This document shows, in pieces, positions 1 through 64,000 of a DNA stretch of 64,000 nucleotides. Both the position numbers and the translations under genes were made by a program. The stretch covers positions 255,973 through 319,972 of the forward strand of contig JAGXRP010000033.1 in assembly GCA_018335795.1 (NCBI GenBank). Direction: 5' to 3'. Numbering within the stretch: the first letter of the stretch is position 1; every line of letters starts with the position of its first letter. Below the pieces are notes generated by a model. That model had not been told where the DNA came from and did not search any database. It saw only the letters and a program-made list of their open reading frames with translations. This DNA comes from Desulfobulbaceae bacterium. GTDB taxonomy: Bacteria; Bacteroidota; Ignavibacteria; Kapaibacteriales; UBA2268.

Positions 1-2380
1 CTTCTAACACAACAGTATCACCAAAACAAGCCGGATTTCGACTTTTAAGTATAAAACTTATATCTGGATTCGAGTTAACATTTACAGAAACAGCTTTTGA
101 AACATCTGCACAATGAGGTGTTTTCTCGGCAACGTGGTATTCACCTCGTTTATTTATCGCCCTCTCTGTAGCGACAACTCCATCATGCCAGATATAAGAA
201 GCATTTGGTTCGATGTTCAATATTTCAGCCCGAATTTCTTCACCTTCACAAAGATTTATTTTTTTATCTATGTTGAGCATGATTTCTGATGGTGTGCAAT
301 CATGAATTTTGCATCTCCAAATACCTCTGCCAAAAGTTGATACAAGTAATTCTCCTGTTAGATATGAAATTTCTATGTCTGAAATAATGCATTGAGGCAG
401 TTGATTATTAAAGGCAATCCATTTTTCTGAGCCATTTTCTAATTTCCAAACTCCAATATCGCTCGCTAAATAATAGCATTGCTCGAGACTGTCGCAAACA
501 ATCCTGTTCAGGTGTATATTCATCAAATTGTAAGTCATTGAAATTAAAGATTTGTTTTTAAATTTAAAGACTTTATTCTCTCTTGAGTATCCGCCAACTG
601 TAAAAATTATACCGTCATTCAATATGATGGAATTGACTATGAGACCCTCATCTAAGTCAAGAACTTTACTTGATATACCAGAATGAAATCTATAAATGCT
701 ATTTCTTTTGGCAAAATAAATGGTATCATTAACAACAGTAACAGCAGAAATCAAGATACCATCATCAATTTGAGTCAATTTCTCGTAAGCATTACTCTTA
801 TAATTGATTTTCCATAAGTTTATGTACCCGGTTACAAATTCACCTTGATAATTTCGAATATCCACAACCCAAGGTTTAGGCTCTTTGATGGAAAAAGTAA
901 GGTAATCAGATTTGACAGTTAAAGCGCCATCATCGGAGTGGGCTACCCGTCCGCCTTCTGCGGTCATCATTATGTTTAAGGGGTTTTCCAAATCAAATAC
1001 AGATTCCATTCCATCGCCACCCAAGACCTGAGTCCATTCTTTATAAAAATAACGGAATGTACCATTATCTTGAGTTCCTGCTAATATAACATTTGGATTA
1101 AAAGGATGTAGAGAAAGCCTGTAAACTTGAGATATATTCATATTCCTCGACATCAATTCCCACTCAGTACTTCTTCGCATCTTCCGGTACAAACCGCCAT
1201 CATTACATACCCAAATAGAGCTGTCATGAGGATTCATTTCAATATTGTGTTGGTCTTTGTGAATCAATTCATTTTCGTCAACATTTTCAAGATTACTAAG
1301 TTTGAATGTGTTCAAAATCAACCCACCGGCATAAATTGTCTGGTCGAAAGGGTCAGCAAAAAGTGAGAGATTATAATATCCTTGCGCTTCAACAACATCT
1401 TTTAATTGCAATGGGATGTATGTTTTACTTGACAAATCGTATATACCGAATACACCTTGAGCAAAAGTTGCTTTTTGCGCTCCTAATATCAAAATCTTAT
1501 TTTTTTCAATCTGTTCAAACTCCATTCGGACAGCATTTGGGAAAGTAATTAATGTATCTAATTTACTTGAATGAAATCTGTACCTATACAATCCGATCCC
1601 GCCGTTTAATTTGAAAGTGGATATATAAATAATATCAGGATCAAACTCATCAAATACCATAGACCCACATTCGGCACCTTCTAAAGCCAAGAAATTCCAT
1701 TTGATTCCCAAATCGTCAGAATAAATTATACCTTCAGATGTAGATGCGAACAACAATGAATCTGAATTTGGATGCCATAAAACATTTTTAATGAAGTAAA
1801 AAGGGATGTCCGTAAATGGGTCAACAATCCTCCAATTCATTCCTTGGTCGGTAGAAATCATGATTCCGAGTGAATATCCTCCCTGAAATTCTCGAGCATG
1901 AGCGTCTCCCGTCGCTATGGCAATCGTTTTGTTATTATTGGGATTGATTGAAATATCACTAATTCCTATCGAAAGTACGTTCGTGATTTCAGGGGAATAG
2001 AATGTTGCACCGGCATCTTTACTAATCCATAAGCCTCCGGAAGCAGTTCCTGTATAAATGATGTTTGGGTCTGTTGGGTCGAATCGAACTACATTTATTC
2101 TTCCCAATCCAAACATAACAGGGTCTTTTGTTGTATCCGGTAAAAATGGACCCATAGGCTCCCAGATAAATTTTTGAAGTAGTTGTTCTTGCTCTTTAGA
2201 AATTTGGAAATATTCTTTAACAATATCAAACGCTTTGGGTACTTCAGGAATTGAATATCTGGATTCGTGGAAATATTTGGCTCTTTTGGTAGATTTACTG
2301 CCGGTATTTGAAAATAATGCCGATACATTTAAACATATCGGCATTACAATTAGTAAAATATATACTGTAAACAGTCTCAC
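1..2380 (-). CDS. Secreted BNR/sortilin-like repeat protein, partial (3' end outside window)
   Basis: The frame is open from a GTG at 2380 to the left edge (793 codons, no stop), so the C-terminus is missing. The first ~21 residues form a signal peptide (hydrophobic core ILLIVMPICL, cleavage after VSA). The body is a beta-propeller-type protein of the Asp-box/VPS10 class. Motifs such as TASGGLWISKDAGATF (about residue 105), ISTDQGMNW and CNDGGLY match positions in the neighbouring gene, as do GRINVVRFDPTDPNIIY and GTQDNGTFR. The last visible part looks like Ig/PKD-type modules (NPACFGDTVVLE). GTG is chosen because it begins one base after the stop of the upstream gene and gives a good signal peptide; the ATG overlapping that stop is itself followed by TGA. 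A type IX sorting domain probably lies beyond the edge (inference from the paralogue). Substrate or ligand unknown. Confidence 0.85.
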   Translation of the reverse strand, partial: MRLFTVYILLIVMPICLNVSALFSNTGSKSTKRAKYFHESRYSIPEVPKAFDIVKEYFQISKEQEQLLQKFIWEPMGPFLPDTTKDPVMFGLGRINVVRFDPTDPNIIYTGTASGGLWISKDAGATFYSPEITNVLSIGISDISINPNNNKTIAIATGDAHAREFQGGYSLGIMISTDQGMNWRIVDPFTDIPFYFIKNVLWHPNSDSLLFASTSEGIIYSDDLGIKWNFLALEGAECGSMVFDEFDPDIIYISTFKLNGGIGLYRYRFHSSKLDTLITFPNAVRMEFEQIEKNKILILGAQKATFAQGVFGIYDLSSKTYIPLQLKDVVEAQGYYNLSLFADPFDQTIYAGGLILNTFKLSNLENVDENELIHKDQHNIEMNPHDSSIWVCNDGGLYRKMRRSTEWELMSRNMNISQVYRLSLHPFNPNVILAGTQDNGTFRYFYKEWTQVLGGDGMESVFDLENPLNIMMTAEGGRVAHSDDGALTVKSDYLTFSIKEPKPWVVDIRNYQGEFVTGYINLWKINYKSNAYEKLTQIDDGILISAVTVVNDTIYFAKRNSIYRFHSGISSKVLDLDEGLIVNSIILNDGIIFTVGGYSRENKVFKFKNKSLISMTYNLMNIHLNRIVCDSLEQCYYLASDIGVWKLENGSEKWIAFNNQLPQCIISDIEISYLTGELLVSTFGRGIWRCKIHDCTPSEIMLNIDKKINLCEGEEIRAEILNIEPNASYIWHDGVVATERAINKRGEYHVAEKTPHCADVSKAVSVNVNSNPDISFILKSRNPACFGDTVVLE

Positions 2381-2381
2381 A

Positions 2382-5300
2382 TCAGTTAGTAATTATTAGC
2401 TGTTGGACGATTTTCTTGTCTGTACTACTTACTACAATTTTGTAAACTCCGTTTGGGTATTTACTTGTATTTAATGAATGGTTAAGTTCATTTCCAACAT
2501 CAAACCTTAACAACTCTCTTCCGATAGCATCATAAACTACCAATTCTTTAGCATTCAATTCAGGAGATAGTATGATACTGACATAATCACGAGCAGGATT
2601 CGGTACAATTTGTATATATTGTGCATATACATCATTATATATACTTGTTTCAATCATTAATGGTTCGGATTTTGAAGAACAACCGTATTCATTGAATGTC
2701 TCTACTTCGTATTTCCCAATCAAAGTTAATTCGATAGCGATGGTATCAGAATTCTCAATATATTTATCGTTGAAATACCATTTGTAGGAAACAGCTTCAG
2801 TTGATTTGAGATAATTTTGAGCAAAGTAGATATGTGGTTTCTCAGGAAATTCGGCTTGGGCAACGATAAAAGGACCTGCTTTGACAGGGCAATCATCTTT
2901 TGTAACCGCTGTAACCCAATACTCTCCCGGTTCACTAACAACTATTTTTGCGGTTGTTGCTCCGGTTGACCATTTGTAATCTTTAAATCCGAAATTGGCA
3001 TATAGACTTATTTCACTTTGCCCGCAAATGACTCCTGTTCCTGCACCATTATGTTTAATTTCAAATTCTGAAACAGGGGTTACGTTTACAGTAATGAAAT
3101 CAGACCGTTCACTACATCCCTCAGCGTTGCGCACATTTACATAATAGGAACCTGATTCTTTCGCCCAGATTGTTTTTGTGGTTTCACCATTTGACCATCT
3201 AAAATCGTAATATTCACCTTGAAGCGTTAGCTTTACGCTATCCTGACCTTGACAAAATGCAAGTGGTCCTATGTATGTAAATTCCGGTTTTTCCATATTA
3301 CAATCAAAAACTTCCGAAGACCAAACGCCTCTGCCGTGAGTTCCTACATAAATCCTTCCTTCATTATAGCTAATTTTCATATCGTTAACTACAACCGGTG
3401 GTAAACCAACATTCAAAACCTGCCATTCGTTGAGCAATGGGTCAAAAGACATCACTCCTACATCAGTTCCGATATAAAGAGTACGAGCAGAATTCTTATA
3501 GTATATAATTGAACTCACAGGAACGTTGGGTAAATTATATGAAATATTCTGAACTTTGTCACCATTGATTTCAAAAACTTTATTTCCCTCAGAATATCCG
3601 CTTAGAGTAACCCAGAGTCTTTCCGGGTTCTTATCATCAATAGCAATTCCTTTAATTTGTGAACTGCCAGTAAATATCACTTTCCAAGTTTCCCCTTCAT
3701 CTTTAGTGACATACAAATCCGAAGCAGTAGCTGTATATATAACATTTGTATCTGAAGGAGCAACTGCAATTACATTGAGTGGAAATCGATCAATTGAAGA
3801 TATTTTTCTCCAATTTGAACCTCTGTTTTCAGTTTTATAGATATTTCGATAACCAACATAAAGGCTGCGACTATTTTGTGGATTCATTACAAATGGTGCA
3901 ACCCAAGCTGAACTTTCATTAGTAAATCTACCGGTATGTAGAATACGATTGAATGAATTTCCACCGTTAACAGAACGATAAATACTACCATTTTGCATAC
4001 TTGTATATAAATATTGAGGATTTTCAGAATCAATAATCGGCACCATACCATCTCCACCATTGATATGATACCATTTGCCGTTTTTCAGGATATGAGAACC
4101 ATTGTCTTGTGTACCTAATGCAATGTAACCAGGCTCGGTTTGAGAAATGTCAATACTCCATAATTGAGTAATTCCCATACCGGAGCTTATGTCTTTCCAT
4201 GAAGAGCCATTGTTACTTGAAATATACAATCCACCATCGTTTGCAGAGTATAAATCTAAATTTAGTGGATTAATAACTAAATTGTGTTGGTCTGCATGAA
4301 CAAACGGAAGACCATTGGAACCTGTCCAATGATTCAACAATTGCCAATTTTTACCTCCATTCATACTTTTCCAAATATGAATACCGCCTACATACAATTG
4401 GTCCTTATCAACAGGCGAAACAGCAAAAGCTAAATCATAAAACCCTTGTCCGGTATTACCTTCACCATTGACATTAATACTCAAAATATTTGGAGAATTT
4501 GCAATTAATTCAAAAGTACTTCCTGCATCGGTAGAACGGAAAATACCATGGAAACTTCCACTACTGCTATTTGCACCCAAAAGGTAAATATAATTTGCAT
4601 CATGCGGCGTTACTCCAATTTCTAATCTAACTGCTCCATTGAAACGTCGAACAAATTGCCAAGTGTTACCACCATCTGTGCTTTTGTAAAATTCGGCTTC
4701 AGAAAATGAAGAATAAAATCCTGAAGTGACCGCATAAACAATACTCGGGTCATCAGGCTTAAACTCCATTCGTTTGACAAAACGAGTTGAATATACTCTC
4801 ACCCATTCATTACCACCGTCAGTTGTCTTGAAAATACCATTTGAACCACCTACAATAACGATATTATCATCTTCGGGATGGATCAAAATGCGTGAAGCTA
4901 AAACTCTTTGGGGGACTTCATAATCAAGCCCAATTGATGCCCAACTTTTTCCGCCATCAGTAGATTTCAAAACCCCAATTGAGTAAGTTCTTGATTGAAA
5001 GTGACCATTATCATCACCTGTGGCTGCATACATCAAATCAGGATTATTTTTGGAAATAGCTATATCGCTTATACCTAAAGAAAGAACATCAGTAAATTGA
5101 AGTAATTCCCAAGTTCCACCTTTATTTGTGCTTTTCCAAATACCTCCGCTTGCAGAACCTGCAAAAATAACATCACTATTTGTTGGATGCATCCTAATTA
5201 CATTCAAGCGACCGATGCCTGATGATTGGTAGCTAAGTAAATTCTCGGGAACTACTTTTGGGCCTTCTTCTCGCCAAAAGTAAGTTTTTTGTAATTGGTT

Positions 5301-5603
5301 ATTGTCTTTTTGCTCTTGAAGGAATTGGCTGTAACTTGTCATTACATCATAGGCATCGGGAAAGATTCCACTTGGATATACTCTTTCGCCCCAAAAATGC
5401 TCCCACCTTTTGAATTGCTTCCAACCAGAACCTTTTGTTTGCGCTTTGTCGCTCCAATATTGATTATAAGCATTTTGAACCGCAAAGAAATTGTCCACAC
5501 TATCCTTCGGTACTAAATGATACCAAGGATGTGCAATTGCAGGAATGGAAATAATGAAACCTAGTAATAGAGATAGTTTTAATATATTTTTTATCTTAGT
5601 CAT
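2382..5603 (-). CDS. T9SS-sorted secreted protein with BNR/Asp-box repeats and Ig-like modules
   Basis: About 1073 residues. An N-terminal signal peptide (hydrophobic LSLLLGFIISIPAIA) is followed by roughly ten Asp-box-like repeats of the S/T-x-D/N-x-G-x-x-W/F type, for example STNKGGTW, KSTDGGKSW, KTTDGGNEW, RSTDAGSTF and VTKDEGETW. This is the sialidase/sortilin beta-propeller signature. Two or three Ig/PKD-like modules follow (FCQGQDSVKLTL, then CGQSEISLYANF). The final ~75 residues are a type IX secretion sorting domain: VPNPARDYVSI, then a VYDAIGREL strand, then YPNGVYKIVV. It is therefore expected to be exported by Sec, then by T9SS to the cell surface or medium. I took the Met at 5603; an in-frame ATG at 5618 would add five residues (MCYNI) but sits very close to the likely transcription start. 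The downstream neighbour is a paralogue. Catalytic sialidase residues are not evident, so an enzymatic role should not be assumed. Confidence 0.9.
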   Translation of the reverse strand: MTKIKNILKLSLLLGFIISIPAIAHPWYHLVPKDSVDNFFAVQNAYNQYWSDKAQTKGSGWKQFKRWEHFWGERVYPSGIFPDAYDVMTSYSQFLQEQKDNNQLQKTYFWREEGPKVVPENLLSYQSSGIGRLNVIRMHPTNSDVIFAGSASGGIWKSTNKGGTWELLQFTDVLSLGISDIAISKNNPDLMYAATGDDNGHFQSRTYSIGVLKSTDGGKSWASIGLDYEVPQRVLASRILIHPEDDNIVIVGGSNGIFKTTDGGNEWVRVYSTRFVKRMEFKPDDPSIVYAVTSGFYSSFSEAEFYKSTDGGNTWQFVRRFNGAVRLEIGVTPHDANYIYLLGANSSSGSFHGIFRSTDAGSTFELIANSPNILSINVNGEGNTGQGFYDLAFAVSPVDKDQLYVGGIHIWKSMNGGKNWQLLNHWTGSNGLPFVHADQHNLVINPLNLDLYSANDGGLYISSNNGSSWKDISSGMGITQLWSIDISQTEPGYIALGTQDNGSHILKNGKWYHINGGDGMVPIIDSENPQYLYTSMQNGSIYRSVNGGNSFNRILHTGRFTNESSAWVAPFVMNPQNSRSLYVGYRNIYKTENRGSNWRKISSIDRFPLNVIAVAPSDTNVIYTATASDLYVTKDEGETWKVIFTGSSQIKGIAIDDKNPERLWVTLSGYSEGNKVFEINGDKVQNISYNLPNVPVSSIIYYKNSARTLYIGTDVGVMSFDPLLNEWQVLNVGLPPVVVNDMKISYNEGRIYVGTHGRGVWSSEVFDCNMEKPEFTYIGPLAFCQGQDSVKLTLQGEYYDFRWSNGETTKTIWAKESGSYYVNVRNAEGCSERSDFITVNVTPVSEFEIKHNGAGTGVICGQSEISLYANFGFKDYKWSTGATTAKIVVSEPGEYWVTAVTKDDCPVKAGPFIVAQAEFPEKPHIYFAQNYLKSTEAVSYKWYFNDKYIENSDTIAIELTLIGKYEVETFNEYGCSSKSEPLMIETSIYNDVYAQYIQIVPNPARDYVSIILSPELNAKELVVYDAIGRELLRFDVGNELNHSLNTSKYPNGVYKIVVSSTDKKIVQQLIITN

Positions 5604-5716
5604 GATATTATAACACATATTTTTAAAAAACGTTTCAAAATAAAATGTAATTTAACATTTTTGCACGATTTTTGAATAGTAAAAAGATTGTCAATCTCAA
5701 AAAAGAATAAATATTT

Positions 5717-7996
5717 ATGTTATTAAGTGCCTGTATTATTGCAAAAAACGAAACTTTAAACATTTCGCAATGTATAGATTCAATTAAAGCATATTGTGAC
5801 GAAATCATAGTTTTAGACACAGGTTCGGAAGATGACACAGCCCATAAAGCTATTGCAGCAGGAGCAAAAGTATTTAATTATAGTTGGCGTAATGATTTCG
5901 CTAATGCAAGGAACAAAGCTATCGATTATGCCTTGGGAAATTTTATCTTAGTGATTGACGCTGACGAAGAATTACAGGCAGACTCTCCTATCAGAGAAAT
6001 TTTAGCAATAACTAAAACTAAAATCGGCGGCATATTAGTAAATGTTATATCATCAGCAAATATGATTGATGGGCAATCTCAGACATTTGTGTCTCCCCAA
6101 CTCAGGATTTTTAGAAATCATCAGGGCTTCAAATTCGAGGGCAAAATTCATGAGCAAATAGCAAAATCTATTTTGAAATCGGGTTTTGAAATTGTAAAAA
6201 GCGATTTGAAGATTATTCATCATGGCTATAATTTGCCAAAACATCTGCTCGACAAAAAGCATCTCAGAAACCTTGAAATGCTCAATGATGATGAATTAAT
6301 AGCACGCAACCCTATTTATCATTTTCATCGAGCCAAAACATACTTAGCACTCGGGGATTTGGTCAAATCAGAACAGGACATAACAGAGGCAATTAAGAAA
6401 GTTGCAAAAACACATGTTTCATACCCTACAATATTGAATTATGCTTCTACAATTGCCCAACGCAAAGGTGAATTTCAAAATTCTTATTTTTATTCTACTG
6501 AATCATTGAAGATTGAGCCGAATCAAGTTACTGCACATCTTAAACTTGCAGAATTATTTCTCAATGCAAATGATTTCACTCAGGCTGCAAAACATTATCA
6601 AATCATATTTGACATGCAAAAGGATGATTGTAAAAAAGTAAGCGTAGGTGGAGATTTAGAAATCTCTGAAGATGTTTTTTTACCCAAAATGGCATATTGT
6701 TATCATCGAACAAACAATTCTGGGAAAGCAAATCAACTTTTGGAGCAATTTATCGCTAGCAATCCGAAGAATATTGATGCAAAAATGGTCAAATTGAATT
6801 TTTTGTTAAGAGAAGGAAAAACCGAAGAATTTATGAACTTACTCATTGAAATAAGTCGCATAATACCTAATGAGCCTACAATTATAAACTTAAAATCTAT
6901 ATACAGCCACACTGAAACTTCCGAATTCAAGCAAAAGAATCCCAAAATTTCGCTTTCGATGATAGTCAAAAACGAAGAGAAAATGCTCGAAGGGTGCTTA
7001 GATTCAGTCAAATCATTTGTGGATGAAATTGTGATAGTTGACACAGGCTCCACAGATAAAACATTTGAAATCGCTAATAAATACAATGCAAAAGTGTTAC
7101 ATTTTGATTGGAATGATCATTTTTCGGATGCCCGAAACTTCGCACTAAAACATACGAGCGGAGATTGGGTACTTTATCTTGATGCTGACGAAAGACTAAA
7201 AAACATTAACTATTCTTCGATTCGGAATATTCTCGATACTGCCTCTGAAGATGTTGGCGCCTTGCTTTGTACGATTGAAAGTTTGCACAGAAAAGATGAT
7301 GGAAGTTCGGAGATGCACAGAGGTTCGTATCCGCGATTATTTCGGAATTATGGCTATCCGACCATAAAATTCACAGGCAAAGTTCACGAACAAATCACTC
7401 CTGCTCTAAGGCAATTGAACAAGCAAATTATCGAATCAGACATCGTAATCGAACATCTTGGATATAATTTTGATTTGCAAACTATTCGTGATAAAACGAT
7501 ACGCAATTATCAACTGCTGATAAAGCAAGTTAATGATGAACCTACGAACGGATATGCATGGTTTCAACTCGGACAAACGTTGGGAAGATTGAAATTGGTC
7601 GAGCAATCAATAATGGCACTCGAATTTGCAATAGGAACTGATACCTTGTCCGACAGCATAAAAGCTGCAACTTATACCTCATTGTCTCAACTCAAAGGAA
7701 TCATGAAGGAATTTGACAAAGCACTAACCTTTGCAGAGAAATCATTGCAAATTTCATCGAATCAATTATTTGCAAGAAATCTTAAAGCTTATGCTTTACT
7801 TCATTTGGGTCGTTTTGGGCAAGCCCAGGCAGCATTTGAGGAAATTCTTGCAACATTTGATAAAAAAGCAAATTCGCAGGTAGCTTTTGATATCGAAGTG
7901 CCGAAAAGTATTGTTTTAAAAGGATTGGAAATGGCTAAAAATAGAACTCTTAACTTTAGATTTGACCAAAATAGCTTTGATTTCATAAAGTTCTAA
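5717..7996 (+). CDS. Tandem family 2 glycosyltransferase with TPR repeats
   Basis: 759 residues built as an internal duplication. Domain 1 (about 1-230) begins LSACIIAKNE and carries IVLDTGSEDDT and the metal-binding IDADEEL (about residue 81). TPR-like helices follow (about 230-400). Domain 2 (about 409-600) begins LSMIVKNEE with IVDTGSTDKT and LDADERL (about residue 489), then more TPR helices to the end. Both domains retain the GT-A DxD-like motif and the W-(R/N)-(N/D)-x-F-(A/S)-(N/D)-ARN motif typical of SunS-like/TPR glycosyltransferases. Family members transfer sugars to proteins, peptides or polysaccharide; the acceptor cannot be read here. No signal peptide, so cytoplasmic. It is transcribed alone, divergently from the T9SS protein gene, and its last 81 bases overlap the convergent lipoprotein gene. 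Confidence 0.88.
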   Translation: MLLSACIIAKNETLNISQCIDSIKAYCDEIIVLDTGSEDDTAHKAIAAGAKVFNYSWRNDFANARNKAIDYALGNFILVIDADEELQADSPIREILAITKTKIGGILVNVISSANMIDGQSQTFVSPQLRIFRNHQGFKFEGKIHEQIAKSILKSGFEIVKSDLKIIHHGYNLPKHLLDKKHLRNLEMLNDDELIARNPIYHFHRAKTYLALGDLVKSEQDITEAIKKVAKTHVSYPTILNYASTIAQRKGEFQNSYFYSTESLKIEPNQVTAHLKLAELFLNANDFTQAAKHYQIIFDMQKDDCKKVSVGGDLEISEDVFLPKMAYCYHRTNNSGKANQLLEQFIASNPKNIDAKMVKLNFLLREGKTEEFMNLLIEISRIIPNEPTIINLKSIYSHTETSEFKQKNPKISLSMIVKNEEKMLEGCLDSVKSFVDEIVIVDTGSTDKTFEIANKYNAKVLHFDWNDHFSDARNFALKHTSGDWVLYLDADERLKNINYSSIRNILDTASEDVGALLCTIESLHRKDDGSSEMHRGSYPRLFRNYGYPTIKFTGKVHEQITPALRQLNKQIIESDIVIEHLGYNFDLQTIRDKTIRNYQLLIKQVNDEPTNGYAWFQLGQTLGRLKLVEQSIMALEFAIGTDTLSDSIKAATYTSLSQLKGIMKEFDKALTFAEKSLQISSNQLFARNLKAYALLHLGRFGQAQAAFEEILATFDKKANSQVAFDIEVPKSIVLKGLEMAKNRTLNFRFDQNSFDFIKF

Positions 7997-8371
7997 GTCG
8001 TAAAATTCGTAGGATTTGAACAAAAAAGTAGAATTATTGGAGTTGAATTCCAAGTCGTATTCCAAGCCTGTTTCGCATTTGAGATTTAAATTTATATCAT
8101 TATCGGAGTAAATCCACTGCCCAGAATCAGCGATATTATCTTGATTAGTACTTCTTATCAACTTAAAATATCCGTTTTCTAAAATTGTAAGTTTAACTTG
8201 ATAATTTTCAGGAACTTCAACCACGTATGAATCGGGTTTGCTAACTAAAGTAACATTTTCAGAGACCCATGTACCAACAAATTTTGATTCGTTTTTTGAA
8301 GGAGCATTTATTTCACTGCAAGAATTCAGAATCATCAATCCAAAGATTACCGAAATTAAATATATTTTCAT
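7916..8371 (-). CDS. Putative lipoprotein, lipocalin-like size, unknown function
   Basis: From the Met at 8371 the product is 151 residues with a signal-peptidase-II signal: MKIYLISVIFGLMILNSC, lipobox L-N-S-C, lipidated Cys at residue 18. The frame is open upstream to 8452, but that extension would overlap argD and hide the signal, so 8371 is preferred (ATG at 8386 is an alternative). The mature part has FVGTWVSENVTL near its start and alternating beta-type segments ending in SGQWIYSDNDINL. This resembles small lipocalin-like or DUF-type outer-membrane lipoproteins of Bacteroidota, but I recognise no family. The 3' end runs 81 bases into the glycosyltransferase gene on the other strand. It lies 67 bases downstream of argD in the same direction. 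Confidence 0.7.
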   Translation of the reverse strand: MKIYLISVIFGLMILNSCSEINAPSKNESKFVGTWVSENVTLVSKPDSYVVEVPENYQVKLTILENGYFKLIRSTNQDNIADSGQWIYSDNDINLNLKCETGLEYDLEFNSNNSTFLFKSYEFYDLELYEIKAILVKSKVKSSIFSHFQSF

Positions 8372-8438
8372 TTTTTCACATTTCATATAGTCAAAATACG
8401 TTTTGAAACATGAAAAAGTTACATTTCTATTAGCTAAA

Positions 8439-9644
8439 TTATTGAATATCAATAGAATCTAAGGCTTTTTGTAAGATAGTAACGAATTCATTAATCTCCG
8501 TTTTCCCAACTATCAGAGGTGGCACCATCCTCAAAACATTGCCGGAAGCAGCATTGGCAATAGCTTTCCTTTCAAGTAGTGCATTTACGAGCAAACCCGC
8601 ATCAAATGATAATAACAATCCGCACATCAGTCCAAGACCGCGTACTTGCAACACTTTTTTGGGATTGGTTGCATGGATTTTTTCAAGCTCCCGACGGAAA
8701 TATTCGCCCATAGATTGGACATGCTCCATTAGACCACTTTCGAGTTCTTCAAGTACAACCATTCCCGTTGCACATGCAACTGCATTACCGCCATATGTCG
8801 TACCATGCATTCCGGTTTCCCAAATATCGCTCAGATTTTCATCAACTAATAATCCGCCTAAAGGTAATCCGCCACCCATACCTTTTGCCATTATTATTAC
8901 ATCGGGACGAATGTTCCAATGTTCAAAAGCGAATAGACGTCCTGACCTGCCAATCCCACATTGAACTTCATCTGCGATTAAGAGGAAATTATGAACAGAC
9001 TTCAATTCCATTAGCATTTCCACAAATTCCGGTGTCAGTATCGAAATTCCGCCTTCGCCCTGAATAAATTCCAAAACTACTCCCGCTGTATCGGAGTTAA
9101 CGCTACTCATCAATGTTTCGATGTCATTTAGCGGTATCACTTGAGTATTCGGCAAGAATGGTCCCATTGTATCTTTGTATCGCGGTTTATCCATTATTGA
9201 CAAAGCCCCATAAGTTCTACCGTGAAACCCACCACTAAACGCAAGAATATTCGTCTTCTTGTTCTTTAATCCCCATCTACGGATTAGTTTGATTGCTGCT
9301 TCGGTGGCTTCAGTCCCGGAATTAGTAAAAAATACTTTGCTAAAGCCTGACATTCTACACAGATTTTGAGCTAATTTGATTTGTGTATCTTGGTAAAAAT
9401 AATTGGATACGTGCATATATCGGAATATTTGCTCTTGAACTGCGTTGATTATTCTCGGATGCGAATGTCCCAAAGCATTGACAGCTATCCCTGCTAAAAA
9501 ATCTAAATATTCATTGCCATTTATATCTATGACTCGGCAACCGACTGCTTTGTCAATCACAATCGGAAGTCTTTTATATGTGTTTAGAATGTAATCATGT
9601 TCGCTTTCAATCAACGAACTTCTATCATTTTCAATAGCTTGCAT
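8439..9644 (-). CDS. argD: Acetylornithine/succinyldiaminopimelate aminotransferase family
   Basis: 401-residue class III PLP-dependent aminotransferase of the ArgD type. Visible signatures: VDINGNEYLDFLAGIAVNALGHSHP-like N-terminus, FTNSGTEATEAAIKL (PLP phosphate binding), GFHGRTYGALS, IADEVQCGIGRSG and the Schiff-base lysine in MAKGMGGGLPLG (about residue 252). Length matches ArgD (about 390-405). It would convert N-acetylglutamate semialdehyde to N-acetylornithine in arginine synthesis and may also serve lysine synthesis (dapF is elsewhere in the window). Paralogues such as ornithine or 4-aminobutyrate aminotransferases share these motifs; length and the LAGIAVNALGH segment favour ArgD. 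ATG at 9644 is preceded by an AGG-containing stretch. The next gene upstream, dtd, is divergent. Confidence 0.88.
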   Translation of the reverse strand: MQAIENDRSSLIESEHDYILNTYKRLPIVIDKAVGCRVIDINGNEYLDFLAGIAVNALGHSHPRIINAVQEQIFRYMHVSNYFYQDTQIKLAQNLCRMSGFSKVFFTNSGTEATEAAIKLIRRWGLKNKKTNILAFSGGFHGRTYGALSIMDKPRYKDTMGPFLPNTQVIPLNDIETLMSSVNSDTAGVVLEFIQGEGGISILTPEFVEMLMELKSVHNFLLIADEVQCGIGRSGRLFAFEHWNIRPDVIIMAKGMGGGLPLGGLLVDENLSDIWETGMHGTTYGGNAVACATGMVVLEELESGLMEHVQSMGEYFRRELEKIHATNPKKVLQVRGLGLMCGLLLSFDAGLLVNALLERKAIANAASGNVLRMVPPLIVGKTEINEFVTILQKALDSIDIQ

Positions 9645-9780
9645 AATTTACCTAAGAATTATTGTTTGTAATTTGATAATTTTGTTCAAATGATTTAGTA
9701 TAAACTTATCAAATAATAAGTTATTTTGCAAATTTGAAAAAATCAATTGATGTTTAAGAAATTTGAGTGGATTAGTATAT

Positions 9781-10239
9781 ATGAAAGTAGTGGTTCAAAG
9801 GGTAAAATCTGCAAAAGTTACCGTTGATGGTGCAATCAGCGGGCAAATTGATAAGGGATTATTGCTGTTGGCAGGCGTTTGCCAAGCCGATACGCCTGAT
9901 ATTTTGGATTGGGTATGTAATAAAATTGCCGGATTGAGAATATTTTCTGATGAAAATCAAAAGATGCATTTATCGGTTCAAGATGTCGGTGGTGCGATTT
10001 TAGTAGTGTCAAACTTCACTGTTTGTGGGAATGCTGCGAAAGGATTCAGACCGAGCTTTACAAACGCCGCTGCACCCGAACTTGCCGAAAACATGTATGA
10101 AGAAATAATTTTAAAATTTCGGGAAATGGGTATTAAGACTGAATCCGGGATATTCGGAGCTATGATGGATGTAGAATTAGTAAATGATGGACCCGTAACG
10201 GTTATTATCGAAAAAAAGGGGGCTGCTACTCAAGAGTAA
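9781..10239 (+). CDS. dtd: D-aminoacyl-tRNA deacylase
   Basis: 152 residues from ATG 9781 (MKVVVQRV); a TTG at 9763 would add six residues without family support. Dtd hydrolyses D-aminoacyl-tRNAs (and glycyl-tRNA(Ala)), acting as a chirality proofreader in the cytoplasm. Hallmarks: the N-terminal KVVVQRVKSAKVTV strand, the VSNFTVCG segment at the position of the usual SQFTL motif, KGFRPSF, and the C-terminal NDGPVT motif that carries the Gly-cisPro-type partner loop. The SQ pair of the canonical motif is replaced by SN. The stop codon lies inside a strong hairpin that is probably the terminator of the convergent ispG gene. Confidence 0.93.
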   Translation: MKVVVQRVKSAKVTVDGAISGQIDKGLLLLAGVCQADTPDILDWVCNKIAGLRIFSDENQKMHLSVQDVGGAILVVSNFTVCGNAAKGFRPSFTNAAAPELAENMYEEIILKFREMGIKTESGIFGAMMDVELVNDGPVTVIIEKKGAATQE

Positions 10240-10245
10240 CAGCCC
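10211..10245 (-). terminator. Intrinsic terminator of ispG, inside the 3' end of dtd
   Basis: Arms at 10220-10231 (GGGCTGCTACTC) and 10234-10245 (GAGTAACAGCCC) pair over 12 positions with one mismatch. Read on the minus strand, the hairpin is followed by CC and seven T residues (10217-10211), as in a rho-independent terminator. It lies 22 bases past the ispG stop. On the plus strand it spans the dtd stop codon but lacks a clean T-run. Confidence 0.85.
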
Positions 10246-10266
10246 TGTTTGATATTTTTAGTCTAA

Positions 10267-11418
10267 CTATTTTTGTTCATCAGGAACGAATGCGTAAATT
10301 TCTTTTAGTAATTCGGGGACTATATCCGCTTCGGGCACATAGCGCAAGGGTTCGCCACGTCTGAATAACAGTGCTTTGCCTTTTGCGGCGGCAACTCCCA
10401 AATCTGCCTCTCTCGCTTCACCCGGACCATTTACAGCGCAACCGAGAATTGACACAGTCATTGGTTTTTTGATGTCTTTAACAGCATTTTCAATTTCCTC
10501 CGTAATTTTGAACAAGTCAACATCAAGTCTTCCACAGGTTGGACATGAAATAATTTCTACATTTCGTTGAGCCAGACCAAGTGAGCGTAGAATTTCTTTC
10601 CCCACTTCAACTTCGAGTTCGGGTTCGTCAGTCAAGGAAACACGAATAGTATCGCCGATGCCTTCTGCGAGTAAAGTCCCGATACCAACCGAAGATTTGA
10701 TTGTACCCGTTCTCAATCTACCGGCTTCGGTTACACCAAGATGCAAAGGGAAATCAGTTCTCTGGGCAATCAATCTATAGGCTTCAATCATTAACGGAAC
10801 TGATGTTGATTTGACTGATATTACTAAATCGTCAAATCCGAAATCTTGAGCTATTTCAACGTGCCTTATAGCTGATTCGTACAAAGCTTCTGCAGTTGGA
10901 TAGCCATATTTATCCAAAATGTCCTTTTCTAAAGAACCGGAATTTACTCCAATTCTAATCGGAATTCCTCTCTCTTTGGCAGCAGAAAGCACCTTTTTGA
11001 TTCGTTCAACTTTACCGATATTTCCCGGATTGATTCTCACTTTTGCCACTCCGGCTTCTATAGAAGCAAGAGCGAACATATAATTGAAATGAATATCTGC
11101 GACTATGGGAACGTTAACACGCTTTACAATCTCACCAATAGCTTCGGCTGCGTCCTTATTGTTGACGGTTATTCTAACTATATCTACTCCCGCTTCTTCG
11201 CTTCGTTTTATTTGGTTGACTATACCTTCTATGTCAGAAGTTTTCACTTTAGTCATAGTTTGGACAGAAATAGGCGAGCCGCCACCGACCGGAACATTCC
11301 CAACCATAACTTTACGCGAGATTCGTCTCGGATATGAAGTCAATCTAGAATCGCCATTGCTTTTTGGAATTGGATTGTTCATTACGTTCAATCCTTCGAT
11401 TAGATTATTTATTTGCAT
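10267..11418 (-). CDS. ispG: 4-hydroxy-3-methylbut-2-enyl diphosphate synthase (short type)
   Basis: 383 residues. IspG/GcpE reduces methylerythritol cyclodiphosphate to HMBPP in the MEP isoprenoid pathway, using a [4Fe-4S] cluster. Seen here: PISVQTMTKVKTSD near the N-terminus of the TIM barrel, VRINPGNIG, and the C-terminal cluster-binding region with SCPTCGR and LGCAVNGPGEA. The length is that of the common two-domain bacterial form, without the extra inserted domain known from plants and many Bacteroidota/Chlorobi. The first Met (11418) is used; a Met 12 codons later is possible, since the first residues are poorly conserved in the family. It is 29 bases downstream of the rhomboid gene and probably co-transcribed with it. 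Confidence 0.95.
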   Translation of the reverse strand: MQINNLIEGLNVMNNPIPKSNGDSRLTSYPRRISRKVMVGNVPVGGGSPISVQTMTKVKTSDIEGIVNQIKRSEEAGVDIVRITVNNKDAAEAIGEIVKRVNVPIVADIHFNYMFALASIEAGVAKVRINPGNIGKVERIKKVLSAAKERGIPIRIGVNSGSLEKDILDKYGYPTAEALYESAIRHVEIAQDFGFDDLVISVKSTSVPLMIEAYRLIAQRTDFPLHLGVTEAGRLRTGTIKSSVGIGTLLAEGIGDTIRVSLTDEPELEVEVGKEILRSLGLAQRNVEIISCPTCGRLDVDLFKITEEIENAVKDIKKPMTVSILGCAVNGPGEAREADLGVAAAKGKALLFRRGEPLRYVPEADIVPELLKEIYAFVPDEQK

Positions 11419-11447
11419 TGATTAATCAATTTATTTTGTGGATAAAT

Positions 11448-12422
11448 TTAAATTCGTTTACTAAGTTCTGTTAAAATAAACTTTTCTCTTTCAGTCAAAT
11501 TTTGATAACCGCTTTCGGAAATCTTGTCTAATATTGAATCAATTTTCACTTGAGTAATCTCTTCGCCATCAATTATATACTTACCACGAGTTTCCACTTT
11601 TGGTTCAGGGTTTGTATAGACTTGCTTTTCTTGATTAATTTGAGCCCATTTAACTTGAATTACATTCGGTTTCCTACTGCCTGAGTAAGGGTCAGATTGA
11701 AATGCACCTGTGGTTCCAAATCCCGGGTCGTAAGTATCAGATTTCTTAGAAAACCACTTGAATACGCCCAATTTATCACCCCATTTCAAAAGAATGAATC
11801 CTGTTAATGCTCCACCAAGATGTGCAAAGTGTGCAATACCGGAACCACCTGAAACTCCCGAAATCATTTCGATTACAACAAAAATCAGAACGAAATACTT
11901 TGCTGGAATTGGAATAAAAAATGGGAACATAAAAATCGGTCTATTCGGAAATGTAAATGCGAATGCAAGCAAGATACCATAAACCGAACCCGACGCCCCC
12001 ACAGTAGGTACTGACAAACCTGTAATTAGTGGCGTTACAAACATATGAACAATAGCTGCACCAACACCTGCAAGCAAATAATAAATCAAAAATCGTTTGC
12101 TTCCCCACAAACCTTCAAGTTCCGACCCAAACATCCATAAGGCAAACATATTGAAGAATAGGTGCCACAAACCGCCGTGCATGAATTGATAAGAGACTAA
12201 TTGCCAAGGAAGGAATATATTTTTCGACAAATCGAACATATTTTCTGAGTTGAATGGCTGCAATGCGAAATATTTCATAAATAGGGCATTGAGAGAATGA
12301 CCATCAAAAGTCAGTCCACTCAAAAATAAATACTGAAGAATGAAAACTGCTACGTTAATAATCAATAACATTTTCATAACCGGTGGAAAAAGTGAAAAAC
12401 TACCCATACCTCTCATTTTCAT
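11448..12422 (-). CDS. Rhomboid family intramembrane serine protease
   Basis: 324 residues, with about six membrane segments in the first ~230. The rhomboid catalytic dyad is visible: Ser in GASGSVYG (about residue 145) and His in AHFAHLGGALTG (about residue 200). The conserved QFMHGGLWHLFFNM loop/TM2 region (HxxxN type) supplies the oxyanion stabilising residues. It should cleave substrate transmembrane segments within the inner membrane. The C-terminal ~100 residues are soluble, rich in charged residues, and end in a short helical segment (LTEREKFILTELSKRI) found in related Bacteroidota rhomboids. A purine-rich AAGAG sits before the ATG. Substrates unknown. Confidence 0.92.
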   Translation of the reverse strand: MKMRGMGSFSLFPPVMKMLLIINVAVFILQYLFLSGLTFDGHSLNALFMKYFALQPFNSENMFDLSKNIFLPWQLVSYQFMHGGLWHLFFNMFALWMFGSELEGLWGSKRFLIYYLLAGVGAAIVHMFVTPLITGLSVPTVGASGSVYGILLAFAFTFPNRPIFMFPFFIPIPAKYFVLIFVVIEMISGVSGGSGIAHFAHLGGALTGFILLKWGDKLGVFKWFSKKSDTYDPGFGTTGAFQSDPYSGSRKPNVIQVKWAQINQEKQVYTNPEPKVETRGKYIIDGEEITQVKIDSILDKISESGYQNLTEREKFILTELSKRI

Positions 12423-12495
12423 ATTCTCTTAATGATTTTCAATAATAATTGTGACGTTTCTGAATGGCAAGAATTGCTGATGCTCTTATCATTTC

Positions 12496-12879
12496 TTAAT
12501 TCATCGAAATGTAAATAGTATGTGTGGAATTTGATGTTTTCGTGAAATCCGATTTGTAAGAATCCCATTTATGAACAAAAATATTCCAGTCGTTTGTGAA
12601 CGATTCTTTCGATACAAGGAATTCGGACCATGAAGATAGAACTTGATCGAAGGACTCAATCAACAGTTCTTTGCTTACGGAATCTTTAGAACGTGTGAAT
12701 AAAATAAGGGGAAGTAATTTAAGAGAATTATTCAGAAATTTTAAAATATTACAAACTGTGTCATAAATCACTTTGTTCAATTCGACAGATTGCTCCAACA
12801 AAAAAAAGTTGTCATTTATCGATTTAATAACTGAATCAATAAGCTCAATGTGATTTTCTATGTAATTCGGTTTTGACAA
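12496..12879 (-). CDS. Hypothetical protein, 127 residues
   Basis: I do not recognise this protein. The frame starts at a TTG (12879), preceded in frame by a nearby stop, and runs 127 codons. The sequence is acidic to neutral, predicted mainly helical (IENHIELIDSVIKSINDNFF, then LLIESFDQVLSSWSEF), with no signal peptide, membrane segment or cysteine motif. It lies between the pgk terminator and the rhomboid gene on the same strand. Hydrophobic/charged alternation typical of real helices and a normal amino-acid mix suggest that it is coding, but the rare start codon and lack of family leave doubt. Confidence 0.5.
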   Translation of the reverse strand: MSKPNYIENHIELIDSVIKSINDNFFLLEQSVELNKVIYDTVCNILKFLNNSLKLLPLILFTRSKDSVSKELLIESFDQVLSSWSEFLVSKESFTNDWNIFVHKWDSYKSDFTKTSNSTHTIYISMN

Positions 12880-12888
12880 AAATTTTAC

Positions 12889-12926
12889 TTATTTTAAGGG
12901 AGTGTATTTAACAAAACACTCTCCCT
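12889..12926 (-). terminator. Probable terminator after gap-pgk
   Basis: On the minus strand AGGG-AG-AGTGT pairs with ACACT-CCCT (12926-12897) with a two-base bulge and a loop of about ten bases, followed by an A/T-rich TTAAAATAAG tract. It starts 18 bases after the pgk stop codon. The T-run is imperfect. Confidence 0.55.
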
Positions 12927-12943
12927 ATATGAAACTAATTAAA

Positions 12944-14134
12944 TTATACTTCTAAAGCAGCAACACCGGGAAGAACTTTACCTTCGAGAAATTCGAGAGA
13001 AGCTCCGCCACCGGTTGAAACGTGTGTTATCTTTTTCTCGAGACCTAATTGACTTATTGCTGCCACTGAATCTCCCCCACCAACTACTGTTATTCCGCCT
13101 TTGGAGGTTAATTCGGCAAGTGCGTGTGCTATTGAATTTGTGCCATTTGCAAAATTGCTCATTTCAAATACTCCCATTGGTCCGTTCCAAACGACAGTAG
13201 AAGCATTCATTATAATATCGCAAAATTCTTTGACAGTTTTTTCGCCAATGTCCATTCCTACAGAGTCGCTTGGAAGATTATCGAAAGCAACTGTTTTGAA
13301 GGCGGCATCATTGTTGAAAGAATCAGCGACAACAACGTCTGTAGGCAGCATTAACTTGATGTTTTTACTACTTGCTTCATCTAACAAGCTTTTTGCTAAT
13401 TCTAATTTGTCATCTTCACAGATAGATTTGCCGATTTCGTAACCTAATGCTTTGTAGAAAGTGAACATCATGCCACCACCAATCAAAATTGAATCGCACT
13501 TTGTAAACAACTGTCTGATTACCTCAATTTTACCTGTAATTTTTGCACCTCCAATGACGGCTACAAAAGGTTTGCGTGGATTCTTAATTGCATTACCGAG
13601 ATAGTTAAGTTCCTTGAGTAAAAGCAATCCGGCATATTTTTCTTCAAAAAATTCGGCAATGGCAGATGTACTTGCATGTGCTCTGTGAGCAGTTCCGAAA
13701 GCATCGTTCACGTAAACATCGCCCAAATCCGCTAATTGTTTGGCAAATTCAGTATCGTTATCCTCTTCCTCTTTATGAAAACGTAAATTTTCAAGTAAAA
13801 CGAGTTCGCCTAAATCTGCATTGTCAATTAGCTTTTTTACTGATTCCCCAATGCAATTTTCAGTAAATATGACTTTGTATCCGAAATGGTCTTTCAAATA
13901 ATCAGCAACAGGTTTTAATGAAAATTCAGGATTGACTTTACCTTTGGGTCTTCCAAGATGAGACATCAAAATTGGTATTCCACCCTTGTCAATTATAATA
14001 TCAATTGTGGCTAAGGATTCTACAATTCTTGTGTCATCATTAATTTTGCCCAACTTGTCCAAAGGAACGTTGAGGTCAACTCTGACAAGTACATTTTTGT
14101 TTTGGAAATCAGCGTCATCCATGGAACGAATCAT
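12944..14134 (-). CDS. pgk: Phosphoglycerate kinase
   Basis: 396 residues, the normal size for bacterial PGK. It catalyses 1,3-bisphosphoglycerate + ADP to 3-phosphoglycerate + ATP. Landmarks in order: [11 protein letters not shown] (substrate loop), [54 protein letters not shown] and the nucleotide-binding [11 protein letters not shown], then [14 protein letters not shown] at the C-terminus. All expected Arg/Lys/Gly-rich ligand loops are intact. It follows gap by 54 bases on the same strand, so the two steps of lower glycolysis are probably one transcript ending at the hairpin just downstream. Confidence 0.97.
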
Positions 14135-14188
14135 ATTATCAACCTTTGTTGTTAAAATTTGAAAATTTAATTTCGATAAAAAGTATAA

Positions 14189-15247
<1,059 letters not shown>

Positions 15248-15304
15248 TTAAAACGAAGTTGATATATTAAAAGTTTAATTTTGATACAGTACTTATCCTA
15301 AAAA

Positions 15305-15337
15305 TTGGACTTATCAAAAAAAATGTTCTTATATTTG
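15305..15337 (+). promoter_or_regulatory. Candidate Bacteroidota-type promoter of manC
   Basis: TATATTTG at 15330-15337 fits the -7 consensus TAnnTTTG. A TTG at 15305-15307 is 22 bases upstream, slightly longer than the usual 17-21. The predicted start, about seven bases downstream, leaves a ~20-base leader before the ATG at 15366. Confidence 0.45.
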
Positions 15338-15365
15338 CTTTTTGTATTCATATGAATTTTCGATA

Positions 15366-16487
15366 ATGATTAAAACTTGTGTTATAATGGCGGGTGGTTC
15401 AGGTGAAAGGTTTTGGCCACTCAGTCGCAAAGACCGTCCCAAACAGCTTTTGAATCTTGATTCAAAGTTGAAGACTATGCTTAGGCAATCTATTGACAGG
15501 ATTGGCAAAGTCATTGACAAAGATAAAATTATCATTATTACATCTATCAATCTTTTGGAACCGATACGAAAAGAGTTAGCCGATATCCCTCCGAGTAATG
15601 TAATAGCCGAACCATCCAAACGAAATACTGCACCTTGCTTGGCATATGCTGCCGCTTTCTTGAAAGCGAGGTACCAAATTGACAATGCCGAAATCTTGAT
15701 GGCAGTTTTGACAGCAGACCACAAAATAGAAACTGATGAGATATTCCAAATTAACATAACTGCTATATTGGATTTTGTAGCTAATAATCAAGGCTTATGT
15801 ACAATTGGTATCAAGCCTTCAAGACCTGAAACAGGCTACGGATATATCGAAGCTGAGTCTAAATTTGACATACCGGGTACTACTCAAATCGTACCGGTTG
15901 CGAGATTTCATGAAAAGCCCGACATCGCAAAAGCAAGCCAATACATCGAAAGCGGTAATTTCTTTTGGAATAGCGGAATGTTTTTCTGGAGATTGGATGT
16001 ATTTATTAACGAAATGAAGTGTCATTTTCCGGAAGTTGGCGAGCAAATCGACGCAATGGCTGAATTACATTCCGGCAATACTGAAAAGGCTTACACGGGC
16101 ACAAATGAAAAAATAATCGAACTTTATAATAGTTTTCCGGATAAGTCAATAGATTACGCTCTCATGGAAAAATCAACTTCGGTTTTTGTTGCTAAAGCTG
16201 ATTTTACATGGGACGACATTGGCTCTTGGGATTCTTTTTCTCGGTTGCACGGAACGGATGCCGAAGGCAATTTGATTTTTGGAGATAATATTGTATCGGT
16301 TGATTCCAAAAATACAATGGTCATCAACAATTCCGGAGATACTCGAATGGTGTCAGCGCTTGGTTTGGAAGATATTATCGTCATCACTACTGATGATTCT
16401 GTTCTTGTTTGTCATAAATCAAAGGTTCAAGACGTTAAAAAAATTGTTGCCGAATTACGCAACAAAAAAATGGATAAGTGGCTCTAA
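15366..16487 (+). CDS. manC: Mannose-1-phosphate guanylyltransferase
   Basis: 373 residues from ATG 15366. A nucleotidyltransferase of the GDP-mannose pyrophosphorylase class: the N-terminal signature is CVIMAGGSGERFWPLSR with the following RPKQLLNL. It continues with AEPSKRNTAPCLAYAA and LTADHKI, then GYGYIEAE, FHEKPD and WNSGMFFWR, and the C-terminal FTWDDIGSWDSF segment typical of the short, monofunctional form (no fused PMI domain). It makes GDP-mannose from mannose-1-phosphate and GTP for surface polysaccharides. A 26-base gap separates it from the downstream isomerase, which can supply mannose-6-phosphate, so the two form a sugar-supply operon. An upstream in-frame TTG (15342) is less likely as the start. 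Confidence 0.9.
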   Translation: MIKTCVIMAGGSGERFWPLSRKDRPKQLLNLDSKLKTMLRQSIDRIGKVIDKDKIIIITSINLLEPIRKELADIPPSNVIAEPSKRNTAPCLAYAAAFLKARYQIDNAEILMAVLTADHKIETDEIFQINITAILDFVANNQGLCTIGIKPSRPETGYGYIEAESKFDIPGTTQIVPVARFHEKPDIAKASQYIESGNFFWNSGMFFWRLDVFINEMKCHFPEVGEQIDAMAELHSGNTEKAYTGTNEKIIELYNSFPDKSIDYALMEKSTSVFVAKADFTWDDIGSWDSFSRLHGTDAEGNLIFGDNIVSVDSKNTMVINNSGDTRMVSALGLEDIIVITTDDSVLVCHKSKVQDVKKIVAELRNKKMDKWL

Positions 16488-16513
16488 TTTTATAAATTAA
16501 TAAGCGAGCAATC

Positions 16514-17578
16514 ATGTTAACAATTAAATACGACATTAACTCGATGCAAGAGATATTGCATAATTTTCATCTGCAATTCAAACATGCAATCGAAATCGGA
16601 GAGTCTTTCGAAATTGATACTTCTTATGAACATGTCCGAGAGATAGTGATTTGCGGAATGGGTGGTTCGGCTTTGGGTGGCAATCTTTTGAATTCGTATT
16701 TGCAATCACCGAGTTGCAAATCTAATCTGAGAGTTCGTGTGAATAAGGGATATGATTTACCTCACAACATATCTGCAAATTCCTTAATTATAATCAGTTC
16801 CTATTCCGGTAATACCGAAGAAACTCTTGCCACGATGGAGAGTGCATTTGATAATGATTTGAGTATGATTTGCTTAACTTCAGGCGGGAAAGTAATGAAA
16901 TTCGCAAATTCCAAGAAAATTCCTTGTCTTGTTATACCGGGCGGATTCCAACCAAGATGCGCTATAGCATATTCATTCGTTGGATTGCTTTATATACTAA
17001 TCAAAAGCAAAGTATTTTCAGCTGAACTAAGTAAAAGCACGATAGCAGGGCTTTCAGAAGCTCATGAATTGCTCAAACGAGTTACTAACCGTTACGAAAG
17101 TCATGACTTTTCCAATCCGGCGTTCAAAGCCGCAAATGATTTGTTCAGAAGTTATCCTGTCATTTATTCAGCAGATACTATAACTGATTCCATCAATTTA
17201 CGTTGGCAAGCACAAATTCACGAAAATGCAAAATCACCTGCTTTCGGGAGTTATTTGCCCGAAATGAACCACAACGAAATAAATGCCTGGTTTGCAACTG
17301 AACCAAATTCACCAAGATTCAAATTCATTTTTTTGCGAGATAAAGAAGACCATCCAAGAGTTAAAATTCGTTTTGAAGCCATTAAAGAGATGCTTTCAGA
17401 ATTTTATGACGTATATGAATTCTACGGCACAGGCAATCATATTTTAGCTCGAATGTTTGATTTGATGTATCTCGGTGATTGGTTGAGCTATTATTTAGCA
17501 GTACTCAATAAACAAGACCCAATAAGCATCCCTGTCATCAATCGTTTAAAAGAGATTTTAGCAAAACACAAGATTTAA
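16514..17578 (+). CDS. Bifunctional phosphoglucose/phosphomannose isomerase
   Basis: 354 residues, with two SIS sugar-isomerase folds. Visible: VICGMGGSALGGNLL (first SIS glycine loop), ISSYSGNTEETL (phosphate-binding Ser/Thr cluster), PGGFQPRCAIAYSF, and the C-terminal LPEMNHNEINAW segment with conserved Glu/His. These match the archaeal/bacterial PGI/PMI family (about 300-350 residues) that interconverts glucose-6-P or mannose-6-P with fructose-6-P. Together with manC immediately upstream this provides mannose-6-P for GDP-mannose synthesis (a phosphomannomutase would be needed from elsewhere) and probably also serves as the glycolytic isomerase. The latter is inference. Confidence 0.88.
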   Translation: MLTIKYDINSMQEILHNFHLQFKHAIEIGESFEIDTSYEHVREIVICGMGGSALGGNLLNSYLQSPSCKSNLRVRVNKGYDLPHNISANSLIIISSYSGNTEETLATMESAFDNDLSMICLTSGGKVMKFANSKKIPCLVIPGGFQPRCAIAYSFVGLLYILIKSKVFSAELSKSTIAGLSEAHELLKRVTNRYESHDFSNPAFKAANDLFRSYPVIYSADTITDSINLRWQAQIHENAKSPAFGSYLPEMNHNEINAWFATEPNSPRFKFIFLRDKEDHPRVKIRFEAIKEMLSEFYDVYEFYGTGNHILARMFDLMYLGDWLSYYLAVLNKQDPISIPVINRLKEILAKHKI

Positions 17579-17623
17579 TGTTTCGTCTTCCAATTAAGTT
17601 TATGACACAATTTCAACATATTT

Positions 17624-17654
17624 TTTGTTATCATAGCAAATAGCAGTAATTTTG
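17624..17654 (+). promoter_or_regulatory. Bacteroidota-type promoter of gcvPA
   Basis: TTTG at 17624-17627, then 19 bases, then TAATTTTG at 17647-17654: a full match to the TTTG-N19-TAnnTTTG consensus. The start would be about 17661, giving a ~45-base leader before the ATG at 17706, too short for a glycine riboswitch. Confidence 0.7.
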
Positions 17655-17663
17655 TATGATAAC
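17627..17663. repeat. Perfect inverted repeat over the gcvPA promoter (candidate operator)
   Basis: GTTATCATA (17627-17635) and its exact reverse complement TATGATAAC (17655-17663) are separated by 19 bases. The left arm begins at the last base of the -33 element; the right arm covers the expected transcription start. The alternative reading is a weak terminator for the upstream isomerase gene, although the 19-base loop and AT-only stem make that less likely. Confidence 0.55.
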
Positions 17664-17705
17664 ATATTTCAATTTTTAAAAAAAATATCAAAGTTAGGAG
17701 TAACA

Positions 17706-19046
17706 ATGACATTCGTACCAAACACCGATTCCGAAAGAGAGGAAATGTTAAAAACCATCGGTGTGGAAAAATTTGATGACTTGATAGCAAATATACCAAG
17801 TAAATTTAAAATAACTGAACCATTGAATTTAGAAAGTCGTCTTTCTGAGTTAGAAGCATTCAAATTGATGGACAAATATGCAAGCCGCAACATATCAGCG
17901 GTATCGCATATTTGTTATATTGGCGGTGGTGCATATGACCACTATGTTCCTTCAATAGTTGGTTCGGTGTTACAAAAACCCGAGTTTAAAACTGCATACA
18001 CTCCCTATCAAGCGGAAGTCTCGCAAGGTACATTGCAAGTAATGTATGAATTCCAATCAATGATTTGCGAAATCACGGGTATGGATGTTGCAAACGCTTC
18101 ACTTTATGATGGCGGAAGTGCACTGGCAGAAGCATGTTTGATGTCTAATGCACACAATAGAAAATCGAAGTTCTTATTTGCAGGAACAGTACATCCGAGC
18201 TACATTGAAGCTACAAAAACAATCACTGCAGGTAGAGAATTTACTTACGAATCATTCATCAAAAGTGATGGTTCAACTGATTTAAAAGCTTTGGAAGCAG
18301 CTATGACTGATGAAGTTTCGGGCATCGTAGTTCAAACACCAAATTTCCTTGGAAATATTGAAGATGTTCTTGCAATCGAAAAAATCGCGCATTCTAAAAA
18401 AGCATTGTTTATAGTTGTCACAAATCCGATAGCACTTGGGATTCTCGAAGCTCCGGGCAATTATAATGCCGATATAGTCGTTGGTGAAGGACAGTCTTTA
18501 GGTATTTCACTTAGCTACGGTGGACCATACTTAGGATTATTTGCATGTAAGCAAGAATTCGTTCGCAAAATACCCGGTAGATTATCTGGAATTACTCAAG
18601 ATTTAGATGGCACTCGTTGCTTTGTTTTGACATTGCAAACACGTGAACAACAAATCAAACGCGAAAAAGCGACATCGAATATTTGCACTAATCAAGGCTT
18701 GTTCATGCTCGCTGCAACTGTTTATATGACTACAATGGGTAAATCCGGCATCAAGGAAGTAGCCGAACAAAGTTTTCATCGAGCTCATTATTTGGCAGAG
18801 CAAATTATTCAAATTAATGGCTTCAAACTGATTAACACATTGCCATTTTTTAACGAATTTGTGGTTGAAACTCCAGTGGATGCATCAACTATCATTTCCG
18901 AAGGACTTCCCGAAGGATTAATTGCCGGCTTGGATATTTCTCGCTTCATGCCTGACCGAAAAGGATTGATGATAGCTGTGACTGAAAAGAGAACAAAAGA
19001 AGAACTAGACAAATTAGTAGAATTTTTGAAAAAATACGAAGTTTAA
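17706..19046 (+). CDS. gcvPA: Glycine dehydrogenase (decarboxylating) subunit 1
   Basis: 446 residues. N-terminal half of the P-protein of the glycine cleavage system in organisms where GcvP is split into two PLP-fold subunits. Subunit 1 lacks the PLP lysine and pairs with subunit 2 to decarboxylate glycine. Recognised by MTFVPNTDSEREEML at the start, FIGGG-like YIGGGAYDHYVPSIV, TPYQAEVSQGTLQ, ASLYDGGSALAEA, VGEGQSLG and the TREQQIKREKATSNIC segment. The start is fixed by AGGAG at 17696-17700, five bases before the ATG. The gcvPB partner and the H and T proteins are not in the window. Its stop overlaps the next start (TAATG). Confidence 0.94.
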   Translation: MTFVPNTDSEREEMLKTIGVEKFDDLIANIPSKFKITEPLNLESRLSELEAFKLMDKYASRNISAVSHICYIGGGAYDHYVPSIVGSVLQKPEFKTAYTPYQAEVSQGTLQVMYEFQSMICEITGMDVANASLYDGGSALAEACLMSNAHNRKSKFLFAGTVHPSYIEATKTITAGREFTYESFIKSDGSTDLKALEAAMTDEVSGIVVQTPNFLGNIEDVLAIEKIAHSKKALFIVVTNPIALGILEAPGNYNADIVVGEGQSLGISLSYGGPYLGLFACKQEFVRKIPGRLSGITQDLDGTRCFVLTLQTREQQIKREKATSNICTNQGLFMLAATVYMTTMGKSGIKEVAEQSFHRAHYLAEQIIQINGFKLINTLPFFNEFVVETPVDASTIISEGLPEGLIAGLDISRFMPDRKGLMIAVTEKRTKEELDKLVEFLKKYEV

Positions 19047-19363
19047 TGAAATTCAGCTTTCCCGATTTGAATTTTTACAGAAAACGCCGATGGACAATAA
19101 TCGGCGTTTCTGCCATATTAGGAATTGCACTAATCGTTACATTATCCGATTATGGGTTGTGGAATAGATTCAAATTGGAATATGAAACAAGTAGTCTCGA
19201 ACGCGAAATCATTGCATTAAAAGATAGCAACGAAATGCTATTGGAAGAGATCGAAATGCTCAAATCCGACACTACTACAATCGAAAGGGTAGCTCGTGAG
19301 AAGTACGGTATGAAAAAACGAAATGAAACAGTTTATATACTAAATGACGACGAAGGCAAATAG
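19046..19363 (+). CDS. Septum formation initiator family protein (FtsB/DivIC-like)
   Basis: 105 residues: a short basic cytoplasmic N-terminus, one membrane segment (TIIGVSAILGIALIVTL), then a coiled coil (about residues 50-80, with heptad pattern SSLEREIIALKDSNEMLLEE) and the family motif IERVAREKYGMKKRNE. FtsB/DivIC proteins form a periplasmic coiled-coil complex with FtsL and FtsQ in the divisome. It overlaps gcvPA by one base (TAATG) and is followed two bases later by the ROK kinase, so it is co-transcribed with metabolic genes. Which of FtsB and DivIC is closer cannot be settled from sequence alone. Confidence 0.88.
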   Translation: MKFSFPDLNFYRKRRWTIIGVSAILGIALIVTLSDYGLWNRFKLEYETSSLEREIIALKDSNEMLLEEIEMLKSDTTTIERVAREKYGMKKRNETVYILNDDEGK

Positions 19364-19365
19364 TT

Positions 19366-20310
19366 ATGTTGCTCGGAATTGATATTGGCGGTACATCTAT
19401 AAAAGTTGGCGTTTTCGATATTGATTTCACTTTAATAAAAAAATATTCCTTCCCGACAAAATCTTTCGATAATTCATCATCTTTTTTCGATTTTCTAAAC
19501 CAAGATATTTCAATAATTTCAGATGCATATAGCGTTGAAGCGATTGGCATCGGTATTCCAGGATTATTATCAAAAGAATTGATTTTAGAGAAATCACCAA
19601 ATTTGCAATTTCTCGAGGGCGTCAACCTCGTAGAAAATTTGATCAATAAAATTTCTGTTCCTGTAGTTATAGAAAATGATGCTAATATGGCAGCTTTGAG
19701 CGAACTTATCGGTAAATCAAACGGAAATATAGATAACTTTATTTTTCTAACACTTGGTACCGGTGTTGGAGGTTCAATAATTATTGGAGGACAACCATTC
19801 CAAGGTGACTATGGTTTAGCAGGTGAAATCGGGCATATAATCATTGAAAGTAATTTCGACGAAAATGTTATTGATTATCGGACAGGCACACTCGAATCTA
19901 AATGTGGAAAGCAAGGAATCATTGATTATTACAAATCAATCAAAGGCGAAAACGAATCAATCGGAGTGAAAGAGTTAACAGAATTGGCTGAAAATGGCGA
20001 CCAAATTGCGACTAAAACACTCGACCATACTGCATTTCACCTTGCATCAGGAATTTTATCGGTTATTCATACTTTGAATATTTGCAAAATAGTCATTGGT
20101 GGTGGAATTGCAAATTCAAATTATTTATTACAAAAAACCACAAATTACGTCAACAAACGTGTTATGTATGAAAATAAAGCTCTAATTTCTATAAATAGAG
20201 CAAAGCACAATGAAGATTCCGGCGTTTATGGTGCCGCTTATTGTGCGAAAACAAAATTGTTATCCATTCAACAAAAGGAAAAAAATGAAAGAAATGATTT
20301 TAACAAGTAA
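19366..20310 (+). CDS. ROK family protein (glucokinase-like)
   Basis: 314 residues, with an ASKHA sugar-kinase fold. ATP-binding [15 protein letters not shown] at the N-terminus; catalytic Asp in [11 protein letters not shown]; phosphate loop [13 protein letters not shown]; and the AGEIGHI motif whose His normally binds zinc. The usual zinc cluster CxCGxxGCxE is degenerate: the segment reads [11 protein letters not shown] with one of three cysteines. Length fits ROK glucokinases (about 300-320), and no N-terminal winged helix is present, so it is a kinase rather than a ROK repressor. Substrate (glucose, N-acetylmannosamine or other) is undetermined. The last 26 bases overlap ridA. Confidence 0.85.
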
Positions 20311-20662
20311 CGCTCCGGCTCCAATCGGACCATATTCACAAGCGGTCAGAGCCGAAGGAAAATTCATTTTCATCTCAGGGCAAATCCCCTTTACTCACGA
20401 AGGAATTTTAGTAGGAGATGGAATAAGTATTCAAACTCAACAATCAATCAGAAATATTGCAGCTATTTTGGAATCAGTCGGATTGACATTAGAAAATGTG
20501 GTTAAAACAACCGTTTTGCTCAAAAATATGGAACATTTTGCCGATATGAACGAGATGTACAATCAATTTTTTGAAACAAGCAAACCCGCTCGTGCGGCGT
20601 ATGAAGTAGCTCGCCTTCCGAAAGATGTATTAGTTGAAATTGAAGCAATTGCAGTTTATTAA
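20285..20662 (+). CDS. ridA: RidA family enamine/imine deaminase
   Basis: 125 residues from ATG 20285, which has AAAAGGA six to seven bases upstream; an earlier in-frame ATG (20210) lies inside the ROK gene and adds residues with no family match. RidA hydrolyses reactive 2-aminoacrylate and related imines formed by PLP enzymes. Signatures: [21 protein letters not shown], and the C-terminal [24 protein letters not shown] with the catalytic Arg (ARAAYE) and Glu. The size matches the YjgF/YER057c family. It is in the same run as gcvPA, a PLP enzyme subunit, which may be coincidental. Confidence 0.94.
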
Positions 20663-20675
20663 TCTGACAAAAAGA

Positions 20676-21203
20676 TTGAATATTTTCGACAAAATATTAC
20701 TGTTTTCATTTATATTCGTTGCAAATATCTCATTTTGTTTTTCGCAAAATGAAGTTGATACAACAGAAGTAGAAAACCAAGCTAAGAAGCCAAAATTTGA
20801 AATGACTAAGTCCCCTTCCGGTGCGATTTATCGCTCGTTGATTTTGCCCGGTTGGGGACAATACTATGTTGAAAGTTATTGGAAAGCTCCAATTTTTCTG
20901 GCAGGCGCTCTCGGACTTTATGCCTCAATTGTTTATAATCAAGTTGAGTATAACAATTATGCTGAAATTCTTGAAGGGATGTCAAAAGATAACCCTGAGT
21001 ACGAAATAACATTACTCAGACGAGAATACTTCAGAGACAATCGAGATATGAGCGGATTTTATCTCATTGGAGTTTATGTTTTGGCTGCAGTTGATGCTTA
21101 TGTTGGGGCACATTTATTCGACTTTGAAGTTGAGGAAAACCTGAGTGTTGGCTTTATTCCCCATTCAATGAATCCCAGAGTAGCAGTATTTATAAGATTT
21201 TGA
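20676..21203 (+). CDS. DUF5683 family membrane-associated protein
   Basis: I favour a TTG start at 20676 (after AAAAAGA), giving 175 residues with a signal peptide: basic start, hydrophobic ILLFSFIFVANISFCF, cleavage after FS. Another TTG at 20634 would overlap ridA. The conserved core SGAIYRSLILPGWGQYYVESYWKAP is the DUF5683 hallmark found in Bacteroidota; two membrane segments follow (FLAGALGLYASIVY and FYLIGVYVLAAVDAYVGAHL). The C-terminal VGFIPHSMNPRVAVFIRF is an outer-membrane-like ending. Function unknown. The last 14 bases overlap the convergent phosphatase gene. Confidence 0.8.
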   Translation: MNIFDKILLFSFIFVANISFCFSQNEVDTTEVENQAKKPKFEMTKSPSGAIYRSLILPGWGQYYVESYWKAPIFLAGALGLYASIVYNQVEYNNYAEILEGMSKDNPEYEITLLRREYFRDNRDMSGFYLIGVYVLAAVDAYVGAHLFDFEVEENLSVGFIPHSMNPRVAVFIRF

Positions 21204-24009
21204 CAATCAACAATGTCATGTCATCGAATTGCATGGTTTCATTTGTGTAATTTCTTATATCATCAAAAATAGCATCTTTGATTTCAAGTGTTGATAAGTG
21301 AGAAGTTGACTGAAGCACACTTGCCAATCTTTCATCTCCATAATCATCATTTTCATGGTTACGGCTATCTGTAATTCCATCAGTATATAGCAAGATTATA
21401 TCACCCTTGGTTATTTTCCTGTGATATTCTTCAAGATTTGAAGCAAAAGTTTCTGAGTCAGTCAAACCCAACCCCATGCCGATTGGTTTGATAAGTTCAG
21501 TTTTTCCGGTAATTGAATCGAAATATAAAAGTGGATTATGACCGGCACGTACTATTCTCAAAGTCATATCGGAAGTACTCAATTTCGCGGTAAGAGCAGT
21601 CACAAAGAAACTTTTATCAATTTTCTTATGAAGTTGAGTATTGGCATAAATCATCAGATTGCGTGGCGAAAGGTCGAAAACATTTAAAGTACGAATGACA
21701 CCCTGAATTTTTGACATATATAATGCCGCCGAAGTTCCCTTTCCACTAACATCACCTATAATGAACGTGTGTGATTTCCCATCTTTGCTCGGTAAATAAT
21801 CGTAAAAATCTCCTCCAACTTCTAAAGCCGGAATAGAATCACCAAAAATATCAAAGCCATCAATGTCAGGAGCTTTGGAAGGCAAAGAAGCTGTTTGGAT
21901 TTGTCTTGCAAATTCGAGTTCGTGTCTTATTCTCTCTTGTTGAGTTAGCTTTTCATATAATAATGAATTATTTATTGTGACAGAAGCTTGGTTGGCAATA
22001 GATTTGAGCAAATCAATTTCGTCATGTGTCAACCCGGTTTCAGATAATTTTTCACCCAATAAGATTACACCATTGAATTGGTCTCGAGTTTTTATTGGTA
22101 CTAAATTTTCAATTTCATATTTATAGTACACTTCTTTAATACCATCAGGTAAATAATCAGTTGAAAAAACGCCATTGAATTCCTTCAAATAAAAGGTGAA
22201 CCTTCTGGAAAGTGATTTGTTGAAGTTTTCCAATTCCAAACCTTCAAATCCACCATAATTTTGATAACGAATTAATTGGTCAGTACCATAAATAATGATG
22301 CCGAATCTTTTGAAACCAATGACCCTATCAAGATTTTCCATAAATGTATCGGCAATTGTTTCAACTCCTGAGCTTGGTTCGATAGATTCGAATACTTGGG
22401 AATAGACAGATTTGTAGTTAATAGTCTGCCGGTCAAATTTCTTATTTAGCCAAATTGATGTGTTCAAACGGAGTTGGTAAACGCCGAAAAATGCTATAAC
22501 CGAAGCACCTAATAAAATAAAGAATTCGATTCGTTTGGAATTGCTACCAATCTCATTATCGCCCAAAACTTCGATTGCAGTGCCTGTAAAAACAATCTCC
22601 GGAACTTTGATATCAATACCGGTGATAAAGAATATAACAGCAGCAAGTACCAAAATAAACATGCCGTTGACAAGTGTAAGAGCAAATGCAAAGATTATAT
22701 TGCGTCGAAATTTGAAATCAAAATCCAAAAGTCTGTATCGCCAAATTGTATAAGCGATTCCGATAGGTATCATGAATATGACTAAAGGAAGAAATTCAAC
22801 AACTGTAGTTACATATTCTCGGCTCATCAAATTATAATTTTGGATAATCAAATCGAAAATCATAAATGATGATACAGCAAAGATAATTATTCTTATAAAA
22901 AGGCTTTTGCGTTTTTCTTCTTTCTTGAAATGCTTTCTATTCCAAATAAAAAGAACTACAAAATACAGCAAAATGGCAGTTACTCCATACATGAATAAAT
23001 ATGGCATGTATGATTTGATATGGAGAAAATAAAGTATCGAAGCTAATGAGAATAAAATCGCAGCCATGAGATAACCAACTAAAATTGGCTTTTGTTTCTT
23101 GATGATTTGGGGCTTTTCCGAAGGAAAATACAATGCTGTGTGAAAGAATAATGGAGTACTGAATATTAAAACGAAATTCGTCACAAAAAAACCAACTTCC
23201 GACAATAAAATCTGGTCATGAGGCACTCTGACAAATAAGTGAAACAAAAGCATACCAACAAAAATTATTGATATAGAAATCATTCTACCTGCAACTAAGT
23301 TGGGTTTGTTGAAACCAATCCAAAATCCTAAGATTAAAGTAAGAACGCTAGTAGTAAGACTAACTAAGGAATACCAACTTATTCCGATTTTAGAAAGTGC
23401 TACTTTTACTTCGAACTTTTTTTCAAACCTTAATACTTCATATAAAATTTCATTGCCACTACCTAAGCGTCTCATTAGCCTATCTGCTTCAAAAATATCT
23501 TTGAAAGATTTGCCATTAACTCGGATAATCAAATCACCTTGCTTTAGCCCTGCCCTATCCGAAGCTCCACCTTCTGTCACGGAATTAACCCACGCTGACA
23601 TTGGCACAAAAACTGTGAACCGCTCCGGAATGTCTGACTTTTTTACTTCAATTGTAATTGGTTTTCGAACTTGAAGATTCAAAAACTTAAGTTTGACAGT
23701 TGAATTTGGTGTAATTTGCTCAAGATAATCATTATACTCATAGTTTGGTGGCGCAAATGATGAGTCATTGATAGCAAGAAGTACATGTCCGGGCTTAATA
23801 GTGTCGAGTTTATTTGTCCCATTGTCGAGATTAATGCCGATTATGGGTTTGGTATTGTAGTTGAAATCGTTTAATTGAGTGTAAAGATTATCGTCTGTAG
23901 TGCTTGTAATAAGTAAGTAAAAAACAAGTACAATATGACTTACAGCCAGCAATGAAGCAATGGCAATTATATATTTGAATACATTCGGATTTTTGTCCCA
24001 GTAAGTCAC
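21190..24009 (-). CDS. Membrane PDZ-GAF-SpoIIE/PP2C phosphatase (RsbU-like)
   Basis: 939 residues from a GTG start. Order: one N-terminal membrane segment (about 13-34); a degenerate PDZ-like region (about 55-125); a clear PDZ (about 130-205, with ASDRAGLKQGDLIIRVNG near residue 151); eight or nine membrane helices (about 215-515); a GAF domain (about 545-690); a coiled linker with RIRHELEFARQIQTASLP; and a SpoIIE-type PP2C domain. The latter has metal-binding Asp in EVGGDFYDYL (about residue 734), GDVSGKGTSAALYMS (about 751) and DGITDSRN near the end. Such enzymes dephosphorylate STAS anti-anti-sigma proteins in partner-switching stress pathways. No STAS protein or anti-sigma kinase is adjacent. 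The PDZ probably faces the periplasm or sits at the membrane (inference). Confidence 0.9.
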   Translation of the reverse strand: MTYWDKNPNVFKYIIAIASLLAVSHIVLVFYLLITSTTDDNLYTQLNDFNYNTKPIIGINLDNGTNKLDTIKPGHVLLAINDSSFAPPNYEYNDYLEQITPNSTVKLKFLNLQVRKPITIEVKKSDIPERFTVFVPMSAWVNSVTEGGASDRAGLKQGDLIIRVNGKSFKDIFEADRLMRRLGSGNEILYEVLRFEKKFEVKVALSKIGISWYSLVSLTTSVLTLILGFWIGFNKPNLVAGRMISISIIFVGMLLFHLFVRVPHDQILLSEVGFFVTNFVLIFSTPLFFHTALYFPSEKPQIIKKQKPILVGYLMAAILFSLASILYFLHIKSYMPYLFMYGVTAILLYFVVLFIWNRKHFKKEEKRKSLFIRIIIFAVSSFMIFDLIIQNYNLMSREYVTTVVEFLPLVIFMIPIGIAYTIWRYRLLDFDFKFRRNIIFAFALTLVNGMFILVLAAVIFFITGIDIKVPEIVFTGTAIEVLGDNEIGSNSKRIEFFILLGASVIAFFGVYQLRLNTSIWLNKKFDRQTINYKSVYSQVFESIEPSSGVETIADTFMENLDRVIGFKRFGIIIYGTDQLIRYQNYGGFEGLELENFNKSLSRRFTFYLKEFNGVFSTDYLPDGIKEVYYKYEIENLVPIKTRDQFNGVILLGEKLSETGLTHDEIDLLKSIANQASVTINNSLLYEKLTQQERIRHELEFARQIQTASLPSKAPDIDGFDIFGDSIPALEVGGDFYDYLPSKDGKSHTFIIGDVSGKGTSAALYMSKIQGVIRTLNVFDLSPRNLMIYANTQLHKKIDKSFFVTALTAKLSTSDMTLRIVRAGHNPLLYFDSITGKTELIKPIGMGLGLTDSETFASNLEEYHRKITKGDIILLYTDGITDSRNHENDDYGDERLASVLQSTSHLSTLEIKDAIFDDIRNYTNETMQFDDMTLLIVKIL

Positions 24010-24102
24010 TTTCGATTTATTAAAATTTACAATAGTTTTATTACGTTCTCAAAACAAAAAAGTTATAACAATTTAAAAATAATAAAAAATAGGTTAGTAA
24101 AT

Positions 24103-24777
24103 ATGAAAGAATCTCAAATTATTCTTGAATTGCTTCAATCAATGCGTAATGAAATTAACATTGATGGGATGAAAAGATTCGGGATTGAATCTGAAATCAT
24201 ACTCGGCATTTCTATGAAAGAATTGGAAAGTATTAAAAAGCAAATCGGGAAAAACCATACTTTAGCTTTGGAACTCTGGGCAAGCGGAATACATGAAGCA
24301 AGGATGCTTGCTGCAATGATTGCCGAACCAAAAATGGCTACAATCGAACTAATGAACAATTGGGCAAATGATTTTGATAATTGGGCAATTTGTGATAGCG
24401 TTTGTAATAAATATTTTAGAAGAAGTCCCAAAATCATTGAAGCAATTAATATTTGGGTCGAATCTGATAAATTATATGTTAAACGAGCAGCTTTTGCAAG
24501 CATTGCCGTGATTGCGGTTCATATGAAAAAGCTATCAAATGATGATTTTAAGAAGTATTATCAAATGATTGTGGATAATTGCACTGATGAACGCAAACAC
24601 ATCGCCAAGGCTGTTAATTGGGCTTTGAGACAGATTGGCAAACACAATGCAACTTTGTGCGATGAATCAATCGAAATTGCAGAGCTTATAAAAAAGCAAA
24701 ATCCACAAAACAGGACTGCTTTGTGGATTGCAAAAGATGCTATAAGAGAATTAGAAAAGAAGACTTTCAAAAATTGA
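24103..24777 (+). CDS. DNA alkylation repair protein, AlkD-like HEAT repeat
   Basis: 224 residues, all helical, of the AlkD/ALK HEAT-like family that excises N3- and N7-alkylated purines. Seen: LGISMKELESIKKQIGKNH, the LWASGIHEARMLAAMI helix, WANDFDNWAICDSVCNKYF (the conserved W...D...WD-type substrate-facing region), and VKRAAFASIAV with ERKHIAKAVNWALRQIGKHN. Length agrees with family members (about 220-235). Some relatives lack glycosylase activity and bind branched DNA, so activity is inferred. It is a single gene; only two bases separate its stop from that of the convergent pnp gene, with no visible terminator between. Confidence 0.88.
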   Translation: MKESQIILELLQSMRNEINIDGMKRFGIESEIILGISMKELESIKKQIGKNHTLALELWASGIHEARMLAAMIAEPKMATIELMNNWANDFDNWAICDSVCNKYFRRSPKIIEAINIWVESDKLYVKRAAFASIAVIAVHMKKLSNDDFKKYYQMIVDNCTDERKHIAKAVNWALRQIGKHNATLCDESIEIAELIKKQNPQNRTALWIAKDAIRELEKKTFKN

Positions 24778-24779
24778 CA

Positions 24780-27035
24780 TTATCTTCTGTTTCTATCGCG
24801 GTCGCCGCCTCTGTCACGGTCTCGACCTCTATCACCGCCGCCACGACTGTCTCTGCCTCTATCACCGCCACGACTGTCTCTGCTATCGCGGTCACGATTG
24901 TACGGTGGTGGTTCGACATAGCCTTCCGGAGGCGTCAACAATGCTTTGCGACTCAAGCGAAATTTACCGTCACGAGTGATTTCAAGTAATTTTACATCAA
25001 TTTTATCGCCAACAGTCAATACATCGGCTACGTTTTCTACTTTTTCGTAAGCTATTTGTGAGATATGGAGTAAACCTTGTGTTTTAGGGAGGATTTCGAC
25101 AAATGCGCCGAGTCCTTCTCTGATTTCCTTAACAGTAGCGTGATAAATTTCACCTTCTTTCGGTTTGGAAACCAAACCTTCGATTACTAACACAACTTGG
25201 TCCGAGGCTTCTTTGCTTGTTGAAGCAATCAATACAGTACCGTCGTCTTCGATATTGATTTCGACACCATAATCCTTGCATAAACCACGAATAGTCTCTC
25301 CACCAGTCCCAATGACAGCCCCAATCATATCTTGCGGGATAGTCATTGAAGTATATCTTGGTGCATATTGCGAAATATCATCTTTCGGAGTATCAATTAT
25401 TTGGTTCATGATATTCAAAATGTGCAAGCGTCCAATTTTTGCTTGGTTCAAAGCTGTCTTCATTATTTCGAGAGATAATCCTTCGATTTTAATATCCATT
25501 TGGCAAGCAGTGATACCGTCTTCAGTACCTGTGACTTTGAAATCCATATCGCCTAAGAAATCTTCGTCGCCGAGAATATCAGAAAGTACAGCTACTTTGT
25601 CTCCTTCCTTAATCAATCCCATCGCAATTCCAGCAACCGGTTTTTTCATCGGTACACCTGCTTCAAAAAGTGCCATTGAACCTGCACATACAGTTGCCAT
25701 TGAAGATGAGCCGTTAGATTCCAAAATATCGGAAACAACTCTCATTGTATAAGGGAAATCTGCGGCATCAGGCAGCATACCTTTTAAAGCTCTCAAAGCC
25801 AAATTTCCATGACCGACTTCTCTACGACTTGTGCCAAACATTCTACCGACTTCGCCGGTTGAAAATGGCGGGAAATTGTAATGAAGCATGAAACGTTCGG
25901 ATTGGAGAGGAAGTAATCCGTCTATCATTTGTTCATCGCGGTTAGTTCCGAGAGTAACAGATGTCAAACTTTGTGTTTCGCCACGGGTAAAGAGTGCTGA
26001 ACCATGAGTACGAGGTAATAAACCAACTTCACCGCTGATAGCGCGAATATCCGAAGTGCCTCTACCATCAAGACGAATCTTATCGTCAAGAATCATCAAT
26101 CTCATCAATCTCTTTTCGAGTTCTGAAACGACTTTTGAAGTATATTTTTCGATTTGGGGAGCAATTTCTTCATTTTCGGCGAATTCTTCAGTCATTTTCA
26201 AAACTGCTTTGTCAAAGATTGCTCTACGTTGCTCTTGTCTTTCACTTTTTGTAGTGATTTTGTGAACATAAGTATTCAAATCATCTTCAATTTCATTTAC
26301 TATGAGGTCATAAACTTCATCGGGAATTTCATTAACAAGAACTTCGCGTTTTTCATTGCTATATTGTGCCAATAATTGATTTTGCAAACCATTCAATACT
26401 TTGATTTCCTTGTGAGCATATTCAAGAGCTTGAACGAATAGTTCTTCGCTGATTTCTTTAGATTCGCCCTCAACCATCAAAATCGCATTATCTGTACCTG
26501 CAACGATAATATCAAGAACAGATTCTTTCAATTGGTCGTAAGAAGGATTCGAGATAAATTCGCCATCAATCATACCAACTCTCACTTCCGAAAGCGGCCC
26601 ATTGAATGGAATACTTGAGATAAGCAATGCTGCGGAAGCGCCCACTGCAGCTAAAGTATCGGGGTCGTTGTCTGAGTCAGCCGAATATACTGAAGCGATA
26701 ATTTGTGTTTCGTAATTCCAACCCTTTGTAATCATAGGTCTGATTGGTCTGTCTATCAAACGCGAGGTTAAAATCTCCTTTTCGCTCGGTCTTCCTTCTC
26801 TTTTGATGTAACCACCGGGAATTTTACCGGCAGCTGAGGTTTTTTCTCGATATTCGACTTGTAGAGGCAAAAAATCAATATCAAGTTTTGGGGTATCTGC
26901 GGCAACAACCGTTACTAATACATAAGTATCCCCGCAACTAACCATGACAGCACCGTTGGAGAATTTTGCAAAGCGACCGGTTTCTAAGGTGTATTCCTTG
27001 CCGTGAAAATCTAAAGATACGCTAACTTTTGACAT
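24780..27035 (-). CDS. pnp: Polyribonucleotide nucleotidyltransferase (PNPase)
   Basis: 751 residues. Phosphorolytic 3'-5' exoribonuclease of RNA turnover. Two RNase PH domains (about 1-220 and 310-550, with RRDGRGTSDIR-like RLDGRGTSDIRAI and FPYTMRVVSDILESNGSSSMA), an all-helical domain between, a KH domain (IGAVIGTGGETIRGL) and an S1 domain (YHATVKEIREGLGAFVEILP). The final ~35 residues are an unusual Arg/Asp/Gly-rich tail encoded by short DNA repeats. It is last in the nusA operon and separated from rpsO by a strong terminator, so it may depend on read-through or its own promoter. Confidence 0.97.
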   Translation of the reverse strand: MSKVSVSLDFHGKEYTLETGRFAKFSNGAVMVSCGDTYVLVTVVAADTPKLDIDFLPLQVEYREKTSAAGKIPGGYIKREGRPSEKEILTSRLIDRPIRPMITKGWNYETQIIASVYSADSDNDPDTLAAVGASAALLISSIPFNGPLSEVRVGMIDGEFISNPSYDQLKESVLDIIVAGTDNAILMVEGESKEISEELFVQALEYAHKEIKVLNGLQNQLLAQYSNEKREVLVNEIPDEVYDLIVNEIEDDLNTYVHKITTKSERQEQRRAIFDKAVLKMTEEFAENEEIAPQIEKYTSKVVSELEKRLMRLMILDDKIRLDGRGTSDIRAISGEVGLLPRTHGSALFTRGETQSLTSVTLGTNRDEQMIDGLLPLQSERFMLHYNFPPFSTGEVGRMFGTSRREVGHGNLALRALKGMLPDAADFPYTMRVVSDILESNGSSSMATVCAGSMALFEAGVPMKKPVAGIAMGLIKEGDKVAVLSDILGDEDFLGDMDFKVTGTEDGITACQMDIKIEGLSLEIMKTALNQAKIGRLHILNIMNQIIDTPKDDISQYAPRYTSMTIPQDMIGAVIGTGGETIRGLCKDYGVEINIEDDGTVLIASTSKEASDQVVLVIEGLVSKPKEGEIYHATVKEIREGLGAFVEILPKTQGLLHISQIAYEKVENVADVLTVGDKIDVKLLEITRDGKFRLSRKALLTPPEGYVEPPPYNRDRDSRDSRGGDRGRDSRGGGDRGRDRDRGGDRDRNRR
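24826..24882. repeat. Short tandem repeat encoding the RDG-rich tail of PNPase
   Basis: Two copies of a unit starting CCTCTATCACCGCC and ending ACGACTGTCTCTG (24826-24855, 30 bases; 24856-24882, 27 bases), differing by one GCC triplet. They are flanked by related degenerate triplets. Length changes keep the reading frame. Confidence 0.6.
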
Positions 27036-27072
27036 AATATATCAATTATAATTTAACAATAATGTTCGGATG

Positions 27073-27098
27073 AAAAAAAAAACGGCGAAATCGCCGTT
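27073..27098 (-). terminator. Strong intrinsic terminator between rpsO and pnp
   Basis: AACGGCGA (27081-27088) and TCGCCGTT (27091-27098) form an 8-base perfect stem. On the minus strand it is followed by a run of eight or more T residues (27080-27073). It begins seven bases after the rpsO stop. Confidence 0.9.
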
Positions 27099-27104
27099 CT
27101 TTAG

Positions 27105-27371
27105 TTATTTACGAAGTGATAAGGCGGCTATCACCTGGCGGTAACGGCTGATATCGTTCTCCATCAAATACTTAAGAAGCTTGCGTCTTTTTGATACTAA
27201 CCTAATCAAACCTCTACGACTGTGGTGGTCTTTTTTATGTGTATCAAGATGACCTGTCAGATGACTAATCCTCAAGGTAAACAATGCAATTTGGACTTCC
27301 GGCTTGCCGGAATCAGTTTGGTCTGCACCAAACTTTTTAACAGCTTCTAACTTTTGTTCAGATGTAATCAT
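27105..27371 (-). CDS. rpsO: 30S ribosomal protein S15
   Basis: 88 residues, the exact usual S15 length. S15 binds the central domain of 16S rRNA early in 30S assembly. Visible: TDSGKPEVQIALFTLRISHLTGHL and the rRNA-contact segment HKKDHHSRRGLIRLVSKRRKLLKYL, with the conserved HxxDxHSRRGL core. The start ATG is preceded by AAGGAAATTTT. The gene order ribF-rpsO-pnp is widely conserved. Directly followed by a perfect terminator, so pnp is partly uncoupled. Confidence 0.98.
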   Translation of the reverse strand: MITSEQKLEAVKKFGADQTDSGKPEVQIALFTLRISHLTGHLDTHKKDHHSRRGLIRLVSKRRKLLKYLMENDISRYRQVIAALSLRK

Positions 27372-27428
27372 CTAAAATTTCCTTAAAATTTTTCCTATTA
27401 AACGAATTTTAAAAATACGACTTTTTTT

Positions 27429-28385
27429 TCAAATAATAAAATCATTTTTATGATTTGAGAGTAATTTCATCGAATTTTCTTTATCTATAACGAGTTGATT
27501 AGTCAATTCGTTTAAACTATTGAACTTTTGCTCATGTCTCAAGAAACTATGAAAATTAATCCGCAGTTCTTTGCCATAAATGTCCGAATCAAAATCAAAG
27601 AAATGTACTTCGAGCGAAATTTGTCTTTCATCACTCACAGTGGGTCTATACCCTACATTTGCCATGCCCCAATAATGAATTCCATCAATTACTGAGCTAA
27701 CTAAATAAACTCCAATTGCAGGCATAATTTTAAATTCATAGGGAACGCCTACATTTGCAGTGGGAAATCCAATCGTAGAACCGCGTTTGGCACCTCTGCC
27801 CACGATTCCAGATACAAAAAATGTATAACCTAATAATTCATTTGCCATTTCAATTTCGTTTGATTGCAATGCGGTTCTGACTTTTGTACTCGAAATAATA
27901 ATATCGCCATCTTTGAATGGTTCGATTTTTTCGATCTCAAAGCCGAACTCTATTGCTAAAGCTCTCAATAAATCAATATTACCGGAACGATTTTTACCAA
28001 AAGTATGGTCATAACCAATTAAAATTTTGTTGAAACCAATTTTTTCATAAAGATAATCGATGATAAATTCTCTTCCGGAAAGCTGGGAGAAATCGAAATC
28101 GAATTTGATAACAAAAACGTGTTCGATATTATTACGCTCAAAAAGCAACAAACGTTCCTCAGTAGAGGTGAGCAGCGATAATTTTGGTTTATCAGGCTTA
28201 CCGAGAACTAATCTAGGATGCGGGTCGAAAGTCACAACTAAATGTTCGGAATTGCTTGATTGGGCATCATTGAGCAAAGTTCTGAATATTTGCTTATGAC
28301 CGATATGTACTCCATCAAAAGTGCCGACGGTCAGAATCCTATTACTTAATTTATCTATCTCACTAAGAGAATTATAAACTTTCAA
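27429..28385 (-). CDS. ribF: Bifunctional riboflavin kinase/FAD synthetase
   Basis: 318 residues from a TTG start at 28385 overlapping truB by 14 bases; no ATG is available before the catalytic motif. N-terminal FMN adenylyltransferase domain with VGTFDGVHIGHKQIF (nucleotidyltransferase GxxHxGH) and SSTKVRTAL; C-terminal riboflavin kinase domain (about 180-310) with GRGAKRGSTIGFPTANV, GVYLV and HFFDFDSDIYG. It makes FMN and FAD from riboflavin in two steps. Its place after truB matches many bacterial nusA operons. The final segment is a helical extension ending in SNHKNDFII. Confidence 0.95.
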   Translation of the reverse strand: MKVYNSLSEIDKLSNRILTVGTFDGVHIGHKQIFRTLLNDAQSSNSEHLVVTFDPHPRLVLGKPDKPKLSLLTSTEERLLLFERNNIEHVFVIKFDFDFSQLSGREFIIDYLYEKIGFNKILIGYDHTFGKNRSGNIDLLRALAIEFGFEIEKIEPFKDGDIIISSTKVRTALQSNEIEMANELLGYTFFVSGIVGRGAKRGSTIGFPTANVGVPYEFKIMPAIGVYLVSSVIDGIHYWGMANVGYRPTVSDERQISLEVHFFDFDSDIYGKELRINFHSFLRHEQKFNSLNELTNQLVIDKENSMKLLSNHKNDFII

Positions 28386-29109
28386 CAGTATTCGCTTTAA
28401 AATTGATTAATAATTCAGTAAATTCATTAATGTTGATTGCATCCGATACAGTAAATTCGCCGATTCCGGTTCGTCTCAATTGCTTCAAATACGCTCCTGC
28501 AGCTACTGATTCGCCCAAATCCTTAGCCAAAGAACGAATATATGTCCCTTTGGAACATTCGATATAGACGTCTGCTATGCAATTTTCGTAATTTAAAATG
28601 TCGAATTGGTAAACTTCAACTAAAGATGGCTTAATTTCAACTTCTTGATTTTTTCGGGCATATTTGTAAAGGCTCTTCCCAGCTACTTTTTTCGCTGAAA
28701 AAATTGGAGGAATTTGAGAAATTGGACCTGTGAAATCTTTTGCTGATGATTGTAATAATTCGAGTGTGATATGTTCAGTTGAGCGAAAATTTTCTTCTTC
28801 AAATTCCGAATCAAATGATTTGGTAGTTGCGCCAAATTTGAATTTACTTTCGTATGCTTTTCTCAATTCCTGAAATTCATTAATTTTTTTTGTATATTTC
28901 CCGAAGCAGATAATCAACAATCCTGTTGCCAAAGGGTCTAATGTACCCGCATGACCGATTTTTTTTATTCTTGTGAGAGAGCGAAGTTTGGCAACTACAT
29001 CGAAAGAAGTCCAATCAAGAGCTTTATCAATCAAAATCATCCCACCTTCTGAGTTCAGCGCTTCGAACCATTGTTGGAAATCATTTAAATTCCGTTTTGT
29101 TAGAATCAT
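28372..29109 (-). CDS. truB: tRNA pseudouridine(55) synthase
   Basis: 245 residues. TruB converts U55 to pseudouridine in the T-arm of tRNAs. Motifs: GMILIDKALDWTSFDVV near residue 25, the catalytic Asp in HAGTLDPLATGLLIICFGKYTK, FGATTKSFDSE, QIPPIFSAKKVAGKSLYKYAR and CSKGTYIRSLAKDLG. It is shorter than E. coli TruB because a long C-terminal PUA domain is absent, as in many Bacteroidota. The first Met is retained; a start at the second Met (24th codon) is possible because the first 23 residues are less conserved. Four bases separate it from rbfA. Confidence 0.95.
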   Translation of the reverse strand: MILTKRNLNDFQQWFEALNSEGGMILIDKALDWTSFDVVAKLRSLTRIKKIGHAGTLDPLATGLLIICFGKYTKKINEFQELRKAYESKFKFGATTKSFDSEFEEENFRSTEHITLELLQSSAKDFTGPISQIPPIFSAKKVAGKSLYKYARKNQEVEIKPSLVEVYQFDILNYENCIADVYIECSKGTYIRSLAKDLGESVAAGAYLKQLRRTGIGEFTVSDAININEFTELLINFKANTVESL

Positions 29110-29113
29110 TGGA

Positions 29114-29488
29114 CTATTTATCAGAAGATTCGTTGAACAAATCAGCGTTGCCGGTTTTTGAGGAATTTATGAGGTCTTTGATGTGGTCAATCTGGTCAAG
29201 CGTATCATCATAATAAAATTTGAAATCCGGAATTGTACGTAATCGCATTTCTTTAGCAATCAAATGCTTGAAAAGATGTTTACGTCTTTCGAGTTCTTCA
29301 AGCAGCAATCCGGGTTGGGTCTCTTTGCCGAATAAACTAACATAACATTTCACGAGATGCAAATCACTTGTCATCTTGACCGAAGTCAAGGTAGCAAATC
29401 CTGCTTTGATTTCACGCGAAATGTCAGTTATATGTTGAGCAAGCATTCTTTTAACTGTACTTGCTACTTTTTCGGCTCTAATGGACAT
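29114..29488 (-). CDS. rbfA: Ribosome-binding factor A
   Basis: 124 residues with a type II KH fold. RbfA helps mature 16S rRNA ends and the 30S subunit, notably in cold. N-terminal RAEKVASTVKRMLAQHI, the central strand LTSVKMTSDLHLVKCYVSLFG and the LIAKEMRLRTIPDFKFYYDDTLDQ block match the family, including the conserved RxxPxLxFxxD-type motif. It lies 12 bases after infB and four before truB, in the standard operon order. The C-terminal ~20 residues are variable. Confidence 0.95.
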   Translation of the reverse strand: MSIRAEKVASTVKRMLAQHITDISREIKAGFATLTSVKMTSDLHLVKCYVSLFGKETQPGLLLEELERRKHLFKHLIAKEMRLRTIPDFKFYYDDTLDQIDHIKDLINSSKTGNADLFNESSDK

Positions 29489-29500
29489 CTTGTAATTTTG

Positions 29501-32500
29501 TTACTTCAACTTACGCTTAATTTCTACCAATTTGAATGACTCAATGATATCAGATTCCTGCAAATCATTGTATCCGTCAATTTGAATACCGCATTCGTAT
29601 GCTGTATCAACTTCTTTCACATCGTCTTTGCCACGTTTGAGTGATGATATTCCACCCTCAAATTGGACAAATCCATCTCTACGGACTCTGATTTTATCGT
29701 TACGTGTGATTTTGCCACTCAAAACGTAACAACCTGCAATTACACCAAGGCGTGAAATCTTAAATGTTTTTCTGACTTCGACAGTTGAAGTAATTTCTTC
29801 TTTGTATTCCGGAGCAAGCAAGCCTTCTAAAGCCAATTGAATTTCATTTATACAGTCGTAGATGATATTGTACAATCTTATATCAACTTGTTCTGATTCG
29901 GCTGCTTTACGTGCTTTGGCAGAAGGATTGACGCTAAATCCTATTACAACGGCTCCTGATGCAGCAGCCAACATAACGTCAGTCTCGGAAATAGTACCAA
30001 CACCTTTGTGAAGAATTTGGACTTTCACCTCTTCGGTTGAAAGCTTTTGCAATGAATCGCTCAAAGCTTCTACAGAACCTGTCACATCACCTTTGATGAC
30101 TAAGTTCAATTCTTTCACTCCACCCATCTGTATTTGTGCAGATATTTGGTCGAGAGTAACAAGTTTCGTTTGTCGAAGTTCCTGTTCACGTCTTAATTTT
30201 TTGCGTTCGTTTGCAATTTCGCGAGCTTCAATTTCTGAACCTGTTGACATAAATGAATCACCTGATTCAGGTAAACCATCAAAACCAACAACCAAAATTG
30301 GGTCAGCCGGACCGACAGAATCCACTCTTTTTTCGCGTTCATCAAGCAATGCTCTAACTTTACCGGAATGGAAACCTGCTACGAATGGGTCGCCAACTTT
30401 CAAAGTTCCTCTTTGAATTATAACTGTTGCGACTGCTCCGAATCCTTGCTTCATGTTAGATTCGATAACAACGCCTTTACAAAGTCTGTCAGGATTAGCT
30501 TTTAATTCCAAAATTTCTGCTTCGAGCAAAATCTTTTCAAGTAATGTATCTATATTTTTCCCGAATTTGGCAGAAATCTCAACAGCTTGATGATTACCGC
30601 CCCATTCTTCAACAAGTACACCGTAATCTGCGAGTTGTTGTTTGATTCTATCAGGATTCGAGTCTATTTTGTCAACTTTATTAATAGCAACAACGATTGG
30701 TACTTTTGCTGCTTTAGCATGACTAATCGCTTCAATTGATTGAGGCATCACACTATCATCAGCAGCAACGACTAATACAACGATATCAGTAACTTGAGCA
30801 CCACGAGCACGCATAGCTGTAAATGCTTCGTGACCGGGTGTATCTAAGAATGTGATTGATTTACCGTTAGGTAATTCAACGCTGTATGCACCTATATGTT
30901 GGGTGATACCGCCGGCTTCGCCGGCTACCACATTGGCACTGCGAATATGGTCAAGCAAGGATGTCTTACCATGGTCAACGTGTCCCATAATAGTAACTAT
31001 AGGAGCACGAGGCTTCAATGTTTCAATCGGATCTATGTCTTCCTCTACGCTAAGAACTTGCTTTTGGTCTAAGAATTCGACATCATAGCCATAATCAAGA
31101 GCAATCATCGAAATAGTCTCTTTGTCTAATCTTTGGTTTATGGTAACCATAAGGTTTAGTTCCATACACTTCATGATTACTTCTGAAGGTGAAATGCCCA
31201 TCAAAGAAGCCAAGTCACTTGTAGTAACGTATTCGGATAATTTCAGGATTTGGTCTTCAATCGCTTTATCTTCCTTGATTTTCATTTCCTTTTCTTCACG
31301 TTCAGCCTTCCGTTTCAATCTCATACGATTACGTTGAGACATCGAACCGGTGGAGTCCATTCCTGATAAGGTTTCGCGAATCGCTCTGTCCACATCCTCT
31401 TGACTTATCGTCTCGCGAATTGATTTTTTACGTTTACGTTTCTTTTTGTCATCCTTTTCGGGAGCTTTTTCTTCAATTTTCGGCTTGTCTTTGAATTTGG
31501 TTTTCAAATCCAAAACTTGCTTAGTAGAAGGTTGCTGAATTGGTGTATCGCCAACGTTGTGTTTACGTTTTTTGAATTGCTTTGGTTTTGCAGCAGATTT
31601 ATCATCATCAGCTGTTGCCGGTGCTTCTTTTTCTTTTCCGGTCGGCGGAGGTGGACTTGTTCTGGTATCCGTTCTTTTGGGTCTTCTTTTTTCAGCTTTA
31701 GCTGCTTTTTCGTCTGATTCTTGTTTTGCCTTTTTATCTGCCTTGAGTTTCTTTTCAGCTTTCTCTGCAGCTCTTTCTTTACGTGATTTTGGAGCTTTGA
31801 TATCTATTTTACCAAGAACAGTCAGGCCACGTAATTGACGTCCACTTGCAATGTTATCTTTTTCTTCGAGTTGTTGACGTTCCAACTCACTTAATTCGGT
31901 TGTGTCGTCAATTTCATCTACATCATCAATATCGTCTTCAACTTCATCGTCATAGTCGTCTTCAATTGTTGCTTCAATTTCAGATTCGACCATTTCTATA
32001 GCTTCAGTAATTGGCTCAACTTTCGGTTGTTCGATTTCTTCGGCTTTTGGCTCTTCTTTTTTAACTTTATGATGCTTGTGCTCAATTTTTGATTCTTTTA
32101 CAGGCACATCATCAACTATAGATTCTGCTTCTTTAAGAATTTCGGGTTCGACATGTTTGATTTCTTCAACTGGAGGAACAACTTCAATTTCTTCGGCAGA
32201 TGTAATTTCTTCAGGAGCATCATTTTCTTCAACCAATTCAATTGGCTCTGCTTTTTCAACTTCTGCTATGGGAGCTTCGTCATCTTCGGCAACGCTTTCT
32301 GTTTTGGTTGAAACTTTCTCAATCGGTTCACTTGGAACAGCTTCAACAATTGATTCGATTATAGGTTCGGGTTCAACTGTTTCTTTAACCGCATCTTCAA
32401 GATGATGGTGAAGGGCATGTTCTTTGAGCTTGTCTTCACGGTATTTGTCATCAACGGTTCTTTTGCTTTCGACCCTGATATCCTTATGCTTTTGGATTTT

Positions 32501-32698
32501 TTCTCGTACGGTTTCGGCAGCTTTCTTTTCGCGTCTGAATTTTTCGTAAACCAAATCAACCATTGCGGGTGTAAGCGATGTAATGGGTTTGTTGACAATG
32601 TCAAAACCTTTACTGTTTAGAAAATCAACAATAGTATCTCTGCCAATGTTAATTTCAGATGCTAATTTGAATAGCTTAATATTTTTATCTGTAGCCAT
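29501..32698 (-). CDS. infB: Translation initiation factor IF-2
   Basis: 1065 residues, at the long end for the family. An N-terminal IF2N-like helical module ([19 protein letters not shown]) precedes a low-complexity Glu/Lys/Pro-rich linker (about 60-460, acidic stretch [18 protein letters not shown]), then a second IF2N region near 490-540. The GTPase domain has G1 [15 protein letters not shown] (about residue 567), G3 DTPGHEAFT and G4 NKVDK. It is followed by EF-Tu-like domain II, domain III and the fMet-tRNA-binding domain ending in [14 protein letters not shown]-2 delivers initiator tRNA to the 30S subunit. It lies 12 bases after nusA and 12 before rbfA. The linker encodes near-repetitive Glu/Val/Pro segments. 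Confidence 0.97.
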
Positions 32699-32710
32699 AA
32701 ATCCTATTTG

Positions 32711-34051
32711 TTAATCCAATATAATGTCATTGTTCGGCTTGAAATTCTTAATTGCTTCAAGAACGTCCGGTTGCTCATGTTCGTCAAATTCGACAAGCAT
32801 GATTTGGCGAAGCTCTACGAGTTTTTCTTTGGTCATTCCGGGTATTGTTAACAAGAAATCCGTATTTGCTTCTATGAATTCGCGAGCCGTTTCTATGCCG
32901 GTATCGAAGACCAGATCATATAATTCTTTGCCCATATCAGGTAAGAATTCAGTTAATTCTATATCTTCATCACCAAGCTTAGTAAGTAAGATATTATAGC
33001 CTGTTAATTTTGAAGCCAATCTTACATTCTGACCGTTTTTACCTACTGCAAGAGCAACTTGGTCATCCTTTACGGTGACATTCGCTGTTCTCGTTTCGAT
33101 AGAGAGTTCTATTTCATCTACTTTTGCAGGTGACAATGCACGAGCGATGAATAAATTTATATCATCAGTATATTCAATCAAATCAATGTTTTCGTTATTC
33201 AATTCGCGTACAATCGAATGAATTCTAATCCCTTTCATACCGACACAAGCCCCAACGGGGTCAACTCTGTCGTCGAAAGATACAACAGCAACTTTTGAAC
33301 GTTCGCCAGGATCACGAGCTATTGATTTAATTTGGATTATACCATCGTAAATTTCAGGAATTTCAATTTCGAATAATCTCGCCAAAAAGTCTTCCGATGC
33401 GCGGGACAAAACCACTTCCGGTTGACCGCCGGCACCTGAGCGTTTGACTTCTTTGATGAGTGCTTTGATTGTTTGATTTTTCTTGTAGCGATAAGGCTCA
33501 TTTGGGATTTGTTCTTCGCGTGGAAGTCTCATCTCAATTTTGTTGTGTACAACCAAAATGTCATGGCGACGTACCTGATAAATTTCGCCGATTATGATTT
33601 CGCCGACTTTGTCGATATATTCGCGATAAACGTTGTCTTTTTCAACTTCTCTAATTCTTTGGTTCAAATTTTGCGAAGCTAAAGTAACAAGACGTCTGCC
33701 GAAACTCTCGGAGATATTATCAAGGGTAATTTCTTCGATGAATTCATCTCCAATTTCATATTCTTCGTCAGAATACTTCCGAGCGTCCGAAATCGCAATC
33801 TGTAGTACTTCATCCTCGACTACTTCGACAATTTCTCTCATGAGATAAATTTCGATATCGCCTTTTTCCATATTGACGATAATCTCGAATTTCGATTCTT
33901 GACCGTATTTTTTACGGATTATCATCGAAAGAGTTTCTTCGAGAATACCTTGAAGCAAATCGCGGTCAATGCTTTTATGCTTAGCCATTTCTGCAAATGC
34001 TTCGATGATGACTTTTTTGTCAATCTTATGTTTGGGTTTACGTCGAGCCAT
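32711..34051 (-). CDS. nusA: Transcription termination/antitermination protein NusA
   Basis: 446 residues: N-terminal RNA polymerase-binding domain (about 1-130), S1 domain (IIIGEIYQVRRHDILVVHNKIEMRLP), then KH1 with GACVGMKGIRIHSIVREL and KH2 with ALAVGKNGQNVRLASKLTGY. A short C-terminal helical region contains the helix-hairpin-helix-like FLLTIPGMTKEKLVELRQIM. NusA modulates pausing, termination and rRNA antitermination. It is first in the operon; rimP, which often precedes nusA, is not present. The leader region carries two candidate -7 elements and a terminator-like hairpin (listed separately). Confidence 0.97.
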   Translation of the reverse strand: MARRKPKHKIDKKVIIEAFAEMAKHKSIDRDLLQGILEETLSMIIRKKYGQESKFEIIVNMEKGDIEIYLMREIVEVVEDEVLQIAISDARKYSDEEYEIGDEFIEEITLDNISESFGRRLVTLASQNLNQRIREVEKDNVYREYIDKVGEIIIGEIYQVRRHDILVVHNKIEMRLPREEQIPNEPYRYKKNQTIKALIKEVKRSGAGGQPEVVLSRASEDFLARLFEIEIPEIYDGIIQIKSIARDPGERSKVAVVSFDDRVDPVGACVGMKGIRIHSIVRELNNENIDLIEYTDDINLFIARALSPAKVDEIELSIETRTANVTVKDDQVALAVGKNGQNVRLASKLTGYNILLTKLGDEDIELTEFLPDMGKELYDLVFDTGIETAREFIEANTDFLLTIPGMTKEKLVELRQIMLVEFDEHEQPDVLEAIKNFKPNNDIILD

Positions 34052-34072
34052 AATTGTAAACAGTTATAATAT

Positions 34073-34080
34073 CAAATTTA
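34073..34080 (-). promoter_or_regulatory. Candidate proximal promoter element of nusA
   Basis: TAAATTTG on the minus strand matches TAnnTTTG and would start transcription near 34066, about 15 bases before the nusA ATG. No TTG is found at the expected upstream distance, which instead falls in the hairpin. Confidence 0.35.
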
Positions 34081-34085
34081 AAAAA

Positions 34086-34113
34086 TATTAAAAAATGGGC
34101 TTCACGAGCCCAT
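34086..34113 (-). promoter_or_regulatory. Terminator-like hairpin in the nusA leader (possible attenuator)
   Basis: ATGGGCT (34095-34101) and AGCCCAT (34107-34113) form a perfect 7-base stem with a 5-base loop. Reading toward nusA it is followed by a T-run, AATA and another T-run (34094-34081). No gene lies upstream on that strand because the neighbour is divergent, so a simple gene-end terminator is not expected here. Confidence 0.55.
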
Positions 34114-34128
34114 CCCTTTAGAGATTTA

Positions 34129-34136
34129 CAAAAGTA
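34129..34136 (-). promoter_or_regulatory. Candidate distal promoter element of nusA
   Basis: TACTTTTG on the minus strand matches TAnnTTTG. Transcription would begin near 34122, just before the hairpin at 34113-34095. No convincing TTG at -33. Confidence 0.35.
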
Positions 34137-34242
34137 ACAATTTTTCTTGATTTATCATGATATTTCAAAGTTTTTTTCAGAAAATTAGAGTATTTTTAAC
34201 AAATATTAATTCAAAACATTTAAAAATAATTCTATAATACCT

Positions 34243-35394
34243 ATGAGTGATTTCTTTTATACAGATGATTTATTAACGGAAGACGAAATAATGTTTCGGA
34301 ATATAGTCCGTGATTTTGTTGATGATGAAGTAATTCCCATTATCGAATCTCATTTCCAAAATGCCACCTACCCTACTCATCTCACCAAACAATTGGCTGA
34401 TTTGGGCGTGTTTGGCATTAAAGTCCCCGAGCAGTATGGAGGCTCCGGTGCCGGATATGTGATGTATGGTCTCGCTATGCAAGAGCTCGAACGAGGCGAT
34501 TCGGCTATAAGGTCTTTTGCATCAGTTCAAAGTTCTCTGGTGATGTATCCCATTTGGCGGTACGGTAGCGATACCCAGAAAGAAAAATATCTCAAAAAGT
34601 TGGCAGAGGCTGAGTTTATAGGATGCTTCGGACTAACTGAACCTGATTTCGGGTCAAATCCCGCAGGAATGATTACTACGGCAACAAAATCAAGCAACGG
34701 GTTTTTACTTAATGGTGCAAAAATGTGGATTACAAATGGTACTGTGGCAGATGTTGCCGTGGTATGGGCAAAATTAGATGGCGAGATTCACGGATTCATC
34801 GTTGAAAAAGGCATCCCAGGATTTTCGGCTCCCGAAATGAAGGGCAAACATTCTCTCAGAGCCTCTGTTACATCGGAATTAATATTTCAAGATTGTGAAA
34901 TCCCGGAAGAAAATATATTGAATGTATCAGGTTTAAAAGGACCACTTTCTTGCTTGACTCAAGCTCGATACGGAATTGCATGGGGTGCTGTAGGTGCTGC
35001 ATTGGCTGTTTATCAATCATCTGTTGATTACGCAAAAACTCGCATTCAATTTGATAAGCCCATTGGAGCTTTTCAATTAGTCCAAGAAAAACTTGTTTAC
35101 ATGTTCACAGAAATTTCAAAGGCACAACTTGTGAATATTAGATTGGGGCGATTGATGGAGGAAGGTAAAGCTAGCCCCCAACATGTTTCATTTGCTAAAC
35201 GGAATAATGTAGAAATGGCTCTTAACTGTGCTCGATTAGCTCGTGAAATTCACGGAGCGAACGGCATACTTGGCGAATACCCGATTATGCGCCATGCTGC
35301 AAACTTGGAATCGGTGAAGACATATGAAGGCACTCACGATATTCATACATTAATTCTTGGTCATTATATCACAGGCTTACCTGCTTATCAATAA
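34243..35394 (+). CDS. Acyl-CoA dehydrogenase, glutaryl-CoA dehydrogenase-like
   Basis: 383 residues. FAD-dependent acyl-CoA dehydrogenase fold. Features specific to the glutaryl-CoA branch: SFASVQSSLVMYPIWRYG, CFGLTEPDFGSNPAGM, MWITNGTVADVAVVWAK and the C-terminal catalytic Glu in TYEGTHDIHTLILG (about residue 361). ARYGIAWGAVGAA is also typical. Such enzymes oxidise and decarboxylate glutaryl-CoA to crotonyl-CoA in lysine/tryptophan degradation; non-decarboxylating relatives exist, so the precise reaction is inferred. The gene starts 191 bases from nusA (divergent) and precedes P5C dehydrogenase, another amino-acid catabolic gene, which appears to have its own promoter. Confidence 0.87.
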   Translation: MSDFFYTDDLLTEDEIMFRNIVRDFVDDEVIPIIESHFQNATYPTHLTKQLADLGVFGIKVPEQYGGSGAGYVMYGLAMQELERGDSAIRSFASVQSSLVMYPIWRYGSDTQKEKYLKKLAEAEFIGCFGLTEPDFGSNPAGMITTATKSSNGFLLNGAKMWITNGTVADVAVVWAKLDGEIHGFIVEKGIPGFSAPEMKGKHSLRASVTSELIFQDCEIPEENILNVSGLKGPLSCLTQARYGIAWGAVGAALAVYQSSVDYAKTRIQFDKPIGAFQLVQEKLVYMFTEISKAQLVNIRLGRLMEEGKASPQHVSFAKRNNVEMALNCARLAREIHGANGILGEYPIMRHAANLESVKTYEGTHDIHTLILGHYITGLPAYQ

Positions 35395-35440
35395 AGCTTT
35401 TAAATATTTTACAAACTTATAGAATCCAATCCGATTCTTC

Positions 35441-35470
35441 TTGTTTATTATAATTTTTTCATTAATTTTG
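35441..35470 (+). promoter_or_regulatory. Bacteroidota-type promoter of the P5C dehydrogenase gene
   Basis: TTG at 35441-35443, a 19-base spacer, then TAATTTTG at 35463-35470. The start would be about 35477, 40 bases before the ATG, with GGAG at 35505-35508 as ribosome-binding site. Confidence 0.7.
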
Positions 35471-35516
35471 TATCTATGTTAAATGCAATCTTCATAAAAC
35501 ATATTGGAGCAATCAC

Positions 35517-37061
35517 ATGACTGAATTTCAAAATTTAATGCCTTTCGATTTTACAATTGAAGAAAACGTTAGAAAGCAAAAAGAAGCGATTGAATACGTA
35601 CGTCAACAGTTAGGAAAGGAATATCCGAATATAATAAGCGGAAAAGAAGTATTTACTGATAAGAAAACTTTATCATATAACCCCGGCAACAAAAGCGAAT
35701 TAGTCGGCACATTCCAAAAAGGCGGAGCAAAAGAAGCAGAAAATGCTATCCAGGCAGCCTTAAAAGCATTTGAAACATGGAAATATACCTCAGCTGAAGA
35801 AAGAGCTTCCTACTTGTTCAAAGCCGCAGAAATAATGAGACAAAGGCGTTTCGAAATCAATGCTTGGATGATTACTGAAGCAGGTAAAAATTTCGCAGAA
35901 GCTGATGCAGACACTTGCGAAGCAATTGATTTCATGGAATTCTACGGTCGTGAAGCATTAAGATATGGACAGGAACAACCATTGACACCATTCCCGGGCG
36001 AAAAGAATCAATATTTTTATATTCCACTTGGTGTTGGTGTTTGTATCCCACCTTGGAATTTCCCTTTTGCAATTATGGCAGGAATTTCATCCGCATCTTT
36101 TGTAACAGGTAATACAGTTATTATGAAACCATCTTCGGAAACACCAATGATGGCGTATTTGTTTGCTGATATTATGAGAGAAGTCGGATTGCCCGAAGGC
36201 GTCTTGAATTTCTTCGTTGCATCAGGTGCTGAAGCAGGAGATTATTTAGTTGACCATCCAAAAACAAGATTTATTTCCTTTACAGGCTCGATGGAAGTTG
36301 GTCTTCGTATTATCGAACGTGCCGGCAAAGCAAATCCGGGACAAATTTGGATTAAAAGAGTCATTGCAGAAATGGGCGGAAAAGATGCTATTATAGTTGA
36401 CTCCGAAGCCGACGTTGATGATGCTGTAAAAGGTGTAGCTGCATCTGCATTCGGTTTCCAAGGACAAAAATGTTCAGCCTGCTCGCGGGCTATTGTTGAC
36501 GCATCAATTTACGATGAATTCGTTGCTAAATTGAAGCTCGAAGTCGAAACATTCAAAGTTGGCGACCCGAGAGATAATTACAGAATTGGTCCTGTCATCA
36601 ATCAAAGTGCCGAAAAATCAATGTTGGAATATATAAAAATTGGTCACGAAGAAGGTAAATTACTTTGCGGTGGTAAAAAAGTAGAAGCATTGGACGGATA
36701 TTATATCGAACCAACCGTCTTTATTGATATTGATGAAAATGCAAGACTTGCTCAAGAAGAAATTTTTGGTCCTGTTTTGGCAGTTACAAAAGCTCGCGAT
36801 TATGACCACGCTTTGGATATCGCAAACGGCACACTTTATGGTTTGACAGGGGCTGTATATTCGAAGAACGAAGACAAACTTGAACGTGCAAAACGTGAAT
36901 TCCACGTGGGCAACCTTTATTTGAATCGCAAATGTACCGGTGCACTTGTTGATGTCCATCCTTTTGGCGGATTCAACATGAGCGGTACAGATTCGAAAGC
37001 CGGTAGCCGTGATTATTTCATGCTATTTTTGCAAGGAAAATCAGTAGCAACAAAAATTTAA
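35517..37061 (+). CDS. rocA: L-glutamate gamma-semialdehyde (1-pyrroline-5-carboxylate) dehydrogenase
   Basis: 514 residues, aldehyde dehydrogenase superfamily, P5CDH branch. NAD-binding IPPWNFPFAIMAG; SFTGSMEVGLRI; general-base Glu in AEMGGKDAIIV (about 285); catalytic Cys in GFQGQKCSACSR (about 319); EEIFGPVLAV; and the C-terminal GGFNMSGTDSKAGSRDYF, with the P5CDH-type FxMSGTxSKxGG pattern. It oxidises glutamate semialdehyde from proline or ornithine/arginine to glutamate, forming NADH. Monofunctional: no proline dehydrogenase domain is fused. Own promoter upstream and a clear terminator downstream, so monocistronic. Confidence 0.93.
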   Translation: MTEFQNLMPFDFTIEENVRKQKEAIEYVRQQLGKEYPNIISGKEVFTDKKTLSYNPGNKSELVGTFQKGGAKEAENAIQAALKAFETWKYTSAEERASYLFKAAEIMRQRRFEINAWMITEAGKNFAEADADTCEAIDFMEFYGREALRYGQEQPLTPFPGEKNQYFYIPLGVGVCIPPWNFPFAIMAGISSASFVTGNTVIMKPSSETPMMAYLFADIMREVGLPEGVLNFFVASGAEAGDYLVDHPKTRFISFTGSMEVGLRIIERAGKANPGQIWIKRVIAEMGGKDAIIVDSEADVDDAVKGVAASAFGFQGQKCSACSRAIVDASIYDEFVAKLKLEVETFKVGDPRDNYRIGPVINQSAEKSMLEYIKIGHEEGKLLCGGKKVEALDGYYIEPTVFIDIDENARLAQEEIFGPVLAVTKARDYDHALDIANGTLYGLTGAVYSKNEDKLERAKREFHVGNLYLNRKCTGALVDVHPFGGFNMSGTDSKAGSRDYFMLFLQGKSVATKI

Positions 37062-37085
37062 TTTTTGATTAAGATTTGATTAAAA

Positions 37086-37115
37086 AACCGAGTCTGTAAG
37101 GATTCGGTTTTTTTT
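37086..37115 (+). terminator. Intrinsic terminator after rocA
   Basis: AACCGAGTC (37086-37094) pairs with GATTCGGTT (37101-37109), including one G-T pair, loop TGTAAG, followed by a run of eight T residues. It begins 25 bases after the rocA stop. Confidence 0.88.
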
Positions 37116-37179
37116 GTTAAAATAAGTCATGTCCTTATGTTTCTATATATTTTTAATATTTAAATTATAACAAGAAAAA

Positions 37180-37974
37180 ATGACAATAAGCATAGTATTA
37201 CTTGAAAAATGCGCCGTTGAAGCTGCCCTCAAAGCTGGAGCAATATTGAAAGAAGGGTTCGGTTCGACATTCGAAATTAAAAGCAAAATAGGAATCAACA
37301 ATTTAGTGACAGAATATGATTTTAAGGCTGAAAATGCAATAATCGAAACCATTAAGTCATATTTTCCCGAACATAAATTTATGGCAGAAGAAACCGGAGA
37401 TACCGGAGAAGTTGATTCGGAATATCAATGGGTAATTGACCCACTCGATGGTACTGTCAATTTTGCACATGCAATCCCGATTTTCAGTGTCAGTATAGCA
37501 GTTCGCAAAGGAAAAGATGTGTTATGTGGTGTAATTTACCATCCTTTATTAGACGAATTATTTGTCGCGAAGCACGAAGGTGGAGCATTTCTGAATGGTA
37601 AACAAATCAGAATTTCCGAATCTGACAATATGCAAACATCACTTTTGGTAACAGGTTTTCCTTACAATGTCAACGAAAATCCCCATAATTGCGTTGATAC
37701 ATTTGTGAGCGTGGTTCAAAGCGGTATTCCGATAAGAAGACTCGGTTCGGCAGCATTAGATTTAGCCTATGTAGCAGCTGGAAGATTTGACGGTTTTTGG
37801 GAAAGTTCATTATTCCCTTGGGATATGGCAGCAGGTTATCTACTCGTCAAAGAAGCCGGTGGCAAGATTACACAATATGACGGAACAGAATTTTGGCTTG
37901 ATTCCCCTACTATACTCGCAACTAACGGATTAATCCATGAACAAATATTGAAACAAATTAATTCCAAAAAATGA
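37180..37974 (+). CDS. Inositol monophosphatase family protein (SuhB-like)
   Basis: 264 residues. Mg2+-dependent phosphatase fold with the family metal sites: MAEETGD (first Glu pair), WVIDPLDGTVNFAHAIP (DPLDGT) and the C-terminal LFPWDMAAGYLLVKEAGG (WDxAAG). SuhB relatives hydrolyse myo-inositol-1-phosphate, and some act on histidinol phosphate, NADP or fructose-1,6-bisphosphate. The substrate cannot be told here. The stop overlaps the dapF start (ATGA), so the two are translationally coupled. No cysteine motif or signal peptide. Confidence 0.9.
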   Translation: MTISIVLLEKCAVEAALKAGAILKEGFGSTFEIKSKIGINNLVTEYDFKAENAIIETIKSYFPEHKFMAEETGDTGEVDSEYQWVIDPLDGTVNFAHAIPIFSVSIAVRKGKDVLCGVIYHPLLDELFVAKHEGGAFLNGKQIRISESDNMQTSLLVTGFPYNVNENPHNCVDTFVSVVQSGIPIRRLGSAALDLAYVAAGRFDGFWESSLFPWDMAAGYLLVKEAGGKITQYDGTEFWLDSPTILATNGLIHEQILKQINSKK

Positions 37975-38804
37975 AGTTAAAGATTTATAATATGTCCGGC
38001 GCAGGTAATTTGTTCAATGTAATTGACAATCGCGATTATGCTTTGTCTCAAGAACAAATGGCTCAATTAGTTCCTGAAATAGTCATATTGACCCGAACTG
38101 AGAATTTTTTGAGCGAAGGTGTCATGTTTTTAGATAATTCAATTGAATATGATTTTGTTGTAAATTTCTACAATACTGACGGTACTTCAGGTATGATGTG
38201 TGGCAATGGTGGCAGATGTGCAGTTCGATTTGCAAAAGATTTGAATTTTGTTGCAAAAGACAAAGTTTCATTTTTTATGGCTGGCAATAATTATAAAGCA
38301 AGATTTAAAGATAAAAATATAGTCCTATCAATGCCTGAACCAATCAAAGTCAATACTAAATTTGAATATGATTTTGATGGCGAAATAATTAAGTGCGGAT
38401 TATTCGACGTTGGAAGCGACCATGTTGTAGTAAAAGATACAAATATGGGAATTCATTTCAATGATGATGTGAATTTTATCGAAATTGCCCGCAAAATAAG
38501 ATATGATTTCGGCACCTTCCCACGCGGAGTCAATGTAAATCTGATTTCTGTATCAGACAGCGGGTTGAATATCAAAACTTACGAACGTGGTATCGAACGA
38601 ATAACGGGGGCTTGTGGGACCGGCTCGGTATCAGCGGCGATTTATGCTCATATAGCTGAAAACTTACCACTTCCGATTAAACTCATACCACCGAGCGGCT
38701 CTGAATTGTATGTGAATTTCGTTCATTCCGCAACAAGCAATATCTCCGAAGTCACTTTGGAAGGTGCTGCAGCATTTTTAGATGAAAATGAAATTACTAT
38801 TTAA
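37971..38804 (+). CDS. dapF: Diaminopimelate epimerase
   Basis: 277 residues. Cofactor-independent epimerase interconverting LL- and meso-diaminopimelate for lysine and peptidoglycan. Both catalytic thiols are present in their motifs: Cys in GMMCGNGGRCAVRFA and Cys in ITGACGTGSVSAAIYA. The N-terminal MSGAGNLFNVIDNRD replaces the usual MhGxGNDFVviD: here the Asp after GN is Leu. This is a mild deviation in a loop that lies near the substrate. It overlaps the phosphatase gene by four bases and is followed 17 bases later by an M20 amidohydrolase. If that neighbour acts on N-acyl-diaminopimelate, the pair could work together, but this is inference. Confidence 0.92.
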   Translation: MKLKIYNMSGAGNLFNVIDNRDYALSQEQMAQLVPEIVILTRTENFLSEGVMFLDNSIEYDFVVNFYNTDGTSGMMCGNGGRCAVRFAKDLNFVAKDKVSFFMAGNNYKARFKDKNIVLSMPEPIKVNTKFEYDFDGEIIKCGLFDVGSDHVVVKDTNMGIHFNDDVNFIEIARKIRYDFGTFPRGVNVNLISVSDSGLNIKTYERGIERITGACGTGSVSAAIYAHIAENLPLPIKLIPPSGSELYVNFVHSATSNISEVTLEGAAAFLDENEITI

Positions 38805-38821
38805 TTTAAAGGTTCATTCAA

Positions 38822-40000
38822 ATGGATAATCAAGCAATTTTTGATAAAGCAAATGAAGTATTTGAGAAAGTTGTAGGATTTAGGCGCCACATTCATAAAA
38901 ATCCTGAATTGTCTTTCCAAGAGTATAATACATCGAGTTTTATCAAAAGCATTTTAGATGAATATAAAATTGAATATAGAGCAATTGCAAATACAGGAGT
39001 TGTAGCGACTATTGGTGCAGATAGGTCTAAATGCATCGCATTACGTGCCGATATTGATGCTTTGCCAATTTTAGAAGAAACCGAGCTTGATTTTGCTTCT
39101 GCCAATGAAGGCGTAATGCACGCTTGTGGTCATGATATGCATACTTCGATGTTGCTCGGGACGGCGATAATCTTGAAATCATATGAAGCGGAATTGAATG
39201 GTACTGTTAAATTGCTTTTTCAGCCCGGCGAGGAAGTCCTCCCGGGTGGAGCGACTATGATGATAGTCGAAGGTGTGTTGGAAAATCCCAAAGTTGATGC
39301 AATTTTTGGTCAACATATTTTCCCTGATGCCAAAACAGGGACTATCTCATTTTGTGAAGGGCGTGCATTTGCCTCAACGAATGAAATTTATATTACGATT
39401 CACGGAAAAGGTTCGCATGCTGCTCAACCACATTCAGGAAATGACCCGATATTGACCGCAGCTCATTTGATTCAGCATTTTCAGACCTTAATCAACAAAA
39501 AGCGGAATCCACTTGAGCCCGGAGTGCTTTCGATAACATCGATTAATGGTGGCAACACAACAAACATCTTCCCCGAAAAAGTAGAATTGAAAGGCACTTT
39601 GAGAACTTATAATGAGGATTGGCGACAGGAAATGGTTAAATTAATTGGCGAAACGACAAATGTCATAGCAAGTTTGCATAATTGTACAGCTGAAGTTAAT
39701 ATTGTCACAGGCTATTCGCCGATAGTGAATTCGCCTATTGAAACGCAAAAAGCCAAACAAATTGCAATAAATTTACTTGGTGATGATTATGTTTATGATT
39801 ACGAACCAAGATTATGGGCTGAAGATTTTGCATATTATTTGCAACAAGTTCCGGGCACTTTTTGGTTACTTGGTGTACAGCCTCATGATAAAGACTTTTT
39901 GCCACCATTACACAATAGCAAACTAATACCTGAAGAAAAGGCAATGATTACGGGTATTTCGATGTTTGTCAAAACAGTTTTTGAATATTTCAAAAGCTAA
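38822..40000 (+). CDS. M20 family amidohydrolase (N-acyl-amino acid hydrolase type)
   Basis: 392 residues. Peptidase M20D/amidohydrolase with a two-domain fold: RRHIHKNPELSFQEY at the N-terminus, ADIDALPI, the metal-binding ACGHDMHTSMLLG and PGEEVLPGGATMM, then GQHIFPD and HGKGSHAAQPHSGNDPI (dimerisation-domain His). The C-terminal EDFAYYLQQVPGTFWLLG carries the last metal-site residues. Family members include hippurate hydrolase, indole-acetyl-amino acid hydrolase and N-acetyl-diaminopimelate deacetylase; these cannot be separated by eye. An AAGG precedes the ATG. It lies after dapF and ends two bases before the convergent phosphoesterase gene. Confidence 0.9.
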   Translation: MDNQAIFDKANEVFEKVVGFRRHIHKNPELSFQEYNTSSFIKSILDEYKIEYRAIANTGVVATIGADRSKCIALRADIDALPILEETELDFASANEGVMHACGHDMHTSMLLGTAIILKSYEAELNGTVKLLFQPGEEVLPGGATMMIVEGVLENPKVDAIFGQHIFPDAKTGTISFCEGRAFASTNEIYITIHGKGSHAAQPHSGNDPILTAAHLIQHFQTLINKKRNPLEPGVLSITSINGGNTTNIFPEKVELKGTLRTYNEDWRQEMVKLIGETTNVIASLHNCTAEVNIVTGYSPIVNSPIETQKAKQIAINLLGDDYVYDYEPRLWAEDFAYYLQQVPGTFWLLGVQPHDKDFLPPLHNSKLIPEEKAMITGISMFVKTVFEYFKS

Positions 40001-40002
40001 TA

Positions 40003-41235
40003 TTAAGTCAAAAATTCAGGTGTTTTGAGTGTAAATAATGTGATTTCAGGATTGACCCCCAAACGTATTGGTGGTCCTGACATGCCAATCCCTCGATTTA
40101 CATATAAAAATTGGTCGGAATCGTGGTACAATCCTGCATATTGCTTGTAAGCTAAAGTTACGGGAGAATAATGTTTTCCAATTAAGTCGAATCCGATTTG
40201 TCCACCATGTGTATGCCCTGAAAAAGTAACATCTACATCTCTTTTTCCACGTATTGTCCTATCCCAATTTGTCGGGTCGTGGCATAAAAGTAAAGTTGGG
40301 TCCGTATTATTCAATCCATTAAGGGCTTTGTCAAAATCACCGAATGTTTGGCGACTTCCGTAATTGTCCACTCCGGCAATGTTGATGTTTTTTCCATTGA
40401 TATTTATCACCTTATTTTCGTTATTAAGTAAACGAACGGGCGATTCATCAAAAAACGATAGCAAATATTGATGCTCTTCATTGCTCATATAATGGTCATG
40501 GTTGCCAAGACAAGCGTAAATACCATGTTTGGCTTTCATTTTCTCCATAATATCAAATCCAAAATCCATCTCTTTAGGGTTGAAATTTACGAAATCGCCC
40601 GTAATAAAAATCAAATCCGGTTGGAGATTATTAATCGTAAAGAGAGCATCTAATAATGGTTCACGTGAATAGAATGAACCAAAATGAGTATCAGAAATTT
40701 GAACGATTTTCAATCCAATATGTTCAGGAGATAATTTGATAAGAGGTAAATCTACTCTATGCACTTTGAAATCATATGCTGTGTGGATAATGCCTTTGAA
40801 AGCTGCTAAGAAAGGAATTCCTGCAAAACTCCACGTTACATTCTCTACAAATTTTCTTCTACTTTTTAAGACTGGAATTTCTGATTTTAGAGTTTTTTTC
40901 GTGAATAACATTCTCAGTAACTTGAAAAATGTCTTGATTGTATCCCAGAAGAACATTATTGGAACGATGATGATTTTGGGCAAATACCAAATACTTGTGA
41001 TCATGAATGCAACGTTGATACTTGTGCTTTTCTCATCACCCAAAATTCTGCCAAATGTTACATAGGTGTATAACAATAGCATCAAGATTGATAATGTTAG
41101 TGGGATTTTGAAATAGAGACTATTCCATTGACGAATTGCAACTAATTTTTTCCATTTGATTAAGAAATAGCTGTCAAAAGCAACAAAAATCAATAATATT
41201 ACAGAAACAAAAATTAAAATGGAGGTTTGACTCAT
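40003..41235 (-). CDS. Membrane-anchored metallophosphoesterase (YkuE/YaeI-like)
   Basis: 410 residues. Three or four membrane segments in the first ~105 residues (for example ILIFVSVILLIFVAFDSYF and IPLTLSILMLLLYTYVTF), another near the linker (TWSFAGIPFLAAFKG), then a calcineurin-like phosphoesterase domain. All metal-site motifs are present: ISDTHFGS, TGDFVNFN, LGNHDHY, LCHDPTNW and SGHTHGGQIG, then YVNRGIGMSG near the end. Relatives act on UDP-2,3-diacylglucosamine or phospholipids near the membrane; the substrate here is unknown. Divergent from the redoxin gene, convergent with the M20 gene. Confidence 0.88.
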   Translation of the reverse strand: MSQTSILIFVSVILLIFVAFDSYFLIKWKKLVAIRQWNSLYFKIPLTLSILMLLLYTYVTFGRILGDEKSTSINVAFMITSIWYLPKIIIVPIMFFWDTIKTFFKLLRMLFTKKTLKSEIPVLKSRRKFVENVTWSFAGIPFLAAFKGIIHTAYDFKVHRVDLPLIKLSPEHIGLKIVQISDTHFGSFYSREPLLDALFTINNLQPDLIFITGDFVNFNPKEMDFGFDIMEKMKAKHGIYACLGNHDHYMSNEEHQYLLSFFDESPVRLLNNENKVININGKNINIAGVDNYGSRQTFGDFDKALNGLNNTDPTLLLCHDPTNWDRTIRGKRDVDVTFSGHTHGGQIGFDLIGKHYSPVTLAYKQYAGLYHDSDQFLYVNRGIGMSGPPIRLGVNPEITLFTLKTPEFLT

Positions 41236-41320
41236 CTTCTCTATGCAATTAATAATAAGGATATTACGTTACAATAAGACGAAGATATGCTTAAAATGTT
41301 TACAAAAAATTGAGGATAAT

Positions 41321-41878
41321 ATGGCAAGAACCGAATCTCTAAATTTACCAATGGGCTTTAAAGCTCCGGATTTCGATTTATGGAATCCAAAACTGCATAA
41401 AAAACAAACTTTGCAAGAATTAAAGTCACCAAAGGCAACTATTGTAATGTTTATTTGCAATCATTGCCCCTTTGTAATTCATATAGCCGATAAACTTTCC
41501 GAACTTTCAAGCAAATTCATTTCAAATGGTGTTTCAGTCATTGGAATCAACTCTAATGATGTGATTAACTATACTGCCGATTCGCCGGAAAATATGGTAA
41601 TTACAGCCGAAAAATATGGCTTTGAGTTCGCATATTTGTATGATGAAACACAAGAAATTGCCAAAGCTTACAAAGCAGTTTGTACGCCTGATATTTACGT
41701 TTTTGATTCGGAACTGAAGTTGCGCTATCACGGGCAATTCGATGCATCGCGACCGGGTAATGATGTTCCTGTGACTGGCATAGACTTATCAAACGCTGTT
41801 GATGCAGTTTTATCTGGCAATTATGAAATTGAAATGCAAATACCAAGTATAGGATGCAACATCAAGTGGAAGGCGTAA
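41321..41878 (+). CDS. Thioredoxin-fold protein, AhpC/redoxin family
   Basis: 185 residues from ATG 41321, preceded by GAGG; an earlier start at 41243 is unlikely because it adds a non-homologous 26 residues. Thioredoxin-fold with GFKAPDFDLWNPKLHKKQTL, the redox motif ICNHCPFVIHI (a CxxC of the form C-N-H-C), YGFEFAYLYDETQEIAKAY, the cis-Pro loop CTPDIYVFD and C-terminal PSIGCNIKWK. This subgroup is annotated as thioredoxin family protein in many Bacteroidota. A peroxidase or thiol-oxidoreductase role is likely but not proven. No signal peptide, so cytoplasmic. Monocistronic and divergent from the phosphoesterase. Confidence 0.9.
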   Translation: MARTESLNLPMGFKAPDFDLWNPKLHKKQTLQELKSPKATIVMFICNHCPFVIHIADKLSELSSKFISNGVSVIGINSNDVINYTADSPENMVITAEKYGFEFAYLYDETQEIAKAYKAVCTPDIYVFDSELKLRYHGQFDASRPGNDVPVTGIDLSNAVDAVLSGNYEIEMQIPSIGCNIKWKA

Positions 41879-41922
41879 GCCATTACAATTAAATAATATA
41901 AGCTCATGGTGCGAATGGCAAA

Positions 41923-42171
41923 CTATAATAATTTGTGAGTCCCATCGCAAAAGGCGTTCTTTTCAGAACGTTTGCAACCGCAAATTGAATAGACTTTCTT
42001 TTCAGTGATTTCAAACACAACGGGTTCAAACTCAGTACCTATATGAGAATCATCGCAAAAGGGTTGATTTTCGGACTTGCCACAGGCACACCATAAGTAT
42101 TCACCGGGTTCGAGTTCGATTTTGTAAGAATGCTTTTGTGGCATCAAAGGTTCAAACATTATTTTTTCCAT
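41923..42171 (-). CDS. CDGSH iron-sulfur domain protein with two CDGSH motifs
   Basis: 82 residues. Two copies of the [2Fe-2S]-binding C-x-C-x(n)-C-D-x-x-H pattern: CACGKSENQPFCDDSH (first; the CDDSH variant) and CGCKRSEKNAFCDGTH (second; CDGTH). Each binds one redox-active 2Fe-2S cluster through three Cys and one His. The function of bacterial members is unsettled; electron transfer or cluster transfer is proposed. It follows argS by ten bases on the same strand and probably shares its transcript. The size is typical for the tandem MitoNEET-like bacterial form. Confidence 0.92.
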   Translation of the reverse strand: MEKIMFEPLMPQKHSYKIELEPGEYLWCACGKSENQPFCDDSHIGTEFEPVVFEITEKKVYSICGCKRSEKNAFCDGTHKLL

Positions 42172-42181
42172 TTATTTAATA

Positions 42182-43816
42182 TTACATCCTGTCGGGTGCT
42201 GAAATTCCAAGTATCTTAAGTCCGTTTTTGATTACTTGCTTGGTCATTTTTGCTAATTCCAATCGGGCATTCATGATGTCATTTGCAGTATTCAAAATTC
42301 TACATTCATGATAAAAGACATGGAATGCCGAAGAAACTTCACGCAGATATTCAGCTAAAAGTTGTGGTTCAAATTTAGCCGCCGCCGCAATTACAATTTC
42401 AGGGAATCGGAGAAGCTCTTTGATTAGCTTTTGTTCCGCTTCGTGTGTTAAGAGTTCGTATCTAATCTCGCAATCTGCGATAACTTCCGCTTTGTCAATA
42501 ATTGATGTGATACGTGCATGTGCATACTGCAAATAGAACACAGGATTTTTCTCGCTTTGTTCCTTCGCAAGGGATAAATCGAACTCAAGGTGGGTTGAAA
42601 TGCCCCGCATGATGAAGAAAAACCGTACAACGTCTTCGCCGACTTCATCAAGAAGCTCGTCTAAAGTATAGCTTTTGCCTGTACGTTTAGACATTTTGAC
42701 TTGTTCGCCATTTTCAGTGAGAGTCACAAATTGGTGAATAAGTACTTTAATTTTTTCGTTATCAAAGCCTAAAGCCTTTACACCTGCCAGAACATCGGGA
42801 ACAGTTGCGATATGGTCGGCGCCGAATACATCAACAATCAAATCATATCCGCGAAGGAATTTCTCGCGGTGATAGGCAATATCCGGCAATCTGTAAGTGG
42901 GTTCGCCTGTTGATTTTACTATGACTCTATCATTCTCGAGACCAAGTTCAGTAAATTTGAGCCATAAAGCGCCATCTTTTTCATAAGCTAAATCTTTACT
43001 TTTAAATTCGGCGACTACTTCTTCGATTTTACCGTCGGTATATAAACTATCTTCATTGAAGAATACATCTTGTCTAATTTTCAATCTTTCAAGTGTATTT
43101 ATAATTTGCTCGAAGCACCATTCTTCACCGCGTTTACGGCATATTTTTAAATCGTCTTCAGTCCCTAAAGCGAGCGAATCTCCAAGTTCGGAGGCCAATA
43201 CTTTTGCAATATCAGTAATGTACAAACCATGGTAACCATCATCAGGGAAAGGATAATCGGTGTCTTTGATTATTTGCATATATCGAGCATAGATAGATTT
43301 CCCGAGATTGCTCATTTGGTTACCGGCATTATTGAAATAATATTCGCGAGTAACTTCATTTCCGGTCCATTCGTACAAATTAGCAACAGTATCCCCTATT
43401 ACGGCATTTCTGCCGTGACCGAGATGTAGTAACCCTGTTGGATTTGCACTAACGTATTCGATATTGATTTTTTTCGGTGATTCTAACTTGATTTTGCCGT
43501 AATCATCTCGGATTTCAGCGATTTGACTAAAACATGAAGTAATGAATTTCGGAGTAAATTTGATATTGATGAATCCCGGACCCGCAATGTCAACACGTTC
43601 GATGAATTGAAAGTCATACTCGAGATTGGCAATAACTTTTTCGGCTAATTGACGCGGATTCATACCCAATTGTTTGGCAAATTGCATCGCAACATTGCAA
43701 GACAAATCGCCATGTTCAGGGTTTTTGGGAATATCTATTATGATATCACCCGAAATCTCCAAACCCATTTTTAAAATAGCATTATTGAATATTTCTTTGA
43801 GATAAATTTTTAACAT
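42182..43816 (-). CDS. argS: Arginyl-tRNA synthetase
   Basis: 544 residues, class I synthetase. An N-terminal additional domain (about 1-100) precedes NPTGLLHLGHGRNAVIGD, containing the HIGH-equivalent HLGH. The Rossmann core follows, then the KMSKR loop (EQVKMSKRTGKSYTL) and the helical anticodon-binding DALR domain with FYLQYAHARI and the C-terminal GLKILGISAPDRM. It charges tRNA(Arg) and, uniquely for class I, needs the tRNA to activate the amino acid. It begins one base after the rsfS stop. The KMSKR motif is intact, unlike some ArgRS that lack the second Lys. Confidence 0.96.
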   Translation of the reverse strand: MLKIYLKEIFNNAILKMGLEISGDIIIDIPKNPEHGDLSCNVAMQFAKQLGMNPRQLAEKVIANLEYDFQFIERVDIAGPGFINIKFTPKFITSCFSQIAEIRDDYGKIKLESPKKINIEYVSANPTGLLHLGHGRNAVIGDTVANLYEWTGNEVTREYYFNNAGNQMSNLGKSIYARYMQIIKDTDYPFPDDGYHGLYITDIAKVLASELGDSLALGTEDDLKICRKRGEEWCFEQIINTLERLKIRQDVFFNEDSLYTDGKIEEVVAEFKSKDLAYEKDGALWLKFTELGLENDRVIVKSTGEPTYRLPDIAYHREKFLRGYDLIVDVFGADHIATVPDVLAGVKALGFDNEKIKVLIHQFVTLTENGEQVKMSKRTGKSYTLDELLDEVGEDVVRFFFIMRGISTHLEFDLSLAKEQSEKNPVFYLQYAHARITSIIDKAEVIADCEIRYELLTHEAEQKLIKELLRFPEIVIAAAAKFEPQLLAEYLREVSSAFHVFYHECRILNTANDIMNARLELAKMTKQVIKNGLKILGISAPDRM

Positions 43817-43817
43817 T

Positions 43818-44252
43818 CTAATCTAAGACCTTCTCTCTTATTACGCTTAACAAATCAGCTTTTTTCAATGCACGAAGTTCGCCGTCATCATTCATTTTCG
43901 CAAACGAAGCGTCGCCCCAAAGTTTTTCGAGTTTGTAGTAGTTGCGAGATTGAGAAATCATAACATGGCATACAACATCGAAGAAATCAAGGATAACCCA
44001 TTCTTTGGAATTCATTCCTTCAATTGCGGGTTTTGCAAATCCAAAATCTCTAATCGTTCTGTTGATGGCATTTACTACAGCATCAACTTGCACATCGCTA
44101 TCGCAAGTGCAAATCACAAAAAAGTCAGATGGTGCTGTATCAATTTCGGAGAGATTCATTATTAAAATATCATGGGCGAGCTTACTGTCTGCAATTTTAG
44201 CACATAGTGTAGCTAAGCCTTTTGAAGTACGAGGTTTACCAAATTTTGACAA
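43818..44252 (-). CDS. rsfS: Ribosome silencing factor
   Basis: 144 residues from a TTG start (44252). RsfS (Iojap/DUF143) binds uL14 on the 50S subunit and blocks subunit joining when nutrients are low. Hallmarks: AHDILIMNLSEIDTAPSDFFVICTC at about 25-50, the IEGMNSKEWVILDFFDVVCHVM block and YYKLEKLWGDA near the C-terminus, matching the family's Y-x-LE-x-LW-x-DA ending. A ~20-residue extension follows. It heads a short operon with argS and the CDGSH gene. No ATG start is available upstream in frame near the family N-terminus. Confidence 0.92.
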   Translation of the reverse strand: MSKFGKPRTSKGLATLCAKIADSKLAHDILIMNLSEIDTAPSDFFVICTCDSDVQVDAVVNAINRTIRDFGFAKPAIEGMNSKEWVILDFFDVVCHVMISQSRNYYKLEKLWGDASFAKMNDDGELRALKKADLLSVIREKVLD

Positions 44253-44310
44253 ATGACCGTTTAAAATAGTTGAACATAATCAATATGACGTTTCTTGAAT
44301 GTATAAAATT

Positions 44311-44757
44311 TTATTTGAATGGCTTGAGTAATGCAAAATCCTTACCGAGAATAATTGATGACCTGAGAAACAAACTTGAATCAATTTGAGAAGTAATGAG
44401 TGAATCAGTTATACCAACTGCATAAGCAACTTTGTATGCCGAGTTAATATCACCCAATCTATCAATGATAATGCTTTTATCAAGATTTTCGGAATAATTA
44501 CCGATTTCGACTACATCAAATCCGCGTCCTCTCAAATACTCTTTAGCGCGTGCTGCCAAACCGGCTTCCCCCGATGCATTCAAAATATTGATTTGAATTA
44601 CTTCTTGCTTGTTGCTTTTCAAATCCTCAGATAAAGACGCCGAAACTGGCGGAGATATAAAGACTCTGTCAATAAATGAGCTTAACAATAACGCAACCGC
44701 ACCTGTCAGGACAAAAATTATTGCCAAATTAAGATATTTTACTATATTTCCGAACAT
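44311..44757 (-). CDS. LytR C-terminal domain protein (membrane-anchored)
   Basis: 148 residues: a single N-terminal membrane segment (IIFVLTGAVALLLSSFI), then an extracytoplasmic domain containing IQINILNASGEAGLAARAKEYL-type sequence, which is the LytR_C fold (also seen alone in small envelope proteins). The rest is RGRGFDVVEIGNYSENLDKSIIIDRLGD. The catalytic LytR-CpsA-Psr domain is absent, so this is a stand-alone accessory domain. It lies upstream of rsfS with a 58-base gap and divergent from guanine deaminase. Likely in the cell envelope; partner unknown. Confidence 0.82.
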   Translation of the reverse strand: MFGNIVKYLNLAIIFVLTGAVALLLSSFIDRVFISPPVSASLSEDLKSNKQEVIQINILNASGEAGLAARAKEYLRGRGFDVVEIGNYSENLDKSIIIDRLGDINSAYKVAYAVGITDSLITSQIDSSLFLRSSIILGKDFALLKPFK

Positions 44758-44821
44758 ATTTGAAATTTACTTTTAATTTTACATATCAATCACTTTAATC
44801 AAAATCTATGCCGAGAATGAA

Positions 44822-46099
44822 ATGAAAACAATCTTAAGAAGTAATTTTTTAAATCCGGTGAATCATGATGTTTGTGATTTTTTGCCTGATTATTGCTTGA
44901 CAATTGATGAGCAAGGGAAAATAGTATCCATTGAACCTTTTGCCCTTACTTCGATTAACGAAAATGATAGATTGATTGAATTGAACAATTGTGTTATAAC
45001 GCCGGGTTTAATTGATTTACATTCTCACCTTCCGCAGTATAGTGCAATCGGTATCGGAAAGGGAACATTGCTATCATGGTTAAGCAATTACATTATTCCA
45101 CTGGAATCAAAATTCTCAAATGAAAAATTTGCTCACGAACAATCTGTTGCTTTTTTCACAGAGGCGTTATTATATGGGACAACTACGATTGTGACCTATT
45201 GCTCAATTCACAGAAATTCCACATCAATTGCATTTGAAACTGCAGCAGCTCTTGGTATAAGAGCTTTCATAGGTAATTCCTTGATTGATTTACCAAATGG
45301 ACCAGGCTACTTCATACCGCTCGAGACTATTAAATCGGACATTGAGTATTTGCTGAAGAAATATCATCTCACAAATTCAGATAAGTTGAGCTACATTGTC
45401 TCACCACGTTACGCAGGAAGTTGCACAAAAGAGCTGATGAACTATTGCGCAAATTTTGCAAAAATGAATGATTTGTTTATTCAGACCCACTTGGCTGAAA
45501 ATAAGTCCGAACTTGAGTTAATGAAAAAATTGCACCCTGAGTTTGATAACTACACAGGAATTTACGCCAAAACTGGACTGCTGACTGATAAAACTTTTCT
45601 TGCTCATTGTATTTACTTAGACCAATCAGAACTCGCGATGATACAAAAGGCAGGAAGTATCGTTTGCCACTGCCCTACATCGAATCGTTATTTGTCGAGT
45701 GGAATCATGCCTTTGGTGAATTACCAAAAAATTGGTCTGAGAATCGGACTTGGAACTGATGTCGCTGCAGGATATTCATTATCATTGTTAAATGAAGCGA
45801 AGGAAGCCATTGAAACATCTAAAAGTTACGGTATTTCAAATGATAGAAATGGAAACGATATTTCGGCTACTTATGCTTTTTATTTGAGTACTAAAGGTGC
45901 TGCGGAAAATTTGAAAATGTCTGATAAAGTTGGTTCAATTCAAATTGGATTAGATGCAGATTTAGCGATTTTTGAAATGGATTGTAGTCATGAATCACCC
46001 ATTGCAGAAGATATTCTAAGAACTTTGATTTATAAGAAATTCAACCAAACTGCAAAAGCTGTAATGATTGAAGGAGAATGTGTTTCCGGGACGCTTTAA
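44822..46099 (+). CDS. guaD: Guanine deaminase (amidohydrolase superfamily)
   Basis: 425 residues. TIM-barrel amidohydrolase: the N-terminal beta-sandwich is followed by PGLIDLHSHLPQYSAIG, containing the HxH zinc ligands (about residue 66). Then come WLSNYIIPLESKF, QTHLAENKSEL, FLAHCIYLDQSE, CPTSNRYLSSGIMPL and GTDVAAGYSLSLL with the metal Asp. The order and the H-x-PQ plus S-N-x-x-L-x-SG motifs match guanine deaminase, which converts guanine to xanthine. Related chlorohydrolases cannot be fully excluded. It reads against the sigma factor gene, with a four-base tail overlap and no visible terminator. Confidence 0.85.
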   Translation: MKTILRSNFLNPVNHDVCDFLPDYCLTIDEQGKIVSIEPFALTSINENDRLIELNNCVITPGLIDLHSHLPQYSAIGIGKGTLLSWLSNYIIPLESKFSNEKFAHEQSVAFFTEALLYGTTTIVTYCSIHRNSTSIAFETAAALGIRAFIGNSLIDLPNGPGYFIPLETIKSDIEYLLKKYHLTNSDKLSYIVSPRYAGSCTKELMNYCANFAKMNDLFIQTHLAENKSELELMKKLHPEFDNYTGIYAKTGLLTDKTFLAHCIYLDQSELAMIQKAGSIVCHCPTSNRYLSSGIMPLVNYQKIGLRIGLGTDVAAGYSLSLLNEAKEAIETSKSYGISNDRNGNDISATYAFYLSTKGAAENLKMSDKVGSIQIGLDADLAIFEMDCSHESPIAEDILRTLIYKKFNQTAKAVMIEGECVSGTL

Positions 46100-46713
46100 A
46101 ATTCGCTAAAAAGTGATTTTTTTTGCTTAAGAGTCGAAAGCAATATCTTCCTTGCTCTGAATAGGTGAGCTTTTACCGTACCGAGAGGCATATTAAGCAT
46201 TTTGGAAATCTCGGAATATTCCATCTCATCTTCGTGTCGCATTTTGATTATAACCTTATAATTATCCGGTAACCCGTCAATTGCATCTTCGACAGCTTTT
46301 TTGCGTTCATTCAGCATATAAGCTAATTCGGGAGTATTATCTTCGTCGGGAATGTCGAGGAATTGCTCTTCATCGCCCGCTTTAGTTATTGGCTGGTCTA
46401 TGGATACAAAATTGAATCGTTTGCGTCGCATGAAATCAATACAAGTGTTAGAAGCAATTCTGTAAATCCAAGAAGAAAATGAGAATCCTTCCTTAAAACT
46501 TGGTAAGGCTTTATAGGCTTTGATGAAGGTTTCTTGAGTCAAATCATCAATATCATCTTCGTCACGAATCATCTTGCGAATGAGTGCTTTTACAACACGA
46601 GAATATTTAGAGACGAGCTTGCTGTACAAGTTACTGTCTCCTGCAAGTATTTGCGTTATAATCGCAAAATCTTCAACTAAATCGTTTGTATTATTCTGAT
46701 TGTTAAAATTCAT
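46096..46713 (-). CDS. ECF-type RNA polymerase sigma factor
   Basis: 205 residues. Region 2 (about 25-95) includes DDIDDLTQETFIKAYKALPSF and FSSWIYRIASNTCIDFMRRKR (-10 recognition and core binding). Region 4 (about 140-195) includes LPDNYKVIIKMRHEDEMEYSEISKML and the helix-turn-helix MPLGTVKAHLFRARKIL. The group is the RpoE/SigW-like ECF family common in Bacteroidota. No anti-sigma factor gene follows; the next gene downstream is convergent guaD. It lies 80 bases after the histidine kinase on the same strand and may be a separate transcript. Target promoters unknown. Confidence 0.92.
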   Translation of the reverse strand: MNFNNQNNTNDLVEDFAIITQILAGDSNLYSKLVSKYSRVVKALIRKMIRDEDDIDDLTQETFIKAYKALPSFKEGFSFSSWIYRIASNTCIDFMRRKRFNFVSIDQPITKAGDEEQFLDIPDEDNTPELAYMLNERKKAVEDAIDGLPDNYKVIIKMRHEDEMEYSEISKMLNMPLGTVKAHLFRARKILLSTLKQKKSLFSEF

Positions 46714-46793
46714 TCTACCAATTTGACAAATTAATCAAACGAAAATAAGGAATTTGGATTAATTAGGGAAATCTAATCTTACAATCATTACAA

Positions 46794-48542
46794 TTAGGTG
46801 TTAATTGTCTTTGTTTTTAGTTTAATTGGGATTGAAATGATAAATCGTGTACCACCATCAGGGTTGTTTTCAACAACTATTTCACCTTGATGCAAAAGTA
46901 CGATATGCTTAACTATAGATAATCCTAATCCAGTCCCACCATGCTTTTTAGAGCGTGATTTGTCAACAGTATAGAATCGTTCAAAAATTCTTGGGTGGTG
47001 AACTTTGGGGATACCTACTCCACTATCAGAAATTTCGATGATTGCTCTTTCGTCCTTTTGATAAACACGGATTTTAACAAAGCCTATATCAGTATATTTG
47101 ATTGCGTTATCAATGAGATTGACGAAAACTTGTTCCATTTTGAATGGGTCAATTTTGATTTTGGGGAATGCTTCATCAACGTGAATAATAAGTTTAATAT
47201 TTTTCTCTGATAATTTATATTCAAATATCTTAGTAAGATTTTCGAGCAAAATCCTCAAATCAACTTTAGAGAGCATCACTTGAGATTGGCGTTCTTCAAT
47301 TTCCGAAAGCGTAAGTAAATCCTGAACAATGCTGATTAGTCTGTCTGTATGGCGTTTAATAATTTCAATATAATGTTTATTGCGTTCATTTGCATCGTCT
47401 TCGAGCGTTTCGACAAAACCCTTGATTGCAGTCAGTGGTGTTCTCAACTCATGCGAAACATTGACCACAAATTCTTTTTTCATGATTTCTAATCGTTTGA
47501 TACTCGTTATATCATGGAATAGGAGTACGATTTCATTCTTCAGTCCAATGTAATTTGCACTACAGATGTAGTAATTTTCATTTATTTGGATTTCTTTAGT
47601 TTGGGGTTTTCTCTTTTTAAGAACAGATTTGAACAATTCAAGTACTTGCTCATCTTGGAAGATTTTTTCGATTGAATTGTTGTTAACATTCTGATTTTTG
47701 ACAATATTATGAAAACCTGCATTGGACAATAATATATTGCCGTTAGTATCAGTAACGATGAGACCTTCTTGAATAGATGAAATTACTGTTTGATACTCTT
47801 CTTTTTGTGAGGTAACTTGATCAAAAAGAGCCTTGAGCCGCTCAGTCATATGATTAAAATTAACAGCAAGTTCATTTATTTCATCACGACCTTTAATAAA
47901 AACTTTTATATCAAAATCTCCAAGAGCAACTTTACGAGATGCTTGGGATAATTGAGTCAGAGGTTTGCTAAGATTTCTAGATAACACAAGAATACTCATT
48001 AGTATAAGCACGAGAATCACAACAGCAATTTTCATAATATCAGTTGATAATCGCGTTGTAAGTGCATCAATATCGCTCAAAAACATGCTTACACGTGCAA
48101 TACCAAGAAGCTTTTGTTTTTCATATATTGGAATAGCAACATAAAGCATTTCATCATGTACAGTTGTAGAATACCGCAGAGTAGCATCATTGCTACCTTT
48201 CAGTGCTTTTTGAAATTCGGGACGAGACATGTGATTTTCCATTTGCATGGGGTCGGATTTTGAATCTGCAAGGACAAATCCGGTCGAATCAACAACCGTC
48301 AAGCGGATATTGATGTGTTGTCCGTGTTCGTTAATATACTGACGCAAACCAATATAGTCATAAATTAACAAATATTGTTTAACGGGCTTAATAAGCGTAA
48401 GATTTAGATTCCTCAAATCTTTAGAAAAAGTCTCAATATAATGTTCACGAGTAGTTTTGAATGTAAAAAAAAGAATTAAAGAGGTAAAAATGATTATTAC
48501 CAAAAAAAAACCTAAGAAGATTTTAGTGGATAGTGATTTCAT
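46794..48542 (-). CDS. Sensor histidine kinase, PhoR-like
   Basis: 582 residues. Two membrane segments (about 8-27 and 170-190) flank a periplasmic sensor region of ~140 residues. HAMP domain (about 190-245, with SQASRKVALGDFDIKV), a PAS domain (about 255-345, with ISSIQEGLIVTDTNGNILLSN), then HisKA with the phospho-acceptor His in VNVSHELRTPLTAIKGF (about residue 363). The HATPase has NLIDNAIKYT, ISDSGVGIP and GGTGLGLSIVKHI. Its start overlaps the response-regulator stop by one base (TAATG), as in phoB-phoR pairs. The periplasmic sensing region with PAS in this order is the PhoR/WalK type; the signal is not readable. Confidence 0.93.
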   Translation of the reverse strand: MKSLSTKIFLGFFLVIIIFTSLILFFTFKTTREHYIETFSKDLRNLNLTLIKPVKQYLLIYDYIGLRQYINEHGQHINIRLTVVDSTGFVLADSKSDPMQMENHMSRPEFQKALKGSNDATLRYSTTVHDEMLYVAIPIYEKQKLLGIARVSMFLSDIDALTTRLSTDIMKIAVVILVLILMSILVLSRNLSKPLTQLSQASRKVALGDFDIKVFIKGRDEINELAVNFNHMTERLKALFDQVTSQKEEYQTVISSIQEGLIVTDTNGNILLSNAGFHNIVKNQNVNNNSIEKIFQDEQVLELFKSVLKKRKPQTKEIQINENYYICSANYIGLKNEIVLLFHDITSIKRLEIMKKEFVVNVSHELRTPLTAIKGFVETLEDDANERNKHYIEIIKRHTDRLISIVQDLLTLSEIEERQSQVMLSKVDLRILLENLTKIFEYKLSEKNIKLIIHVDEAFPKIKIDPFKMEQVFVNLIDNAIKYTDIGFVKIRVYQKDERAIIEISDSGVGIPKVHHPRIFERFYTVDKSRSKKHGGTGLGLSIVKHIVLLHQGEIVVENNPDGGTRFIISIPIKLKTKTINT

Positions 48543-49273
48543 TACACCTCGAGCTTGTAGCCTACTCCGCGAATGTTTTTGATAAATTTACCGGCAACGC
48601 CCAATTTCTCGCGAAGATTTTTGATATGGACATCAACTGTTCTGTCTAATACACCCTTATCTTGTACACCGAGATAATCAAGAATTTGGTCTCGGGCATA
48701 AACCCATCCCCTACGTTCAGAAAGCAATTTGAGGATGCGGAATTCGGTAGATGTCAATTCGATTTTATTCCCTTCTACAAAAATGTCATATTTGTGAAGG
48801 TCAATTTCGAGTATATCGCCAATTTTGATTTTCTGTGATTTTGAAGTTTTATCGTCACGTCGCAATACCACTTTGACCCTAGCAACAAGCTCACGAGGAG
48901 AAAATGGTTTCGTAACGTAATCATCGGCGCCAAGCTCTAGACCAAGCACTTTGTCCATTTCATCTGTTCTCGCTGTGAGCATTATCACAGGAATATTAGA
49001 ATATTTTTCTTCTTTTTTCAGATACTTACAGATTTCAAAGCCATCTGCATCAGGAAGCATCAAATCAAGAATGAATAAATCGGGGATATTTGCTTTCAAA
49101 AATTTGAATAAACTCTCAGCATCTTCGAACGATTTTACTTTATATCCGGCTTTTACCAAATGTATCGAAACCAACTCAACAATATCCGGTTCGTCGTCAA
49201 CAATAACGATTAATTTTGCCGGAGTACCTTTGAGGTTAGGCATTTCGGACATGTAGTTTGTGTCATTTTGCAT
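48542..49273 (-). CDS. Response regulator, OmpR/PhoB family
   Basis: 243 residues. Receiver domain: acidic pair in VIVDDEPDIVEL, phospho-acceptor Asp in LFILDLMLPDADGF (about residue 68), MLTAR and the Lys in GADDYVTKPFSPRELVAR. The C-terminal winged helix-turn-helix includes LTSTEFRILKLLSER, GWVYARDQILDYL and the recognition helix DRTVDVHIKNLREKLG. A 14-residue N-terminal extension with the initial Met precedes the receiver. Paired with the downstream kinase by a one-base overlap. The promoter region holds an 11-base-period direct repeat suited to binding by this type of regulator. Confidence 0.94.
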   Translation of the reverse strand: MQNDTNYMSEMPNLKGTPAKLIVIVDDEPDIVELVSIHLVKAGYKVKSFEDAESLFKFLKANIPDLFILDLMLPDADGFEICKYLKKEEKYSNIPVIMLTARTDEMDKVLGLELGADDYVTKPFSPRELVARVKVVLRRDDKTSKSQKIKIGDILEIDLHKYDIFVEGNKIELTSTEFRILKLLSERRGWVYARDQILDYLGVQDKGVLDRTVDVHIKNLREKLGVAGKFIKNIRGVGYKLEV

Positions 49274-49309
49274 AAATATCTGATTTCATTTTGATTAAAA
49301 ATACAGATA

Positions 49310-49343
49310 CAAACTTATTCAAAATATGTTAATTTTTAGTTAA
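49310..49343 (-). promoter_or_regulatory. Response-regulator promoter with Pho-box-like direct repeat
   Basis: On the minus strand TTAAC occurs twice (49343-49339 and 49332-49328), 11 bases apart start to start, and the second copy is followed ten bases later by TAAGTTTG (49317-49310), a TAnnTTTG -7 element. There is no TTG at -33; the repeat fills that position. The predicted start is near 49303, 30 bases before the ATG. Confidence 0.5.
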
Positions 49344-49367
49344 CGCACGAAGTATTATTAAGAAATA

Positions 49368-50702
49368 TCACTTAACTGTCTGTATCCAGTTAACGATATC
49401 TTCAATAACCTTCTGATTGACATTACCTCTGATATAATACTCTTGAGGATTACTTTTTTGCTCACCAAATAAGAAAAGGTGATTAAGCCCGGGATATGAA
49501 ATGAATTTCGCTTGTTTATTGCTTTTCAGTGCCTCTTTCCATATATCGAAATCCTCCTGAGTAACTTGATAATCTCGTTCGCCATGCAGCACAAGTATTG
49601 GTTTTGTGATTGATTTTGCCTCTCTAGCTCCGTCCATAGTACGGAAATCAAGCCAATAATGAGCAGGCAAATTCAATGGTAGAGAGTCTCGCGAAGTAGT
49701 TTCGTTTAATTCAGGAGAAAGTGCTGTCATAAGTTTGTCTTTCAATTCTTCAAGTATTGCTTTCTCATCATCTGTAAATTCACCGTCAAGAGAAAATAAA
49801 TAGCCATATTGGTCAACAAGCACATTTTCAATTCTTCTTCCCATCCCGGCTAAAGCTATTAACCCTTTCAATTTGGGTTGGCGAACATCAATTCTGGGTA
49901 ATAATCCACCACCTAAACTATGCCCAAGTACGAAAATGCGATTCTTATCAATATTATATTTATCGGCATTATCATGCAAATACTGTGCAGCAGATACCGC
50001 ATCATCAATGACTTCAAAAGACAAATCCAATTTATCTATGTAATCGCCAATTTCATTGCCATAGGTGTAGGTTCTCTTTTCATATCTCAGTACAGCTATA
50101 CCCTTGGTTGACAAACCCCATGCAATATCGCGGAATATTTTATTTGGACCGATGGACTCATCTCTATCATGTGCACCCGATCCATGTACGAGAAAAACAG
50201 CAGGAACTTTTTCTTTTGGAGAATTGGGTATTGAAATTGTGCCGGGCAATATAAATCTATCATGCTGGAAAGTTATTTCTACTTCAGAGAATTTTGTGGT
50301 GTCTGCATAATCTGGAACTTGGTAAGGGACAGTATTTGCACGAGGAGCCATGAAAAACGTTGAAATCTCCTGCGTTTTGCTTACGACTACAGTTATATCA
50401 AGCTCGCCCTTTTCGAATACAACGGGAAAAACAAAAACATCATTTCCACCATATGATTGGAAAGCAGGTTCATTGATAGATTTTAGTGCACCTAATTGAG
50501 AATCTATTTGTCCCCTAATCATAATCAATTGCTCTTCGGATATTTGTTTCCTAGCTGCCGAGTCTAATTTGTTATGTGTTTCGGTAATTTTACCATCAAA
50601 ATAATCAACAATAAAAGCTTCTGCGGTTTCAATCGGGCTCGCTAATAAAACCGAAGAATAAAAAAATACAAACAAAGCAATTAATAAAGAATACTTTTTC
50701 AT
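49368..50702 (-). CDS. Secreted alpha/beta hydrolase with DUF3887-like N-terminal domain
   Basis: 444 residues from ATG 50702, which overlaps the gyrB stop by one base (TAATG) and gives a signal peptide (KKYSLLIALFVFFYSSVLLA). The N-terminal ~110 residues resemble DUF3887 (VDYFDGKITETHNKLDSAAR). The hydrolase part has VPAVFLVHGSGAHDRDES (oxyanion region), the nucleophile elbow VLGHSLGGGLLP, LVLHGERDYQVTQEDF (acidic residue) and YPGLNHLFLFG (catalytic His). The class includes secreted dienelactone-hydrolase or prolyl-oligopeptidase-like esterases. Periplasmic or surface location is likely. Substrate unknown. Translational coupling to gyrB is odd for a secreted enzyme. Confidence 0.88.
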   Translation of the reverse strand: MKKYSLLIALFVFFYSSVLLASPIETAEAFIVDYFDGKITETHNKLDSAARKQISEEQLIMIRGQIDSQLGALKSINEPAFQSYGGNDVFVFPVVFEKGELDITVVVSKTQEISTFFMAPRANTVPYQVPDYADTTKFSEVEITFQHDRFILPGTISIPNSPKEKVPAVFLVHGSGAHDRDESIGPNKIFRDIAWGLSTKGIAVLRYEKRTYTYGNEIGDYIDKLDLSFEVIDDAVSAAQYLHDNADKYNIDKNRIFVLGHSLGGGLLPRIDVRQPKLKGLIALAGMGRRIENVLVDQYGYLFSLDGEFTDDEKAILEELKDKLMTALSPELNETTSRDSLPLNLPAHYWLDFRTMDGAREAKSITKPILVLHGERDYQVTQEDFDIWKEALKSNKQAKFISYPGLNHLFLFGEQKSNPQEYYIRGNVNQKVIEDIVNWIQTVK

Positions 50703-52750
50703 TATACATCCAAATTTTTGACATAATGTGCATTTCGTTCGATAAATTCGCGTCTTGGTTCTACTTTGTCGCCCATTAGCGTCTGGAATACCATTGATGC
50801 TTGGATTGCTTCGCCCAAAGTTACTTGTAACAAAGTCCTTGTTTCTGGATTCATGGTAGTGTCCCAAAGTTGGTCAGGATTCATTTCACCAAGACCTTTA
50901 AATCTAGAAATTTGAATGCCGTCTTTTTTAGCTTCCAAGATTAATTCATTTTCTGATTCTTCTTCTGTTTGTTCATCGCTTGGGACTTCTACAACAGGTT
51001 CTTCGACTTTATTTTTCGATGATTCTTTACGAATTCTGTCTAATAATTCATCTCTTTGGGAATCATTATAAGCGTAGTATTCAAGTCTCCCTTTTTTGAG
51101 CTTATAAAGTGGCGGTTGAGCGATGTAAAGTTTGCCGTCCAAAATCAAATCTTTCATGTAATTGAAGAATAAGGTCAAAAGCAGTGTACGAATATGTGAA
51201 CCGTCAACATCAGCATCCGCCATTAAAATAATTTTGCCGTAACGTAATTTTTCCGGGTCGAAATCTTCACCAAAGCCCGAACCGAGCGCAGTGATGATAG
51301 TTCTAATTTCTTCATTTTCCAGAATTTTGTTGATACGTGCTTTTTGAACGTTCAAAATCTTACCTTTTAGGGGTAAAATTGCTTGAAAACGTCTGTCACG
51401 CCCTTGTTTTGCTGATCCACCTGCAGAATCACCTTCAACGATATATATTTCTGTATCAACCGGAGAATTCAATGAGCAATCGGCAAGTTTACCTGGCAAA
51501 GTCGAATTTTCGAGTGCATTTTTACGACGAACAAGTTCACGCGATTTTTTCGCAGCAATTCTCGCTTCGGCTGCTAATTGCGCCTTTTCGATAATTCTCT
51601 TAGCAGCTGCAGGATTTGAATCGAGATATTGATTCAGTTTATCGTTTACGATTGTTCTTACAATACCTTCAACTTCACCATTTCCGAGCTTTGTCTTTGT
51701 TTGACCTTCGAATTGAGGCTCGGCAACTTTGATTGAAATAATCGCTGTCAACCCTTCTCGGAAGTCATCGCCAACAAGTTGCACTTTGTTATTTTTTTTG
51801 TTTATATTTGCTGCATATTGATTCAAAGTACGAGTCAATGCAGACCTGAAGCCAGTAACGTGAGTACCGCCTTCGATAGTATTGATATTATTGACATATG
51901 AAATCACATTTTCATTGTAGGCATTATTATATTGGAATGCGATTTCAGCTACAGTTTCAGCTCCGGTTTCGCCTGGCTCGACACCTTTGATATAGATAAT
52001 ATCAACCAATTGAGTATTGTGGCTGTCAATATATTTCACGAAATCAACGATTCCGCCTTCGTAATGGAATACATCTTCAATATTGCCTTCTTCCGGTCTT
52101 TCATCAATAAATCGGATAGTGACTTCAGGATTGAGGAAAGCAAGTTCACGCAATCTTTCGGAAGTTTTATCATATTTGAATTCAACAGTTTTGAATAAAG
52201 TTTTATCGGGAAGAAAGTAAACGTAAGTTCCTCTGCCATCAGATTTCCCGACTTCGATTACTTCAGAAGTTGGAATACCTTCTGAATAAGTTTGCCTAAA
52301 TTCTTTTCCATCGCGTTTAACCACCACTTCAGCATATTCCGACAAGGCATTTACGCATGATACGCCAACACCGTGCAAACCGCCAGAAACTTTATATGTA
52401 TTCTTGTCAAATTTACCACCTGCATGAAGTGTACACATTACGACTTGAAGAGTCGAAATTTTCTTTATCGGGTGAGGTCCTGTCGGAATACCACGACCAT
52501 CATCTTGTACAGAACAAGCGCCATTTTTGTGAATCTTAACAGTAATATTTTTACAAAAGCCTGCTAATGCTTCATCTATCGAATTATCAACAACTTCTTG
52601 AATAAGGTGATGCAATCCTCTCTCACCGGTATCGCCAATGTACATAGCGGGGCGCTTACGAACAGCTTCAAGCCCCTCTAATACTTTAATACTATCCTCA
52701 CTGTAATCATTACGGCTTGCCATTTCCGGCAAGATTTCATTCTCTTTCAT
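50702..52750 (-). CDS. gyrB: DNA gyrase subunit B
   Basis: 682 residues. Type IIA topoisomerase ATPase subunit. GHKL ATPase: RKRPAMYIGDTGERGLHHL, QEVVDNSIDEALAG, DDGRGIPTGPH and GGLHGVGVSCVNALS; a transducer; then the TOPRIM with EGDSAGGSAKQGRDR, PLKGKILNV and DADVDGSHIRTLLL; and the C-terminal KGLGEMNPDQLWDTTM segment. QTKTKLGNGEV in the transducer is GyrB-type. An Asp/Glu-rich insertion (SDEQTEEESENEL) sits before the last motif. It belongs to the replication cluster with recF and dnaN; AGGA precedes the ATG. It could in principle be ParE, but QTKTKLGN and length favour GyrB. Confidence 0.95.
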   Translation of the reverse strand: MKENEILPEMASRNDYSEDSIKVLEGLEAVRKRPAMYIGDTGERGLHHLIQEVVDNSIDEALAGFCKNITVKIHKNGACSVQDDGRGIPTGPHPIKKISTLQVVMCTLHAGGKFDKNTYKVSGGLHGVGVSCVNALSEYAEVVVKRDGKEFRQTYSEGIPTSEVIEVGKSDGRGTYVYFLPDKTLFKTVEFKYDKTSERLRELAFLNPEVTIRFIDERPEEGNIEDVFHYEGGIVDFVKYIDSHNTQLVDIIYIKGVEPGETGAETVAEIAFQYNNAYNENVISYVNNINTIEGGTHVTGFRSALTRTLNQYAANINKKNNKVQLVGDDFREGLTAIISIKVAEPQFEGQTKTKLGNGEVEGIVRTIVNDKLNQYLDSNPAAAKRIIEKAQLAAEARIAAKKSRELVRRKNALENSTLPGKLADCSLNSPVDTEIYIVEGDSAGGSAKQGRDRRFQAILPLKGKILNVQKARINKILENEEIRTIITALGSGFGEDFDPEKLRYGKIILMADADVDGSHIRTLLLTLFFNYMKDLILDGKLYIAQPPLYKLKKGRLEYYAYNDSQRDELLDRIRKESSKNKVEEPVVEVPSDEQTEEESENELILEAKKDGIQISRFKGLGEMNPDQLWDTTMNPETRTLLQVTLGEAIQASMVFQTLMGDKVEPRREFIERNAHYVKNLDV

Positions 52751-52784
52751 TAAAGTTCCTGCAATTGTGTTAATACTAAACTTA

Positions 52785-52792
52785 CAAATTTA
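52785..52792 (-). promoter_or_regulatory. Candidate promoter element of gyrB
   Basis: TAAATTTG on the minus strand matches TAnnTTTG; the start would be near 52778, 28 bases before the gyrB ATG. The -33 element is not clear, so the gene may also be read from the recF/DUF721 transcript. Confidence 0.35.
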
Positions 52793-52800
52793 CGAAATTT

Positions 52801-53097
52801 TTACCTGATAACCACGTCGGAAACGACAATTCCTTTGCCTATTTTTGAATTGATTACATCTTTTATTTCGTTTTTTCGGATTTCTAATTCCATTCTGTGA
52901 GAAGCTGATTGGGTGGTGAGATACAGCTTCTTATCTTTCAGTCTGATTGCTTGCACCTGCTTTGCGAATGCTTTGCCGAGCAAATCTTCCCAATAATATT
53001 GAATTTCGCCCAGAATATATAATTCGGTGAGCCCTCTGCTTGCAGCAAATTGTTCGACCAATTGATTGAGTGGGTTTACGTTCTTATCGCTACTCAT
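52801..53097 (-). CDS. DUF721 (DciA-like) protein
   Basis: 98 residues. DUF721 proteins in the dnaA-recF-gyrB neighbourhood include DciA, a loader/regulator of the replicative helicase DnaB. Seen here: a short N-terminal helix (NQLVEQFAASRGLTELYI), the WEDLLGKAFAKQVQAIRLKDKKLYL core with Trp and the conserved (V/I)xLKxGxLxv-type strand, then HRMELEIRKNEIKDVINSKIGKGIV. The short DUF721-only form lacks the DnaB-binding C-terminal extension known in longer members. Its start overlaps recF's stop by four bases (ATGA). The family match is good; the helicase role is inferred from context. Confidence 0.85.
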   Translation of the reverse strand: MSSDKNVNPLNQLVEQFAASRGLTELYILGEIQYYWEDLLGKAFAKQVQAIRLKDKKLYLTTQSASHRMELEIRKNEIKDVINSKIGKGIVVSDVVIR

Positions 53098-54230
53098 GAC
53101 ACTATTCGACCTTCCGATAATGAAATTATCTTGAAATTGGTTTTGTCGTTTTGCAATTTTATGAATTTATCAGGCTCTGTTACAGTTATCAATGTTTGAG
53201 CATTTTTCGTGAGTAAAAGCTCCAACACTTTTTGTGACCTGACAGCATCAAGTTCGCTGAAGATATCATCGAGCAGTATGATTGGAGTTTCTCTGACAAC
53301 TGTTTTAAGAAATTCAAATTCAGCAAATTTGAGAGAAATAAGCAAACTCTTATGTTGCCCTTGCGATGCGGCATCTTTCGCCAATCCTTGATTGATAAAT
53401 ATGTCAATATCATCTTTCTGTGGTCCAAATAATGTTGTTCCGCGACGGAGTTCATTTTGATATAAATTCTTAGATGCTTTGACGAGTTGTTCGGTAATTT
53501 CGGATTTCTCAATTTTTGCAAATTGGCTGAATGCGATGTTATCCGGTTTATATTGCAAGTCCACTATTTCAACTGAATCTGTAATTTCAGCATATGATTG
53601 CTTAAAAAAGGGAATAAATTCTTTAATGAATTGAAATCGTTTGTAAATCACATCACTACTATAACTAATAAAAAAATCCGTTGCTGTGGCTAATAACTTT
53701 TCATCAATCTTGTGTTCTCTTGCAAATTGCCCTAAGATTGCGTTGCGGTGCTTGAGGTATTTTTTTTGCTTCAGAATGGCATCAACATAATATTTTGAAG
53801 CTTGCGAAAGCACTGTATCAATGAATTGACGGCGGTCTTGGGGGCTGCCAAAGGTTATAGCTTTATAATCGGGAGTCAAAATCACAATCGGCATTTCGCC
53901 AATAATATCTTTGGGAAATAGATTTTCGCCTTTTGACGAATTAATTTGCTTACGACTACCACGATTATAATTGATACTGATTTCGTAAGGAACTTCCAAA
54001 TCGTAGTCAGCAAAAACATTCACAAAATAACGATTTTCGTCCCAACGAATCAAATTTTTATCATCAGTGGGTTGAAAACTTTTGGAGTGCGATGCCAAAG
54101 CAACTGATTCCAGAATCGTAGTTTTGCCGGAACCGTTTGAACCATGAATAATATTGGTCAATGGTGATAATTCAATCAAATTATCAGCATGATTTCTCAG
54201 ATTTACAATATGGATTTTATGGATTTTCAT
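53094..54230 (-). CDS. recF: DNA replication/repair protein RecF
   Basis: 378 residues. SMC-like ATPase: Walker A GSNGSGKTTILESV (about residue 31), the signature-type segment GQHKSLLISLKFAEFEFL and Walker B PIILLDDIFSELD, followed by QTLITVTEP. RecF helps load RecA at gapped DNA with RecO and RecR. HIVNLRNH at the N-terminus and RRGTTLFGPQKDDIDIFIN in the arm are typical. It is separated from dnaN by 63 bases that hold a terminator-like hairpin, and overlaps the DUF721 gene by four bases. Confidence 0.95.
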   Translation of the reverse strand: MKIHKIHIVNLRNHADNLIELSPLTNIIHGSNGSGKTTILESVALASHSKSFQPTDDKNLIRWDENRYFVNVFADYDLEVPYEISINYNRGSRKQINSSKGENLFPKDIIGEMPIVILTPDYKAITFGSPQDRRQFIDTVLSQASKYYVDAILKQKKYLKHRNAILGQFAREHKIDEKLLATATDFFISYSSDVIYKRFQFIKEFIPFFKQSYAEITDSVEIVDLQYKPDNIAFSQFAKIEKSEITEQLVKASKNLYQNELRRGTTLFGPQKDDIDIFINQGLAKDAASQGQHKSLLISLKFAEFEFLKTVVRETPIILLDDIFSELDAVRSQKVLELLLTKNAQTLITVTEPDKFIKLQNDKTNFKIISLSEGRIVS

Positions 54231-54232
54231 TC

Positions 54233-54277
54233 AAAATAAAAATGCCCCGAGATAATTTGAAAATGAACCTCGGGGCA
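54233..54277 (-). terminator. Hairpin terminator between dnaN and recF
   Basis: TGCCCCGAG (54243-54251) and CTCGGGGCA (54269-54277) form a perfect nine-base GC-rich stem with a 17-base loop. On the minus strand it is followed by TTTTATTTT. It starts 16 bases after the dnaN stop. The long loop weakens the call slightly. Confidence 0.7.
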
Positions 54278-54293
54278 AATCAAATACTACAAT

Positions 54294-55484
54294 TTATGAT
54301 ATTCTAACAGGCATGACGAGCATGAGCAATTCTTCTTTTTCAGACTTGGGTCTGATAAGAGCAGGTTTGTTTGGCTCGGAGAAAGACATGATGACCAAAT
54401 TATCTTCGGTTTCGTTTTCATCAACGTTATTGAAGGCTTCTTCGAGATATTTGAAATTGAATCCGATTTCGAAAGATTCATAATTCAAATCGCAAGGCAA
54501 TTCGCGTTTACCACTCTTCCCCGTTTCTTCGTCTTCAGCATGCAATGTCAATGTATTATTGACTGCATGAAGTTTGATTTGCTTAGTGATATTATTCGCA
54601 AATAATGACACACTCTTGATTGCCAAAAGCACTTGTTTTCTATCAACAGTCAGTAAGATAGCGTTATTCTGAGGAATAACGGATTCGTATGGTGGGAATT
54701 TTTCGTTGATTACGCGAGTGATAAAAATTGTATTTCCGGCATCAAAACGAGCATGGGTTACTTTACCGAATGATTCAATGAAGGACATAACCAAATCGCT
54801 ATCAGTTTTGACCAATAATTCCATTGATTTTGCAGGCAGAATGACATCGAAATTCTGTGGAAACGAAACTTTATCGGCATGAACAGTAGCTTTGACCAAT
54901 CTGTAACTGTCCGTCGAAACTGCATTGACGTAATTCTCTCTGAATTGGAGCAAAATACCTGTCATTGCAGGACGATATTCGTCGTCTGAAACTGCGATGA
55001 GAGTTTTTTCTGCCAAGCGAACGATATCCTCTTTGATAAAAAAGGCTGTGGAGATACCGCTTTCGATAGTACCTTCTTGCTTAGCAGCTTCGAAGTCCGG
55101 TTTTTTCGATTCAAATAATTCGGGTAAATCAAGATACTCAATAGGATTGAGCCCTTTCATGTTGTATTTACCGCGTTCAACTAACAATTTGATTTCATAA
55201 TTGTTAGTATCGGTGATAAACTCAAGGTCACCGGAATGACCCAAAGTTTTAACCAAATCGTCTAACATTTTTGCCGGAACAAGTACTTTTCCTTCGTCTT
55301 CAGCGTCAACTTTGATTGAAGTCATTATAGTAATATTCTGGTCTGTACCTATTATACTTAAAGTGTTATCCTCAATCGAAAAATACAGATGTTCTAATAT
55401 CGGAATAGTAGCTTTACGTGGAATTGCAGGCAAAGTCTTTGCTAAAGCCTGCTGAAATTCAATCAATGATGCACGAAATTTCAT
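54294..55484 (-). CDS. dnaN: DNA polymerase III beta subunit (sliding clamp)
   Basis: 396 residues. Ring-shaped clamp built of three similar domains per subunit. N-terminal FRASLIEFQQALAKTLPAIPRKATIPILEHL, TDNYEIKLL-like domain 1 end, domain 2 with RPAMTGILLQFRENYVNAVSTDSYRLV, and domain 3 with INEKFPPYESVIP and the C-terminal LLMLVMPVRIS that forms the canonical LMPMRL partner-binding edge (here VMPVRIS). It confers processivity on the replicative polymerase. The upstream neighbour is psd on the other strand, so dnaA is not adjacent. Confidence 0.96.
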   Translation of the reverse strand: MKFRASLIEFQQALAKTLPAIPRKATIPILEHLYFSIEDNTLSIIGTDQNITIMTSIKVDAEDEGKVLVPAKMLDDLVKTLGHSGDLEFITDTNNYEIKLLVERGKYNMKGLNPIEYLDLPELFESKKPDFEAAKQEGTIESGISTAFFIKEDIVRLAEKTLIAVSDDEYRPAMTGILLQFRENYVNAVSTDSYRLVKATVHADKVSFPQNFDVILPAKSMELLVKTDSDLVMSFIESFGKVTHARFDAGNTIFITRVINEKFPPYESVIPQNNAILLTVDRKQVLLAIKSVSLFANNITKQIKLHAVNNTLTLHAEDEETGKSGKRELPCDLNYESFEIGFNFKYLEEAFNNVDENETEDNLVIMSFSEPNKPALIRPKSEKEELLMLVMPVRIS

Positions 55485-55551
55485 GATTTTTCCCCAAATT
55501 TATGATATGACTTAACATTTTATTATTTTGCATAATTATTTTGTTAAAATA

Positions 55552-55559
55552 CAAAATTA
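55552..55559 (-). promoter_or_regulatory. Candidate promoter element of dnaN
   Basis: TAATTTTG on the minus strand fits TAnnTTTG; the start would be near 55545, about 60 bases before the ATG. A TTG occurs 33 bases upstream, too far for the usual spacer. Confidence 0.35.
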
Positions 55560-55612
55560 GTATAGATTAAAAAAATATAAGAAAAAAGTTTTCAACATTT
55601 TCAGGAATACAG

Positions 55613-56284
55613 ATGCTCACTAAATACGGAACTGATAACATAGTAATCATGATTATTGCAGGAGTGGTAATTTTGGCAATCGGCTATTATGTTGATAAAT
55701 TATTTCTAAGCATTCCACTTTATATCATTGGAGTCGCCATAATTGCATTGGTTTTCATTTTCTTTAGAGACCCAGATAGATCGTTGCCTATGATAGCTAT
55801 AAACGATGATTCGTATATCATTGCACCTGCTGATGGAAAAGTTGTAGAAATAATCGAAGTTGATGAAAACGATTATTTGAAGCAACGAGCAAAACGATTG
55901 AGCATTTTCCTCTCGCCGATTGATGTGCATGTAAACCGCAATCCCGTAACCGGAATTGTGGAATACTACGAATACGTTCCGGGAGAATATTTAGTAGCTT
56001 ATCATCCGAAATCTTCTGAATTGAACGAACATTCTAAAATCGGGGTCATGACTCGTCATGGAAAAGTGATGTATAAACAAATCGTTGGTATATTGGCAAG
56101 AAGAATAGTTTGCGATGTCAAAGTCAAAGATAGCATAGTTGCCGGAGATAGATTCGGGATGATGAAATTTGGCTCAAGAATGGATATATTTGTACCGTTA
56201 GATTGTGAATTTTTTGTAAAAGTTAACGATAAAGTGGTTGCAGGCGAAACAATCTTAGGTAAATTGAAAATAATAAATGAATGA
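55613..56284 (+). CDS. psd: Phosphatidylserine decarboxylase, short soluble-domain type
   Basis: 223 residues. Pyruvoyl enzyme making phosphatidylethanolamine. Two membrane segments at the N-terminus (IVIMIIAGVVILAIGYYV and LYIIGVAIIALVFIFF), then FRDPDRSLP, IIAPADGKVVEI, LSIFLSPIDVHVNRNPVTG and NEHSKIGVMTRHGKV. FGSRMDIFVP holds the Gly-Ser self-cleavage site that yields the pyruvoyl alpha subunit (Ser about residue 187). It is the short PSD form common in Bacteroidota and Chlorobi, about 215-225 residues. It is nine bases upstream of pssA, which makes its substrate. Confidence 0.93.
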   Translation: MLTKYGTDNIVIMIIAGVVILAIGYYVDKLFLSIPLYIIGVAIIALVFIFFRDPDRSLPMIAINDDSYIIAPADGKVVEIIEVDENDYLKQRAKRLSIFLSPIDVHVNRNPVTGIVEYYEYVPGEYLVAYHPKSSELNEHSKIGVMTRHGKVMYKQIVGILARRIVCDVKVKDSIVAGDRFGMMKFGSRMDIFVPLDCEFFVKVNDKVVAGETILGKLKIINE

Positions 56285-56293
56285 TAAGTTGAA

Positions 56294-57055
56294 ATGGCAA
56301 AATTAAGAATCACAAAATCTTTAGTACCGAATTTATTGACTTTAGTCAACTTATTCGCCGGATTCTCTGCTATTGTTTATATATCTAAGGGCGATATCGA
56401 ACGAGGCGCCATATTTATATTGATTGCTGCAATTTTTGATATGCTTGATGGCGTGATGGCAAGACTAATCAACGCTACAAGCGAATTCGGTGCCGAACTC
56501 GATTCGCTTTGTGATGTTGTCTCATTTGGTGTAGCCCCCTCTTTTATGCTTTATCAGGTTTTTTTCGTTAATTATAACGAAATTGGAATCTTATTCGCTG
56601 CATTGCCTGCATTAGCCGGAGCATCACGGTTGGCAAGATTCAATATACAATTGACTGACTTGGTCGAAGACAAACTCTACTTCAAGGGCTTACCCATCCC
56701 TTCTGCCGCTTTGACGATTGTATCCTACATAATTTTTATATTACCGAATAATTACATTTCCGAATCTATCACAGTCTTTTCAACTTTTGCATTGGTGATT
56801 TTAGTTGCATATGCAATGATTTCTGACATCAAATTCGACAATATTCCACGACCAAACAAGAAATCTTTCAATGAAAGACCTGTTGTTTCAATCATCTTCG
56901 CAATTGGATTGGTCGCCTCGGTAGTCAGTAAAGGCGTTTTTGTTTTTCCATTTATGATTTTTTACATTGTGGTAAGCACTATCAGGCACATCGTCAGATT
57001 CTGGAAACTTGACGTAGAACCTGAAGAAGAAATTGATGATGCGGAAGATGATTAA
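56294..57055 (+). CDS. pssA: CDP-diacylglycerol-serine O-phosphatidyltransferase
   Basis: 253 residues, an inner-membrane CDP-alcohol phosphotransferase with six or so membrane helices. The family motif D-x2-D-G-x2-A-R-x8-G-x3-D-x3-D is complete in FDMLDGVMARL through GAELDSLCD (about residues 47-72). SKGDIERGA and LVNLFAGFSAI precede it. It makes phosphatidylserine from CDP-diacylglycerol and serine, which psd then decarboxylates. The last ~20 residues are acidic (EPEEEIDDAEDD). The pair forms the PE synthesis operon; purS begins 75 bases later behind its own -7 element. Confidence 0.95.
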   Translation: MAKLRITKSLVPNLLTLVNLFAGFSAIVYISKGDIERGAIFILIAAIFDMLDGVMARLINATSEFGAELDSLCDVVSFGVAPSFMLYQVFFVNYNEIGILFAALPALAGASRLARFNIQLTDLVEDKLYFKGLPIPSAALTIVSYIIFILPNNYISESITVFSTFALVILVAYAMISDIKFDNIPRPNKKSFNERPVVSIIFAIGLVASVVSKGVFVFPFMIFYIVVSTIRHIVRFWKLDVEPEEEIDDAEDD

Positions 57056-57092
57056 TCAAATTAGTAATTTTAGCAAATACAGCTTTTTTTCG

Positions 57093-57100
57093 TATTTTTG
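57093..57100 (+). promoter_or_regulatory. Candidate promoter element of purS
   Basis: TATTTTTG fits TAnnTTTG; the start would be about 57107, 24 bases before the purS ATG. There is no good TTG 19 bases upstream. Confidence 0.35.
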
Positions 57101-57130
57101 AACATTGATAATATTAAAAACTTCAAGTAA

Positions 57131-57388
57131 ATGAACAAGTATAAAGCAAACATTAAAATCACTCTTCGCGAGGGGATTCTCGACGTTCAAGGCAAAACAG
57201 TCGAGCACGCATTACATTCAATAGGATTTGAATCAATGAGCGCCGTCCGAATAGGCAAATTCGTCACACTGTACATACAAGCTGAGAGCGAATCTACTGC
57301 TATGAATCAAATCGAAAACGCATGCAAACAAATTATCGCAAATCCGATAATTGAAGACTATTCCATCGAAATCACTAAGGCGGAATAA
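57131..57388 (+). CDS. purS: Phosphoribosylformylglycinamidine synthase subunit PurS
   Basis: 85 residues. Small subunit of the three-part FGAM synthase (PurS, PurQ and small PurL) found in Bacillus and some FCB bacteria. Key block: ITLREGILDVQGKTVEHALHSIGFES, then VRIGKFVTLYIQ, matching the PurS ferredoxin-like fold with the conserved (V/I)xDPxG-type strand here as LDVQGKT. PurS bridges PurQ and PurL and helps ammonia transfer. purQ follows two bases later; purL is not in the window. Confidence 0.94.
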   Translation: MNKYKANIKITLREGILDVQGKTVEHALHSIGFESMSAVRIGKFVTLYIQAESESTAMNQIENACKQIIANPIIEDYSIEITKAE

Positions 57389-57390
57389 AA

Positions 57391-58083
57391 ATGAAGTTTG
57401 GCATTGTAGTTTTCCCTGGTTCCAATTGCGACCATGACGCTTATCATGCGGCTTCGGTGAATGCCGGATTTGGAGCACAATATCTATGGCACAAAGATAC
57501 ATTGATTCCCGATGACATTGATTGCATAATTTTGCCCGGAGGATTTTCCTACGGCGATTATCTCAGATGCGGTGCTGTAGCACAGTTTTCACCATTGATG
57601 AAAGAAGTCAAAAAATTTGCGGAAAACGGTAAATTCGTAGTAGGGATTTGCAACGGATTTCAGATTCTGACCGAAACCGGGATGCTTCCCGGAGCTTTAC
57701 TAAAAAACGAAAATTTGAATTTCATTTGCAAAGATACAAATCTCAAAGTGATTTCAAATGATTCAGCCTTTACTTCAGCATATAAAAAGGGTGATGTAAT
57801 TAATATACCAATCGCTCACGGAGAAGGAAATTATTACGCAGATGCCGATACTTTGAAAATGCTCGAAGATGAAAATTTGATTGTTTTCAAATACAGTTCA
57901 CATGACGGTATTATCGAAAAGCAATATAATCCAAATGGTTCAGTCAATAACATAGCCGGGATTATTAGCAAAAAAGGAAATGTTTTGGGTATGATGCCTC
58001 ATCCTGAAAGATATAGCGATAAGCAACTCGGCTGTAATGACGGAGTTAATATTTTTAAATCTATTGCAAGGAGTCTATCATGA
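57391..58083 (+). CDS. purQ: Phosphoribosylformylglycinamidine synthase subunit PurQ (glutaminase)
   Basis: 230 residues. Class I glutamine amidotransferase: [13 protein letters not shown] at the N-terminus, [17 protein letters not shown], catalytic Cys in [21 protein letters not shown] (about residue 86), and the His/Glu pair in [10 protein letters not shown] near the C-terminus. It hydrolyses glutamine and passes ammonia to PurL in step four of purine synthesis. The four-base ATGA overlap with the first TatA-like gene couples their translation. Confidence 0.96.
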
Positions 58084-58268
58084 ACTTAATAATGTTCGGT
58101 ATGCCGGGTGGCACAGAATGGATTCTCATTTTGTTGGCTATTTTGCTTTTGTTTGGTGCAAAAAAAATCCCCGAGCTTATGAAAGGGCTTGGAAGTGGAA
58201 TAAAAGAGTTTAAAAAAGCATCTAACGATGTTACCGACCCAATAAACGACAAAAAGTTAGATAACTAA
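58080..58268 (+). CDS. tatA: Twin-arginine translocase TatA/TatE family protein (1)
   Basis: 62 residues: a short N-terminal hydrophobic helix ([25 protein letters not shown]) with the Phe-Gly hinge and the amphipathic helix [16 protein letters not shown], as in TatA. TatA oligomers form the conduit for folded proteins recruited by TatBC. TatC is not in the window. Overlaps purQ by four bases; a second TatA-like gene is 43 bases downstream. TatA versus TatE versus TatB cannot be assigned by length alone; no long TatB tail is present. Confidence 0.88.
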
Positions 58269-58311
58269 GGTTTGGGCAATCATTTATATCATGAATTAAC
58301 AGGTCGAATCT

Positions 58312-58578
58312 ATGTTTGATGTTGGTGGGGGTGAATTAATGTTAATCATTCTTGCGGTTCTGATATTGTTCGGACCCAAGAAATTACCCGAGTTTGCCAA
58401 AATGATTAAACGTGGTGTAAACGAAATGAAGAATGCTCAACGCCAATTCTCTGAGCAAGTTACTGAAATCACCCGTGAAGTCCAAAAACCTGTCAATAAT
58501 ATCAAAAATACAATCGAAAATGAAGTCAAAGATCAACCTAAACAAGTTATAAAAGAAGACTTCGTTAACAAAAATTGA
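58312..58578 (+). CDS. Twin-arginine translocase TatA/TatB-like protein (2)
   Basis: 88 residues. The N-terminal GGGELMLIILAVLILFGPKKLPEFA is the TatA/B membrane helix with hinge FGPKKLPE; a longer charged helical tail follows (MIKRGVNEMKNAQRQFSEQV and onward), with conserved amphipathic spacing. The FGP hinge and the longer tail suggest that it may fill the TatB role beside the shorter first copy, although it is shorter than a proteobacterial TatB. It is the last gene on this strand before the convergent cdd. Role division is inference. Confidence 0.85.
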   Translation: MFDVGGGELMLIILAVLILFGPKKLPEFAKMIKRGVNEMKNAQRQFSEQVTEITREVQKPVNNIKNTIENEVKDQPKQVIKEDFVNKN

Positions 58579-58619
58579 CCTTAGATATCCCCTATTTAAT
58601 CTCAGAAATTACAACGATA

Positions 58620-59072
58620 TTAAAGATTCAAGAAATTATCCGAAGTGAAGCGATTCGGCAATAATTCAGTTAAGTTAGTTTCGTAGATTTTATAAATCTT
58701 TGATTCTGAATCCAAATTGACCGATATAATTTTTAATTCGTTATCAGGTGTAAATTCTGAAATTTTCTGTCGGCAAAGACCACAAGGGAAAGTCGGTGAA
58801 TGCAAGGATTCCAACACTACTAATAATAATTTGGTTTCATAGCAAGCGGATTTGACCATAGAGTCAATTGCAACGCACTCCGCATGGGAAGTCAATGTAA
58901 AATCCGCACTTTCGACATTGCAACCCGTGTAAATCTCTCCATCAATACCTAATACAGCGGCACCTACTTTATAATTCGAATAGGGTGAATAAGCATTTTC
59001 ACGCACTGATGTAGCAAGATTGAGCATTTGTAGCTCAATATCAGTCAAATCATTCAATAATAGTGTTTTCAT
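58620..59072 (-). CDS. cdd: Cytidine deaminase
   Basis: 150 residues, the tetrameric short form. Hydrolyses cytidine/deoxycytidine to uridine/deoxyuridine. Zinc motif: ENAYSPYSNYKVGAAVLG (substrate loop), TGCNVESADFTLTSHAECVAID, with the catalytic H-A-E, and SPTFPCGLCRQKISEF, with the P-C-x-x-C ligands. HAECVAI replaces the usual C/HAE; here the first ligand is His. The start overlaps the upstream YbaN-type gene by 23 bases, so the two are coupled. Confidence 0.94.
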   Translation of the reverse strand: MKTLLLNDLTDIELQMLNLATSVRENAYSPYSNYKVGAAVLGIDGEIYTGCNVESADFTLTSHAECVAIDSMVKSACYETKLLLVVLESLHSPTFPCGLCRQKISEFTPDNELKIISVNLDSESKIYKIYETNLTELLPNRFTSDNFLNL

Positions 59073-59484
59073 CGTTCAATTTCGCTATTTCTTCATCAGT
59101 TAAAGTATGCAAAGCCAACAAATGCCACGATACAGCAATCCCAACGCAAGCTAAAAGTATTCGTACCCATAATATATCAACGAAAAAAGCGGAAATACCC
59201 AATGTAACCCAAAGTATAATGATTGAATTACGGCGGCTTTCGTGGGTTATACCTTTGAATTCGCGATAATTTCTTATCATTTTACCAAACATCTTATTTT
59301 TGATAAGCCATTGATAATGCTTTTCAGACGAGCGGACGAAAAACCACGCAGCAAGTATCAAAAATATCGTTGTGGGCCACACCGGCACGAATATACCGAT
59401 AAAGCCCATTATCACATTTATTATACCTAAAACTAAATACAGGTATCTTTTAAATCTATTTTTTTCAATCTTAAATTCAGTCAT
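59050..59484 (-). CDS. YbaN (DUF454) family inner-membrane protein
   Basis: 144 residues with three or four membrane segments. The family core is YLYLVLGIINVIMGFIGIFVPVWPTTIFLILAAWFF with the conserved G-x-F-x-P-x-x-PTTxF pattern, followed by RSSEKHYQWLIKN and a helix that ends before the second hydrophobic pair (SIIILWVTLGISAFFV, VRILLACVGIAVSW). Function unknown. It lies between a small membrane-protein gene and cdd on the minus strand; the overlap with cdd suggests shared translation. Confidence 0.88.
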   Translation of the reverse strand: MTEFKIEKNRFKRYLYLVLGIINVIMGFIGIFVPVWPTTIFLILAAWFFVRSSEKHYQWLIKNKMFGKMIRNYREFKGITHESRRNSIIILWVTLGISAFFVDILWVRILLACVGIAVSWHLLALHTLTDEEIAKLNDENTIIE

Positions 59485-59499
59485 TATAGTCGCTTAGTC

Positions 59500-59853
59500 T
59501 CATTGTCCGGGTGCAAGCCAATTGCCAGCCAGAAAAAGTACAAGAAAATGAAATCCGAGAAAAATCATAAATGCAATCAGCAAGTCCACAGACTTTTTTT
59601 TGTACAAATAAATGGTTGAAAACGCGAGAAAAGTAGCGTTTAAAATGCCATAAACCAAATTTGCGAATATATACGTTTCGCGAGTTTCGAAAAACCAAGG
59701 TTGTAAATGCTTTTCCGAGACTATGCTTATAAAAATCTCAGACGTCATAAAAATCTTGTCTATAGCTTCGTACAAAGGTAAAATCGTGAACAGCAGTATG
59801 AAAATTACTGCCGGAACACCCAAAAGCCAATGAAGGAAATTCCCCTTCATCAA
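59500..59853 (-). CDS. Small hypothetical membrane protein
   Basis: 117 residues with three or four predicted membrane segments (for example [41 protein letters not shown] and [20 protein letters not shown]). I do not recognise a family. The start overlaps the metH stop (ATGATGA), so it is translated from the metH mRNA; a start at the second Met is equally possible. It is followed 15 bases later by the YbaN-type gene. Proline-rich turns and conserved-looking Trp residues are compatible with a real membrane protein; no catalytic motif. Confidence 0.65.
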
Positions 59854-62800
59854 TAGCCCAAATTAGCAGACAACCACTTTTCGGCAATTTCTACGCTTAT
59901 ACCTTTGCGCTTAGCGTAGGATTCGATTTGGTCTTTGCCGATTTTTCCGACTGCAAAATATTTAGATTCGGGCGTTGCAAAGTACAATCCGCAAACAGAT
60001 GCACCCGGATTCATCATAAAGCTTTCGGTCAATTGAACGCCGGTGGACTCGCTCGCATTGAGCAAATCAAATATCTTTTGGGTTTCCGTATGGTCGGGTA
60101 ATGAAGGATAACCTGCCGCAGGTCTGATTCCCGAGTATCTTTCATTAAGCATATCTTCGGCATTAAGTTGCTCTTCTGAAGCATAGCCCCAATATTCCTT
60201 GCGAACTTTTTCGTGGAGCAATTCCGCAAATGCTTCTGCAAGGCGGTCAGCTAATACTTTCACCATAATCGAATTATAGTCATCGTTGTCTTTTTCAAAT
60301 TCTTCAACAAGTTCATGCACACCATGTCCTGCAGAACAAACAAACATGCCGAGAAAATCATTTTTGCCTGAATTTTTATCCCAAATGAAATCCGACAGTG
60401 AAAGATTTTCTGCACCGGATTTCTTTGCCTGTTGCTGTCTCAATAATCTGAAAGTTTGAAGAGTGCTTTTTTTGTCAAGTGATTCATAGACTTCTATGTC
60501 TTCATTATCAATCGCATTTGCAGCAAATATCCCGAATACTGCGTTGGCTGTGATGCGTTTTTCTGCGATAATTTTATCGAGCAATTCATTTGCATCATCG
60601 AATAATTTCTTTGCCTCTGCCCCTTTTTCAGGATTATCAAAAATCTGTGGATACCGCCCCTTCAATTCCCAAGTGATGAAGAACTGTGTCCAATTAATGT
60701 ATTGGCGAATCTCAGTCAAGGAATAATTTTGCAAATCGAAAACTCCAAGATTGTTTGGAAGCATCGGAGTGTATGTTTTGGATAAAATTGCGCTATTTTT
60801 CTTAGACTCTGCATAGCTAATCAAATTACCCGACATTTGAGATTTTTGATGATTCAAACGAATCTCTTCGTATTCGGATTTGTAGTTTTCAATGAAAGTG
60901 TCATAAATCTTTGCATTGAGCAAAGCTGAAGCCACAGGAACGCTTTTTCCTGCATCAAGAACGTGAATTACAGGCTTAGAATAATTTGGTGCAATTTTGA
61001 CGGCAGTATGCACTCGCGAAGTAGTCGCACCGCCAATTAGCAATGGAATATCGAATTTCAAGCGTTCGAGTTCCTTAGCTACATGGACCATTTCATCTAA
61101 AGATGGTGTTATCAATCCGCTCAAGCCGATTATATCAACCTTTTGTTTGCGAGCTTCATCAATAATTTTGTCGCTGGAAGTCATTATTCCAAGGTCAATG
61201 ACTTCAAAATTATTACATGCCAAAACCACAGAAACAATGTTTTTCCCTATATCGTGAACGTCGCCTTTGACAGTAGCCAACAAAATTTTACCAGCAGTCT
61301 GTCTCTCAGATTTTTTCAGCGATTGCTCAATATATGGAATTAAATGTGCAACAGACTTTTTCATGACTCGAGCACTTTTCACAACCTGAGGTAAAAACAT
61401 TTTACCTTCTCCGAAAAGCTCACCGACGACGTTCATACCATCCATCAATGGACCTTCGATTACTTCGAGTGGATTGTCAAATTTCAGTCGTGCTTCTTCG
61501 GTGTCTTCGATTATATAATCAACTATGCCCTTGATGAGGGAGTGTTTGAGACGTTCTTCGACGGAATTAGCTCTCCAAATTTCAATTTTTTCTTTCTTTT
61601 CCGATTCGCCTTTGTTGCTTTCAGCATATGCGAGCAATCTATCAGTCGAATCCGGGCGTCTGTTTAAGATTACATCTTCGACCAATTCAAGCAATTGAGG
61701 TTCTATACTGTCATAAACTTCAATTTGTCCGGCATTAACGATTCCCATATCCATACCAGCTTTGATAGCATGATATAAAAATGCGGAGTGCATTGCCTCG
61801 CGAACTTTGTTGTTGCCGCGGAAAGAGAATGACAAATTACTTACACCACCGCTAACTTTTGCGTATGGAAGATTTTGCTTAATCCAACGAACAGCATTGA
61901 TATAATCAACAGCGTAATTGTTGTGCTCTTCCATTCCGGTTGCCAAAGTCAAAATGTTAGGGTCGAAAATAATATCATGAGGCGGAAAACCAACTTCCTC
62001 GGTCAAAATTTTATATGCACGGCTACAAATGTCAATTTTTCTTTGCTCAGTATCAGCTTGACCATATTCGTCAAATGCCATAACAATGACAGCAGCTCCA
62101 TAGTCAAGCACTTTTCTTGCATGTCTGATGAACTCCTCTTCGCCTTCCTTCATCGAAATCGAGTTCACAATGCCTTTACCTTGGATGCACTTCAAACCTG
62201 CTTCGATTACAGTCCATTTCGATGAATCAATCATAATCGGCACTTTGGCAATATCAGGCTCGGAAGCAATTAAATTCAGGAAAGTAGTCATGGCTGATTC
62301 GGAGTCAATCATCCCTTCGTCCATGTTGATGTCAATTATTTGAGCACCATTTTCAACTTGTTGTTTTGCAATTGCGAGTGCGGATTCAAAATCATTTTTG
62401 ACAATCAAGTCTTTGAATTTTGTCGAACCCGAAATATTTGTTTTTTCCCCAACATTTATAAAATTGGAATTTTCGTAAGCGATTAATTTTTCAAGTCCGC
62501 TTAATTGCATAAATGTCTTTGCCGCAGGGACGATTCTTGGTTTTATACCTTTGACGCTCTCCGCAATCGCTTCGATGTGGTCAGGAGTAGTTCCACAACA
62601 GCCACCGATAATATTAACAAAGCCCTCATCAGCATATTGGCGAGAAACTTCTGCCATGAATTTCGGTGATTCATCATAACCGCCAAATTCATTAGGCAGC
62701 CCGGCATTTGGGTATAAACTTGTGAAACAATCAGCTTCAGATGAGAGCTCTTCGATGTAAGGACGCATTTGCTCAGAGCCCAGGGCACAATTAAACCCAA

Positions 62801-63542
62801 CGCTAAGCAAATTGATTGTATGCGAAATTGAAACCCAAAATGCTCCGTTTGTTTGACCGGATAGCGTTCTGCCACTTTGGTCAACAATCGTACCCGAAAT
62901 CATTACAGGAAGATAATTTCCGGATTCTCGGAAATATTGTGCAGTTCCAAATATTGCTGCTTTTGAATTCAGTGTATCGAAAATGGTTTCAATCAAAATA
63001 ATGTCACTACCACCTTCTACAAGTGATTTCACTTGCTCATAATAGGCATTGCTCATGGTATCAAAATCAGTAGCTCTAAATCCGGGGTTATTCACATCAG
63101 GCGATAATGATAAAGCTTGATTAGTTGGTCCAACCGCTCCGGCTACAAATCTGGGTTTCGATGGGTCTCGTTTGAGCATCTCGTCAACTGCTGCACGAGC
63201 AATTTTTGCTGCATTGAAGTTAATTTCATTGACATAATCGCCCATATCATAATCAGATTGGGAAATTGATGTACCATTAAATGTATTTGTTTCGATAATA
63301 TCGCTGCCCGCTTCGAGATATTTCAGGTGAATTTCTTTGATTATATCGGGTTGAGTGAGGACGAGCAAATCATTATTGCCTTTGAGGTCTTTATTCCAAT
63401 CGGCAAATCTTTTGCCTCTGTAATCGGCTTCGGTCAATTTATAACGCTGAACCATTGTACCCATGGCACCATCCAAAACAAGGATTCTGTTTTTGAGTAA
63501 TTCAGCAATCTCTACTATTTTATTTCCGTAATACTTTCGCAT
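59850..63542 (-). CDS. metH: Cobalamin-dependent methionine synthase
   Basis: 1230 residues, the full four-module form. Homocysteine-binding domain with zinc Cys in [10 protein letters not shown] (about 248) and [14 protein letters not shown] (about 314); pterin-binding domain with [13 protein letters not shown] and IDINMDEGM; cobalamin-binding domain with the axial His in [15 protein letters not shown] (about 760); and reactivation domain with [12 protein letters not shown] (about 1144). It transfers the methyl group of 5-methyl-tetrahydrofolate to homocysteine through B12. No cobalamin riboswitch fits in the 54-base gap upstream. A -7-like element lies just before the gene. Its last codon overlaps the small membrane-protein gene. 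Confidence 0.96.
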
Positions 63543-63586
63543 ATCGCTTTTAAGAGTTTATTATTGAAATAGTGAAGTTAGTAAAG

Positions 63587-63594
63587 CAAAAGTA
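63587..63594 (-). promoter_or_regulatory. Candidate promoter element of metH
   Basis: TACTTTTG on the minus strand, right after the carB stop, fits TAnnTTTG. The start would be about 63580, 38 bases before the metH ATG. The matching upstream position reads TTT rather than TTG. Confidence 0.35.
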
Positions 63595-63596
63595 TT

Positions 63597-64000
63597 TTAA
63601 TTTCCTTTCCGAGAAACGAATGGATTATGTATAGTGATTTTATGACGTTGTAACCATTCCATACCATCTGCAATTGCGCGAGCAGCCGATATATTTGTTA
63701 TACATAGCACTTTGTTTTGCAAAGCAGCCGAACGAATCAATAAGTCATCTTGATATGCCTTTCTTCCCAAGGGGGTGTTAATAATCATCTGTATGTTGCC
63801 GCTATGAATCATTTCGACTACGTTGGGATGTCCTGCACCAATTTTGTGAATAAGATTGACATGGACGCCTTCTACATGCAAAGTGCTGAATGTGCCGAGA
63901 GTAGCGTAAATTTCAAATCCGAGTAAGCGTAGTTTTTGAGCAATCGGCACAACTGACTTCTTGTCGTGGTCATTTACCGAAATAAAAACATTCCCACCGA
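63597..64000 (-). CDS. carB: Carbamoyl-phosphate synthase large subunit, C-terminal fragment (gene continues past window)
   Basis: The last 134 codons of a gene entering from the right edge; the frame is open to 64000. The visible part is the end of the large subunit: GNVFISVNDHDKKSVVPIAQ, then the MGS-like allosteric domain with LLGFEIYATLGTFSTLHVEG, IHKIGAGHPNVVEMI, MIINTPLGRKAYQDDLLIRSAAL and ARAIADGMEWL. CarB makes carbamoyl phosphate for arginine and pyrimidine synthesis. A stand-alone MGS protein is unlikely because the frame continues upstream with typical CarB sequence. A normal C-terminus; nothing broken here. Confidence 0.9.
   Translation of the reverse strand, partial: GGNVFISVNDHDKKSVVPIAQKLRLLGFEIYATLGTFSTLHVEGVHVNLIHKIGAGHPNVVEMIHSGNIQMIINTPLGRKAYQDDLLIRSAALQNKVLCITNISAARAIADGMEWLQRHKITIHNPFVSRKGN

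Follow-up and report, generated by a model that had tools for sequence, protein, structure and literature searches.

NusA stimulates hairpin-type termination and its levels set pausing and termination genome-wide, hence the interest in how cells hold NusA constant. The closest described counterpart of the element reported here is the rimP-leader (Naville & Gautheret, 2010; PMC2965389), a conserved terminator that lies 4–130 nt before the gene in rimP-nusA-infB operons; its stem is GGGc(...)gCCC, a U-stretch is present and no antiterminator can be seen. The sections of the source on this leader name NusA as the best candidate regulator and RimP as another possibility. This proposal of 2010 did not decide between RimP and NusA as reader of the leader, and the string 'Bacteroid' is absent from its main text. 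The same sections give B. subtilis a 180-nt leader, with rimP at the front of the operon (PMC2965389), and a 2025 review (PMC12288461, citing Mondal et al., 2016) describes autoregulation of NusA in this species, with NusA stimulating termination in the leader of its own operon. For the rimP-nusA operon of S. agalactiae (gbs0413–gbs0418), the passage that treats it puts termination 31 nt downstream of the start site and suggests NusA feedback (PMC4448216). The relevant passages of a further study place a TAnnTTTG box at −12 to −5 in Flavobacterium psychrophilum and report that a structured 5′ element, with no Rfam match, precedes rimP in Flavobacteriaceae (PMC9723704). In two B. thetaiotaomicron transcriptome papers rimP and nusA go unmentioned in the main text, and a search of titles and abstract starts in the open-licence literature, which is weak evidence of novelty, found none on a Kapabacteria nusA leader or on persistence of the leader after rimP loss.

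The locus studied here lies in a window of 64,000 nucleotides (the whole stretch of DNA that was analysed) from a genome of the family designated f1, and its features are as follows:

34129–34136, − strand: distal −7 promoter element TACTTTTG (consensus TAnnTTTG), conserved in the family
34095–34113, − strand: terminator-type stem-loop ATGGGCT-CGTGA-AGCCCAT with core GGGC/GCCC, from sequence, fold and conservation
34113–34107, 34106–34102 and 34101–34095, − strand: its 5′ arm ATGGGCT, loop CGTGA and 3′ arm AGCCCAT, respectively
34090–34095, − strand: first T-run, T6 (U-tract), after the stem, from sequence
34080–34085, − strand: second T-run, T6, from sequence only
34073–34080, − strand: proximal TAAATTTG, candidate second promoter, not conserved
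32711–34051, − strand: nusA (NusA_N and KH domains), first gene of the operon, with its ATG at 34051
29501–32698, − strand: infB (translation initiation factor IF-2), from the ORF list and domain search
34243–35394, + strand: divergent acyl-CoA dehydrogenase gene, from the ORF list and domain search

Re-reading of the sequence bore out the preliminary description of this site, from the GC-rich 7-base stem and the T-runs to the flanking TAnnTTTG elements on both sides and the coordinates of each. On the − strand, the distal TACTTTTG is followed after 15 nt by the start of the hairpin and then by the T-run, all ahead of nusA and within the 191-nt intergenic region (20% G+C) that separates nusA from the acyl-CoA dehydrogenase gene. 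The 7-bp stem lengthens to 12 pairs if A-T and G-U are counted, and its predicted stability is moderate (−13 to −14 kcal/mol). No T-run follows the hairpin on the + strand, so that it is oriented toward nusA, and the ORF list and domain search revealed no convincing − strand gene upstream of it, both in agreement with the preliminary description; the sole − strand ORF listed nearby (34273–34482, 69 codons, TTG start) is antisense inside the acyl-CoA dehydrogenase gene. Like the rimP-leader, then, the element is a hairpin with a GGGC/GCCC core and a U-stretch in the leader of an operon with nusA and infB on the same strand, and its distance to the first gene (38 nt) is similar. The Rfam rimP model (RF01770) gave many weak matches and none over the gathering cut-off in any of 60 related genomes, a result that is uninformative since the model exceeded its cut-off in just one of 14 control genomes; a scan against Rfam of 501 bases around the site (E up to 10) returned ten weak matches, all below gathering scores and none to rimP.

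From this anatomy and its conservation, we regard it as probable, though well short of certain, that the element is a leader attenuator of the nusA-infB operon that adjusts itself via NusA. Transcription would start from the distal TAnnTTTG promoter at a predicted +1 near 34124, a position obtained by applying the F. psychrophilum box at −12 to −5 to the window. The GGGC/GCCC hairpin with its U-tract would form ~12 nt into the RNA, and a share of the polymerases would stop after ~35 nt, giving a predicted 35-nt attenuated RNA (UCUCUAAAGGG-AUGGGCU-CGUGA-AGCCCAU-UUUUU) with its 3′ end in the first T-run, while read-through polymerases would transcribe nusA, infB and the genes behind. If the start is where predicted, the 7-bp stem is preceded by only ~11 nt of RNA, some of which prolong it: the bases just before the stem pair with the U-tract and lengthen the hairpin. 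With so little RNA before the hairpin there would be little room for a classical upstream antiterminator, and whether polymerases stop or read through would most likely depend on the elongation complex itself. As NusA stimulates termination at hairpins, abundant NusA would lead to more termination and less nusA mRNA, and so lower its own synthesis.

Parallels exist for what we infer here of the start site, the termination and NusA as sensor. The B. subtilis nusA-operon leader also contains an intrinsic terminator, and the NusA feedback that we propose is reported there, although that operon begins with rimP and its leader is 180 nt long. In S. agalactiae the attenuated RNA is likewise very short (31 nt there versus ~35 nt predicted here) but, in the passage concerned, it was mapped by RNA-seq, in an operon that includes rimP and in a different phylum.

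When the 3 kb around the site were scanned loosely for terminators, three sites turned up versus 2.3 expected from shuffles, so that a loose match alone proves nothing. Other analyses within the same genome nevertheless confirm that the hairpin is real and beyond chance. The 87-nt leader folds with z = −3.17, with one of 200 shuffles equally good, and among the 45 hairpins that passed a strict filter over 400 kb of the genome, that of nusA is the only one that follows a TAnnTTTG element and leads into an ORF without another ORF ending just before it; one other has TAnnTTTG close upstream but follows a stop codon, with no ORF within the next 200 nt. A combined pattern of TAnnTTTG, GGGC/GCCC hairpin and T-run has a single match in the whole genome, at the nusA leader. 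Within the window TAnnTTTG averages ~0.9 occurrences per kb on each strand, and such frequency makes either −7 match alone weak evidence; the distal element is backed by conservation, as the family comparison below indicates, but the proximal one is not. We also considered, and rejected, that GGGC hairpins might be the ordinary terminator of this genome, as GGGC...GCCC followed by T5 occurs at just 13 distinct places in 3.5 Mb. Among the 12 of these that were inspected (the thirteenth, on contig C81, was outside that inspection), only the one at nusA has TAnnTTTG within 60 nt upstream.

We then compared 60 genomes, 36 of family f1 (this one included) and 24 from other families of the order. 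The strict pattern of promoter, hairpin and T-run matched 42 distinct sites, 37 of which head a nusA or rimP-nusA operon, one per genome in 37 genomes (26 of the 36 in f1 and 11 of the 24 in the rest of the order), and a reversed control pattern had one match across all 60. The five strict sites away from nusA and rimP are G006:C28:7605, G017:C40:295, G018:C109:12937, G030:C1:27626 and G046:C88:5630 (genome, contig and position). Four f1 genomes without a NusA match were left out of the analyses of individual leaders, and in 29 of the remaining 32 a looser rule identified a GGGC hairpin with a T-run before nusA, so that the hairpin noted in the preliminary description does recur in related genomes. 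TAnnTTTG is also present in 28 of the 32, 7–29 nt ahead of the GGGC core, which is a point of difference from the rimP-leader as published; in one f1 genome (G010) the hairpin is present and TAnnTTTG absent. The three genomes missed by the looser rule comprise one in which the contig ends with merely 58 nt of upstream sequence (G035), one in which the stem is present with a long loop and no adjacent T-run (G021), and one with a hairpin and T-run but a different stem (G029).

Of 23 order-level genomes, 20 have the hairpin ahead of the RimP domain, and just 13 of these 20 copies also have a strict TAnnTTTG no more than 45 nt away. The three without a GGGC hairpin (G039, G048, G055) all belong to family f5; other families of the order have it. 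Over the f1 and order-level copies together the GGGC/GCCC core occurs in 48 of 49, a constancy that is partly by construction, as the looser rule requires GGG opposite CC(C/T) plus a T-run; the fourth core pair, free under the rule, is C-G in 49 of 49. Immediately outside the core, the next position is paired in 34 copies (29 T-A, three A-T, one C-G and one G-T) and unpaired in 15 of the 49, and covariation therefore appears to lend the stem slight support, the argument resting instead on position, T-run and promoter. Distances from hairpin to gene range from 26 to 175 nt among the scored f1 leaders, the two longest (175 nt in G008 and 151 nt in G017) exceeding the published 4–130 nt. In this scoring no start was found in G010, G016 and G032 and no hairpin in G005, G019, G021 and G035; the looser rule recovered the GGGC hairpin in G005, G010, G016, G019 and G032.

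Loop and spacer sequences vary among the copies, and no conserved partner sequence is apparent in them: what recurs is the promoter element, the stem and the T-run. A partner-less leader is what might be seen if the hairpin were a constitutive partial terminator that sets a fixed, lower expression of the operon without regulation. We hold this to be improbable, arguing (rather than from measurement) that a weaker promoter would be a cheaper way to the same end and that a hairpin kept across the families of the order suggests regulatory use.

Conservation also bears on the role of the proximal element. The preliminary description had proposed that a distal transcript is attenuated by NusA-stimulated termination while a proximal promoter bypasses the hairpin. 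TAnnTTTG lies between hairpin and ATG in just three of 24 scored f1 leaders (G000, G002 and G017; the 24 exclude G028, where another hairpin was picked), and it is missing in one of three same-genus genomes. The bypass accordingly loses its footing, and the attenuation part of the proposal is retained, with a conserved hairpin, a match to a published attenuator class and the NusA autoregulation of B. subtilis in its favour.

The same data weigh on the idea, also raised in the preliminary description, that the hairpin acts only as an insulator. In 16 of the 24 f1 loci (of 32) that this count took in, the other eight not being resolved, a divergent acyl-CoA dehydrogenase gene lies upstream, and a divergent neighbour was found in 8 of 23 order-level loci. 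A hairpin downstream of a conserved promoter element and with a divergent upstream neighbour is unlikely to serve for insulation, and this reading is disfavoured. A broader version of it, in which the hairpin insulates or ends a separate small RNA and nusA is driven from the proximal promoter, could draw on the second TAnnTTTG downstream of the hairpin in the window and on a conceivable RNA function of the 35-nt product. It strikes us as barely credible, given a proximal TAnnTTTG that is not conserved, the divergent neighbour in those 16 loci, and loop and spacer sequences that vary from copy to copy.

The order-level relatives differ from family f1 in the gene that follows the element. The Pfam RimP_N model has no match in any of the 36 f1 genomes, this one included, but matches 23 of the 24 order-level genomes, in which rimP is on the same strand just before nusA, and 116 of 118 genomes in a sample of the phylum, whose two blanks are its two f1 members. 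RimP_C (PF17384) gave only sub-threshold matches in f1, in six genomes, although this model adds little on RimP loss because it performs poorly in RimP-bearing genomes too, exceeding its cut-off in 12 of the 60 genomes. RimP in f1 could have diverged beyond the Pfam models; judged by these searches, however, there is an apparent loss of rimP in the family. The element stands directly before nusA in f1 and before rimP in the order-level relatives and, on the genomes compared, it heads the operon regardless of the presence of rimP. This sets f1 apart from the rimP-leader as described, where rimP is the first gene. It also makes the family a natural experiment in which the leader is kept with no RimP seen, pointing to NusA or the elongation complex. 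With the element before nusA and no detectable RimP, it is unlikely that RimP acts as the sensor in f1, and the pattern there favours NusA over RimP as the putative regulator; NusA or the elongation complex would be the simplest candidate readers of the leader. Anatomy, conservation, rarity elsewhere in the genome and the place before nusA with no detected RimP are direct observations. What is new is a leader element kept directly before nusA in a family without detected RimP; the attenuator type itself is known.

To place the order in a wider frame, we inspected 90 rimP leaders (L213–L242 and L263–L322) from the 116 RimP-bearing genomes of the phylum sample, a phylum that we take to be Bacteroidota from the GTDB placement of Kapabacteria. 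With a strict filter and no mismatch, a terminator-type hairpin occurred within 150 nt before rimP in 62 of the 90, versus two on the opposite strand and a shuffle mean of 1.0. With one mismatch allowed and 220 nt upstream of the RimP domain, the count was 81 of 90, versus two on the opposite strand and 1.9 in shuffles, all such hairpins being counted without case-by-case exclusion of the ends of upstream genes. Among the 62 strictly scored hairpins, only 17 are preceded by a strict TAnnTTTG at 45 nt or less, so that closeness of the promoter is not established at phylum level. Stems vary by lineage (TCGCCC...GGGCGA in f12, GTGGGG...CCCCAC in f21, GTGAGCG...CACTCGC in f27, and GGGGAC...GTCCCC in f25 and f30) and, unlike the published rimP-leader, the sampled genomes outside the order mostly have other stem sequences. 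A GGGC-specific reading for the whole phylum was rejected, the core plus T-run being found at just one of 30 rimP loci outside the order. Comparison of these leaders suggests that position and terminator form, rather than one sequence, are kept in the phylum. The structured element of Flavobacteriaceae, as described, resembles ours in its operon position and TAnnTTTG promoters, and the source passages on it contain no mechanism and no link to the rimP-leader or NusA.

These stem sequences leave some room for an attenuator of the same anatomy that answers to another sensor, be it NusG, a ribosomal or other RNA-binding protein on the GGGC core, or effects of the start site and nucleotide pool. 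The constant core in the order (48 of 49) may mean that sequence is recognized and not the stem alone, and the different stems in other families of the phylum could be taken the same way. We nonetheless consider another sensor unlikely, since NusA feedback on the nusA operon is reported, in the source passages available, for both B. subtilis and E. coli, and since, as argued above, the f1 leaders make RimP itself an unlikely one.

Carrying the NusA reading further, we see an even chance that the rimP-leader is misnamed, and that it would belong to nusA and sense the activity of NusA: it is kept in f1 after the apparent loss of rimP, directly before nusA, its predicted ~35-nt RNA would be too short for an upstream antiterminator, and across the phylum a leader terminator persists while its stem seems to have been replaced several times. 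Self-adjustment by NusA predicts that in tractable Bacteroidota the rimP/nusA operon gives rise, at its head, to an RNA of ~30–45 nt.

As regards the genes of the operon, the window NusA (32711–34051) is 97% identical to NusA of Ignavibacteriae bacterium HGW-Ignavibacteriae-1, which marks the genome as one of Kapabacteria/Ignavibacteria type. Pfam calls in it NusA_N, KH_5 and, below its cut-off, KH_NusA_C, with no S1 domain called at E 0.001. The ORFs behind infB look like rbfA, truB and ribF from a reading of their translations, and ~330 nt past the end of the ribF-like ORF a strong − strand hairpin with T-runs (27077–27102) possibly marks the end of the nusA operon.
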